Shown piece by piece: positions 1 through 64,000 of a stretch of 64,000 bases of DNA. Source of the stretch: Raphanus sativus (lineage: Eukaryota; Streptophyta; Magnoliopsida; Brassicales; Brassicaceae); the NCBI RefSeq assembly GCF_000801105.2, contig NC_079516.1, positions 6,634,001 through 6,698,000 on the forward strand. The letters run 5' to 3'. The position numbers were made by a program, and so were the translations under genes. Each line of letters begins with the position of its first letter. The first letter of the stretch is position 1. The notes below the pieces were generated by a model, which did not search any database, was not told where the DNA came from, and saw only the letters and a list, made by a program, of their open reading frames with translations.

Positions 1-374
1 CTTGCATTTGACCAACGTATGATTTCCTTGCGTATTATGTGCCTTAGTCAAAATTAAGGAAACTTGTTCCATAGACCACTGCACTACGTCTAGTTACTGG
101 AACTCGGAGTTACTTATAGAATAGTTAGATATAAACAATGGTTCTGTACAATATTGTGATAGTTTACTCATTTTTTTTAAACCTGAAATGTTGGACGTAT
201 ATGTAAAAAAGCCTCCTGCATTGAAGTTGTTCAATTGTCCGTTCCAAATGCTTTCTGTTTCTAAGGCTGATAGCTGTATTCACATTATGCAGGCACAATT
301 GTAAACTAGTTTCCCTCCTTTTGTAGTTTAGTGTCCCTAAACATCCTTTTTCCACTAATAATTCTTGCGTCCAG

Positions 375-2164
375 GTGGCCAGTTTCCCATTTGACGATCA
401 TAATTGCCCACCGATCCATTTGATTACCTCATTTTGCCAAAGTGCATACTCGTGGTTAAAGGAGGACATAGAGAATGTTGTGGCTGTTCATTGTAAGGCG
501 GGAATGGCGAGGACAGGGCTTATGATATGTAGTCTTCTGCTGTATCTGAAGGTAAATCATTATCATAACATTGTATAAACCTTAGTCAAACACATGGAAC
601 TAATCATGTTTCTTTTTCTTGTTTAGTTTTTTCCGACTGCCGAAGAGTGTATGGACTTCTACAATCAGAAACGATGTGTGGATGCAAAAGGGCTTGTGCT
701 ACCTAGCCAAATTGTAAGTCTAGTTTTGCAAATTTTATAACTAAATCGCTCATAGAAACGTTCTTCGCTCTTCTGCTTACTATTGAGTCTACTTAATTAT
801 TATTTGTAGAGATATGTTAAATACTTTGAACGCATTTTAACCTACTTCAACGGGGAAAATCAACCAGGCCGCAAGTAAGCTGATTTATCGTATACTTCAA
901 TGCTGCATACAGTTCTGTATTGTCATGGTAAAATTTCTTTTATTTAGGTGTATGGTTAGGGGATTCCGGCTCCATAGGTGTCCCTATTGGATTAGGCCAT
1001 CCATCACCATTTCAGATCACAATGGTGAGTTGGTCGATCATTGTTTCGTGACAACTGGTATTATGCTGAGCTGATATCTTCTTGTAACTTATATGCAGGG
1101 GTTCTCTTTACCACGAAAAAGCATCCTCGAACCAAGGATTTATCGGTAGGCCACTGTCTATTGCTATCAAGTTTTCTGTTAAAGCCTTTGTGAATTTGCA
1201 TTGTATGGTTAAGTGAAACCTTCATTTGCTTTTGCAGCCTGAAGACTTTTGGTTCAGTGCCCCAAAGAAAGGGGTTATGGTCTTTGCCCTACCTGGAGAG
1301 CCAGGTCTAACAGAGTTAGCTGGGGACTTTAAAATCCATTTTCACGCCAATCAAGGAGATTTTTACTGGTTGGGAAGCTAATTCCTCGTTATCCACAAAT
1401 CCATTACCAAATACAGCTTTTTGCTTTTCTGCTTGTCTCACGGACTAGCTTTTCTGTTTTTTTTTTAATTTGTTCTCAGCTGGATGAACACAACAATGAT
1501 GGAAAACAGAGTGATTCTGAAAACCAGTGAGCTCGATGGTTTTGATAAGGTAATAATATTACTCAGCTTGACTTTGTGTGTTTGGTCCTATCCATCAATT
1601 CCTCGGTTTGAAATGGTAACATACCTTTTGTGTGTGGCCTTTGTACTAATACAGAGGAAGCTACCTTCGCCTGGATTTATGGTGGAAGTTGTTCTTGCTG
1701 ATATTGACACAACAATCCCTGCAAACCCTAGCTCTGAACCAGCATCAAAGGCACAGGAAGAATCTTCAGCAGCTAATTCTTCTCCTGCAGAGGGTGTCAC
1801 ACCGGTTCCTGAACCTAATAAAGAAACAGAGAACCCTGATAAGGACGATGTGTTCTCTGATAATGAAACAGAGTCAACGGGCCCGACCAAAACCACACCA
1901 TCAGCTTCTTCTCAAACCACAGAAGCCAAACATAGCGCAGATGAAACTTCTGCTCTAGCTCGTGCGACCGAGAAAGTGTCTATATCTGGAAACAAGGGAC
2001 CATCTCAGGCGGTGCAAGGAGCAGTTAGCAAGGCTGAAGCGACAGAGAAACCTACTGGGTCTGTGGTCAACGCGTCAAGCTCAGAGAGTAGTGAGTTCAA
2101 GGTTATGGCGGCTGATGCATCTGTGTTCTCGTTTGGAGATGAAGACGACTACGAAAGCGACTGA
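375..2164 (+). CDS. PTEN2: PTEN2-type phosphatase, 3' part (gene starts before the window)
   Basis: Lipid/protein phosphatase of the plant PTEN2 group, which acts on 3-phosphoinositides in the cytoplasm. Eight GT-AG exons are readable: 375-551, 627-713, 810-874, 948-1024, 1099-1145, 1238-1368, 1480-1549 and 1655-2164. They stay in frame and give about 387 residues. The first exon carries the C-x5-R-T P-loop HCKAGMARTG with catalytic Cys and Arg. The next exons form the end of the phosphatase domain and the C2 domain (for example GDFYCWMNTT, split across an intron). The last exon adds an acidic Ser/Thr/Glu-rich tail of roughly 150 residues ending in DEDDYESD. Bases 1-374 read as intron; the N-terminal exons lie outside. 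By context and tail it resembles Arabidopsis At3g19420 (PTEN2A). The family assignment is firm; which PTEN2 paralogue is inference. Confidence 0.93.
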
Positions 2165-2399
2165 AGAATGATGAACAAAAGAGAAGGCAGGTAGGTGTGT
2201 GTGTGTACATAAAAACAGGGAATGTTAAACCAGTCAAGTCAGAAGATGGAATCCATTCAATGTGTTGTGGTTTCTTGTTGTTACGTTGAATATGGCCTTT
2301 TTGGCTTTATACATTATGGTTCTTTTTCCTCAAAATATTACTGCACGATTGCTTACGTCTTTAATTTTGTATTGCGAAACTATTGTTTGAAATAATAAA

Positions 2400-3106
2400 A
2401 CTATGCATTATCCACCAAAAAAGAATCTAGAGGCTCATTTGATATGTTATTGAGTAATATAATCATTAATACAGACAGAAATTAAGGTTGTATTTTTTCT
2501 TGGTTTAGCCTTTATTGTTAAGAAAAGTTATTCAATTAAAACTAAAAACAGTAAAAGGTCTTCCTGGAAGAAAATAGTTTGATTCCATCTCTCTGGGAGA
2601 ATCACTTCATTAAGCGAATCAGCAATTCGCATGCTACGTTTACGTGGTAGCACACTATGTGGGTGTGAATTAATTAAAAAAAAAATTAAAGCAAAACAAT
2701 ATTATTTTTTGAAATCTTAACAATGCCTTGCTAGTATAAAACAAAATTTATTTAAAATCAAATGATCTGAGAAATATGTAACTGTTTTCTGGACTGTTCA
2801 TTTAGTATTGCATAAAAGTTAATGTATCAAGGTAAGCTAACGCATAGCCTAATGGAAGTAACTATTGCTTATTATATAATGCTTTAGGTTTGTATCTTCG
2901 GTCCATCTCATTTCCCTTTCTGATTTAACAAACTGCAGATTGTTTGGCTCCGCTACAAATGCGCTGACATGGATAGGGAGATATCAGCTTTGATGCGCTG
3001 ACAAGTATCTAATTTTGTTTCACAACCTTTTTTTTGTTATCGTGATCATATTTTACAATTTTCTCAAATCATTTATAAAAGCACAAAGGAAGAAGATTAA
3101 TATAAA
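2400..3106. other. AT-rich intergenic DNA, no gene seen
   Basis: Follows the likely polyadenylation region of the PTEN gene (AATAATAAAA near 2390). It holds a segment at about 2585-2760 with the words GCATGCTAC and GTGGTAGCACA that recurs in diverged form at about 8035-8190. No coding sequence or splice structure is apparent. Confidence 0.5.
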
Positions 3107-3748
3107 CTAGATTATGACCCGCGTTTTTGGAAACGCGGAATATTTTACGATGAAAATTTTTACTAATAACTTAACAAATATTTTGGTAACTTTTAAAGAG
3201 TGTATTTAAAATATTTTTGCATTTAAATCAGTGTTTCTAAATTCAACCCGATTGTGATTATAGCGGTTAATCTGGAGATCTGACAATTCAATTTAGGTTT
3301 TTAAAATATTCATATTAGCAAAAATCACTAAAATTCGAGACTAACCGATTGAATTGATGGATGACCAATATGTAATCTCATTTGATTTAAATTGTAATAG
3401 TTTCATAATTTGTAATCTTATAATCCAAATTTTAAAGTTCATTATTTTGCAATTTATGAAATTATGATGTTTCTACAAAATTTTAAAGAGAAAATGACAG
3501 ATATAAAATATTAAGATTAATTATTGTATTGTTTGGAAACATTGATAGTAGTATAAAATATATTGTTTGGAAAAATTGATAGTAGTAAAAAATAAGTATA
3601 TTGTTTGGAAATATGGATAGTAGTATAAAGAAAAAAACATTAATTATTTAATGTAGGTTTAACTATAAAGTATAAAGGTGTATTTAATTTAAAAACTTAC
3701 AAAATAAATGTTAGGTCAAACATAATGTTTCTGTTTTAATAAGATAGA
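3107..3748 (-). mobile_element. Short non-autonomous Helitron
   Basis: Read on the minus strand the element starts TCTATCTTATTAAAAC (at 3748) and ends with a GC-rich hairpin (CGCGTTTCC..AAACGCGG) a few bases before CTAG (3110-3107). It sits between host A (3106) and T (3749), the Helitron insertion rule. The body is the same family as 58622-59268 and as the inner element 16580-24923. It has no coding capacity. Confidence 0.85.
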
Positions 3749-3751
3749 TTC

Positions 3752-4185
3752 ACATTTCATTCAGTTCAAGAATAATTAAAATACATTTATATCATTAAAT
3801 AATTTCTATAGGGAAAGCTTTCTCAACGATATTATTGTTACAGAAAAGAAAAGAAAACCGTGTTACAAATTTTATTAAGTTATAATATTATAGTTACCAC
3901 TTAGCATATTGGATAGTGGTAGTAATAAAGTTTAGAGCAAATAAACGTCTATCTCTTATCATGATCGGATTATACAATTTTCTCAAATCATTTGATTATT
4001 GAAGCACAAAAGAAAGAGATACATACAAATTCAAATTTAATTTAGTTCAAGAATAATTAAATTACATTTATATCATTACATATTTCTTTAAGGAAAGCTT
4101 TCTCAATGATATTATTATTACAGAAAAAATCATGTTGCAAATTTATAGTTATAAGATTATAGTTACCACTTAGCATATTGTATAG
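3752..4185. repeat. Direct duplication behind the root-cap gene
   Basis: Two diverged copies, about 3752-3960 and 4027-4230, share a start near TTCAAGAATAATTAAA, a middle GGAAAGCTTTCTCAA and an end CGTCTATCTCTT. The right copy contains the last codons and stop of the root-cap gene. The left copy is therefore a duplicated gene tail and 3' flank. The Helitron at 3107-3748 lies immediately to its left. Confidence 0.7.
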
Positions 4186-4223
4186 TGGTAGTACGTGTGA
4201 TAAGGTTTAAAGCAAAGAAACGT

Positions 4224-6571
4224 CTATCTCTTGCAGACAACTCCCTTGCCACCTACGCCACTGGCACAACTCATCTCAGGGAGCTCCATTTTGCTCCAGC
4301 CACCGTTTCTGTCTCCGTTACCGGTAAACCTCGCGGCAGAGCAGTCAGGTGCAAAAAGTCCGGTAGTCTGGAATTCCCTGTCACCACCCATCACAGGCAT
4401 GTGGACTCCAATCTTGACTCGGCTAACGTAGTTAGGCCTATAAGTCTGTCCTAAAACTCCGTCGACATTGTCGCTGAGATCTTGGAACTTGAAGCCTAAG
4501 TCGAGATGAGCTAGACAGTCATCTTCTTTTACGTCGTACCCATGGATTCTTGAATCTTCCATAGTTATTGACACCACTCTTGCTGTTATTTTAAGCAAGC
4601 CCTCTATTTCGACCTGAATATATAAATGTATATATGTACACCAAGTTATTAATGGATTACTATCAGGAATTTAAATTAGAACATATCTCTATTTTTTTAT
4701 GTTTTTGATATTGTAATTTTTTAAAATGATCAACTATAATTAACAACTATTCACATAAATATACTTGAAACAACAAAATATTTGTTTTTCCTTGTTAATT
4801 AAGATATATAAATTTTTGTAGTTTGTTCCTTTTTAAGTTTAAGTGACTTGTCGCTAAAGTAATGTCTTAGGGCGTACCTCGATATTGTTAGTGTCAGCGT
4901 TGACTCGTTTAACCGAGACCTGAGGGTATACACCTGGAGAAGAAGTCCATGTGGCACCGTCTAGCTGAGGAAGCGAGATAACGTTTCCGTCGAATGAGGC
5001 GGAGATACGGTCAACTGAATCGTCCCACGTGGCGGTTTTGAGAGCTCCGACGTAGAAACGGTGAGTGCCAAAGAGGATAGCAATGGATTGGACCCATGTG
5101 AAGTCACGTGCCATACCAGGCCTACGTTTACCGATGAAATGTGCGTTGATGTGAAGGTTAGGATCGGAGATGAGGCAGAAGTTGGAGTCTTTCTTGCCGT
5201 GGAAATAAAAGGTGAGACCGTCTCCTCCGATGAAACGTGGGTCTTGGCAAACAGATCCTGGCTTGTCACAATCTGTATATATCACAAGGTATCATGATTT
5301 AGCATGTATTACGTTAGTACATAACTAAATAACAAATTAAGGAGTACAATTAAGGAGGATGGAGAGGACATACTGCAAAGAGGTTTGCAAGTGACGCAAT
5401 CGACTTCACAAGAACGGGGACAAGCGGCGGGGCAACTGTATTCGACTCCATAACAAGGAGAGCCCTTCTTCTTACACCTCGCCCTTCTGACTCCTGCGCC
5501 TGCCTCCCCGTCTGATGGTGGGGTTGGAGTAGGAGAAGATGGAGGAACGTAAGGAGGAGAGTTTGGAGCACTTGGAACAGGGACGGAAGGAGAAGGAGTT
5601 GCGGGAGTAGACCCTGGAGGAGTTGGGGATGATGGAGGTGTGGGAGTGGGACTTGGAACGGAGGGAGTAGGGGTTGCTGGTGGGGAATATGGAGGGACTG
5701 GTGGGGTGGGAGTATCAGGGCTTGGGACGGATGGGGTAGGAGGAGTGGGAGTGACGTCGGGAGGACTTGGTACAGCCGGTGTAGGAGGAGTGGGAGTAAC
5801 ATCAGGAGGGGTTGGCACAGCTGGTGTGGGAGAAGGAGGTGGTGGTGAAGAAGGTGGAGTAGGACTTGGCACAGCTGGTGTGGGAGAAGGAGGTGGTGGT
5901 GAAGATGGTGGAGTAGGACTTGGCACTGCCGGTGTAGGAGACGGAGGTGGTGGTGAAACTGGTGGAGTAGGAATTGGAACAGACGGTGTAGGAGTAGGAG
6001 GTGGTGGTGAAACTGGCGGAACAGGAGCCGGAGGAGGTGGCGAAACTGGCGGAACAGGTGCTGGAGGCATAGGAGTGGGAGTAGGATAAGGAGTAGGCGT
6101 GACTGGAGGTGGTGGTGAAACTGGCGGAACAGGAGCCGGAGGTGGAGGTGAAACTGGCGGAACAGGAGCCGGAGGAGGTGGTGAAACTGGCGGAACAGGT
6201 GCCGGAGGCATAGGAGTGGGAGTAGGATAAGAAGGAGTAGGCGTGACTGGAGGTGGTGGTGAGACTGGTGGAACAGGAACCGGAGGTGGTGGTGAAACAG
6301 GTGGAACCGGAGCAGGAGGAGTGTCTCCGCCATCATCCCCGGGGGAAGAAGGACCACATATGGGCTTGCAAGAAACACATTCGACATGACAAGTGTCGGG
6401 GCAGAACTTGGGACAAACATGTTCTAAGTTGTAACAATGTTTGTACTTCTTGATCTTACAAGTTGCATGGCTTGGCTTAGTCAAGCCAGGGGGTTGAGCC
6501 ATAGTTAGTACGAGGGATGCAAGGAGTATGCATCCCAACATTTGGAGTGTCGTGTGTTTGGCTAGATCCAT
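4224..6571 (-). CDS. Secreted proline-rich protein with root-cap (LEA-related) domain
   Basis: Three GT-AG exons on the minus strand, 6571-5374, 5272-4878 and 4613-4224, give about 660 residues. ATG at 6571 starts a signal peptide with likely cleavage near A25/Q26. Next comes a cysteine-rich block (CYNLEHVCPKFCPDTC...), then roughly 280 residues of Pro/Ser/Thr/Val repeats with many VSPPPP and SPTPAVPSP units like extensin or hydroxyproline-rich wall proteins. A second copy of the cysteine block follows (CYGVEYSCPAACPRSC...). The C-terminal half matches the Root_cap family: FIGGDGLTFYFHGKKD, then DDCLAHLDLGFKFQDLSDNV. Such proteins are found in root cap and secreted tissues; the precise role is unknown. 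Position next to PTEN2 resembles At3g19430. Gly-rich and Leu-rich reading frames over exon 1 are shadows of the repeats. Confidence 0.9.
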
Positions 6572-6694
6572 TGCCAAACTTGACAGAAGATTTTAAAATA
6601 CGTGTTTCTTTATTCACTCGTTGTGTGTGTTAGGATTTATTGTTTTGATGGTATGAAATTATGAATGATGGTGTAGTTCAATTGCTATGATTAG

Positions 6695-6704
6695 GTTTAT
6701 ATAG
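6695..6704 (-). promoter_or_regulatory. Probable TATA box of the root-cap gene
   Basis: Minus-strand CTATATAAAC lies about 125 bp upstream of the ATG at 6571, a suitable place for a TATA box with a 5' UTR of roughly 90-100 nt. It is seen only as a motif match. Confidence 0.5.
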
Positions 6705-7245
6705 ATAGAAATGTTGAATTTTTAAATACCAAGTTGAGGTCTTTTTTTATTACTTCTATCAAGGGTTCCTAAAACTATGGAGTATTGCTTACCTTTTGGG
6801 ATAGCTACGCAATTTAACGAATATTAACACCTTTATACGGTGCACAAACAAGACTATATTCTACACATACGTGCTTCAGAATTTTTATTAATCGCAAAAA
6901 TGTTTCTAAATGTGAATTAGTATGTTAAAACTTTCATAATATAATTGAGATTAAGTTGAATGTTTCTAATAAATCCAGCCAATGGAGGTGGATTTCAAAA
7001 AAGAGGACAAAATTTTAGCATAGTCTTTTTTGAACCTTCTTTTGTTCTATAGTTATACAGTATATTGGTAAGTCGAGGAGCTGTCATCGATGATGATCTA
7101 ACTAAATTTCTAGAAAAATATCAAATATTATGTATCGTATAAATGATCATTAATTTAGTTAACAATTAAGGAATTAGAAAAGGGTTTGTTAAAAGTTAGA
7201 AACTATATGTACAGTGTCAGCGTCAACCATCAAGTTCCGCATACA

Positions 7246-7868
7246 TCTATCTAAATTATTAAAACTAAAGTACATTTTGTACTTAATCCTAAGTTTTCCT
7301 CAATATTTACCATTCTATGCCACTAGAATTAAAACACAATCGTTTAACACATCTTAACCCATTATTTTGCTTTCTATAAATCGACAAAAGAAAAATGATT
7401 GCTTAGCCCAATATAATATCAGTTCCCTTTTTATTCGGCTTACTGTCTACGTTTACAATTACTGGACTTTAGGTAAATCTCTTTTAGTATTTGTTATAAT
7501 GGGCCATTAAGTCAATTTGATTGAGCAAAAGTTAGACACACCAGACATACTTGATCGATTTTATTAAAATATACTGTTTTGGTGATAAAGAGATAATTTT
7601 GTGCTTTTCTGTCAATAAAGACTTATTTATGACTAAACCATTATTTAAAGTCAGATCCAGTAGAAGATTAATTTATAAATCATAAATACTAAAATTTTGA
7701 TATTTAATTAATTCTGGTTCGGGTTTGATACTTCTTTTTGGATCGGAATCGATTCGATCTTTTGGATTCGGATTTTTTGTCCAACTCCAATACTAACATG
7801 AAAAATAACATAATTTATGTAAATATACGAAAACATACATCCGCACGGGCGTGCGAATCAAAATCTAG
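7246..7868 (+). mobile_element. Short non-autonomous Helitron
   Basis: Starts TCTATCTAAATTATTAAAAC after host A (7245) and ends with hairpin CGCACGGGCGTGCG followed by AATCAAAATCTAG, then T. A subterminal palindrome AGTACATTTTGTACT follows the 5' end, as in Arabidopsis ATREP-type Helitrons. No open reading frame of note. Confidence 0.8.
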
Positions 7869-10109
7869 TATTAATTAAACTAGGCAATCGATGCAAACTG
7901 CAAAGTATATGGATATCTACCAAATGGTTAGAAAGAGTTTCGATTCCACTTTATGCAATTACTAAGTTATACATTATTGAGTATTATAAATGCGATACAT
8001 ATTAACTATACGTATCGGTACAGACAAGTTTATGGGGGAATCACTTACCTATGAAGTGATCTGCATGCTACTTTTGTGTGGTAGCACATTTTTGCTGATA
8101 CTCATATAACGTTAAAATAAATAAAAAGATAAACTTAGTAGTAATTAAGTGAAGCAATTCTTTGCTAGTTGTAAAAAAATTCATATCGAATTTATATTAT
8201 TGGCTTATTGGTTTATCCCTGCTAAATTTTTTTTGTCAGCAAATAAATTTATTAAAATGTAATTAACATTAATTAGTTTATCTGTATAAAGACGAGGACA
8301 TTAGAGAGGAGAGCATTTGACTTTTGGGGGGATCACATGATGAAAACGACAATGATAAGTTAAGCCATAACAACACCTTTACAGCTATGTTTTCTTTTTC
8401 TACATTGTCTTCTATTTGAAGAAAACCTAGAAATAATGTAATTCTCTGTTAGCGTTAACATATCGTCAAAATTAATACTACTAGTAGTTTGTTTCTAAAT
8501 AATGAAGCTTTTATATGTAATTCACTTGGCATGCTTTCGACTTTTTGTTTCAAGGAGGCACCGACTACAAGTCTAATTTAACTATATAGTATATATTTTT
8601 ATTTGCCCTGCAATATACAATGCCCTGCAATATTTATTTGAATTTGAGATTTTAAGATCGAAAGAATAATCAAAGCTTAAAACCTATATTTTACTGTAAA
8701 ACCCATACGAAACCTAGATTTTAAGATATTAGTTTCCATTGTATAGATCTAAGCCACTTACTCGAAGTATTTTTGTTTTGTTGTTGTTGACCCTTTTGGC
8801 TATGTTAGTTGCTACGACTACGAACTTGCTCAGCAGCTGTTTCAGTCGCAAAAGGTATGTACCAATGTACTTTAGTTTTTTTCCTCCTCAGTTTCCATGG
8901 CCCTTTGTTTTTTTAAAGGATGCATGCAATGCTTTTTGTGTCGGGGGATATGAAAACCCAATTACCAAGAAAATCTGGGAATTTAGTGACACATCTTAAA
9001 ACTTACAATGTTGATTTAAACAGGGTATTGTGATTGAATTTGAAGAGAATATGCTTCAAGTGGATTGTTATTTGTGATCTCGAGTTTAGATTTCCGAAGG
9101 TTGCATAACTTGGTCATGTCAAGTAACAGCCAACACCTCTTTTTATGGCTTGCTATAAATTATTTGGTATGCCATCAACGTAAAGCTAAATATGGACTAC
9201 CAACGAGTTGTTGATCTAGTAGAAAATAAGTGTTTAGTAGGCACTCCACAACTCGGATTCAATTCTCGTTAGAAAAAATCATTTACATTGTTTGGGTTCC
9301 TGTCAAAGAGATGAAACCATATTTTTTCGACAAAAAAAGAAGCTAAATATGGACTAGCGTTAACAGCATCATAGATCTCTAAATCACAGATTTGATATGA
9401 TTGATCTTTCACTAGCTCCTTTTCTTCTGTTTTCTTATTCTTATGAAAAGAAATTTTCTTCACAAGTTACTTGTGTGTTCATCTTTGCAAATGACTTTAG
9501 AGTCCCATATGTGTATAATATCTGCCTAAAGCCGGATAGAACGGAAGATATCAGCGTTGCCTGTTGGGAAAGACCTAATTATAAGGTTTTTCCAGCGATC
9601 ATACAATTTATCCTTCTAATTTATCTTACTTAGAAAGTCTTTTCCAAGAAGTAGTCTAGTTGGGAAAGACCTAATTAGAAGCTGAATCTATGGAAGATAT
9701 GATCACTGGAAGACTGGTGATAGTAATGATTCAGAAGGAAGATGTGGGAAACTACTACTAAACTGCTATGATGAACAGGATATGAACACGTTGACTCATT
9801 ATAGATGAATCCAACACTAATAAGTTTATGTTGTTTGGGGTAAGGTAAGGCACGACGGTAGAAAGGGATATACATCTCGTATATGTCACTGTTCTGAAGG
9901 AGACAACACCAGTTATTAGCTAACCCAGTACTCTGTAAGAGAGTATACATGGCAGTTCAAACTTCTGATGAAATACCACATCTAAAAGTTACCACTTGTT
10001 GACGATATACAGGAGATGATATATATATATATTAGATCAAAGAAATCCAAAGGACATGACAAAGATAAATTAAAAAAAACAAAAAAAAATTTGTATGTAG
10101 CTTAATTAC
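7869..10109. other. Intergenic DNA without a supported gene
   Basis: Contains the second copy (about 8035-8190) of the repeat at 2585-2760. At 8742-8850 a short frame reads like a hydrophobic segment followed by a possible splice donor (AAAAG/GTATGT), but it has no ATG in place and no recognisable partner exon. A 91-codon minus frame at 9950-9675 has no recognised similarity. Nothing here is strong enough to call. Confidence 0.5.
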
Positions 10110-11216
10110 CTAGTCACCTCTATTTTTTTTTTCTTTTGCAACCATGCTTTGAGGAATTTGAATCAAACTTGGAGCATAATCAAGAACAATTGGTCCGAAT
10201 TGCACTTCTACATAGTCCATTAGTTTGACTATATTATCTTCCTCCCCAGCAACGTATACTAACTTTTTCATCGTGGTATTGAGGTCGAGTACACATGTCT
10301 CACAACATAGGGCGACTTTCTTTTCCTCGTTGAGCAGAAAACGAGTTCTAGTAACCCAAATATCACGTCTGGCGTTATTTACTGTTAAGATCTTTCTCCA
10401 CGACAACTCATTAGTCCCATCAATTTTATTACTCACCCATATATCTTTCCCCCGTGTATTTTTGCGTTGTAGTAACACTGCAAGCTTCTCTTCACTAACA
10501 ACTGATAGAGCCGCATCTCGAAAACAACCTAAAGGACAGTTAAAAGGTAGACTCAGACGTCCAAACCTCTCTGTTGTATAATCAAAACTAACTAAGAACA
10601 TGTCGAGTTGTTCATCTTTACTATCCGAAGCAAACCAATAAGTCTTTCCCTTCAAAGACACGTATGTACTGGTATACAGTAATAGGAAGTCCTTAATCAC
10701 ATCAAGAATCCTCCATGAATTAGAATTAACCTCGTATATTGCAAATTCATGTACAGAATCCCCACGGCTCAATATTTTGTAGCTACTTTCTTGGTAGGAT
10801 CCGAGAGCATATGTGTAGCTTCCATTAAATGGTTGGATCCACCTGGTCCCACCAGTACACGGGTTCCAAAGCATGATTCTAGCATCTTTATCGAAGGTAC
10901 ATAACAATAAACCGTCGCAGTGAAAGACTGTGCTGACTTGATTTGAGTAATCGAGTAGGCTACACGCACCTTTAAACTCTAAAGATGGGGTTCCATGGAG
11001 ATTGAGGCTCATCAAACAGATTTTGAATTCCTTTGTCACCGTTAAAACAAAAGACTGTTTAGGTGCTTTATGGAAGTGCTTTCTTGCGAATTCCTTATCG
11101 TTGAATAAACCGTTCCACCGTTTGCAAGAAGATCGTAACCGTTTCAGAGATATGGCTGGAACTCTGCACAGTATCTCTTCGACCAAATCCCATGGAAGGT
11201 CCGACATCATCGTCAT
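10110..11216 (-). CDS. F-box protein with FBA-type associated domain
   Basis: Single-exon gene of 368 residues starting at ATG 11216. The N-terminus SDLPWDLVEEILCRVP begins a standard F-box of about 45 residues, which binds SKP1 in an SCF ubiquitin ligase. The rest follows the F-box-associated (FBA) beta-propeller-like layout of the large Brassicaceae family: a CDGLLLC motif near residue 100, then LWNPCTGGTRWIQP, then a Trp/Ser-containing middle (NSNSWRILD). The substrate cannot be inferred. The gene ends in a Lys-rich tail (VAKEKKNRGD). It could correspond to one of the F-box genes near At3g19410 or At3g19470, but this family is too large and similar for a confident match. The frame is intact, so no sign of decay. 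Confidence 0.9.
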   Translation of the reverse strand: MTMMSDLPWDLVEEILCRVPAISLKRLRSSCKRWNGLFNDKEFARKHFHKAPKQSFVLTVTKEFKICLMSLNLHGTPSLEFKGACSLLDYSNQVSTVFHCDGLLLCTFDKDARIMLWNPCTGGTRWIQPFNGSYTYALGSYQESSYKILSRGDSVHEFAIYEVNSNSWRILDVIKDFLLLYTSTYVSLKGKTYWFASDSKDEQLDMFLVSFDYTTERFGRLSLPFNCPLGCFRDAALSVVSEEKLAVLLQRKNTRGKDIWVSNKIDGTNELSWRKILTVNNARRDIWVTRTRFLLNEEKKVALCCETCVLDLNTTMKKLVYVAGEEDNIVKLMDYVEVQFGPIVLDYAPSLIQIPQSMVAKEKKNRGD

Positions 11217-11625
11217 TGTGATCTCCCAAGAAAGAAAGTGGCGGTGGCTTTTTAAGTCTTTTCTTTTTGGTAAAGGGTTTTTAAGTCAAATCTAGGGTTT
11301 TGGCAAAACTTTAGTAGTACCGTTGGTATCATGATATTATGCTCAAGAAAGGTGAGAGGTTCGAATCCTTGTAGTAGTATTATTTAAGTTTTTTATTCAT
11401 TGTAAATTTAATTTCTACTCTATTACTATTTCTTAATTAATAAAATTTCCAATCTAAAAGCATTATGAGTTTGACACCAAAAGAAACACAAAGAAGATAA
11501 GCATAAACCTAAGTAGCAGCGACCCACGAGCGATTGATGGCAGTTGTTCCGGTAAGAGTTGCCTAAAAACAGCTGTGACAATATCTGTCTTTGGCTGATA
11601 ATTCGCTTCAAAGTAATTCGAGCTA

Positions 11626-12708
11626 GGTAGCTAGGTTCATCTGATTCTGGTTCGGTGTCCGGCCGAAACACTAGTATAAACTAAATTGAAACACGAGAAC
11701 AAGTTGGCAGATTGTCAGGATAGAGAGAGAAAACAGAGAGAGAAAGGAGATCTGATTCTGGTTCGGTGTCCGGCCGGCGCGTGAGCGTCCGTGCCGGCGC
11801 CGGAACCTTTTTTCTTCGGTTAAGAGAAGTATTTGTGCTGTCCTTTTCGCCGTCTACCACCAAACGCCTTGTCGGAGCTCTGGTTTCGACTGGAGGGAGG
11901 ACGCGTTGCGGTGGAGGCTCTTGGCATGAAAGGAGGGGCTTGCATGTGTAAAGGTTGGTTCCGGGGGATGGAGGCTATCGTAGCTCTGTCGACGCCGGCT
12001 TTCTTCCGGGAGATGGAGGCTCCCTTAGCTCTGTCGACGCCGGCTTCTGTTTCCGCGACGGGGAAGTTTCTCAGATCCGCCGTTGTCGGCTTTTGTCTCC
12101 GGGGTGTGAAGGTCTCCTCTGTTTTGCGCCGCCGGATCTCGGTTCCTAGAGTTTTAGGTTTTAGTTTGTTGCTTTTCTTTTATTAGCAGTCATGGTGGTT
12201 TGTTGGTTGTTTGTGGCCTCGGTGGAGGCGGATGAAGGTCTCTGGTGGTAAATTCGGGCATGCTTGTGATGCCTTCTCCTGGGTGTGTGCGGTCATCAGT
12301 GGTGGACGAGATCTCGCTGTGGCGATTGATGCTCTCCGATTATAACCACTCGGGAGAGTAAAAAGTATTTGCGGTGGTGATGCTTGGAGTCGGTGAACTC
12401 AGGTCTGGTTCCGGTGAACGTAGCTTTGGTTCTCCGGTGGTAGCGGGAAGCGGTAGAGATGTGGCGCCTGCGTGACGCGTGGCCCTCGTGTGTCGAGGAT
12501 GAAACACGTGTCCTGCCTAATTTCAATCTTCGCGGCGGCTGCATCGTGAGCTGCTCTGGCGCTAGGGTTTGGGGTTCTTTGGGCTGTGGGCCGGTTTGTT
12601 TTAAGTTTGGGCCCGTTGTTAACGGGCTTCAAAGTTTGTAAGATTCTGGGCTTGGCCTTTTATATAATATATTCGACGGGAAAAAAAAAAAAGGTAGCTA
12701 GGTTCATC
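11626..12708 (+). repeat. 16-bp target-site duplication around a poly(A) retroposon
   Basis: GGTAGCTAGGTTCATC occurs at 11626-11641 and again at 12693-12708, immediately outside the inserted sequence. The right copy directly follows an A-tract. Long, variable-length duplications are the mark of LINE-type target-primed reverse transcription. Confidence 0.88.
11642..12692 (+). mobile_element. Poly(A)-tailed non-LTR retroposon, probably non-autonomous
   Basis: A 1,051-bp insert bounded by a 16-bp duplication and ending in about 12 A residues. Its body is much richer in G+C than the surroundings. TGATTCTGGTTCGGTGTCC occurs twice near the 5' end (11642 and 11754), and GCTCTGTCGACGCCGGCTT occurs twice inside (about 11983 and 12031). 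The frame 11833-12186 is open but matches no reverse transcriptase or endonuclease that I know. It resembles the Sadhu class of Brassicaceae retroposons in size, tail and lack of coding; this class name is a guess. It is either that, a truncated LINE, or a retroposed transcript. Confidence 0.78.
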
Positions 12709-13346
12709 AACCGGTCAAGGTCACATGATCCTTCCTGATGACTACATCATATCCCGTGGATCATAGATAACTAAAAATATCAACTTGAAATGCAACTACT
12801 AATCTGGTCATTTACAATCCAATGCTTACAAAATAATTAAATTAAAAACTTAATGGCCAAAATATGATACTAGTAAAAAATTTAATCCCATTTGAAGTCT
12901 TTTAAGTTTGGATTAATTGTTTTGTATGTTTTGAATAACTTTTCTTGATAGTATTGCTTTGTGAAAATATGAATATAATTTTTTTAAAAGTTTAGCACTC
13001 TAAAATCAAGTGAATACTAGTTTGGTAGCAGCATTACTAGTTACTACACAATATCGAGGTGTGTGACAGTTTAATCAATCTAGCACTTTTTGTCAGAGTT
13101 TTTTTTTTTTTTGTCACAAATCAATCTAGCATTACTACGAGATATCTAGGTGTGTGACAGACAGTTAAATCAAATCTTAGCCTCTCAGTTACTCTCCTCA
13201 ACGTAATTGAGGAGTGACTTACATAAAGAAACACTTTCCGTTTTCTCTTTTCATCTAAAGGCACAATGTATATTTAAGACACATTATATGGACACATGTC
13301 CTTTTTGAGACAAAAATAGCCTTGCTTTTATGTAAATAGAAAGATA
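12709..13346. other. Intergenic DNA, no gene seen
   Basis: AT-rich, with two near copies of a short string (CTAGGTGTGTGACAG type) near 13055 and 13150 and a T-tract near 13100. No coding or splice signals found. Confidence 0.5.
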
Positions 13347-16287
13347 TCTATACTATTAAAGCAGAATCCCTAATAGGATTCTGCCATTGATTTTTCAAGT
13401 TAATTACATTGGAATGCCACTACATTTTTTTTGCTATTTTTTTTGAAAAAACGTCACCACTAATTACACTAAAGCACTATTTAATATACTTTGATCTTTC
13501 TCTCGATTATTTCCAAACCAATTACCTGCAAAAATTCAAACCAGTTACATTCAGCCATTATTATAAAAATATACAAACAATACAAAACAATACGGTTCCT
13601 GCCTCTTCAATCACTACAATATAACACCAGTCGAAACTCATCCAATCTACAAAATAATTACATTCAAGCATTATTTGAAAACATACAAACTATAAATTTT
13701 AACTTAAAAATGCTTTTCAATATAACTTATTGTAACACATTATTATATTTTCTGATATTTACTGCTAACTATTTTAAAAATCATTTTGATATTATTATGC
13801 TACATATCGAAAATTTATTTTGTATAAACTTATTAACCAAGCAAATCATAAAATACAAAAATCTTTAACAATCTATATAATAACTTCTAGAAATAAATAT
13901 TAAGTTGCGATTCTCCATAAATATAGTAACTAAATGTCGAGCGTATCATTAAATTAGCCATAATATTAGGCATATATAGTCACTAACCAATATCAGTGCA
14001 TAATAAATTCCTAAAAAATTTATATACATAAGATATTCCTTAAATATGGCAACCGAATTAAAACAAAGCATTAAAGCCAACGATTAGTTTAGGCATATGG
14101 CATATTCTTGATTTTGTTAGCTATGATTTCCACATTTTCACGGCGTAAATCGAAAATACTCACAATACCTCATACTTAATATAAATATAGAGCATGTTCC
14201 TATCGACAAGGTCACAAACCACAGACCTCACGAAAAAACCTATGGCATCTAATATGAAATTTGAGCTTATTAAGGATCTGAAGCCTTGGAAAACAATTTG
14301 GGCATTGCATGTTAAGGTCTTACACACATGGAAACAACAAACAGGCGACACCATGGAGATCATCTTAGCAGATGATAATGTAAGCTTTATATTTTGACAT
14401 ATTTGTCTAAAGTAATAAAAATCGCATCATTTCGAATTCATGTTTCCTGTTCGTTCTAACCAATTTCATTCTTATTTGTAACATGTAAAGAGGTCTAAAA
14501 AATCCATGCAACATGCAGAATGACTTACATTGAGAGTAAAAGGAGGCTACTTCCGGTGGGTGCATGGTGAAACACACAGGAATTTCCTGACTCCTGCAAG
14601 AGGATCAAACCTATCAACAGATCATGCATACAAGATGGTGTTTGTTCAAACCACAGCCATTAATCGGTCCAATCAAATTAATGATGATTTGTATCTTAGT
14701 TTTGTTGACTTCCAGACAGTTTTATCTGGATCGTTTGATGAAATTTTCTTAGTTGGTGATTACACAAATCTTTTAACATTTTAATTTTGTATTAGAAAAG
14801 TAAGAATATTAATCTATTATAATATTTGATTGGTTGTTCAGATTGCTAGGACAGGTTTTGGATTGTCAATTCAATGTACCGGTGGCAACGGAAGAAAGAA
14901 ACTTGAGTTAACCCTTCGTGACATCAAGTAAGGATTCACATAATTCAATTTATATATATTCAGTCAACAAGTTTGTTATTTTAAGATTTGTTATTGATTA
15001 TTGATCTGTTGATAGTGACGGAGGGTTACCATGTTGCCTATGGTGGTTTGTTGTTAAGCCGGGCTAAAATTTGAAGGTTTAGAGGTGACCATTTTCATCT
15101 ATGATACTATCTATATTTATCAAATTTTGACTAAAGTGAACTGAACCCGTTACATAATTTCAGGACAAATTCAAATCTCTAATGCATTTGACCCTTCTCA
15201 AGCGTTGATCAATCCGGCAATACTAGAAGTATACAAATTTATAAAAATGTGAGTTCTAATGCTATATTCTGTTTTGAAGCGTTTCTATTTGTTGTTTAAA
15301 AAGTTAAAAGTAATATGTTATTTTTAAATTATAGGTACAGACGTACAGTGGGGATTGACCAAAAAAAAGGTACAGTGGGGATACAACACTTACAATGATT
15401 CAAGGTAAGGAGGTTATGCCAATGGAAAACAACAACAACAACTGGAGTTCAGCGTGATAAGTGGTTGACCTTCCCCACTAAAAACATTCAACAAATTCAA
15501 GTATCAAGTCAGGTAATGGCTTTAGAAATCGTGCCTGAAATTGATATTATAATGGTAACCTCCTATATGTTTCAGAGTATAGTATCATGAATCAAAATCG
15601 TGCATCAAAATATTTTCCTGTTCAACCAGATCGTCCTCTTGGTTTCTGCATGTACCGATCTGAAAAACTAAAAATATTAGGAGAAAAAGGAGACAAACTA
15701 AATATTAGGATTGTAATGGCTGGCTAACAGATTTCGATCTCTTGGTTTGAAATCGTTACTGTTTTTAGAAGGATATGAGATTATGACCCATCGCACCTAG
15801 GTTTCTCTTTTGAATGGAACCGTCAGGAGAGTTCCAGAAAAAAAATTCAAGAAATTAAAAAAAAAAGTTTCTTTCTGTTTTTTTTGCCGTGTTTCAATTT
15901 TCAAAGGAACGATCACAAAGTCAAATATTAGTTTATTGGGCCGTGTTTATTTAATTTATGCAAACCCAACTTTAACCCACAAGACCCATTTGTGTAGAAT
16001 ATATTTTTGTATTTTTCATAGGTTATATTTAAGAATTTAACAAAGTAATATATTAAAATTACTAATGACAAATATATTACATAACAAGTACTAAGAATAA
16101 AATTTTGTAAATTTTGAACGCGTAAACAATTTATATGAATACAAGGAAGTAAAATTTAAAACATAAAAATCATCAAAATTGTTAATAGATTAGATTATTT
16201 TATAAAATAAATGATCTTATAATAAAAATGACAAAAAATTAAAAAAGAAACAAATCCCGCGCTTTGAAAGCGCGGGTCAAAATCTAG
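13347..16287 (+). mobile_element. Helitron carrying an RPA70-like gene remnant
   Basis: Starts TCTATACTATTAAAGCAG after host A (13346), with a subterminal inverted repeat (AGAATCCC/GGATTCT). It ends CCCGCGCTTTGAAAGCGCGGG, a perfect GC stem, followed by TCAAAATCTAG at 16287. It is about 2.9 kb. No Rep/helicase is present, so it needs a helper. It encloses a disrupted gene with OB-fold/DUF223 similarity at 14242-15066. The 5' end of another Helitron begins at the very next base. Confidence 0.85.
14242..15066 (+). pseudogene. RPA70-like (DUF223/OB-fold) gene remnant in Helitron
   Basis: Replication protein A large-subunit-like genes are common cargo of plant Helitrons. Here 14242-14379 reads as a first OB-fold exon with MASNMKFELIKDLKPWKT and WALHVKVLHTWKQQTGDTME, ending at a GT donor. 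The following frame (to 14784) carries SNLSTDHAYKMVFVQTTAI and LSFVDFQTVLSGSFDE, typical of DUF223. A third piece at 14841-14928 has LSIQCTGGNGRKKLELTLRD, and a fourth near 15017-15066 reads PCCLWWF before a stop. The stretch between pieces one and two is out of register, and the normal C-terminal zinc-binding region is not found. It is therefore most likely a truncated, broken copy. Functional RPA would bind single-stranded DNA. Confidence 0.75.
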
Positions 16288-16485
16288 TCTACTCTATTAA
16301 AATAGAGTCCTATTTGAAAATTACCTTGGCATAATTTTTTTGGGCCTATTGAAAATGTTGGGACTTATCTATTAATTAACATTTCTGTTATTTCCACTTA
16401 TCCTTAATCTACTAATATTAAATATATACCTTAGTATTTACTAATAACAGTTATCAAATATTAAAACCATCGATGCTTTAAAGTA
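16288..16485 (+). repeat. Duplicated Helitron 5' end
   Basis: Starts TCTACTCTATTAAAATAGAG directly after the CTAG of the previous Helitron. Its 198 bp are repeated with few changes from 16486 (up to the inner insertion at 16579) and then from 24924. It is either an abutting truncated Helitron or a tandem duplication of the terminus. Confidence 0.75.
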
Positions 16486-17495
16486 TCTACTCTATTAAAA
16501 TAGAGTCTTATTTGAAAATTACCTTGGCATAATTTTTTTGGGCCTATTGAAAATGTTAGGACTTATCTATTAATTAACACTAGATCTTGACCCGCGCTTT
16601 TGAAGCGCGGAATATTTTACGATGAAAAATTTCATTAATAACTTAACAAATATTTTGGTAACTTTTAAAGATTGTGTATTTAAAATATTTTTGCATTTAA
16701 ATCAGTGTTTTTAAATTCAACCCGATTGTGATTATACCGGTTAATCCGGAGATCTAACAATTCAATTTAGGTTTTTAAAATATTCATATTAAAAAATCAC
16801 TAAAATCCGAGACTAACCGATTGAACTGATGGATGACCGATATGTAATCTAATTTGATTTAAATTGTAACAGTTTCATAATTTGTAATCTTATAATCCAA
16901 ATTTTAAAATTCATTATTTTGTAATTTATGAAATTATGACGTGTCTACAAAATTTTAAAGAGAAAATGATGGATATAAAATAACTAAGATTAATTATTGT
17001 ATTGTTTGGAAACATTGATAGTAGTATATAAAATATATTGTTTGGAAACATTGATAGTAGTATAAAGAAATAAGTATATTGTTTGGAAACATGGATAGTA
17101 ATATCACTACAAGAAAACACGATTTTAACGACGACCATTTTCCTCGCTAAATCGTCGTAAATACGTCTTTACGACGATTTAGCGAGGAAAGGCATATCGT
17201 CGTTAAAGTTTGGTCGTAACGGATATTTAATCGCCATTTCGTCGTAAAAGTACGAGGGACCCATTTCGTCGTAAAAGGAAGGTTAAAATTTCGTCGTAAA
17301 GAACACGTAGATTTCCACGTAAAGTAGACGCTATAGTTCCACGTAAAAGACACGTAATTTTCCTCGTAATTTCAAAAATATTAGAAATATAAATAATAAC
17401 TAATGCGAAAATATTAAAAATTTGGAATAAATTAAAACCGAAAATATTATATAAATAAAAGTTTAGAATTTTAATATTACACAGAAAAAAAAAAA

Positions 17496-19230
17496 CTAAG
17501 TCGGGCCGGGGCGGTGGATCGTTTCCCGGTAGAGGTCTTCACTCCTCCTCTGTAGTTCCTCCTCTTGCTGCTGAGTACGAGAAGGCTCGGGAACCGGGTT
17601 CCGTCGTCGCATATCCGCCAACAACTCCTCCCATTGGGGATTTCCAGAAGATATAACTTCCAGAAACCCCTCCACTCCACCCATACGAGCTTGGAATGAT
17701 TGGCGCGTAGACTCCAACTCCGTCTGCGTCGACGCCAACTGAGTCCGCGTCGAGTGTAACTCCGAACGCAGCTCAGTGACTTCGTCGGCTCGTCTCTGAC
17801 CATAAGACGATGTCGCTCTTGGGACATCGTTGACGGAACCGATTCCCAACGTACGTCCCTTTTTCTTAGGGACGACCTACAAAGAAAAAATAAAGTTTAA
17901 TGTTAATAATTTAAAAAAATAGATTAAAAGTAGATTAAAAGGTAAAATTTTTACCTCCTCGTAAATCTGATCCACTTCTTGAGTGGATAATACGACCGGT
18001 ATTCCATCGGAAGATTGCTGGGTCAGCTGGGTTTGGCGGTCTTCAATCCGAGCAACGACATCGTTGTAGATTTGCTCGGACCTCGGATCCACAAATACCC
18101 CCGCCTTGGTCTTGTGGGTCCTCTCGTAAAGCTCTTTAAGAGACGGGAGTTGTCCCGTCTCTTTGGCCTGAAAATATTTAAAATTTAAAATGTTAGAATC
18201 AATATACATATATAAGTACATATTAATTATTAAAATATTTAATATGAAAAAAAATTAGAAATTAATTACCATTTCCAAGCGGACACGGGCATGGGGTTTT
18301 TGACCCGTACAGTGAAGCATCGGGCCGTTGCCGTGCTCGTCTTTGCTGTTACGAGAGGCAGAGCAGGCGTTGGAGATCGCAATGGATGATGGCAGCTCCC
18401 AGTAACGGATGAGACCATCGTAGACATCCTTGGTCAGCTCAGCGGGTTGCCCGTCCTTGTAACCCTTGTAGATCCAGTCCTCCTTCCAGTTGCCTACGGT
18501 GTCCAACAACCGCTTCTTCGCCTTTGCGGTGAACTCCCGTTTCACGTCCTCGTGAACCCCGATGGACCACTGGTATCTTTGCTGCATTTTTAAACCCAAA
18601 AAAATTAATAATTAGTTAAAAAATATTAATGAAATAAAAGTTAATAATAAAAATTAAACATAAAATAATTATTTTAAAAAACTTACAGCAAACATCTTGA
18701 ACCACGTGTTTCTAACGTGGTGCGGCGTCTTTTTCCAGTTTGGGTGAGCCTCTGAGAAGTATCCTTTGATGATATCGGATACGCTCGTAGCGACAGAATT
18801 GTCGACCCCAAACCTGAAAAAAACAAAGTTAAAGTATTAAAAAAAATATTAATAATTTTAAAAATATTTAAATAAAAAAAATTACGTACCACAGAGTCCC
18901 CTCTGGTCGGTCGGGGTCTAAAACCGGTAAACCGGCTCGGCCTGGTTGAGCGAGAAGATCCTCAACCGTGTACCGAGCAAAAGGAGCGGTCGGCGGCACC
19001 CGCAACTCCGGATGAATGTATCCGGGTGCAACCGGATCTGGAACCGCCTGAGGTGCAGCAGGTGGGGGTGGTGCACCAGATGGAGGAACCGGTGGTGGCT
19101 GTGACTGAGACTCCGGGACAATCTCCGGGTTGGAGGAACCGGGAGCGGAAGATGATGATCCAGCAGCAGGATCACCACAGAACATCTGACTGTAGTGGGG
19201 GGTTTTCTTCTGCTTGTTCTTTCTAACCAT
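17496..19230 (-). CDS. CACTA accessory protein, Transposase_24 (Ptta/En/Spm) type
   Basis: Five GT-AG exons, 19230-18890, 18813-18687, 18581-18270, 18167-17955 and 17876-17496, join in frame to about 457 residues. ATG at 19230 opens a basic start (MVRKNKQKK) and a Pro/Ser-rich N-terminal third. The middle has the plant transposase (PF03004-like) features: [16 protein letters not shown], then [20 protein letters not shown] and [15 protein letters not shown] text ([18 protein letters not shown]). The end has a Ser/Thr/Glu heptad-like stretch ([20 protein letters not shown]), a probable coiled coil. In En/Spm the matching product binds subterminal repeats and assists excision. That role is inferred from family and position; binding to the CGTCGTAAA motifs has not been shown. 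Confidence 0.87.
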
Positions 19231-19439
19231 CTGAAAAAAATTCAGATTGTTAGAAAAAACAAGTAGAAGAAATCAAACTAATCAAAATTCTCTACACTAA
19301 CCACCTAATCAACTATAAACCTATCTAAATTCACTAAACTAAACCACCTAATTCTAGAGAGAGATTAGAGAGAACCTTGGGAGGTGTAGGAGAGGAAATT
19401 GGGACGAAATGAAGTGGCTGGTTCTCGCGGGTATATATA

Positions 19440-20520
19440 AGATTACATAGGGACGTAAAGTCCTCGTAAATTTACGACGAAACAGCAAGGCCCGTGTAAT
19501 TATTTACGACGATTTTGCAAGGCCCGTCTTTTAACTTTACGACGAAATTGCAAGGCCCGTGTTTTTTGGTCACGTGGATATTACGACGAAACCGTGGATT
19601 TAGCATTTGTTTTTTACATTCCCTAAACCCTAAACCCCAAATTCCTAATTTTTATTATTTTTTTAATCATGAAATTTTAATTATATAGGTTTAATTTATT
19701 TTTTAAGTGAATCGAAACCGTATATATATATATTGAGGTTTGGGGTTTAGGGTATAGGGATTTCATAAAAACATGTTAATTCTTCGTAAATAGGCGTGGT
19801 TATTACGACGAAAAAAGAAACAATCCTTGCTAATTCCACGTAAGCAAGTTTCGTCGTAAAGACCTCGCTTGCTTACGTGGAATTAGCAAGGATAATTTCT
19901 TTTTTCGTCGTAAAGGACACGTTGATTACGAGTTTTTAACGAGGTTATTTTGTAAATCCCTAAACCCCTAACCCTTTACCCTAAATCCCTAAATCCCTAA
20001 ACCCCTATTCCATTACTAGTAACATCTATATGTGTTAAGTTAATTTAATCAAGAAATTTTAAATATGCATGTTTATTAAGTCTTCTTGAGTGAATTGAGT
20101 TTAGCAATGTAAACCTTATATATGATTCACTTATAAGTTAAGGAAGTTTTGGTTAATTTTGGGTTTGATGTTTTAAATTCTTAATTTTTTTAATCATACA
20201 ATGTTAATTATACAGGTTTATTGTGTCTGCTAAGTGAAAACATATATAGATTTAGGTTTGGGGTTTGGGGTTTAGAGTTTTAGGGATTTAAACACGAAAC
20301 TCGTTAAATCAACGTAAATTAACGAGGTCTTTACGACGAAACAGCTAAAAGCCTTGTTATTTCCACGTAAGCTGATTTCGTCGTAAACTCCACGCACGCT
20401 TACGTGGAATTTGCAAGGCCCTTGTTTATTTTTAACGTGTGCTTTACGACGAAATCAGCTTACGTGGATTTTGCAAGGCCCGTGTTTTTCTTTACGAGGA
20501 ATTAACGTCGATAACCTTAA
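19440..20520. repeat. Internal motif array and hairpins between the two CACTA genes
   Basis: Repeats of TTACGACGAAA, TTTCGTCGTAAA and GCAAGGCCCGTG occur throughout. Two long imperfect inverted repeats lie at about 19800-19915 (arms about 45 bp with CTTGCTAATTCCACGTAAGC and its complement) and about 20325-20480. Between them are telomere-like CCCTAAA words (19620-19650, 19955-20010). The tract separates the transposase stop (20666) from the start of the second gene (19230), so it may hold the promoter of the latter. Confidence 0.7.
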
Positions 20521-20665
20521 AATCCCTAAAAATGTAAACCACAAACACCAAACCTCAAACATCCTTTAACTTATAACTCAATCTCAAACACCAAACCCCA
20601 TACTTTAAACCCCAAATGCATTAATCAAGTCTGAAAATAAATAATATTTTTTAAAAATTACATCA

Positions 20666-23600
20666 TCATTCAGATACATCATCATTCTCTTCAACACTAG
20701 AAACATCATCACTTTCATTAAACTCGTCCTCAACAGCATCGTCAGTGGTATCGTCGGGAAGATCTTCATACTCATGATTATGCGGATCAATGAGTAGGAT
20801 GTCTTCCATTTGTTGTTCAGGTTCTTCGACTTCATTGATGTGTTCTTCTTGCAAAGGTGGTTCTTCTCCACCGATTATTCGTCCACGGGGTGTAACTTTG
20901 ATAACAGCTAACCAACTTATTCCAGATTCTCGCAACCTCGGGTATGGTAGGAAGCTAACTTGGTCTGCTTGCGAAGCTAATATGAAAGGCTCGAATTTGT
21001 TGTACCTCCTTCCACCATTGACAGCAACTACACCGAATTTGTTAAATCGAACACCTCTGTTGACCACGGGGTCGAACCAGTCACATTTGAATATGACGCA
21101 TTTCAGCTTCAATAACCCAGGGAATTCCACTTCAATAATCTCCTGCAAGATCCCGTAGAAATCGGTTTCGCCTTTCACACAAATTCCATAATTGCTGGTC
21201 GCCCGGTGTTTACCATACTCGTACGTATGAAAAGTAAAGCCTCGTGAGAAATACATTGGTGATGTGGTGACCTTTGCAAGTGGACCCTGAACTAATTCGT
21301 GAAACCATATGGGATAATCTGGATCCTCATATTCAACCTGCAAAATTAAATTAAAGAGAACATTGAAACAAACGTCTTTCGTTACACCCCGTGGACGAAA
21401 CAAATATCGGATGGAGTAAATACCTGACTCTTCAACCATTTAATAAAGTGTCGATCTTTCCTTTTATCTACCTCACTTGTGGATATGCCTGGGATAGCTT
21501 CTTGGACTTGACTAACAAATAGGCTGTAAAATGCACATATTTTATTAGTTATATCATCATTTGAAAAATATATTTTAATTACAATTAGTTTAGAACTTTC
21601 CATATATGTTACCTTTCAAAATAGCGCATAAATGGATCCTCACAATTAAGTAGAATGTAAGTGTGTGCACTATGGGCGTCTTCATCACTCGACCACCAAA
21701 CCTCTTTCGTTTTCCCACCCATTCGCCCAATCTGGCTAAAGATATCCGGAACACCAGCAACTGCATATGTTGGGGCAACACCACCATCATCATATCTTCT
21801 TGGAGCTCTTTGTCGGGTCCGTACATTAGGTGCAAAGTAGTACGATGTGAAGTGAGATGTTTCTTCCGTCAAACTTCCAGCAATTATAGAACCTTCAACC
21901 TTTGCGAGGTTTTTTGCCTTTCCCTTCAAATATTTCATGGCCCGCTCATACTGATACATCCATCCATAATGTACTGGTCCTCGAAGCAATGCCTCATACG
22001 GGAGGTGGACAGCTAAATGCTCCATGACGTCAAATAATGAGGGAGGAAATATCATCTCCAAGTTGCACAATAAGATCGGAATGTTCTCGTGAAGTTGTTC
22101 TACGACATCCTCTTTAAGAGTGCGAGTGCTCAAGTCCCTGAAAAATGCTCCAATGGCTTTGTATATTCCAAAAACAATTAAGCAAATTATTAGTGCATAT
22201 TTTTGAAAAATAAATTAAGAAATTAATTAGTGTGAGTAATAATATATTACCTGCAAGTGCTTCATGTACTTTTGTGGGAAGTAGCTCCGCAAATGCAAAG
22301 GGAAGTAGTCTTTGCATAAAGACATGACAATCATGACTCTTCATCCCGGAGAACTTTTGGCCCTTTTCAACACATCTAGAGAGGTTTGAAACATACCCAT
22401 CAGGAAACTTCACTGCTGATGCAACCCAGTTGAACAAGACCGACTTTTGTTCTGAAGACAATCTGAATACCGGTACAGGAACTTGTCCATTGCTTTTTAT
22501 ATGTAACTCGGGTCTTGAGCAAATATCAGGCAAGTCCAACCTCGATTTTTGATTGTCTTTTGTCTTCCCTGGAACATTCAATATTGTATTCATGATGTTC
22601 TCAAAAAAATTCTTCTCAATATGCATCACATCTAGGTTGTGGCGCAAAAGAAGATCTTTCCAATACGGCAACTCCCAAAATATACTCTTCTTGTGCCAGT
22701 TGTGCTGAACTCCATAATAATCAGGCATATTACCGGGAACATGCCAATTACCACCACAACGAACTGTTTCTTGAGCTCCGTAGTAATCGATTTTCTGTTC
22801 AATTTGTTCTCCAGTTAAATACGGAGGAGGAGTGTCTCTCACAACCCTTTTCTGCCTAAACAATTTCCTGTTTCTTCGATAAGGATGATTAATGGGAAGA
22901 AATCGCCGGTGACAATCGAACCAACTTGTCTTCCTACCGTTCTTCAGCTGAAATGCATCTGTCGTTCCATTACAATATGGACAAGATAATCTCCCATGTG
23001 TAGTCCACCCAGACAACATCCCATAAGCAGGAAAGTCACTTATGGTCCACAAAAGCATCGCTCGCATCGTAAAATTTGTCTTCGTTGAGCAGTCGTACGT
23101 CCTCACCCCTGTTGCCCACAAATCTTTCAACTCTTTTATCAGTGGCTGTAGAAAGACATCCAGAGACCTTTTTGGATGGTTCGGACCAGGTATTAATATG
23201 GTCAAGAACAGAAACTCCCGTTGCATGCACATATCTGGAGGCAGGTTGTATGGCGTCATAAAGACTGGCCACAATGAATATTGTCTCCCTGACATACCGA
23301 AGGGACTAAATCCGTCCGTGCATAATCCCATATACACATTTCGGCTATTGCTAGCGAATTGTGGATATATTTTGTTAAAATGTTTCCAAGCTCTTGCATC
23401 TGATGGATGAGTCATCTCACCATCCGTCTGAGTATGCTCGGCATGCCATCTCATTTTTCCAGCAGTCTCCTCAGATTGGTACAATCTTTTCAATCTGTCG
23501 GTAATTGGTAGGTACCACATCCTTTGGTACGGTACCCTATTACGTCCTCGTCCTTGCGGTTTGAATCGTGGCTTCTTGCAGAATCGACACTCTTCTAACT

Positions 23601-24399
23601 TCTCATCATCTCCCCAGTAGAGCATGCAGTTGTCGATGCAAACGTCTATCATCTCAGAAGGCAACCCCAGACTATAAACTAGTTTCTGAATCTCATAATA
23701 AGAATCAGCAGAGACATTGTCTTCCGGCAAATACTCTTTAAACAAGTCTGTCCATGCATTCATGCAACTTTCAGGTAGATTATGATCAGTTTTAATACTC
23801 ATCATTCTAGCAGCCAACGACAATTTAGAGAGACCTTCTCTACAACCACTGTAAAGTGGCTGATTCGCAGCATCTAACATTTCATAAAACTTTTTTGCAT
23901 CTATGTTAGGTTCTTCAACTTCATCATCATCATGAGCAACAAATGCATCAGCTACCATATCATGAACCCTATCATAATTATCTACCATCTGCTCCTCCTG
24001 ATGGTATCTATGTTGATTATGCAAATGATCAACCGGTTCATTCTGAAAATTGCTATTACTACTACTAGCTTCATTCTCATAATTATAACCTTCTCCATGT
24101 TGAAACCAGATATAGTAATTTGGCATGAAACCTCTATTTATTAAATGCTTCCAAACATTTTCACGAGTTGCCAGTTTTGAATTGTTGCATTTTCGACAAG
24201 GACAAAACATCTTACCGCTTTCTTGGGCGAGCGGTGTAGAATCTGCTTGATGCATAAATGTCTCTAGTCCTTCCAGATACTCTTTCGTCACTCTCCCGTT
24301 AGCATCTCTATGCGTGTACATCCATCTCCGCAACTCTAAATAATTTCCATCACCAGACATTTTTTTTTTCACGTTTTTAGATTTTTTTTTCTTTTGCAT
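20666..24399 (-). CDS. CACTA TNP2-type transposase
   Basis: Four GT-AG exons, 24399-22251, 22156-21613, 21523-21424 and 21337-20666, join in frame to about 1,154 residues (39 fewer codons-bases if the second ATG at 24360 is used). Domains in order: an N-terminal transposase-associated Cys-rich region (FCPCRKCNNSK), the TNP2 catalytic region with LCTDGFSPFGMSGRQYSLWP and YPYRRNRKLF-like context, HNLDVMHIEKNFFENIMNT, then DUF4218 (FFRDLSTRTLKEDVVEQL), and DUF4216 near the end (GRRYNKFEPFILASQADQV). The C-terminus is strongly acidic. It would cut the CACTA ends and join them to a 3-bp target. I see no stop or frameshift. Minus-strand start lies about 400 bp inside the right end. Confidence 0.92.
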
Positions 24400-25887
24400 G
24401 TGGTGTGTTTCAAATGTTCCTCAAATGACATATTTATAGGAAAATTCGAAATTGGTAGGTGAGATTTTACTACGAATTAACGACGAAATATGGGTAGTTA
24501 GACAAGATAAAAAACGTGTGTCACCTAAAATTAGGTAACACTCGCAAAAACCACGTAAATATTTTCCTCGTTAATTACACGTTAATTATTACGTGTTTAT
24601 TACGACGAAATGCTGTTTCCTCGTAAAAACGACGTTCCTTTACGTTTGGTTTACGACGAAACTCTTTCGTCGTTAATTAACGACGAAATAACGTGTTTAT
24701 TGTCTTTTCACGTAACTTCCTCGTAAAGGCCTCGTAATTTTACGAGGAAATTATTTCGTCGCTAACTTTCGTCGCTAAGCCCGTGTTTTCTTGTAGTGTA
24801 TAAAGAAAGGAACATTAGTGATTTAATGTAGGTTTAACTATAAAGTATAAAAGTGTATTTAATTTAAAAACTTACAAAATAAATATTAGGTCCAACAGAA
24901 TGTTTCTGTTTTAATAAGATAGATTTCTGTTATTTCCACTTATCCTTAATCTACTAATATTAAATATATACCTTAGTATTTACTAATAACAGTTATCATA
25001 TATTAAAACCATCGATGCTTTAAAGTAAGATTGATAATTTAGAACTATACTTGGCATATCTCATTTATTGGAGATATCAATACAATACTTCTTCTCGACA
25101 TATGTTTCGCATTTGTCCTATGCGTTTCAAACTTTTTCCAACTACTGTTAATCATCTCAGCATCCATTGATAGACTTATACTTCTTCAACTAAGTCTTAT
25201 TCAAAATCGACATAAGACTAACTTATTAATATTGATAGACATATTTCTTTAACTAATTGATGATGACACTATCAATAGACATATTTCTCTTTCCCATTTC
25301 TTTCCCCTTATGTTTATATGGTGATATACCTACATAAGATACCATGTTACTCGATCTATTTTTAAAAATAGAACATAAATCGATAGTAAAATTAAATCAA
25401 AATATAATAAATATTTCTAACTATATTCCATTGTAGTTCAAAATAAATACAGATTTAAAAAATAGAAACAGAATTAAGAATGATTATTATGGCTAATTGA
25501 TCGTATTAAATCGTTAAAAAGATAAAATTTAAACAATTATAATTGATGTCACCGGAAATTATGAAAATGTAAACAATTATATTGATTGATAATTACAGTT
25601 CTGAATATACTTGGAATCTCAAAAATTATACTAATTTGTTGTTACCAAATCTAAAATATATTCGGTTATGAAATCGTAAATCTAAACAAAACAAATCCAA
25701 TTCAAATTTTCATATGTTAGATATTTTAAGAAAAATCCAATTCAAATCTCTTATTAATCATTTAAGAAAAATATTGTACAAATAAAAATATAAATATGAC
25801 TAAAAACAAAAAATAGAGAAATAAAATTTCTAAACAAATGTAAAACAAAAAACATATCCGCCCTTGAAAGAGCGGGTAATAATCTAG

Positions 25888-26984
25888 TAACCTTTTAAAA
25901 AGCAACCGTGAACTAACCAAGTTTGAAAATGTGTTGAACGAGAACTACAATTGTTATACTCTACTTCTTTTTCAACAAAAAATAATAATTTTATATTGCA
26001 ATCAACTTTTTATTTCCTTGCCATATTTTAGTTGTCATTATTTTATATTTTAATGTATAAATAGATATAAAAATATAGATAACAAAATATAGTGTTTTTC
26101 TTTCTATTTTGACATCCACATATACATATGTGTTTTAATATTTTAAAATTATAGAATTTGAATCTATATTCTGCGTGCAATGTTTCGTGGATACATTCTT
26201 ATGGATAACAGTTTGTTATCTGTGGATATGTGTTTTGTGGATACTTCTTCTAAGTTTTCATGGATGGACAATATTTGATTGTCCATCAATCCTTCAACAA
26301 TTTTAATCAAACTCATACGATTGTGCCCATAAGACATGCAGCACAACACTAGTTGTTGTAACACAATCCATGACATCCTAGAACACCCTAATCTCAATGA
26401 ATAAATTGTTGTAATTTATCCACAAAAATCCAACCCACCTCAAGCAAATACACTAAAACCACATTCAAAGATAAACAAAGATGTCGTGAAGGTACAATTT
26501 CAAAAAACAAGTTACGAAACTACTGTGTAGGCAAACAAATACACTAAAAATGATTTGTTTGTTAGACACAAAGAAGATATGAATATTTGCAAACAACAAA
26601 CTGACAAACACTGCGTTGTAGATACTTAACATGTACTTATGGATAGATAGATATGTATGGACACAATGCTTGTGGTTATGGTGAACAGTTGAGATGGAGT
26701 AGACTATTCTTCTCCGTTATCTGCAAATTTTAGAACAAGGATACGAGAGTTGAGATTTATCCTTAGAAACAAAACAAAGCTAAAATGGTTTGATTTTGAA
26801 GTAGAAATTGCACCTTGCATGTCAAGTGTCTGTGGACGCGAAACGTTGTGGACGGATTAGATATGAACATACACACTGTGGGTGGCAAAATTGTGGACAC
26901 GAGAAAATGTGGACACATGAATCACGGTTTTGTGGATGCAGATCTTGTGGACAAAGTTTTATATTCAAGGTTTTGTAGATGAAG
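25888..26984. other. AT-rich DNA with TGTGGA-word repeats, no gene
   Basis: From about 26190 the words TGTGGATA, TGTGGACA and TGTGGATG recur irregularly (26215-26240, 26835-26960). The open frames here carry no recognisable protein. Confidence 0.45.
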
Positions 26985-27225
26985 AATCTGCAACCACCTC
27001 CACCAACCACCACCATTGTATCCATACTCACGTCTTCCACCATCGCCTCCATAACCACCACCGCCTCCACTGCGATATCTACCGCTTCTTCCACCACGTC
27101 CTCCACTGCCAACCGCCATCGTCTCCACGGGACTGAGCCTCGTTCATAGTGATGTTGCGACCGTCAAGCTATGTCTGTTCCTCCCTTCAATAGCATTCAT
27201 GTAGAAGATTGTCTAGGAAACAACA
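26985..27225 (-). pseudogene. Glycine-rich RNA-binding protein (GRP7/8-like) fragment
   Basis: On the minus strand a stretch near 27210-27125 reads NAIEG, then after a frame change NEAQSRGDDGG, which is the end of the RRM and start of the glycine tail in plant GRP7/GRP8 proteins. It continues in another frame as GRYRSGGGGGYGGDGGRREY and GGGW. At least two frame changes are needed, and the N-terminal RRM motifs RNP1/RNP2 are absent. It is therefore a broken partial copy. A splice-like TTTCCTAG precedes the coding part on the minus strand, suggesting a genomic rather than a processed origin. GRP7-type proteins bind RNA in stress and clock control. Confidence 0.75.
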
Positions 27226-27942
27226 AAAGAACAGTCAGCGGTAAGGGAGAAAAAGACTTCGGGTTCCGATACCGAGAAATCGAAATCGAGATTCCGAGAT
27301 CGATATCTAGAGATCGAGAAAATATAATATCGAAGTATTAGGGATAATTTCTTATCGAGAAGACTAGGATTCAATCTCTCTAACTTTTCATGTCGGAGTT
27401 CTGGATTTAGAAAGGAAGAGATGTCGGGTATCGAAAGGGGTTAAATTTGATATATGTCTTTCACGATTTGGGATTTTAAAGAGATAAGGTTTGGTTATTA
27501 TTTTGAGGAAAATAAATGTTTTATTTATGAAAATTAATTTGTTTAGTTAGAAAGATCTCTTAGGTAGGAAGGCTAACGAGAGATACAATCCTTTCAATTG
27601 GGGTTATGATAGTAACTTTGCTAGAAGAAAGTGTGCTAAGAACTCAATGTGTCTTTTAATGAAATTGTAAACTCATTATGTGTCTCCAAGAGTAAATTTC
27701 TCGTAATTGAGTCATCTAAAAATATTGAGATGAAATCACTTGGGAATATAAAATATATCTATTGTCGTGAACATACAAGATTTCAACTTTTCCTTTTTTA
27801 TATCCACCCAAATAATCCCAAAAAAGGCAAGGGTGGATTTTCGTAAAAGACATTTTAGTAGTTCTTCAGCAAAGAAAAAAAGGCTATAACACCGGTGATC
27901 AGAAAACAAAGCTGCCTAGGATAGTAATTTAATATCCTTGAT

Positions 27943-30899
27943 TCATTGAGAGAATGACGTACTGTGACCCATAGTAGCAGGTGACCAGAAATCAGCGCCG
28001 TTCGAACTTTCCACGAGTACGGTGGATGAGACAGGTGCAAGACATAATCCTCTGCTTCTCAAGTCTCTAACTTTCTTCCCCGCCCTAACATCTCCGGTTA
28101 CAACTCCACCGTCCTGACCAAATGTCACCGGCAAGTCAGAAACATTATTATTATTTAAACTATATAATTAATAGAGAGAGAGAGAGAGGGACTGACAAGA
28201 GAATAGTTTATCAGGTAAGGAGAGCAGAGGACTTGAATCTGGTCTTGCAAGAATTTGATGTAACCCATCGCTTCATGCAGCACAGAAGCTGCATCTGTCT
28301 GTCAACATGACATAATGTTTTTTTTCATTTAATTATATCATCAGCCGGAAAAGTCAATTTAACTATTGCATCTATAGATAGGAAAGAGTGTTGTTGCTAT
28401 ATTCTCTTGCACTTCTCTCAAAAAAGTACACGTATCATTAATGTAAAACTAGATCATGACCCGCTCGACTGAGCGGGAGTCAATTTTTTTTTATCTTTAT
28501 TTGTACTAAATGTTATACATGATTGCAATGTGTATTAATATAAAATTTTGTTAAATAACAATGTGTACTAATGTGTTTAAATAAGCAATGTGTTTAATTA
28601 CTAAATTTGATTTTTAAATTTTATGATAACATAAAGTAGATTTTTTATATATATTATTTAAAATATATAATGTTATATATTTTTTATTTTCAATATTTTA
28701 TCATACAAAATTTACATTGGGGTATTATATATATGAAAATATGTGCAACATAATATATTTATATATTATATAAACATATCTACGATTTTCGTAAAGACCA
28801 TGCGCACCCGCACAGGTTTTATTTTTAAAATGTATTCTATATTTTTAGCTTTGTGTAGTATCGAGTTTGTATAATTCAATTTTGTGTTTAAAGAACAATA
28901 TCAAAACTGTCTTTCGTATGTAAAAATAACACTTTGCAAGCACGAGTTATGTCTTTTTATTGTAATACAAAATTTGATATACAACTTATGTTTTTTTGTA
29001 CGTTACGAAGTTTAATTTTTTAAATAATTATTACATAATTTCAATGTGAATTTTATCTCTGAGATCTAATACATTTTGTGTGTAATGGTTCAAAGCATTT
29101 TTGATATATATTATATTTTAGTTTGGTTTGTTTTTAGTATTATTGTATATGTATAATACTATACAATATTACTATATTCTATACAATATATAAAGTTATG
29201 TGTTATTTGTTTTAGAAAGTAGATTAGGCCCAACGTAGTTAAAGAGTAGTCATATCTTTATGTATTTATGTATGTGTCTATGACTTATCTACTTAATGTT
29301 ATTCGTACTAATAAAATCAATATGGCTAATGAAAGTATACTGATCAATTTAAAATGAATTGTATAGGGTAATTTTAGTACTATTAATATTTTTAGTATTT
29401 TTAATATCTATTTTATTTAAATCGACATGTAATAAATGTGAAAACCATGTATGGAATATGGACAAATAGAGGAATTGTATTTAAGAAAATACATCAATGC
29501 AAAGTTAGACTATGATACATATTATATATAAGGAATAAGACATTTAATTTAAATATATGAGGTCCACCTTTAAAATCCACCTAGAAAAAGTTGTAATGTT
29601 TCTGATTTAATAAGATAGATGCAATGATGATTGTTAATTACCCACAATAAAAAAGTACTCCTTCTATTTCATATTATTTGTCGTTCTAAACTTATGCACA
29701 CAGATTAAAAAAATATTTAATTTTACATATTTCCAAAATAAAAACACTATTACCAATACACCCAACCATATATCAACCAATAGAAAAATAGAATAAAAAA
29801 TATTTTCAATAAATTTTGCATTGAAAATCGAAAACGACATTTATTTTGAAACAAAATTTTTCCTTTAGAACGACAAATAATTCGAAACGGAGGGAGTAAA
29901 TACTTTAATTTATGGATCAAGTTTCATTGTCTTTGATGTCTTTTTGATTTTCACATTGGATGCCAATTTACACTATACCCCAAATCGCGACTTCTTAAGC
30001 TTCCTTTTGAAAAACTAAATATATAGATTCCAAATTTAAAAATATTATAAAAATTCTTTTCACTACTTAAAAAATAGGTAGAAAATATGAAAAAAAATCA
30101 TTACTAAAAATGAGTAGAAATTAATTTACCTTTCCGTATGGAGAAACCAATTGCTGCAAGGCTGCAATTCTTTCCCCTAACCTTTCTTTCCTTACCTATT
30201 GTTAAAAGTATTGATTAGATATTAACAACAACACATACGATCAGAGATAAACTTAAAACATTATAAGTTCCAAAAAAATCATAACGATATAAACAATAAA
30301 GAAATGTAAACTATAATGACTCACCTTTGCAGTTCCAACTGATGATTTCTCCTGATTTTGCTTGCATTTTTTGCTAGGTTTTCGGTTATGATCCATAGTT
30401 TCCCCATTAACCGACCCGATTCTCTTCTTCTTCACAAGAGTAATGCACATGAGAATTCATCTTTAAACATTAGATACGGACAGAAAAATATTGTAATTAT
30501 ATCTTAACATTTTAGCCAAAAAAAAATATTGTAATTATTTGCATGCAAGTATGCAAGAAGTACTAGACTTACGGTTGATGATTTGGTAAATTGATTTTCC
30601 GCACACGCGTCGTTCGAGTTCTGGCAAATGTTAGTAGTGCATGAAGGGCAAGAAACCGAGACTCCGGAGGGAAGAAGAGAAGGTTGTAGGAAGAGCGATT
30701 TGTCGTCGTTTTGGCTTTCCCCACTGAAACAGAGCATTCTTGACCCATTAGGATCGGAGAATACAAAACCGAAGCTGTCTTCTCCACCATCGGCGCCAGC
30801 ATTAATGAGATGGTGGTCTGAGGAGCTGGGAGGGCCGTCCGACAACATAAGAAGCTCCGAGAAGCTTCTGTCGTCTTGATACTCTGAGGTATCTCCCAT
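27943..30899 (-). CDS. BHLH113: bHLH transcription factor (bHLH113-like)
   Basis: Five GT-AG exons, 30899-30573, 30429-30325, 30195-30130, 28298-28197 and 28113-27943, are all in phase 0 and give 256 residues. The N-terminal 110 residues are acidic and Ser-rich. Exon 2 is Lys-rich ([13 protein letters not shown]). Exon 3 ([22 protein letters not shown]) holds the basic region and helix 1. The basic stretch has KERLGERI, which lacks the usual His/Glu pair for E-box contact, as in the atypical subgroup around bHLH68/110/113. Exon 4 has helix 2, [20 protein letters not shown], followed by VLCSPYL. Exon 5 ends [14 protein letters not shown] and NGADFWSPA, the conserved C-terminal signature. By order it resembles At3g19500. 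Intron 3 is about 1.8 kb and holds a Helitron and a Stowaway MITE. Confidence 0.92.
28449..29619 (-). mobile_element. Helitron in intron 3 of the bHLH gene
   Basis: On the minus strand it starts TCTATCTTATTAAATCAG (29619) and ends with stem CCCGCTCAGTCGAGCGGG, then TCATGATCTAG (28449), between A (28448) and T (29620). About 1.17 kb, AT-rich, no coding sequence. Confidence 0.85.
29658..29896. mobile_element. Stowaway MITE in the same intron
   Basis: Terminal inverted repeats CTCCTTCTATTTC / GAAACGGAGGGAG extend inward (TTTGTCGTTCTAAA and its complement), flanked by TA on both sides (29656-29657, 29897-29898). 239 bp, AT-rich; typical Tc1/mariner-derived Stowaway ends. Confidence 0.88.
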
Positions 30900-31016
30900 T
30901 GTGATTTTTCTTGATTATTATTACTAGGAGTACCTTTGTGGAATAAGCTTAAGAGAAGGTGAGAGACAAGAACCAGAAGAAAAGTGTTGCTAAATGGTTC
31001 TCTCAGCCTTTTTAGG

Positions 31017-31025
31017 CCTTTATAA
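31017..31025 (-). promoter_or_regulatory. Possible TATA box of the bHLH gene
   Basis: Minus-strand TTATAAAGG lies about 120 bp upstream of the ATG at 30899. A motif match only. Confidence 0.35.
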
Positions 31026-31029
31026 CTGA

Positions 31030-32378
31030 CTTATCTTGCCTGCTGGCTCGTGTATTTTATATATGCATAAATTATTATTTTTTGCTTTTATATAGACCTT
31101 GTGAAATTTCTAAAAAGGAAAAATTTCCCTGAAATCATATATAATTTACAATATTTCTCTTGGTAAGTATAACACAAATTAAGCCAGTTACAAAAAAAGT
31201 GTAACACGAATTGTGTTTTCTGAATAAAAATATGATTAAGGATTAAGCCAGTTACAAATTCAATTTATATGACATTTCGGTGGATTTCCAGTAAATATGT
31301 TAGTCTATATATGCAAGAATAAATAACCACTGAGTTATAAAACTTCAGATCCTAATCAATCGTTATAAAACAACTTAATTAAGGATTTGTTTTGATTATT
31401 CTATTGACGTGGGATTGAATTCTTTTAGAAATATGAAGAGCAATTTTGGTCAAAGCCACTTGGCCCGAGAAAACTGAAGTTTTTTATCTACTCGAAGCTG
31501 ATGTTTCGGTTCTCACCTTTTTTGTCTTAGTAACTGCTGCTCTCTTTTTCCACTTTCTGGAAGTTAGACAAATAATTAATGTCACATCTCACATTTTAGT
31601 TATTCAATTTCACCATTACATTATTACCAACCATTAAATTTCAAAGAAATTCCCGTTATCATGTGTATCATTAGCATACTGACACTGTGGCTACACATAA
31701 TACTACAGTTACTATATTAATCAAAAAGTAGAAGTTACATACTGACATGTTCCAGGTCTGACACGTGCAAAGACTGTAAACACGTGTTTGAAGGAGAAAA
31801 CACAGCTCCGCAAGTTTTTGAAAGCGGGTTAACTCCACAAGTTGCCAACTAAATTCACGAGAAGAAGGTCCAACTTGATTTTTAGCTTTTCTTTTAACTC
31901 TTGAGAAGCAAAAACAATATTCAGACACACTTTGCTTGGTTAGGTTCGTTTCGTGAAACATTTTCTAGTTCCGACAAGAACCTAAAAGACTTAGGCGTGG
32001 ACTAATAAGCGTCACTGTACATACATCATCACTTTACCCAAACAATCCTTACTATGCTTTTCATTATTACATCACTGCCACTGCTCTTTTGCAATGATAA
32101 GTTCCTTTCATTACTAAAGATGTTTTCGACTGTGAGAATGTAAAGTCATAACAATTTATTCAGGATCAAGCAAACAAACAAGACATGTTTAGCAGTCAAC
32201 ACATGCCTGCAAGCACAGAAAGTCAAGAGAACAAAAAGGAAAGAAAAAGACACATGAACAACCTCTGTTTCTCGATATAGCTATGACACTTTATATCAAA
32301 AGTAGAACACACGCGTTGAAAAAAAAAAACTTGTTCGAAACTCTCAGGGGAATAACGTCGAACAGGTGGTGCGCTTTA
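31030..32378. other. Intergenic DNA between the bHLH and LYR genes
   Basis: Upstream flank of the bHLH gene and downstream flank of the LYR gene. It has no supported gene; short frames at 31446-31637 (+) and 31961-31671 (-) have no recognised similarity. Confidence 0.5.
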
Positions 32379-32700
32379 TCATTCGAAACAAATCTCCTTC
32401 ATCTTCTTCGCCGCGGATTCGTCAATCGAATACTGCAAAACGATTAAAGCGGCTAATGAGCACAAAGGGTATCCAGAACCGTTGATTGTAAGCTCATAAT
32501 CTATGTACCTTTTTGAGTACCCAGAGAGAGTGATTGTAAGCTCGTTGATAGAGTTCGTCGAGGGGTGTTTCGCTTACGTCGACTTCACGGTAGTTAACGA
32601 AGTTCTCCCTTGCGTACTTGGCGTAGTAAGGCCTCGTGTCCGCCGGCAAAAGCCGGACCAGCCTCAAAACGCCGCCGTATACTCTCAGCACCTTCTTCAT
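32379..32700 (-). CDS. LYR-motif (complex 1 LYR family) small protein
   Basis: Two GT-AG exons, 32700-32509 and 32432-32379, encode 81 residues from ATG 32700. The start MKKVLRVYGGVLRLVRLLP has the LYR-family arrangement of an aliphatic-x-Y/arginine helix, followed by YYAKYARENFVNYRE, the conserved Phe-containing second helix. Family members are small mitochondrial proteins that assist Fe-S cluster delivery or assembly of respiratory complexes by binding the acyl carrier protein; which target this one serves is unknown. Size and place between bHLH113 and HAT3.1 resemble At3g19508. The frame is only 192 + 54 nt, so many annotations would truncate it at the intron. Confidence 0.85.
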
Positions 32701-32906
32701 TTTTCCTCGTACCTTTTGCTACACGTTACAAAAAGTCCCGGATAATAAACATCCACAGGCTTTTATGGGCCCTTGTATTATCATTATGGGCCTTTAATCA
32801 TAGACTTTTCCGTCCGGTTAGACTTATTCAATTCATGATTACAAACCGGTTATACTAGACCGCATCTATTAAAATTGTTGAACCGGCCTATCGATTACAC
32901 AGAACA

Positions 32907-34031
32907 CAACCGACACCTTTTTTTTTTTTTTTTTTTTTTTCCCAAATTGAAATTTGATTAAAAGGATTCCTGAACCAAATCTTACAAGCAGATCACAACA
33001 TTCATACTTAGCAAACAAAGCCCGAATGATTTACGGGAACCAGCACCCAAGAGATTAATGGGGATCCAAGCCCAGACATCAGGCATCTAGAGGAACGCAT
33101 AAAACAACACTGATACATTAAACATAGGAGGCTAATCTTAAGAGAGTCCAATTCCAAGAGACTCAAACATACCAAATGCACAACTTCTCCACAGCAACCA
33201 CTCCAAAGGAACAATATCAGGGAAGCACGAGAAAGGAGCTGAAGACCAAGAGCTCAAGTCTAATCACACTGCTACAAAGCGAAGAGTGAACCTGACGAAC
33301 TCCACCAGACTCCAAAAAGCTGAGATAGTTGCAAGAAAGAAGAGGTACAGCGGCAGAAACTTCACCTCAACCAATACCAATAGGAGCCAAACTGAAACTA
33401 ATATCAAGCACAAGATGAAAACTTTGAACTCTGACCTGGGAAAACGCCTTCTAAGACCTCCAACTCTAACACACGGACACTCGCATCCCAAACTCAGCCA
33501 TCTACCGACTGAAGAATGGCCACCTCCACGCAAGAGAAGACCTGAAGGACAGAACCACTGCGACGCTAATAACCCAACCAGAAACACACAGCTTCTAGGA
33601 AGAGAAAGTAGATGCTCCCGCAACAAGACCACATCCGAAAGACGAACCCCAAACCAGACTTGAATCAACATTCAGAAGAGCAACCTTGGAACTGATAGGA
33701 AGAAAAGCCGAGAACAGGAACAAGACCAGGTCAAAACCAACAGGCAATCTGTTGTAGAAACTGAAGCCGGAGTATCTGGCCCCGCCATATACACACCCGT
33801 TGCTAAAGACACGACAAACGCCAACCGGAATGACCAACACTATCAATAAGCCCTAACACCACCTAATCACGAGATCTATCAAACACAACGAAAGCGAGGC
33901 TAACGGTACCGGCGGTGGCGCTAAGGGAGCCGCCACGCGCCGGTCACCGGAGTTGCAGCTGAGACTTTTGGTTGAAGGAGGAAGGGAGAGATGAGAGGAT
34001 AATGGAGAGAGAGAGTTAACCAACCGACACC
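32907..34031 (-). repeat. 11-bp target-site duplication around a second retroposon
   Basis: CAACCGACACC lies at 32907-32917 and 34021-34031, directly outside the insert. Outside it, diverged copies of a host word (ACTTATTCAATTCATGATT) occur at about 32821 and 34062, so the site itself sits in a small older duplication. Confidence 0.8.
32918..34020 (-). mobile_element. Poly(A)-tailed non-LTR retroposon in minus orientation
   Basis: 1,103-bp insert. On the minus strand it starts with a CT-rich leader (CTCTCTCTCCATTATCC), passes through a GC-rich part (GGTGACCGGCGCGTGGCGG) and ends in about 23 A residues at 32940-32918. It is bounded by an 11-bp duplication. Frames at 33846-33595 and 33671-33264 are open but I recognise no protein. 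The plan is the same as in the insert at 11642-12692 but I see no obvious sequence identity between them. Sadhu-like or other non-autonomous retroposon. Confidence 0.8.
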
Positions 34032-34427
34032 TTCTCTCTGTTTAATTAATTACAATTCAAAACTTATTCAATTCATGATTTCAAAACGGTTAAACTAAAC
34101 CAAATCTATTATTAACTTTAAACCGATCAACCAAAACCAAAAAATGCTCTGTCAAAATCTCTGTTAATAAAATGAAACAGTTATGAACTTATATCCAACC
34201 TTTTGAAAAAATGTTTATTTCTTTTGCCTTACTATAGCTTCACTGATTCTTCCAATGCTACAGGTTGAGGTCTTCAGATCCATAAGCACACCCCAAAAAT
34301 GTATAACAAGTTAATAACATAACCAACCTGATGACTGGTGAGGTTTGATCCTTCATTTCTCTAGTTTGTGTGTTCAACTATATTCGTCTATGTCTTCACT
34401 ATAGATCTAAAACCATCATGAATATTC

Positions 34428-37400
34428 CTAAATCAACCTTCGCCTTCTTTTCCTTGATCCAGTATTGGTTAAATCCGATGCCCCAATCTTATTCTCTATG
34501 ACTGAGTTAGTTTCCATTGTTTGTTCGCTACTTCCAGCAACAGATGTCTCCCCTTCACCTCTCAACTTTTCAACACCTTCCTTTGAAGCCATCCTTTTGC
34601 TTGTCGAAAAACGTGTATTATTAAACCAGCTACTAACCTGTAAAGTACATAAACAGCTTATCTCACCAGATAGGAAACAGGATCGACTAACAGTTAAGTC
34701 GAAATAAAATAAAAAAGAAGATGGCTCCTTACTTGTTTAACTGTCATCTCCAACTCTTTAGCTAAGTTCTCCCTCGTGTTAATGTCTGGATATCGATTCT
34801 CTTCAAAAGATTTGAACAGTCTCTGCATTAAAAGAGGAGACTTTAAACCGAAATCTCTCTCATAATGCTTTAGGATAAACATCTTAGGCGCAAAGACAAG
34901 TTTATTTTTTTAAACCTGGGTTCTGGGGTTTGTCTGTTTATTATATACTGCAGAGCTGCTTTTTTCGCCAGAGCAACTATTTTCTCTACGTACTTCTTGT
35001 GGCGCTTCCAGAGCATCTTTTTTGCTTTCTCTTTTTGATATCTGTCTAGGTTTCTCGGTAGAAGTATGCTCCTCTGCTTCTGAGTGCTGTTTCAGAGGTA
35101 CGGTGTCCCCTTCTTCTGCAGACTCCAAGTCTTCTTTTCCCGCAGTTTTATCCCAATCCTCATCATCACTTGAAGACGTTGAAACATTCTCATATTCCTC
35201 CTGTACATACCACGCAATAAAAGATTGAAATTAGCCTTGGTTTTTCCACAACCAAGTAGCAGATTAATTATCTAAAATGCTATAGAACACTCACATCATA
35301 GAGCTTTTTGTAGTCCAGCCTTTCAACCTTTCTCCTCCCAGGAACATCTACGAGACCATCATCATCGATCCCAGTATCTGACTCTGAAATGGGAACATCT
35401 GGGAGCTGAGAATTCTTCCTGCCGGGCTTACCACGTTGTGTAACTTCATCTTGGTGATTAGACTCAACATCCTCAGAGTCTGATGTATTATCTGAATCAG
35501 AACATTCTTGCATTTTATCTTCATCATGAATCGGAGCATCAGGATCATAGTCATCATCCTCAGAATCGTCAGATGGAAGGTCCATTATATCTTTTGCTTC
35601 TTTAAACGATTCAAGCATTTCATCATATTGTTTTCTTTTCCTTGATCCAGTATTGGTTATATTCAATGCTCCAATCTTATTCACTATGACTGAGTTGGTT
35701 TCCATGGTTTGTTCGCTACTTCCAGCAACAGATGTCTCCCCTTCACCTGTTCTTAACTTTTCAACATCTTCCTTTGAAGCCATTCTTTTGTTTGTCGAAA
35801 AACGCGTATTATTAAACCAGCTACTAACCTGTAAAGTAAAGTACACAAACAGCTTTTCTCACCAGATAGGAAACACGATCGACTAACAGTAAGTCGATAT
35901 AAAATTTAAAAAAATGTCTCCTTACTTGTTTAACTGTCATCTCCAACTCTTTAGCTAAGTTCTCTCTCGTGGTAATGTCTGGATATCGATTCTCTTCAAA
36001 AGATTTGAACAGTCTCTGCATTAAAAGAGGAAACTTCAAACCGAAATCTCTCTCATAGTGCTTTAGGGATTAACATCTTAGGCGCAAAGACAAGTATATT
36101 TTATTTACCTGGGTTCTGGGGTTTGTCTGTTTATTATATACTGCAGAGCTGCTTTTTCCGCCAGAGCAACCATTTTCTCTAGGTACTTCTTGTGGCGCTT
36201 TCAAAGTATCCTTTTTGCTTTCTCTTTTAGATATCTGTCTAGGTTTCTTGGTAGAAGTATGTTCTTCTGCTTCTGTGTGCTGTTTCAGAGGCACGTTGTC
36301 CCCTTCTTCTGCAGACTCGAAATCTTCTTTTCCTGCAGTTTTATCCCAATCCTCATCATCACTTGAAGACGTTGGAACGTTCTCATATTCATCCTGCACA
36401 TACCACGCAATAGAAGATTGAAATCAGCATTGGTTTTTCCACAACCAAATAGAAGATTAAATATCTAAAATGTTATAGAACACTCACATCATAGAGCTTT
36501 TTGTAGTCCAGCCTTTCAACCTTCCTCCTCCCAGGAACATCTACGAGACCATCATCATCAATCCCAGTATCTGACTCTGAAATGGGAACATCTGGGAGCT
36601 GAGATTTCTTTCCGCCGGGTTTCCCTTCATCTTGCTGATTAGACTCGTCGCCTTTGAAGGAAGCCTCAAGATCCTCAGAGTCTGATGTATTATCTGAATC
36701 AGAACATTCTTGCATTTTATCTTCATCAGGAACCGGAGCATCAGGATCATAGTCATCATCCTCAGAATCGTCAGATGGAAGGTCCATTATATCTTTCGCT
36801 TCTTTAAACGTTTCGACCATTTCATCAGATGCAGATGTGCAATCAGATTCATCACAACTCCCATCTTCGTTCTCAGACTCATCGCTGTCATCACTGCCAT
36901 CTTCATCGTCTGCTTTATCATTCAAACCATCTGGATCATACTCTTCGTCCTCGAAATCATCTGAAGGAAGATCACAGTCCAGAGATTGACCTCCACCAGC
37001 CATTGCTGCTGCTGCCTCAGGAAAAACTTTCTGCACCATAAACTAGAGTCAGGTGTCTTTTAAAAAATTTCTTCTCCTTTTTTTAACAATAAAAAAACAT
37101 CGTCAAGTCTACCTCCCAACTGTCGCTGACCGAAAGTTTTGTCCCTAAAGACTCATTAAGCAAGTCCAAGCTGTAATCTTTGCAATTACATCCAGGGCAT
37201 AACCAACTCTCATCATCCGGAGGAACTGCAAAAATCAAAACCAAAATAAGTCATTTATAAAATATTACAAGCAAGAAGTGCTTAAACCACTACTACCAAG
37301 TACGTAGGGCAGAAGTTATTACTATCTTCTTTTCGCAAAGGTGGTTCAACACAGTATTGGTGAAAGCCACGGTCACAAAACCCGTCGCATAGTATGATAT

Positions 37401-38381
37401 CATTATCAATAGGCAACTCCTTAGAACCACATTTAGCGCAGAAGATCTGCACTTAAAAAAACGGCTCGTGTTAGCAACACTTCTAGAGACGTAAACTGCT
37501 TTTATCAGGTCAAAAAAAAAAGAACAGGGGAACAAAGCATGAGTTTGGGGGAATAGAGTTCTTTCTTACATCCTCACTAGAAATCTCTCCACCAGAATCA
37601 AATAAAGACTCTGGAATGCTTCCTTGGGCACAGAGTGTGTCCAGGTGCTGAAAAAGCTCTCTGATTTTAACCTTGCGTTTTAGAATCTCCTTCTTGGCTC
37701 GTTCAAGCTCTTTCTCTGGCCTTAGCTTCTCCGCACTACACCACAGAAACACATGATCCTGAGTGAAATTTAGAAAGAAAATCTAAAAATAAAACGAATT
37801 TGAGAGACGAACCTTGAACCTTTCCAGCCTTCTAAAGAATAAGCGTCAATTAGGCTTTGCTCGTATCTAATCCTGTTAAGAAAATACCGAAGCTTCTTTT
37901 TGATTCTTGTGTACTCATCATCTTCTCTAACTTCGCTTTTCCTCACAATAGATTCCTTCCTCTTCTTTGATCCATCTACAGGCGTGGGTGCGGCATTAAC
38001 ATCAACGGAAGATGATCCAGCAGCTTCTTCACATCTCTTGTGAGCTGAAACCACCACATTCCTTTCACCACCACCTCCTCCGAGCTTCTTAGAACTCCGG
38101 TGGATTTCGAATTGTCCACGGCAAGGAAGACCAAGGACAACCTCACGACGATGGGGAACTGAGCTCTTCTTTCCGGTTACAGGAGTTGTTGACTTATGTT
38201 CTTCACCAGAAACCCCATTGGAGATACCCTTTCCCTCATTCCTCGTCGGTTCCTCTGCATGTTTCATGTGAATCTCTGCCTCTGGTGTTTGTAGAACAGG
38301 AGGAACTTTGTCAACTTCTGGATTTGTCTGGTCCAAACCAGATCCACTACTCCTCGTTCTCCGTCTATTAGCACTATGCAT
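34428..38381 (-). CDS. HAT3.1: HAT3.1-type PHD-finger homeodomain protein with two homeodomains
   Basis: Eleven GT-AG exons: 38381-37813, 37735-37570, 37446-37323, 37225-37113, 37030-36488, 36393-36109, 36015-35926, 35828-35295, 35200-34916, 34822-34733 and 34637-34428. All are in frame and give about 1,002 residues; Arabidopsis HAT3.1 is near 720. Residues about 246-301 form a C4HC3 PHD finger ([26 protein letters not shown]), which reads histone tails. An acidic Asp/Glu/Ser region follows (exon 5). Homeodomain 1 spans exons 6-8 ([20 protein letters not shown], then [10 protein letters not shown]) and homeodomain 2 spans exons 9-11 ([30 protein letters not shown]). Both keep W48, F49, N51 and R53. 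Exons 8-10 repeat the acidic part and exons 6-7. Nuclear DNA-binding regulator by family; effect of the second homeodomain is unknown. Confidence 0.92.
34450..36830 (-). repeat. Intragenic tandem duplication, unit about 1.2 kb
   Basis: Unit A runs from about 36826 to 35641 and unit B from about 35640 to 34450. Anchor strings are offset by 1,188-1,202 bp (for example TCCTTGATCC at 34451 and 35639, TCCATTATAT at 35581 and 36783). The junction is inside exon 8, where the original C-terminus GSRKRK runs straight into DEML(E/V)SFKEAK of the copied acidic region. Introns, splice sites and exon lengths match between units (285 and 90 nt each). Confidence 0.93.
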
Positions 38382-39073
38382 TTTCTTATACTTTCCACGA
38401 GACTACACAACACACACGAGTTTCTCAAACCTACCTACCAGAGATGCAAAAACACGTGAATCAGAATCGACACAAGCAAACGCAGAGAGAACAAACAGCG
38501 ATTTTCTAGTTGATACAAAGCCTAAAAGCGATTCCAAGAACCCTAATCCTAAGCTGCGAAATCAATCCATCGAAAACAATTTGTTTTTTTTTTTTTTAAC
38601 GAATTTGAGAAACGAAGCCAGAAAGTTAATGTTTAATTTTATATATCCCTTTGAACTTCTGCGAATAATCGTAAAGGAGGGGGCAAGCTGCGAAAACTCT
38701 TACCTTACTTTCGCCGCGCCCGCGAGATTTCAATAACCGCGAAACAAGAAGAAACTCGTGTGGGTGGGTGGGGTGAGAGAGCCAGGGGGAGGAAGGAAGG
38801 AGACGAATAAACGGTGTGGAGCTTTGGTTATCTGGGCTCGTTATTGTTTTTACTATTAATGGGCCTTTTGATGCTCCTCGTTTACATTCATCTCGTGGCA
38901 CAACGTACTATTAATGGGCCTGTTATTATTATTTTTTTTGTCACTTTGGGCCTGTTATTCAGCGAACCATATAGAATTTGGTAATTAATTCTAGCCTAAA
39001 ATCATGTAGACCATTTTTGTTTGTTTGTTTGTTTATTTTTCTTGTTTTCGCTAAATTTACGATTAGATAAATA
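38382..39073. other. 5' flank of the HAT3.1 gene
   Basis: Contains the leader and probable promoter of the minus-strand gene. Pyrimidine/purine-rich runs occur near 38760-38810. I see no separate gene. Confidence 0.45.
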
Positions 39074-40693
39074 TCAATACTATTAAAAACATAATTTTTT
39101 ATCGACTTAAAAATAGTCTAAATTTGGACCATTGCATTTATTTAACTTTCTTTTATAACTAACTTAATTATTATTAAATATATACTATATTTTAGTATTT
39201 TCAGAACACTATCTATAAAAAGGTATTCTTAATTATATTTTCTAATATTACATTTTAATAATATATTTTAATATATTTTATTTAAAATGTAAATATACAT
39301 TTTAATTTACTTTTAAATAATCAAAATCATAATTAATAATTAAATATAGTTAAAAACGAATATTAATTCATTTTCATTTATATAATAAGAAATAAAATTT
39401 CTATAATATTTATATATAGATAATTTATATTCGTAATTAAACTACTACAACAACTAATAAATATAAAGTAATTTAATCCATTTATTAACTATTTTCTAAA
39501 TTATAAAATAACATAATAAAATATATACATGAATTTTATAACATACTTCAACTTATTAAAACAAATATAATAGTATGATATAAACTAATAAATAATTTCA
39601 TTATTTAATATATATAAAATAATTTTACCAATATAAAAGATTAAAATATATTTTTACTATAATTTAAAGTTTAAAAATGTAAGTAAAATTGATATGAGGC
39701 GGATTATATAAATGAATTATCTTATTTCATAAAATTATACTCATGTTAATTTTGATTTATATAAGTTCTAAAATTTAATAATAAAATAAATTTTAACCAA
39801 TATAAAAAGGTAAAATACTTTTGTACTATAATTTAAAGTTTTAAAATATAGGTAAATTTTTAATTTATTATATATACTTTAAAAACAAATTTTTATAATA
39901 TATATATATAAGATTTCTAATTTTCAGTAAATAAGTTTTTGAATAAAAATAATCTTGTGCTTTAAGCACATATCAAATCTAATAAATATTATTATTATAT
40001 ATATAATAAAATCTATAACAAAATGAAAATTAATAAATATTAAAATTTCCAAAATTAAATTAAATTAAAATTAAAAATAAATCAAAAACAAAACATCAAA
40101 AATTCTAATAACATGTGAACAATAAAAGTAAACTAAATAAATAAATAAGCAATATATTTATTTCAAACTTAAAACATTAAATTGTAATAACCGTATACGA
40201 ATCGTTGATGGTCAAATCTATTTCTACTTTACTATGCATATTTCGAGATATTGATCCATTATGCTTATAACAAAATGATAAATTAGTTTGACTAATATTT
40301 GTTAAGGCTAATTTTTGTAAAATTGGATTCATGAATCCGCCCTAACTATATTGGATACGGATACTATATTTACTATGCATCTAAACATTCATGAATCCGA
40401 ATACTTTGACTAAAATTATATTACATAATGGGTTGTCTACATGTTTAATCGATAGCCATATCTTAAGTTTTAGTGGTGTTTTACGGGTTTTATAGAATTT
40501 TTAAATAACGAGTTTAACCGGATTACATATAGAGTCATGATTTTATCGGTTTAACAGCGAACCTAAGCTGGATTACAGAATAATGAATATAACATACCAT
40601 ATTTAACATTTAAATGTAGATACACAATCAAAAATACAAATATATATCACTCGAAAATATTTCTGCGTTTTGAAAACACGGATCAAAAACTAG
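39074..40693 (+). mobile_element. Probable Helitron, very AT-rich
   Basis: Starts TCAATACTATTAAAAAC after A and ends with an imperfect stem (TGCGTTTTGAAAACACGG) and ATCAAAAACTAG at 40693, followed by T. It has no coding capacity. The stem is degraded and the interior is almost pure A/T, so this is older than the other Helitrons. Confidence 0.6.
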
Positions 40694-41319
40694 TTTTTAT
40701 TTTAAAATAGACTACTGTTGGTCTTAACTCTTAACACTATAAGCATATGCTTCCAGTCACAGAAAATAATATTTTATAGGGCTAATAATAATAATTAATG
40801 TTATGTCTACGGGTTAGTTAATCTGTGTGTTTGAAATATTCTTTTTTTAACTTCGGGGCCAACATATATCAAATCTGATTATGTGCTTCATCATAGACAC
40901 TAATTAACTTAAATACAGCTAGGTGCAATTGGATTACAAATTTAATTTGTAAAATAAAACTGTATAGAATGATTTATTCTTTTAGATTCTAAAAATATAC
41001 AATTTAAATAGAATAAACTTAATAAATCTTATTTCAATAATTCTTTGTGGAATATATGGAAGAAAATAGAATATAGTTATATTATATTCATGATTAAAAA
41101 GCTCGTAAATGAGATGGAATAAATTCATGATTACAAAATTTCATGAATAAAATGGTATGGAATTGTACTTTTTATTCTAAAGTTTACATTTGTTATTCTT
41201 TTTTTGTCAACATTCATTTTGCATTTTACTTTTTAATTTCATTCCTTCATAATATTCATAAAATTGATTATCAATCACAGCCGCTATACTAGATCCCTAT
41301 TATTTTATTTGAGCAGTTA
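40694..41319. other. AT-rich intergenic DNA, nothing recognised
   Basis: No coding frame or repeat boundary recognised. Confidence 0.4.
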
Positions 41320-41490
41320 GAGCATAATTATTGGGGGGTTTCTCCTTCTTAGTTTCTCTAAATACATATATGTGTATGTATCTATTATATAAGTGTATGT
41401 AATTGTGGAGTTCTTTGATTTAAGAGAAACTCAACCAAAAGTTATGTATTTGGAGAAACTAAGAGGGAGAAATCTCCAATAATTATGCTC
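41320..41490. mobile_element. Tourist-type MITE
   Basis: Flanked by TTA on each side (41317-41319 and 41491-41493). The arms start GAGCATAATTATTGG and pair with their complement CCAATAATTATGCTC; pairing continues through TTTCTCC..TTAGTTTCTC, so most of the 171 bp folds into one hairpin. TTA duplication and this structure indicate PIF/Harbinger-derived Tourist. Confidence 0.85.
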
Positions 41491-41566
41491 TTAATATGAC
41501 GTCCATTTAGACGATATTTGCTTGATTTTAGGTTAGAGAGTAATAATAGATATATAATATAGTAAG

Positions 41567-42502
41567 TGTAGAAGCTGGAAAAACGGAGTCGATACAAACG
41601 ATATATATTTACAAAACGACGTTAAGGAAAGTAACGAAATGAACATGGAGGCGAGATATGATCTCTTTCCTTAACTCTAAATATTCGCTCCGTAGTGAGA
41701 CGGGCACTGGCGAAATATCGAGTCCCAGAATACAACCATGGCAGACGATTCACGCTTCACTCGTGAACGCCCTATCGAACTATAATCTACGAAACACTCT
41801 CGGAAATAAACTTACGCTAAGGGAGTTTCTTTGTTGGTTTTGCGAAAAGTAAAAGTAGTGAAAATGAATGAAGAAGAGAGACGATATTTAAAGAGAAGGA
41901 GACGAGCCACTTCCCGCAACAGCAGCTGCACGTGGACGGAAATCTCGCGGAGATCGAGGGAAGTTGAGTTGCGAACTTCCTCCGCAAGACTCTCTCTCTT
42001 ATCTCTTATCTCGTTTAAATATCTGACAAAACAAACTGCATGCCGTTTTTATTTTCTAGACAAACTACATGTCGTTTCAAAATAAAATGCATGTTGTTTT
42101 TTGATAATTAAATGGGTCAAACGTTGGGCTTAACTTGGTCCAAAAAGAATATTCTTATCGGGCCGGAGACCCAAGACCCAAGACCCAAGACCCAAGACCC
42201 AAGACCCACGACCCACGACCCACGACCCACGACCCACGACCGCGCCCGCGCCCGCGCCCGCGCCGAGCCGAGCCGGACGGACGGCGGCGGCGGCGCGCGC
42301 GTGGGGAGCCTTCTCCTCTCTCAAGCTGGTTAACCCATGGTGTCATGGGATCATATATAATCAGCTCTCTTCCTCTTGTCACACCCGATGTGGGACAAAT
42401 AAAATGTCATTTTGACATTCCAATTGGGTTATAATCATAGAGCCCATAACATTTCTTTTCATCTTTCAATAAAAGCCATTGGGCCTTTTAATTGATCCAA
42501 CA
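41567..42502 (-). repeat. LTR (3' LTR in element orientation)
   Basis: 936 bp, TG...CA ends. It contains tandem ACCCAAG and ACCCACG units followed by CGCGCC units at about 42165-42265. Confidence 0.93.
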
Positions 42503-42515
42503 ATCCCCCACATGA
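42503..42515 (-). other. Polypurine tract
   Basis: Minus-strand ATGTGGGGGATT abuts the inner edge of the LTR, the place where plus-strand DNA synthesis would be primed. Confidence 0.7.
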
Positions 42516-43140
42516 ATAGAAATGACTCTAAACAGATGCAGACTAAATGCAGACTCGATAGACTCCAAAACTTAAAACTTTACTGACTAGACTTAAACTA
42601 AAGACTAGACAGACTGACTTATCGAGAGTGTTTGCGAAAAATTCACTGTGTTTGAGTAGGTGGCATTTTTAAGCCTTGAACCACTCATAGTTAATATCTG
42701 TCGGGTTTACTTTACCAGAAGGTGAACATGATGTCTTGAACCAACCGGTGTTTTATGTAGACCGAGACAACAGGCACAACGCAGCTTCATTTTCTCGTAG
42801 AACTTAGTTCTCTATTGTGTTCATTGTGGCCCTGAACTATTCCTGGTTTTCATGAGTGAACTTAGAGAATATAGCCTAGCATTCATTCTCCTAGAAACGG
42901 CCCCATTTCACACCCATTAGGTGATTGACCATGAAAAGTATTGAGTAATACTTCGCTTTCGAAGCTATGGAATCATTAAAAGCATATGCTTATCCTTCTC
43001 TCATTCGTTAGCACTTATCATCTTTAGGAGCTGGGATGAGACTACTTTGTCTCAAAGTGCTTTGGTTAGATTCTGTTTGATTTTGTTTTCCCTTTGAACC
43101 TACGTCTTGGGATCTCCAGTCATGATAGGTAGGGTTGCAG

Positions 43141-46116
43141 TCAAGCATCCTCATTAGTTATAGGCTTTAAACCCATTCCTTTTGATGATTTAGCAACAAC
43201 ATCTCGTGGCAAACCTTTAGTAAATGGATCCGCTAGGTTGTCAGCCGATTTGATGTAATCTATTGTGATTACACCAGTTGAGATAAGTTGTCTAATGGTT
43301 TTATGTCGTCTTCTAATATGACGAGATTTACCATTGTAGAGATTATTCTGAGCCCGAGCTATAGCTGATTGACTATCACAATGTATTCTTATAGCTGGTA
43401 CAGGTTTCTCCCACATAGGAACATCTTCCAAAAAATTTCTAAGCCATTCAGCTTCTTCTGCTGCTTTGTCTAATGCTATGAACTCAGATTCCATAGTTGA
43501 CCTGGCTAGCACTGTTTGTTTGGTAGATTTCCAAGATATTGCCGCTCCTCCTAGTGTAAAAACATATCCACTTGTGGATTTTGAGTTTTTAGAATCTGAT
43601 ATCCAGTTAGCGTCACTGTATCCTTCTAAAACTGCTGGTTCTTTACCATAGTGAAGCCCAAAATCTTTGGTGTAGCGCAAGTAATTGAGTACTCTCGTTA
43701 TAGCTTTCCAGTGTGTATGACCTGGATTACTTGTATATCGACTAAGTACGTTTACTGCATGCGCTAGATCTGGTCTTGTACAATTGGTCAAGTACATGAG
43801 ACTTTCGATCACACGTGCATACTCATTTTGTGAAACCGCTTCACCTGAATTCTTTGTCAAGTGCATTTGGGGATCTAACGGAGTTTTTGCAGTACTATTA
43901 GAGTAGTTTTTAAATCTCTCTAATATTGTTTCAGCATAATGAGATTGAGTTAAAGTAATTCCATTTGAATTTCTTATGATTTTAACCCCGAGAATAACAT
44001 CTGCTAATCCCAAATCTTTCATCTCAAATTTTCCTTTGAGCATGTTTTTTGTTTGATTGATAATGTCTTTATTGCTTCCAATAATGAGCATATCATCTAC
44101 ATATAAACATAACAAAACATACGCATTTTTGGTAATTTTGTAGTATATGCATTTATCACATTCATTAATTTTGAAACCATTTGACATCATTGTGTTGTCA
44201 AATTTTTCGTGCCATTGTTTAGGAGCTTGTTTAAGCCCATAAAGTGACTTTACAAGTCGGCATACTTTGTCTTCCTGTCCAGGAATGACATGGCCCTCAG
44301 GTTGTTTCATGTAAATTTCTTCTTCTAAATCACCATTTAGAAAAGCTGTTTTTACATCCATTTGATGGATTTCTAAGTCTCTTAAAGCTGCGATAGCTAT
44401 CATCGACCTTATAGATGTTATTCTGGTTACTGGAGAATATGTATCAAAATAGTCAAAGCCTTCCCTTTGTCGGAACCCTTGAACTACAAGCCTAGCTTTA
44501 TATTTTCCACCAGGTTTTCGTGTCATTATCCATCTATTACCTAATGCTTTGCAGCCAGGTGGTAAATCCGTTACGTACCATGTGTAATTTTGCATGATAG
44601 AATCGAATTCACTTTTGACAGCTTCATTCCAAAACGGAGCTTCGGGTGAAGCCATAGCTTCTGCCAAAGTTTTTGGAACATTTTCTACTAGAAATGCCAT
44701 TAGGAAATCATCACCAAAAGATTTCTCCTTTCGAGCTCTTTTGCTTCTCCGAGGTTCATCTTTTTCTTCATTTTCTGAGATATCATTTATAGAAACTTCA
44801 ACGTTTGTCTCAATTTCTGAGTCCTTGTCGTTGTCTCTTTCTTCTCGAGTTCGTTTTGAACCATGTTTTTCCTTGTATGGAAAAATATTTTCGAAGAAAG
44901 ATGCATTTCTAGACTCCATGACTGAATTTTTATGGATGTCTGATATTTCAGATTCATGTACCAGAAACCGATACGCAGTACTATTATGTGCATATCCGAT
45001 GAAAATGCAATCCACTGTTTTAGGTCCAATAGTGACCTTCTTTGGTGGCGGTACTGCAACTTTTGCCAAGCACCCCCACACTTTGAGGTATTTATACGAA
45101 GGTAAATTACCTTTCCATAATTCATATGGAGTTTTGCCAGTTATTTTGTGTGGAATCTTGTTGAGGATATAATTAGTGGTAAGTAACGCTTCCCCCCACA
45201 TGTTCTGGGGTGACCCAGATTCCTGCAACATTGCATTCATCATCTCTTTAAGAGTTCGATTTTTTCGTTCAGCAACTCCATTAGATTCTGGTGAATAAGG
45301 GGCTGTAGTTTGATGTATTATTCCATGTTCCTTACAAAATGAATTGAATGGACCATCATACTCGCCTCCTCTGTCGCTTCTAACTACCTTAATAGTTGTT
45401 TTAAGCTGATTTTCGACCTCGAGTTTAAATTCTTTGAATTTATCTAAGGTTTCATCTTTGCTATGTAAAAGATAAACATAACAATATTTTGTGCAGTCAT
45501 CTATGAAAGTCACAAAGTACTTTTTCCCTCCTCTAGTTGGCATATATTTTAAATCACATAAATCAGTGTGAATTAAATCTAGAGGTTTATTAGTTCTTTC
45601 AACACGAGGTGAGGGCGTTTTTGTGAGCTTAGCCTGTACGCAAACTTCACATTTTTGTTTACTTGTTTTAAATTTGGGAATTAAATTTAAATTCATCAAT
45701 CTTTGTATAGATTTATTATTTACATGGCCTAATCTTTCATGCCATATATTAAAAGACTCAACCAAATAAGCAACTGGCTCTTTCTTATTCATTGAAACTT
45801 TTGGAGCTACAATTTTCGGAGGGACGGTCATTACATTCAACTTGACCAGTCCATCCTTAACATACCCCTTTCCCAAATACATTCCATTCTTCCTAATCAC
45901 GAGCTTATCTGCCTCAAAGCTTGTGGCGAATCCATTCTTGCTGAGCAAGGTTCCCGAGACCAGGTTTTTCCTCATGTCAGGCACATGTTTCACATTTGTC
46001 AGAGTGACCTCACGTCCAGATGTCATCTTCAAAATCACATTGCCGCGTCCTTCAATCTTGGAGACTGCAGTGTTTCCCATCCTGAGCTTCTCCTGAGTCT
46101 TGCTTTTCTGATAGGT
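43141..46116 (-). CDS. Copia pol: integrase, reverse transcriptase, RNase H
   Basis: Open for about 980 codons from the first in-frame ATG (46080) to the stop at 43141. Domains in order: zinc-binding H-H-C-C region of integrase ([10 protein letters not shown] ... CEVCVQAK), integrase core with [25 protein letters not shown] and the [14 protein letters not shown] glutamate, then reverse transcriptase ([30 protein letters not shown]) and RNase H ([13 protein letters not shown], then IHCDSQSAI). It lies in a different frame from gag-protease. The reading frame has no other lesion. Proteins of this order copy the RNA and integrate the DNA. Confidence 0.93.
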
Positions 46117-47357
46117 GTGAACATCGCCCTATCAGTGCAAATGTGGGTGGTTGCACCAGTGTCATACCACCATTCCCTGGGGTTGTTGCTTTCAACCATG
46201 TTGGCTTCAGTCACCACAGCAACAAGATCCTCCTCAGTGAGATTTGCCTGAGCCTTCTCATCTTTGATCTTCTTGCGACACTCAGCAGTCTTGTGTCCCA
46301 CTTTGTTGCAGTAGTGACATTTCCCCTTGAATCTCTCCACATTCGCATTGATTTCAATGCCTTTGTTCTTGAAGTTTTTTCCAGTAGCTTTCAGTGCTGC
46401 AGCAGTTTTCGAAGGCTTTGCTGGAGAATGGGCGTGTGCCTTTCCTTTGCCTTTGTGCTCAGCCATGTTGACACTATGCTCCTTAGCATTGATCTTGTCA
46501 GCAATTCGGTTCCTGGATTCCATCTGAAGCCTCATGATAAGCTCCTCAAGGCCCATCTTCTTCTTCTTGTGCTTCAGGTAGTTCTTGAAATCCGCATAGC
46601 TTGGAGGAAGCTTTTCAATGAAGCTGAGAGTTGTGAATGTCTCGCAGATGGACATCCCTTCAGCTTTGATTTCATGGCAAATGAGCTGGAACGCTTCCAC
46701 CTGATCCATGATGGGTTTTGAATCCACCATTTTGAAGTCATGAAATTTTGCAACCACATACTTCTGGCAGCCAGCGTCCTCACCTCTGTACTTCTTGTCA
46801 AGTGATCTCCATAGCTCCTTCGCCGTTGGAATGTCACAGTAGACACGGTACAATGGGTCAATGAGGCGACCCAAAATGTAGCCTTTGCAGACGAAGTCAG
46901 AATGCACCCAAATGTCAACACTTGCGAGAGTGTGTACATCATCAATCCCGTAAGGGACAAGGGGCTTGTCCTCCTGGATGAACTTGTCCAGCTTCAACGT
47001 TGTTAGGAAGAACATCATCTTCTTCTGCCACGTTTTAAAGTTTTTGCCATCAAACTGGTCTGGCATCAGTCCTTGAGTGAACAGGCTGGGCACAGACGGA
47101 GGAGTTGGTACTGCAACCGGACCACTTGAGGTTCCTAGACCTGAACCCGTTTGATAAAGGCCAGCACCGAACAAGCTACGGCGCGTGGTTTCATCAGCAC
47201 TGTTTCCCGCAGGAAGGGTAGTGGTTGTTGTTGCTGCAACGGTTGAGGAAGTAGGGATGTTTCCAGCGGTTGTCACACCAGATACATCAGTTGCAGCAAC
47301 GTTGATTGGGGTTTGCACGATGGTAGTGTCAATGGGGGTGTTGTTTGCATCCGTCAT
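46035..47357 (-). CDS. Copia gag and start of protease
   Basis: From ATG 47357: a Thr/Ala-rich start, the UBN2-type gag body ([20 protein letters not shown]), a CCHC zinc knuckle [14 protein letters not shown], and the aspartic protease active site [14 protein letters not shown]. Soon after the active site the frame changes relative to pol: near 46114-46119 the protease sequence continues only in the pol frame. In plant copia elements gag and pol are usually one frame, so a small deletion or insertion is likely. The gag frame ends at 46035 after non-homologous codons. Confidence 0.9.
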
Positions 47358-47639
47358 TTTTCTGTTGAGAAAACATGAAAACGGATTAATACTCCATTCA
47401 ACAATAACAAATTATTATTAATATTAAAAATAAAAATAATAATCTAAATCGATTTTCATTTTTGGTGTTTGAACCAAATCATATCGATTTAAGTCTGAAT
47501 AAATGTTTTGCAAATTCGCTTGAAGCGTTCGCAGAAACCGTTTATGTAGACTTTTAGATCGTTTCACAAACTCACTTAAGAAAGTGTTCGTGGAAACGAT
47601 TCTCATATACCACGTTTGATAATTCGCAAAATACGCTTC

Positions 47640-47740
47640 GCGGAAGTGCTAGAGAGCAAATCGCAAACACGTTGCAGAAATGTACGAAACGTTTCGCGGA
47701 AGTGCTATAAAGCAAATCGCAAACACCGTTCTACAAACCG
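47640..47740 (-). repeat. Short tandem repeat in the copia leader
   Basis: TTCGCGGAAGTGCTA followed by GCAAATCGCAAACAC occurs at about 47638 and again at about 47694. Part of the untranslated leader between the 5' LTR and gag. Confidence 0.6.
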
Positions 47741-47821
47741 TTTACAGATCCTTTAATAGACCGTTTTATAAACCATAAGATCGACCCGAAACAGCTTTAG
47801 AAAACGATTTAGAGTTAAGAT

Positions 47822-48418
47822 TGTAGAAGCTGGAAAAACGGAGTCGATACAAACGATATATATTTACAAAACGACGTTAAGGAAAGTAACGAAATGAACA
47901 TGGAGGCGAGATATGATCTCTTTCCTTAACTCTAAATATTCGCTCCGTAGTGAGACGGGCACTGGCGAAATATCGAGTCCCAGGATACAACCATGGCAGA
48001 CGATTCACGCTTCACTCGTGAACGCCCTATCGAACTATAATCTACGAAACACTCTCGGAAATAAACTTACGCTAAGGGAGTTTCTTTGTTGGTTTTGCGA
48101 AAAGTAAAAGTAGTGAAAATGAATGAAGAAGAGAGACGATATTTAAAGAGAAGGAGACGAGCCACTTCCCGCAACAGCAGCTGCACGTGGACGGAAATCT
48201 CGCGGAGATCGAGGGAAGTTGAGTTGCGAACTTCCTCCGCAAGACTCTCTCTCTTATCTCTTATCTCGTTTAAATATCTGACAAAACAAACTGCATGCCG
48301 TTTTTATTTTCTAGACAAACTACATGTCGTTTCAAAATAAAATGCATGTTGTTTTTTGATAATTAAATGGGTCAAACGTTGGGCTTAACAAGACCCACGA
48401 CCGCGACCGCGACCGCGA

Positions 48419-48461
<43 letters not shown>

Positions 48462-48692
48462 GGACGGACGGCGGCGGCGGCGGCGCGCGCGTGGGGAGCC
48501 TTCTCCTCTCTCAAGCTGGTTAACCCATGGTGTCATGGGATCATATATAATCAGCTCTCTTCCTCTTGTCACACCCGATGTGGGACAAATAAAATGTCAT
48601 TTTGACATTCCAATTGGGTTATAATCATAGAGCCCATAACATTTCTTTTCATCTTTCAATAAAAGCCATTGGACCTTTTAATTGATCCAACA
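47822..48692 (-). repeat. LTR (5' LTR in element orientation)
   Basis: 871 bp, TG...CA ends. Its minisatellite is CGCGAC units then CGCGCC units (about 48395-48465), shorter than in the other LTR and lacking the ACCCAAG block. Confidence 0.93.
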
Positions 48693-49029
48693 GTAAGAAG
48701 TATAGATGTCATGACTCTAACGCTTATGGCTTGTTATGAAGCCGTGTGTCGTGTTGTTGAATAATGAAGCGTTAGGTCGAAATAATTTGAGTAAAGAGAG
48801 ACATCATCGAGCATATCGACGTATGAAGATTGCAGCCAATTCAAGAATCGCAGTGACCGAACAATTTGATTGCCACGTACAGCACCTCTAGACAATAACA
48901 ATCAATACACTTATTTCAACATAGAAATTAAGGCGGTGGTACTGATAAACTCTAGGATTTCTATAAATGAATCTCATCGTTTCTTAAAAGGTACCACCAA
49001 GAGAGAAAGAAAGGATAAAAGATTACTTT

Positions 49030-49035
49030 TATATA
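49030..49035 (+). promoter_or_regulatory. Possible TATA box of the GASA gene
   Basis: TATATA in the context TTTTATATACAAG, 45 bp before the ATG. The spacing leaves only a very short 5' UTR. Confidence 0.4.
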
Positions 49036-49079
49036 CAAGCTTTAGGGTATTATAAGTTTTTCTAACGCAGAAAGCAAGG

Positions 49080-49944
49080 ATGGATTATAAGAAACTTGTT
49101 ACATACTTCTTCTTCCTCGTTCTTATCATCCTTCCCTTCATGCTTCTACCTGCCACAGCGGCTCCTGGTATGTACACGCATGCAGCTCTTGATCTCTCCT
49201 TGTATATATTTTATGGTATAGACATGCATATGTTTTAAGTGAGTCTTAGTTAGAACTTAGAACTATATTAGTTTTTTTCCTGAGAGGGTCAAAGTCTTTT
49301 GATGATCTAGTTACACATTAATTAACCACATAATTAGAAGTGCAGCAATTCAAAAGAAATGACATTTTAGTTATTTAAAATATACTCCCTCTTAAAATAG
49401 CACAAGTGATAATTTATATAATATAGTAAATTGGAGACAAAATCAACACAGGTAACGTACAAATTTGAGCGAGAAGCGAGTAGACTAGTGTGTAATGGAC
49501 ACGAAGGTATGATACATTCATACATTCATACATTCAATGTCAATTAGTTTCTTTTTGAGGAGAAATTCACTGTCAATTAGTTGTGAATGGAAAAAAATGT
49601 ATATGATTTCTGACACCAGATGGTACTAGAGTAATAAACCCAAACATGATGTTTGAATATTTGATCATTTTAAAGGCCTCGATGCAAAGGTTATCTTAAT
49701 TTGTATCTAATACGAATGTTGAAATGAGACAAATTCAGGAAGAGTAGGAGGCATGGAGGTATACTGTGGGAGTAGATGCAGAGGAAGGTGTGCTAAAGCA
49801 GGGTTTCAAGACAGATGTATCAAGTATTGTGGCATTTGTTGCAGACAATGTAAGTGTGTTCCTTCTGGTACCTTTGGCAACAAGCATCAATGCCCTTGCT
49901 ATCGAGACAAGCTTAGTTCCAAGGGAAAACCCAAGTGCCCTTAA
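49080..49944 (+). CDS. GASA/snakin gibberellin-regulated cysteine-rich peptide
   Basis: Two GT-AG exons, 49080-49167 and 49739-49944, encode 97 residues. The first exon is a signal peptide with a long hydrophobic core ([19 protein letters not shown]). The mature part begins near PGRVGG and carries the GASA domain of about 60 residues with all twelve cysteines in order: C-x3-C-x3-C-x8-C-x3-C-x2-CC-x2-C-x-C-x11-C-x-C-x12-C, ending KPKCP. Such peptides are secreted to the wall and act in growth control or defence. It is not one of the genes I remember from the matching Arabidopsis interval, so it may have moved here or been lost there. The 571-bp intron holds part of a CTCCCTC-ended repeat near 49385. 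Confidence 0.93.
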
Positions 49945-50872
49945 TCCAATTTTGTTTCCTTATTAAGCACTTTCACAAATAATGCAATAACATGCATTTG
50001 CATGCATGCACTGTCTTAGTTATAGTTATAGTAACGTTGGTTACGTTTTTGAATGCTTCTTAAATTCCTTTCTTGTACCAAGCTTTGAAGTATATCTATA
50101 TATGATATGAGTTAATTTTGTCCCAAAGGAGTTATATACTATGAAAATTTTGAAAGTTATATATGGATTAGATTCCATAAATGAAAGGCAATAAAGAAAA
50201 TATTGGTCTGACGAATGAGTTAGTTGGTTCAGCTAATCACAAAAAAAAATGTTTTGGTTTAGTTGAACCTCAGTTCGATTAATTCAAATAATATGCTTAG
50301 AACAATTACTTTTTCTGTGAAAGTATTATCTTTTTTTATAGAAGTTCGATACTGGACTTTTAACTCCTGAATACATACTTGTAATTGTTTGGATACCAAC
50401 TTGAATTAGTTGCTGACTTGATGGGTTCCTTATCAGAATCTAAATCCACTATATGTTTGGTTGACCAATATGCTCATTCATACTCATAACTTTTACATTA
50501 CAAAGTTTGGTGGCTAATAGAATTTGATTAGTAAAATGAATTAAATAAAAAGGTTGTTTATTTGATTACAAGGACAAGCATTTATTCTTTTATAACGACC
50601 TAGTACTAGAGAGTTACACGTGGTACTTATTAATGTCCCTACTATCGAATTTTTAGTACACAAATGCGTCAATATTAATTTTACAAGACAATTTTAATGT
50701 TTTTGATCGACCCTACCTTAGCTGTAACCACTATCGCACTGAAAAAAGTTAACGCGTATGCGATTTTTTTTCTCTCCTCTTCGTTGCTCTTTTGACCATT
50801 CCAAACGAATTTCAAAGACATTCACGTGCTACTTGTCCTTCTATTTCTCACGCTTCGAACGTTAATAAGATA
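49945..50872. other. 3' flank of the GASA gene, no gene seen
   Basis: AT-rich sequence without coding signals. Confidence 0.45.
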
Positions 50873-51130
50873 CTCCCTCCGTTTTTTTATTTTTCACAGA
50901 GATAAGTTGTTGAAATATATGTAAGTTGTAATTAATTATATCCCTTTAACCAATAGTATTTTAGATAAATAAAATTATTTATAAAATCAATGTAGTTTGC
51001 AATTAATTTTCAGCTGAAATTTAGTATAATTTACATTGGAATTGTAAAGTGACACTCTTTGTGTAACAAGAAAATGAGTTCAGAGTGACACTTATTATGA
51101 AACAGAGGGATTATTATGAAACAGAGGGAG
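50873..51130. mobile_element. Stowaway MITE with a duplicated right end
   Basis: CTCCCTCCGTTT at the left and AAACAGAGGGAG at the right, with TA on both sides (50871-50872, 51131-51132). The right terminal string ATTATGAAACAGAGGGA is present twice in tandem (about 51096-51130). Confidence 0.82.
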
Positions 51131-51132
51131 TA

Positions 51133-54100
51133 TGACATAACTCATTATGTTCAGATTACTTGTATTTATTAATTGTTGATTACAACTTTGTTTTCACGAC
51201 CTTAAGTGAAAGGGTATGGTTTTTTTTAATGACCTTAAGTGAAGGGTATGGGTTTGTTAAATCTTTCATAAACCATTCCAACATAACTAGCCGATCGGAG
51301 AACCAGCCAGTGAGATCTTGATTGGGGCACGACATCTCGACCGTCTCAAATTATTTATGGATTCTATTCAAAAAATATCAACAATATGTTTAACGATCTA
51401 ATTAAAATAGTTTAAAATTTAATACTTCATTTTTTATTTTTTAAGAAATTCATTTTTAATACTTCATTTTTATATATTTAAAGTTTCTTTTAAATGTATA
51501 AGTTCAATTTAACAATTTATCTATTTTAAAAAAAAGACTTACCATAATTTATGTATATATTAAAAATAATATTTTATTTTACTTGTATTATAGTATTGCT
51601 CCATTTGCACATGCTATTAAATGGTTTTGAAATCAGTTAAACATTGGCCTATAAATAGTATAATCCAATATAGTTAGGGCTGGTTTAAGACTTAACCGGT
51701 CCAGGACATATGAACAGTATATTCTTATATGGTTAGGGACTGGTTTAAGACTTAACCAGTGATATCATCCATCGGTTCAGATCTAGTTGGTCGAGGTGAA
51801 GAGCGATCGTGGAGTGGATATGCATGCCTCAGGAGTTTTGTTTATTAAAAAATTATATAACTATCAGATTAATTATTAATAGTAAAAAGTGAAATTAATT
51901 AACCAAAGTGAGTGTTACGTTACGTCCGCTTAACCTTAAAGACTACAAAGTTGTCGTCACATGGGATATTGGGATGAGATAGAGAGAGACATATAAGCTC
52001 CATTTTCCTTTAGTAAAAATGAGATACAGACATACATGTTTTTTTTTCTTTTTTGAGGTTGTTTTGTTAATGATTTTCTGTGGAGATGAAAACCTTTATA
52101 ACAACTGTACGAGATTGTAAAGAGATCATCGATTCCGTAAATCGAAAGCAAACATATGAATGTACATATGAAGATAACCTTTATAACAACATTCATGATT
52201 TAGGTATTATTCATGCAAAAGAAAAACCACGATAGATGTTTTTTTTTTGTTTGCTTAAATTTGACCACGATAGATGTTGGAGCCCAAAATTCCCTACATT
52301 AAGAAACTTTCAAGTGTTGGTTTAAAACTTGTTTACAAAATGACTACGTCTGAAACGTAAGCAGGGCCGGATCTTAGTCATATCTAATTGGGGGTGTTCA
52401 AATCCGGATTTTAGTTTGGTTTTGATTCAGTTTTTTAGTATTTTGGTTTATAAAAAAGTAGATACCATTTTTTAAAAACTTTAAGTAGATACTATATTAA
52501 AACTATATTTATTTTCGTTTGATTCGATTTATGTAACATTAGTTTTTTATTTATTTGGTTTTATACCAAAAAACCATAAATATATTTATTTTTTGTAATA
52601 TTTTGTGATTTTGCTTTATATGATTAGATATCAACTTTAATAAAATATGAAAATATTTCAGTTTTTAAATAAACAATTTTTTTCTTTTTTCTCTTACTAT
52701 TTAAATTTGTAAATATATTAAATTAATTATACTAATAAATTTTATAAAATAAAAATAATAAATAAGTATTCCATAATATTATTGAATAACTAGATACTAA
52801 CACACATATTTTAAAACAAAAATTAATATTTTGCTTAATCTGATAAAAGTGAAAAAAGTTTTACTTAAAACAACATATTAAATTACTAAAATCGACATTT
52901 TAAGTATGAAAATAAAGGTATGTATATATTATTAATTATATTATATACTTTACATATAATTATACTACTATATTTTAGTTAATCAGTTTATTCGATTTAA
53001 CCGATTTATATACCAAACTATATCTATATACCTGTGGTTTCTTAAAAATAATATACATTTGGTATATCCGCTATTACAAATTCTAAATCTCTTTTTCTAT
53101 TTCAGTTTGGGTAGATTTAGTTGGTTCGGTATTAACTGGTTTGATTTTACCGGATTAAACATCTGGCCATGTTGTAAAACTGTATTTTTTTTATAAAAAA
53201 ATTCAAACTATGTAACCCTCATTTGTAAAGTTATTTTTCAAAGGATTTGAAGCTACAATCTCTTAGATCTACTAGATAATGTAATAGTTTTACCTATTAA
53301 TCCTATTGTCGTTAGCTTTCTTTGAAACCTTTTATCTAGAAATTATATAGAAGAAAAAATTTGGTTACGCTGTAAAAATAAAGGTTATGCATATAACTAA
53401 AGGATAATACTAAAACAAAATTAATAGTTCTTAAATTACTAATTGTGATAATGTAGAAGCTCTTTTATTTTGAACTGCAATGTAGAAGCTCTAATCATCT
53501 CCAAAAGCATTTTTTATTTTGGAGTTTTCTAAACTCTATATTTAAAGTTTTATAGTGTTCTTCTCCAAAGATAAAACTTCAAAATAGCATTAAAATTATT
53601 TTTATTTTATTTTACACTATGGTCTTTATATTTTTCATAACTAATATAAATTCATATTTTTTTATAAATAAGTAACACATGTATAAAAATATTACAGATA
53701 TATTAATTAATAAAAACTTACATCAAAATATAAAACTAGAAAAATATATAATTAAATATTAAACTACAAGCAAAATACCACATTATTCCACAAAATTATT
53801 TTCTTAATGCTTTTATATGTGATCAACTAGTGCATTTCGAAGTAAGAAATGACTCTCTTTATTTTTAAATTGTAGATTACGAGTTATAAATTGTTGATTA
53901 TTAGTATTGTTGTAATATTTAATTTCTATAATAATTATGTTTTTATGTACCTTTTTAAAAGGTTTTTATTGAGTTTGTTTTGTTTCTTGTTGTCTAATTT
54001 TACTTTTAAAATAATATAAATCTTGTTTTAATTTTTTATTTAAATTTATGTGTACAACTTAAATATATAGAAATTAATCTGAGATATATGAGATATAAAA

Positions 54101-55379
54101 CTTTTTAAAGATTAAAATGAGAAATAATTAAATATTTAAAAGAATCATAAATATAATGTGTAATTGTATGACCAAAATGCAAATAAAAAGATAAAATTTT
54201 AAATTTGAAGTTTTGAAAAAAAATAAGAGCAAAAGACTCTATATTTAAAATTATAGAATGTCTTTTGGAGATACTCTATTTTTTTTTTGTCAAGGTCTTT
54301 TGGAGATACTCTAATAATAAGAAAATCTCGTGGTACTATTATATATTGGATTGTATAAGAAGCCAAAATAATAGTCACATTATGCTCTAAGCATGTCGAT
54401 GTGAGGAATCTGTTCAATCATTATTTCATTACAGAACGAAAGTGTTAACTGTGAATAAAATTACAATAGTTTAATCCGAACATATATAGGAGGAATTGAA
54501 GAGTTGCTATCTTTACGCAACTGGCCAATGAAAACACACACAAATGGTTGTTCTGTCTGTCGGATAAAGAAGGAACCTTCTCTTAAGACCTCTTTTGTGT
54601 TCCTTTCTCTTGAAGAAACACAGTACTCAAATAATAAAATCCAAACCCTTTAGTCTTGTATTGATATCCGTTCGTCAAAATACAAAAATTCTTAAGTTAT
54701 CCTATGTGTACATGTAAATTATCAGAATCATTTACTTGATTAGATATGTTCCTTAATTTCCCGTTTGTAACTGATGTACTGTTCAACAGCTGGGGAATAT
54801 GTAAACTTGTCATGATGCGATTATCCTGATACAAACCAAAGACAGGGAAAACTGAGTTGTTACGGGTTTCGACGTAGTCAAGACAAGAGATTGCAATCGT
54901 ATTAATTGTACTATTGTATTAACATATTTAATCGAGATCAGCTGTCTATTTTTAGAAGTTAAGATCAATGATCAATTTGATAAAAGATGAAGATCAAGAA
55001 TTTATCATTCAACTTTATTTCATTAATTCCATTCTATATTTACCACGTGACCGATATTTTTTTTCATCTCACCTCAAATCTCTAGATTGAAGCACATGAA
55101 ACATGATATTTTTAAAAGTTGAGTTCATAACTATGGAGACTACAAAAAGACTATGGACACTAAACAGTTCATATATCAAGTTACAAAAAATACAAATTCA
55201 TGTACCAAGCCATAAACAGATACCGACATTTTATATAACAACATTTATAGAAATGTTTCGGAAACAGTACAGATTACAGAAGAATAAATTGGCAAATAAT
55301 TTTGTTTTCTCTTTTCCTTGTAAAGAAAATGAGAGTACAAATCGAATTTTACGATCCAGGTGAAAAAGTAACAAAATAG
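51133..55379. other. Repeat-rich intergenic DNA without a supported gene
   Basis: Two likely old DNA-transposon relics. One spans about 52390-53165, with GTTCAAATCCGG at the left and CCGGATTAAAC at the right. The other spans about 53487-54278, with ATCTCCAAAAG at the left and CTTTTGGAGAT at the right, and its right end is repeated at 54296-54312. Small open frames (51957-52196, 55103-55363) show no family features. Confidence 0.45.
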
Positions 55380-55574
55380 TCCCTAATTTACCGCTGCCAC
55401 TTTCCCCCAAACTTATTTATTTCCACTCTGAAGTTAACGACACTGTCCTCTTTTGTTCCAGTAACTTAACGGAAACCGTTAAAAACACAAGAAATAGATC
55501 GTCCACCATCCTTAACGGCGCGAACCTCACAACACTCCTGCGAGTACCGTTAGATCCCATTATTCGCCGCTCAT

Positions 55575-55600
55575 CTCCTTACACGTGTCCGTCATGCGTT
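55575..55600. promoter_or_regulatory. G-box-like ACGT core upstream of the DUF620 gene
   Basis: TTACACGTGTCC contains a CACGTG palindrome about 335 bp upstream of the ATG. G-boxes bind bZIP and bHLH factors; use here is unproven. Confidence 0.35.
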
Positions 55601-55917
55601 GCCAGGTTGGAAAGAAATCAAGGAATATATCCTATTTAGCGTGAACACCAGGGAGCGCGTGTCTTTCCTCAACTGGAAAATCCATAACAACTAGAGGGTA
55701 GAATAGTCATTTCAACACACCCGAATATCACACTGTCTTTCTCTCTCGTTTCGCTTTCCTTCTCTCAGTTCATAAACTCTCTTCTTCGCTTCACTGCGAG
55801 ACTCAGAAGAAAATTAAAAAAAATCAAATCTTTCTCCTCTACAGCTCTTAAGGTGACTCTCTCTGCGAAACCCTTTTATTGTGTAACGTTACGAGGAAGA
55901 AGACGAAGTTTTTGGAA

Positions 55918-57482
55918 ATGGAGAAAAAGCCAGGATTCTTCTCTGCTCTCAGAGGTCTCTCGCCGTCGCGTTCCAGGACAAGGTCTCGCTCCGTGAGCCC
56001 CGCTCGGTCCAGCTCACCCACGACAGCACTCTCCCGGGAGAAGAAGAACTTCACTAACGGCGGCGCCGCCGCCAGTTACTATGTAACCCAACCGGAGCTT
56101 TTAATAGAGAGATCCGGAAGCTTGAGACCCGTTATGGAAGGACCCGATCTAGACGAAGAAGGAGGAGGAGGAGGAGGAGATTCGAAAAGGCTCGGGTCGG
56201 GTCTAGGTAACTGGGTCAAAGGACAGCTCTCTCGCGCTCCCTCTGTTGCTGCCACGGCGGCTTACCGGAGAAACGATCTGAGGCTTCTTTTAGGAGTCAT
56301 GGGAGCTCCTCTCGCTCCCATTCACGTCTCCTCCTCTGATCCTTTGCCTCACCTTTGCATCAAAAACACTCCAATCGTTAGTCTTTCTATAAAGATCTAA
56401 ACCTTTTTCGATTTTTTTGTTCTTTAAAGTGACGTCGTTTCACCGTTCTTCTAAAGTGACGTCGTTTTACTGTTCTTTGCAGGAGACATCATCTGCGCAG
56501 TACATACTTCAACAGTACACCGCAGCTTCCGGCGGACAGAAGCTTCAAAGCTCAATCAAAAACGCTTACGCCATGGGGAAGCTCAAGATGATTACTTCCG
56601 AGCTTCAGACCGCGACGAGAACCGTAAGGAACCGGAACCCGTCAAAGGCCGAGACCGGAGGTTTCGTTCTCTGGCAGATGAATCCGGACATGTGGTACGT
56701 CGAGCTCGCTGTTGGCGGTAATAAAGTTCGCGCTGGGTGTAACGGAAAGCTCGTGTGGAGACACACTCCTTGGCTTGGTTCTCATACAGCTAAAGGACCC
56801 GTCAGGCCTCTCCGCCGTGGACTTCAGGTAATAAAGATCTTTTGATTTAGTTCTAGTTCGAGAGAGAGAGATTCTTAGTGTTTTTTTTCTTGTGGATGAT
56901 CTTCAGGGTCTTGATCCGAGAACTACTGCTGCGATGTTCGCGGATGCGAAGTGTATCGGAGAGAAGAATGTCAACGGTGAAGATTGCTTCATTCTCAAGC
57001 TTTGCACTGACCCTGAAACCCTAAAGGCGAGGAGTGAAGGACCAGCTGAGATCATAAGACACGTCCTCTCGGGGTACTTTAGTCAGAAGACAGGGCTCTT
57101 GGTTCACATCGAGGATTCGCATCTGACGAGGATCCAATCCAACGGTGGAGATACTGTTTTCTGGGAGACCACGTACAACTCGTCCTTAGACGATTATCGC
57201 CAGGTGGAAGGGGTCATGATCGCTCACTCGGGGCATTCGGTTGTGACCCTTTTCAGATTTGGTGAAGTGGCGATGAGTCACACGAGGACGAAGATGGAAG
57301 AGAGCTGGACGATTGAGGAAGTTGCGTTTAACGTTCCTGGTTTGTCTCTCGATTGCTTCATACCGCCGGCGGATCTCAAGATCGGTTCTGTGGCAGACTC
57401 ATGCGAATACGGACAAGAGGAAAGAGGGAAGAGCAATTTGTCTGCAGCTCACAGGGCTAAAGTTGCAGCCTTGGAGAACTGA
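55918..57482 (+). CDS. DUF620 family protein
   Basis: Three GT-AG exons, 55918-56376, 56483-56827 and 56907-57482, encode 459 residues. The start MEKKPGFFSALRGLSPSRSR and the following Arg/Ser-rich and Gly-rich (EEGGGGGGDSKR) stretch lead to a conserved motif RRNDLRLLLGVMGAPLAP, then YILQQYTAASGGQKLQ, GGFVLWQMNPDMWYVEL, and the DUF620 core GLDPRTTAAMFADAKCIGE with TVFWETTYNSSLDDYR. The C-terminus is AAHRAKVAALEN. No enzyme motif or membrane segment is seen; the lipocalin- or lipoprotein-carrier-like fold suggested for this family is uncertain. It matches At3g19540 in position. The upstream open codons before 55918 lack an ATG. The promoter side ends in a CT-rich leader (55735-55775). Confidence 0.93.
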
Positions 57483-58621
57483 TGTCTTAACGGTTATGAC
57501 TAAAACAGCCCTTGAAGGTTTCATTAGGCAATGGAAAAAAAGAAAGTGTTCATATCTCGAGCTAACCCTTTTTAGCAGTTTATTCGGATTAGGAATCAGG
57601 TTTGTTAGCATAACCGAAGATTCACCGGTTCAAATCGAATCCAAGTAGATTTTTTTTTTACTCTGATCTCACTAGATGGGATGGAGTTTTGGTTGGTTTA
57701 CTTAAATGTTTTTTTCAGTTTGGTTTATTTAATTTCTCACCTTCAATGTTTTTGTGCAAGGTGAAGGCAAGAGAAGGAGAATTGCCTGCTGCTTTTACTT
57801 TTCTATCATTAAGTATTTGTGTTAAATCAACGATATTAACTACAAATCTAGATATTGTTCATCTTTCTTTTGGGATATGTATGGAGATATGTTTGGTGTT
57901 TTTGGTTCATCTAAAGCCTCTGCTTTTTCTACAATGATCTCATCCAATTATCCTCTTCGGCCACTTGTAGAAGAAAGTAAAGAACATAATGTGAACAAAA
58001 CAAAAAAGATGCCAAAGAGAATATAACCAAATAAAATTTCACATTGATCGAAATAATATGGGAGTTTGATTATGAGTTTAATCAATAAGATGCTTTTAAG
58101 TCTGTTCTTTTTATCTATGGGAGTTTGATTATGAGTTTCTATAAAGGAGTGTAGGTATTTAGTTTAAGTTCTTGATGTTAGTATGCAGCCCGGTTGTTTG
58201 GGTTCTAGTCTCCCTTTATGGGTATTAGCTCCCGGGGATGTTCCGAATGTTCCGCCGGCTCTGTATTTCACCTTGTATCCTTCAACGTTTTTAATGAAAC
58301 CAGATGGAAAAAAAAAAATATGGAAAAAGTTGGTGATTTTGGATTGGGGTTAAATTCGTAGTAGTGATAATATGTGAACATAGACTTTGTACCTACTTGT
58401 TTGGCAACTAATGAAAGGGAAAGATGACCCCTTGAGAGTCGAGTCCACACACATACACACGACCATATTTATGATAGATCTACACTCTCAACTCTCAAGA
58501 TCTCATTTTCATGGTTTTTAACAATTTACAAATAAATGTTTGTGCCATTGGTTTTGCATTTTTTAAATATATTTCTGGATACGAAGTTGAATACTGTGTT
58601 AGTATGTTTGATGAAAGATCA
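57483..58621. other. 3' flank of the DUF620 gene with a short direct repeat and a truncated retroposon tail
   Basis: ATGGGAGTTTGATTATGAGTTT occurs twice, at about 58058 and 58117. At about 58185-58318 a GC-richer segment (GGGTTCTAGTCTCC ... TGTTCCGCCGGCTC) ends in TTTTAATGAAACCAGATGG and an A-tract. This looks like the 3' end of a 5'-truncated LINE or related retroposon. Clear target duplications were not found. Confidence 0.45.
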
Positions 58622-59268
58622 TCTATCTTATTAAAACAGAATCATTATGTTGGACCTAACATTTATTTTGTAAGTTTTTAAATTAAATACACCTTCATAC
58701 TTTATAGTTAAACCTACATTAAATCACTAATGTTCCTTTCTTTATACTACTATCCATGTTTCAAAACAATATACTTATTTCTTTATACTACTATCAATGT
58801 TTCCAAACAATATATTTTTATACTACTATCAATGTTTCCAAACAATACAATAATTAATCTTAGTTATTTTATATATATCATTTTCTCTTTAAAATTTTGT
58901 AGAAACGTTATAATTTCATAAATTGTAAAATAATGAACTTTAAAATTTGGATTATAAGATTACAAATTATGAAACTATTACAATTTAAATCCAATTAGAT
59001 TACATATCGGTCATCCATCAGTTCAATCGGTTAGTCTCGGGTTTTAGTGATTTTTTTAATATGTATATTTTAAAAACCTAAATTGAATTGTCAGATCTCC
59101 GGATTAATCGGTATAATCACAATCGGGTTGAATTTAAAAACACTGATTTAAATGCAAAAATATTTTAAATACACACTCTTTAAAAATTACCAAAATATTT
59201 GTTAAATTATTAGTGAAATTTTTCATCGTAAAATATTCCGCGCTTCCAAAGCGCGGGTCAAAATCTAG
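58622..59268 (+). mobile_element. Short non-autonomous Helitron
   Basis: Starts TCTATCTTATTAAAACAG after A (58621). It ends with stem CCGCGCTTCCAAAGCGCGG, then GTCAAAATCTAG at 59268, followed by T. 647 bp, same family as 3107-3748 and 16580-24923. Confidence 0.88.
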
Positions 59269-61500
59269 TTTACTTCTTAAACATTAAATGCATTTCAGAA
59301 TATATATATTTTGGTGTATCTAATTAAATTGGTGTGGGGATATGATTTTATAAATGAAGGTGAGGGGTCCATTTTGACCCTCTTTTTTATGCTTGCTTGG
59401 GGTCGATATTTCTGCTTTTGGTTAAATTAATGACTTTTCTTTGTTTTTTCAGATCACAACTGTCTACGTTTTCCTACTTTTTTCCTTTTAATATATCCTT
59501 TTTAATATGGTGATTTATGTATCATGTATGTATTTTATATTAAGAAGGATTGTTGAGTTGAATATATTATTCATGATTTTTGTCCTTTTGTAGTGGGGCA
59601 CCTCATGTTGCAAAATTCGCAGTCCCTTCACTTATAAGATATGCATTTTTTCTTCTCTTTTGATGTAAAAAGTCAGAAATAAAGTTTTATTTTTTTAAAG
59701 TGAGGAAAAAGTCTAATATTTTTAGCTTCAATGTGGAATTTCTTTTTTGTTCATTTTAACATTTTATCAGTTTGTAGAAGTCGTGTTAGCATTATTTATT
59801 GGAGATTATTTTGAGGACATATTTTTAATACTTATTTATGGATTTTCTAGGAAACTTTAGTCAAATGATTGGGTGTTTGACATAATGTACCATAAACTAT
59901 AAAATGAATATATTAAGTTATCCAAATAATTAACAATTGAACCATAAATACAAAATTAAAATGAATTATTTGTAAAATTAAAATATAACATTTGTCTAAT
60001 ATCTAATATTGAAATTTCGATTTCCATTCTTTTAATAACTCTTATGTCTATATGTATCAATTGTATTTTACTGTAATACATAAAATTAGTTATACATTAG
60101 TTAGATATACAGTAATATGAGTAACACAATGATTTGTGTAATCAAGATTTGATTTTTTTTTTTGCAACTGATTGATTGTTGTTTACTCCGCATATTAAAA
60201 GAGTGAGTACAAATCCCTGTTTCTGAACTCAAAATCTTGAATTGGATAGTTTAAAAACAACTACAGTTAAAATACGCAATTATATAATTTATTGACATTC
60301 AAAAAGAACAATGATAGCATTTCACTGATCTGGAAAGGAAAGCTTTAAAATATACATTGGATCATATTACTCACTTTTTTATAATCTTCTCTGCTAAAGA
60401 AAAATACAATTTTTATCTACCATAAAAAAATATACTAAATTTATTTCATCAACTACATCAATTTTATGATTTACGTTAATCTATTAAACACATAATATTT
60501 TTAAAAATCATAATAATTATAAAGTATTAATGAATTTTAATTGTAAATTCAAATTTTATTCTTAGTTATAACAAAATCTGTTAAAAAAATATGAAAAAAT
60601 TATTAAAAATTTCAAATGCATTCTATAAATTAATGCATTGATTAATTTGTAATTAGTAATATACTGCTAATATAAATTAATATTAAATAAATTTATACAT
60701 TTATAAAATAAAAAGATACCTACACGAATGTGGGGATCAAAATATGTTTTAAAACGAGCACTTACAAATAGCATCAACCGAATCACAAATAAAGTAATGC
60801 ATAAATGAATCATAAAGTTTGTTCCATTTTCACTTCGAATACTTGAATAGTGTTAAAAGTTGCCACTCTCGCATTTTGAATTCGAAGCTCTTAAATATAA
60901 ACGTACTTTGCATTAAACACTAAAAGACCAATAATATATGATTCAAAAGTTTAAAAGACCCAAACTTGGAGATCGTTATATCATATGATTAGACAATATA
61001 CTACATATTCCAATTCTTACTACAGTTTACAATGAATAAGGTCATAACATAAAGTAGGTTGATCATAACCAACAATATTCGTTACAACGTTCTTAAATCT
61101 TGCAAGTTAGTCAAGTAAGCACGGTAATAATTATAAAAAGTTGTCTGCAAACCTAGCGACATAAGTACGAAGGTCAAAGTGACAATTCGTCGATTAAGAA
61201 ACAATGAATTGTATACATGTATTATGTAAATTGATTTGATTTCAATATGTTCCAGAAGGCTTGAAGAGAATAATCAAACAAACGTTTTGTCAAAAAAATA
61301 AAAAACAAACAAACGACCTACATTCTAACGATGAAGGGGGAGGGGGGGAAGAGAAAGAAACAGTAATATAAAGATATGCGCAAACTGTATAGTAATATAC
61401 AAAAATTGAAATATAGTATACTACCATTGCTAGAGTCAAGTTCAAAATTGGCTAGAGCCTAGAAGATAGTTATCTTGCTTTGTGGAATTGCCTTCATGTG
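59269..61500. other. AT-rich intergenic DNA, no gene recognised
   Basis: No coding frame with family features, no clear element boundary. Confidence 0.45.
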
Positions 61501-61524
61501 TAATTTTTCTAAATTTGGATTATC

Positions 61525-62400
61525 GTTTAGAAAATTTATTAAATATATCTTATTAGCACTAATAATATATAGAATCTTTGAACTAATTTAATCTCAATAT
61601 CTTTTGATATGTTTTCACTTTAAATATAAATATGTTGTTTAAATTAAATATTCTAACAAATATGTTAAAAATATTTTAACAAGATCTTAATATTTTCACT
61701 AATTTCAAAATTAGTTTTGAAATATTATTATATATTAATATATTCAGTTATCGTTTATAAAATGAAAATAAAAATTATATCATATTTTTATCTATTATAT
61801 AATCATAATCAATCATATTAAAAGAAAATGATTGTATTGCCCTAAATATGATAAAACTGTATTAAGTTGATAAATTTATACTTTTTTCAAAAAAATATTT
61901 ATGTTCAAAAATAAAAATATAATACATTGTTAAGACGTGTTAATATTAACAAACTATAAAAACATGTATAAAATTAAAATATATTTCATTAAAGCTAATA
62001 ATATAAAATCTTTGTAACTCATTTAATCATCATATCTTTTAATTTTAAATATAAATATATATTTAGATATAGTATTATAAAAAATCTAATAAATCTGTTG
62101 AAATTTTTTTTAACAAAATCTTAATTTTCAAAAAGTTGATGTAAATATTTTCACTAATTTCGTAATTAGCAATGAACTATTACTATGCATTAATATATAT
62201 TGAGTTGTCATTTATAAAAAGAAAAATTAAAAGTATATCCTATTTTATTACTTTATAATCATAATCATTGTTAAAATACAATTATTATATTGAAATAAAT
62301 ATGATCAAAGTATATTAAATTGATGTATTTTCAAATTTTATTTTCATAAATATAAACTATTTATGTTAAAAATTTAATATGTTGACATAATGACTTGAAA
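61525..62400. repeat. Diverged tandem duplication, unit about 450 bp
   Basis: The order of words AATCTTTG-AACT..ATTTAATC..ATATCTTTT, then ATTTTCACTAATTTC..AATTAG, then ATAATCATAATCA, then AAATATGAT..A occurs at about 61550-61860 and again at about 62000-62310. A degraded Helitron-like end (GCTTTGAAGAGCGAGTC, then AATTTAG) follows at about 62511-62540. Confidence 0.6.
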
Positions 62401-62540
62401 TTAACAAACTATAGAATACATGCCTAAAAATTAACATATCTTAGATTTTTGTATATACAATAATATATTATCTAAAATAAATAAACATAAAAATATTGAT
62501 AAAAGGAAATCCAGCTTTGAAGAGCGAGTCAGAATTTAGT

Positions 62541-64000
62541 ACAAATTAAATAAATTTTTTTTTTAAAATATGTTTTTTCATGAATATACAAATTTGTTTA
62601 ATAACTATATACAAATACAATAAGATAATATATAATAAAAATGACAAATATATGTGAGTTTTAAATAGTTGATTAATCATAACATGTAAATTATAAAATT
62701 ATTATATTTGAAATAATTATATAAATATTTAAATATATGATTAACATTAAAGTATATACACCATTATTGCTCTAAAACAAATACTTTGTATATAAAATTG
62801 AAAACAAATATTCGTGCGGTTGCGTAGATTATATTAAGATTGATTCTAGTCTTGGATCTTATAAAAATATTATAGACAAACCCAACACATTTTCGTTAAA
62901 AAGGAGTAAAATACGATACATTACTAGCTCTACACAGAATTATAATAATAATAAAATTAAACATGTAAAAACATGCATGTGAATGAACGTGGTAAGGTTT
63001 TTAGAGCATATGATTTGAGACATGGATGTGTGAGAAGCTTTGCTGCACTGTCACTTGCTAAGTCCCTCTGTGTTTTTGACTGGTTTTTACTCCCAGCTCT
63101 TATTTGTCTTTTACCCCATTACACACCAACTCTTTGGATTCTATATGTCCGTTTAAGTTTTAACTTTTAACCAACAAATTAATTTAAAATAGTATTTTTA
63201 TTCGTAGATGTGTTCAAATAATATGTCTGAGTAATTTGTCGACTATCATTCTCTGAGTAATTTATCTACTATCATTTTTTTGTTCAAATCATTTTCATGT
63301 TCTAAAATTAGGAATATCACTTGTTGAAGAAGCTGTGATTCTGATATGACTTTAGGAATATATCTTACTTTTCACTTTTATATGAATCTGCGGTTACATA
63401 TAATCTTTATCATTATATTAGTTAAGTGTTCACTATAAAACCTTATTAAAAATACTTAAAAGATAAATTATTGAAATGATTGAAAACAAAGACTATTGTT
63501 GGACAAAAAAAATGTTTTAAGAACAGATACTTCTTCTTATCAAAGATATTGTAGAAAATGAACTTTTGTTTTAATGAAAATTGTAGATTTTCATCTTTAA
63601 GAATAAAAGAAAAACTAAAACTTTAACCCTAAACTTAATCTTAAACGAATTTTAATTAAAGCTTACCATGTTTCCATAATAGCTGTTTTTAATTAGTTGG
63701 TCTTTTCACAGTTTGCTATATCAATTTCGCAATACATAACTGACTTGTAAACTTATTATGACCATATCTCATGAGTTGTCCAATGTTATTTAGAACTTAT
63801 AAGTATGCATGATCAATTGATCATATCCTTCTGCTTTATTTTCGTATCTCAAAGAAGAAAATGAAATGTTTGAGATGAAGTTAATTAAGACTTGAGATAA
63901 AAACACTACCCTAAACTTGTGAAGCACTTTAAGACTAAAAATGTAATTGTGCTAGCTTTTAACCACAGACTAAAATTAACAATTGTCGGCAAAGATTGGT
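62541..64000. other. Intergenic DNA to the window end, no gene recognised
   Basis: A 65-codon frame at 62973-63170 opens with ATG but has no known features or splice partners. The remainder is AT-rich without signals. Confidence 0.45.

Follow-up and report, generated by a model that had tools for sequence, protein, structure and literature searches.

A HAT3.1-type homeobox gene of the Brassica-like plant Raphanus sativus has probably undergone an internal tandem duplication, yielding a predicted protein with two homeodomains. The gene occupies 34428..38381 on the minus strand of the window, the whole 64-kb stretch of DNA analysed, and was modelled by spliced translation and homologue search. 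Its 11 exons, all on the minus strand (1-6 at 38381-37813, 37735-37570, 37446-37323, 37225-37113, 37030-36488 and 36393-36109; 7-11 at 36015-35926, 35828-35295, 35200-34916, 34822-34733 and 34637-34428), give 3009 nt and 1002 aa, with a sole, terminal stop codon and GT..AG ends at 10/10 introns. Pfam recognises one PHD finger in the predicted protein (PF00628, E 2.5e-10; residues 248-299, exons 3-4, 37188..37440, minus strand) and two homeodomain stretches (PF00046, with a match spanning profile positions 8-52 of 57). According to a passage in PMC5626728, the PHD class is defined by a PHD domain placed N-terminal to the homeodomain, and this is the arrangement found here, as in the PHD-class homeobox proteins HAT3.1, PRHA and ZmHox. 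Among the matches listed by the homologue search, the nearest database proteins are of the Brassicaceae HAT3.1 type. Membership of the HAT3.1 family, as proposed in the initial annotation, is thus borne out by the two Pfam families, by this search and by a tree of the N-terminal part.

The repeat unit is 1.2 kb long and comprises the acidic segment, exons 6 and 7 and the start of the last exon, with the two tandem copies sharing 92% DNA identity, introns included. In the copy alignment, copy 1 (35633..36827, minus strand) covers the acidic end of exon 5, exons 6 and 7 and the first part of exon 8, while copy 2 (34445..35625, minus strand) covers the rest of exon 8, exons 9 and 10 and most of exon 11. 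A 7-nt junction within exon 8 lies between the aligned copies (35626..35632, minus strand). The copies join in frame inside this coding exon, at the place where a stop codon would stand. A global alignment of the two units finds 1078 of 1167 ungapped positions identical. The similarity falls into eight ungapped pieces with a spacing of 1181-1202 bp, six of which are 92-95% identical; the other two are short, lie beside indels and reach 77-79%. Chance similarity was ruled out, because the local score of the unit reaches 960, whereas 50 shuffles of two-base blocks never exceeded 22. Exon 8 therefore ends homeodomain 1 and then begins the acidic segment anew, exons 9-10 correspond to exons 6-7, and exon 11 ends homeodomain 2. 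Together with the open 1002-aa frame, the copy alignment confirms the in-frame tandem duplication and the exon correspondence that had been noted before.

Homeodomain 1 (residues 587-646; 35781..36150, minus strand) is encoded by the end of exon 6, exon 7 and the start of exon 8, and homeodomain 2 (residues 890-949, with the best Pfam stretch at 898-942; 34590..34957, minus strand) by the end of exon 9, exon 10 and the start of exon 11. Pfam and the residue table uphold the earlier description of two complete homeodomains about 300 residues apart, the distance between their starts being 303 residues. The core residues of a homeodomain include L16, F20, W48, F49, N51 and R53. All of these, and N50, are present in both domains in the residue table. 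The two domains differ at 2/50 positions (residues 9-58), by T/N in mid-domain and N/S near the end, and with so few differences they would be unlikely to have distinct DNA targets. The best PDB sequence match, to homeodomain 1, is human DUX4, which also has two homeodomains, although the similarity is that of homeodomains in general. DUX4 has no PHD finger, and its homeodomains lie close together.

Both copies look to be under protein-level constraint, since the Ka/Ks between them is 0.27 (bootstrap 0.15-0.50), a value that averages over both copies and whose upper bound touches 0.50. A ratio of 0.5 is the expectation if one copy were unconstrained and the other fully constrained, and 2.4% of 5000 bootstrap replicates reach it. 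The underlying estimates are Ks 0.141 ± 0.030 and Ka 0.038 ± 0.007 over 294 codons, and the introns of the copies differ at 23/278 sites (0.088 when corrected). In a plain DNA alignment, the copies show two gaps in exons, of 9 and 3 nt, and five in introns, of 1, 1, 2, 1 and 5 nt; the codon-wise alignment renders the first exonic gap as gaps of 7 and 4 codons. As there are just two exonic gaps, their preservation of the frame lends weak support to constraint. Relative-rate comparisons with four relatives counted 5/13, 10/12, 10/13 and 9/7 changes in copy 1 and copy 2, respectively. Neither copy is clearly decaying, as the largest chi-square of these comparisons, 3.56, is below the usual 3.84. 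A pseudogene was rejected on the basis of the open frame and the Ka/Ks ratio.

The duplication could be real in the DNA while the working product carries one homeodomain, with alternative splicing or retention of intron 9 removing or truncating a copy. Single-homeodomain isoforms are possible, because the exon-9 donor appears weak and exon skips keep the frame. The donor of intron 9 (34823..34915, minus strand, in the gene model) reads CAG/GTTTAA, compared with CAG/GTAAAT at exon 6, and looks weak against the plant consensus. With an in-frame stop just behind this donor, a transcript retaining the intron would encode a protein that ends after residue 904, leaving homeodomain 2 incomplete. In addition, exons 6-10 are each a multiple of three nucleotides long and end in phase 0, which leaves 15/15 contiguous skips among them in frame. 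Skipping exons 8-10, 7-9 or 6-8 would yield 699 aa with one homeodomain, comparable to 712 aa in B. napus and 692 aa in Hirschfeldia. Against this, the Ka/Ks of 0.27 argues that the exons of both copies are translated, although the copies could still serve different isoforms. On balance, a working product with a single homeodomain seems unlikely.

The duplication seems to have arisen within the lineage of the Raphanus sativus gene, since the two copies share changes, such as E21 and E39 of the homeodomain, that are missing from four aligned relatives (P0002, P0003, P0004 and P0008). The copies are sisters both in the Brassicaceae tree (97/92) and in a tree of 82 homeodomain units (100/88). In a tree of the part preceding the repeat (21 proteins), the 1002-aa protein groups with proteins of Hirschfeldia, B. 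napus and B. carinata/oleracea (99/98), apart from those of Eruca, Raphanus and Sinapis alba, which fall in a second Brassiceae paralogue group (100/99). The Brassica assignment of the initial annotation thus fits the tree at the level of a clade that contains Brassica and Hirschfeldia proteins. Its closest single-homeodomain counterparts have the same order of PHD finger, acidic segment and homeodomain. These include the Brassica/Hirschfeldia proteins P0002-P0004, with 83% local identity to the 1002-aa protein, and Arabidopsis HAT3.1 (P0018, 723 aa), which has H at position 51 whereas both Raphanus sativus homeodomains have N.

The annotated Eruca vesicaria protein P0001 (1036 aa) has the same layout, with a PHD finger followed by two homeodomains that lie 317 residues apart, and its unit boundaries are in almost the same places. 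However, it belongs to the other Brassiceae paralogue group and has a different junction. AU tests reject a single duplication shared with Eruca. They do so when the first copies of the Raphanus sativus gene and Eruca are placed together (p 0.00026) and when the second copies are (p 6e-13). Eruca's own two copies are not sisters in the best Brassicaceae tree, but that arrangement is not rejected (p 0.50). Predicted structure is available for the Eruca protein, in which both homeodomains form three-helix folds (10-residue block means of 74-94 and 81-96) and the surroundings are mostly below 50. With a mean pLDDT of 45.5 and a pTM of 0.29, this model says nothing on the relative placement of the homeodomains.

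The likeness to Eruca raises the alternative of an old duplication that predated the split of the two Brassiceae paralogues, was lost in most genes and was homogenised by gene conversion. In the protein, the Eruca unit begins within a few codons of the same position and has almost the same end point, and conversion would also make the copies of one gene appear as sisters. Nevertheless, the two genes fall in different paralogue groups (99/98 and 100/99), and the Eruca junction, SRKRRRRDDSASDEM, differs from that of the Raphanus sativus gene. A clade uniting the four units of both genes is rejected as well (AU test p 1.1e-6), although conversion might have gone unseen in these tests. Taken together, an ancient origin appears quite improbable.

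The shared changes favour a duplication within the gene's own lineage, but the relationships of its copies to other species complicate both its dating and a simple single-lineage origin. Copy 1 shares a four-codon QQDE gap, and copy 2 a C-terminal stretch ASDLTNTG, with P0004. Joining one copy to another species was not rejected in 4/5 tests (p 0.13-0.28), while joining copy 1 with B. napus was rejected (p 0.035). The trees also disagree on the closest relative with a single copy, the N-terminal tree giving Hirschfeldia and the unit tree B. napus. The copies may thus derive from two different alleles, or may have undergone conversion, and Ks therefore does not safely date the event. It is very improbable that the assembly merged two alleles or homeologues into one gene. 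The roughly 8% divergence of the copies and the traits that each has in common with other species would fit such a merger, but the join lies in frame within a coding exon, has 7 nt between the copies and stands in the stop codon's place, a precision hardly expected of a mis-join. Two trees also group the copies together, and Eruca shows the same layout.

In the proposed duplication, a break or template switch would have linked the gene's final codons, which encode the basic tail and precede the stop codon, to a point midway through the acidic exon. The join would have added 7 extra bases and kept the frame. Given this 7-nt filler and unit ends that share no long homology, end joining or template switching would be a likelier route than ordinary unequal crossing over. 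The resulting order is PHD finger, acidic segment, homeodomain 1, acidic segment, homeodomain 2. The acidic stretch may itself be prone to duplicate; compare Sinapis alba P0005, in which a small internal duplication at about residues 423-500 involves the acidic segment alone.

Several other repeats and coding frames were seen in the window. Downstream of the HAT3.1-type gene lies a 64-nt direct repeat (32822-32885 and 34062-34125; 81% identical, 1240 nt apart), and an AT-rich stretch at 39589-39859 contains a 102-nt repeat (75% identical, 169 nt apart). Frames of a Copia-type retrotransposon (gag, integrase and reverse transcriptase) lie at 43141-47357 and those of a CACTA-like transposon (Transposase_21, Transpos_assoc and DUF4216) at 20666-24399, both on the minus strand, as is a gene for an F-box protein with an FBA_1 domain (10110-11216).

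As for its mode of action, the protein would be made as a nuclear chromatin regulator, with the PHD finger reading histone tails. Joined by a flexible acidic linker, the two equal homeodomains could then contact DNA singly or together, and near-identical domains might bind two like sites and so gain avidity. As the homeodomains are nearly identical, raised avidity or the use of two like sites seems more likely than two specificities. DNA looping by the two homeodomains is also possible.

How common are such proteins? A family profile was applied to 266 fetched relatives (the best 120 per search) and scored one homeodomain in 230, none in 1, two in 32 and three in 3; the Raphanus sativus protein is an additional two-homeodomain case. 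Two or three matches thus occur in 35/266 relatives, in a sample that is biased, as the second and third searches were queried with two-homeodomain regions and the first query itself has two. Among the best 120 of the first search, 8 have more than one homeodomain. By our own taxonomic grouping, the 35 comprise Eruca (1), Rubroshorea (1), the sunflower tribe (2), Drosera (3), cool-season grasses (5), other grasses (18), orchids (4) and one other. Database gene models may include fused neighbours, and in the cool-season grass protein P0170, counted as two, the first match is a 17-residue fragment. Three Drosera proteins from two species (P0052, P0064 and P0111) have three matches each, one of them truncated in P0111. 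The profile was preferred because a WF.N.R motif search missed several homeodomains. When 12 whole proteins were searched against themselves by BLAST, no rows were returned, and internal repeats were instead sought by comparing the sequences on either side of the first homeodomain. In the residue table, P0064 copy 1, P0171 copy 2 and P0111 copy 2 are without an anchor, and the anchor rule misplaces the numbering of homeodomain 1 in P0027, so that the 45 differences counted there are artefactual. The N that usually occupies position 51 is replaced by S, A, G or R in many grass copies, by K in the first homeodomain of Helianthus and Bidens, and by H in Arabidopsis.

The unit tree covers 82 homeodomain units from 56 proteins, hand-picked from 267; formal clade tests were confined to Brassicaceae. 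The copies of Eruca (99/88) and of Rubroshorea (100/99) group together, as do all nine Drosera copies (100/99) and the four copies of Helianthus and Bidens (91/86). Copies from eight other grasses form one 16-unit group (94/89), with rice outside. Within this group, the second copies make up one branch (100/99) and the first copies are split in two. Second (100/93) and third (100/99) Drosera copies likewise group across species, the first weakly so (88/66). As equivalent copies group across species, the grass and Drosera copies appear to have persisted across speciation events. Cool-season grass copies are mixed with single-homeodomain proteins of wheat, barley and Brachypodium, and orchid copies do not resolve, so a separate origin of these two sets is less clear. 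Nine long rows, including Vanilla copy 2, Phalaenopsis copy 2 and Hordeum, were flagged, and their placement is unsure.

The maize protein ZmHox2a presumably belongs to the same PHD-class family as HAT3.1, which fits three maize proteins that have a PHD finger and two homeodomains, like the Raphanus sativus gene (P0195, P0202 and P0208, none of them equated with ZmHox2a). According to its title, as given in the reference list of PMC2772851, the report of Kirch et al. (1998, Nucleic Acids Res. 26:4714) describes ZmHox2a as having two homeodomains derived from an internal duplication and with different target specificities. The premise of the initial annotation that HAT3.1/PRHA-type proteins have one homeodomain was therefore too narrow, both for this published maize title and for the 35/266 relatives that score two or three. 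The Raphanus sativus gene resembles ZmHox2a in having gained two homeodomains by internal duplication in one gene. It does not appear to descend from the same duplication as in maize, as its copies are sisters inside Brassicaceae and the grass copies lie elsewhere in the unit tree. Moreover, the homeodomain pairs of maize P0202 and P0208 differ at 14 and 12/50 positions and are without N51, whereas the Raphanus sativus pair differs at 2/50 and keeps it. Since the relatives and ZmHox2a provide a precedent and the trees separate this event from Eruca's, the gene is apparently a new, independent case of a known two-homeodomain type.

More tentatively, and with some doubt, the acidic-homeodomain module may duplicate in place repeatedly (in Raphanus sativus, Eruca, the sunflower tribe, Drosera, Rubroshorea, two grass groups and orchids), the extra homeodomain being kept because several DNA contacts are favoured in one chromatin reader. 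Among the matches listed by a search of open-licence papers, no paper on repeated internal duplication in the PHD-class homeobox family was found. Such repeated duplication of one module within one plant family would be an interesting wider pattern. If true, the PHD-class family would amount to a natural replicate experiment on homeodomain number, and repeated origin in one family would make selection on that number testable. The Raphanus sativus gene provides an apparently intact, lineage-restricted domain gain in a transcription factor. As both copies and unduplicated relatives are available, the gain of a second DNA-binding domain could be traced before the homeodomains diverge. Together with the grass pairs, which have diverged and in many cases are without N51, the gene would give a series from near-identical to diverged homeodomains.
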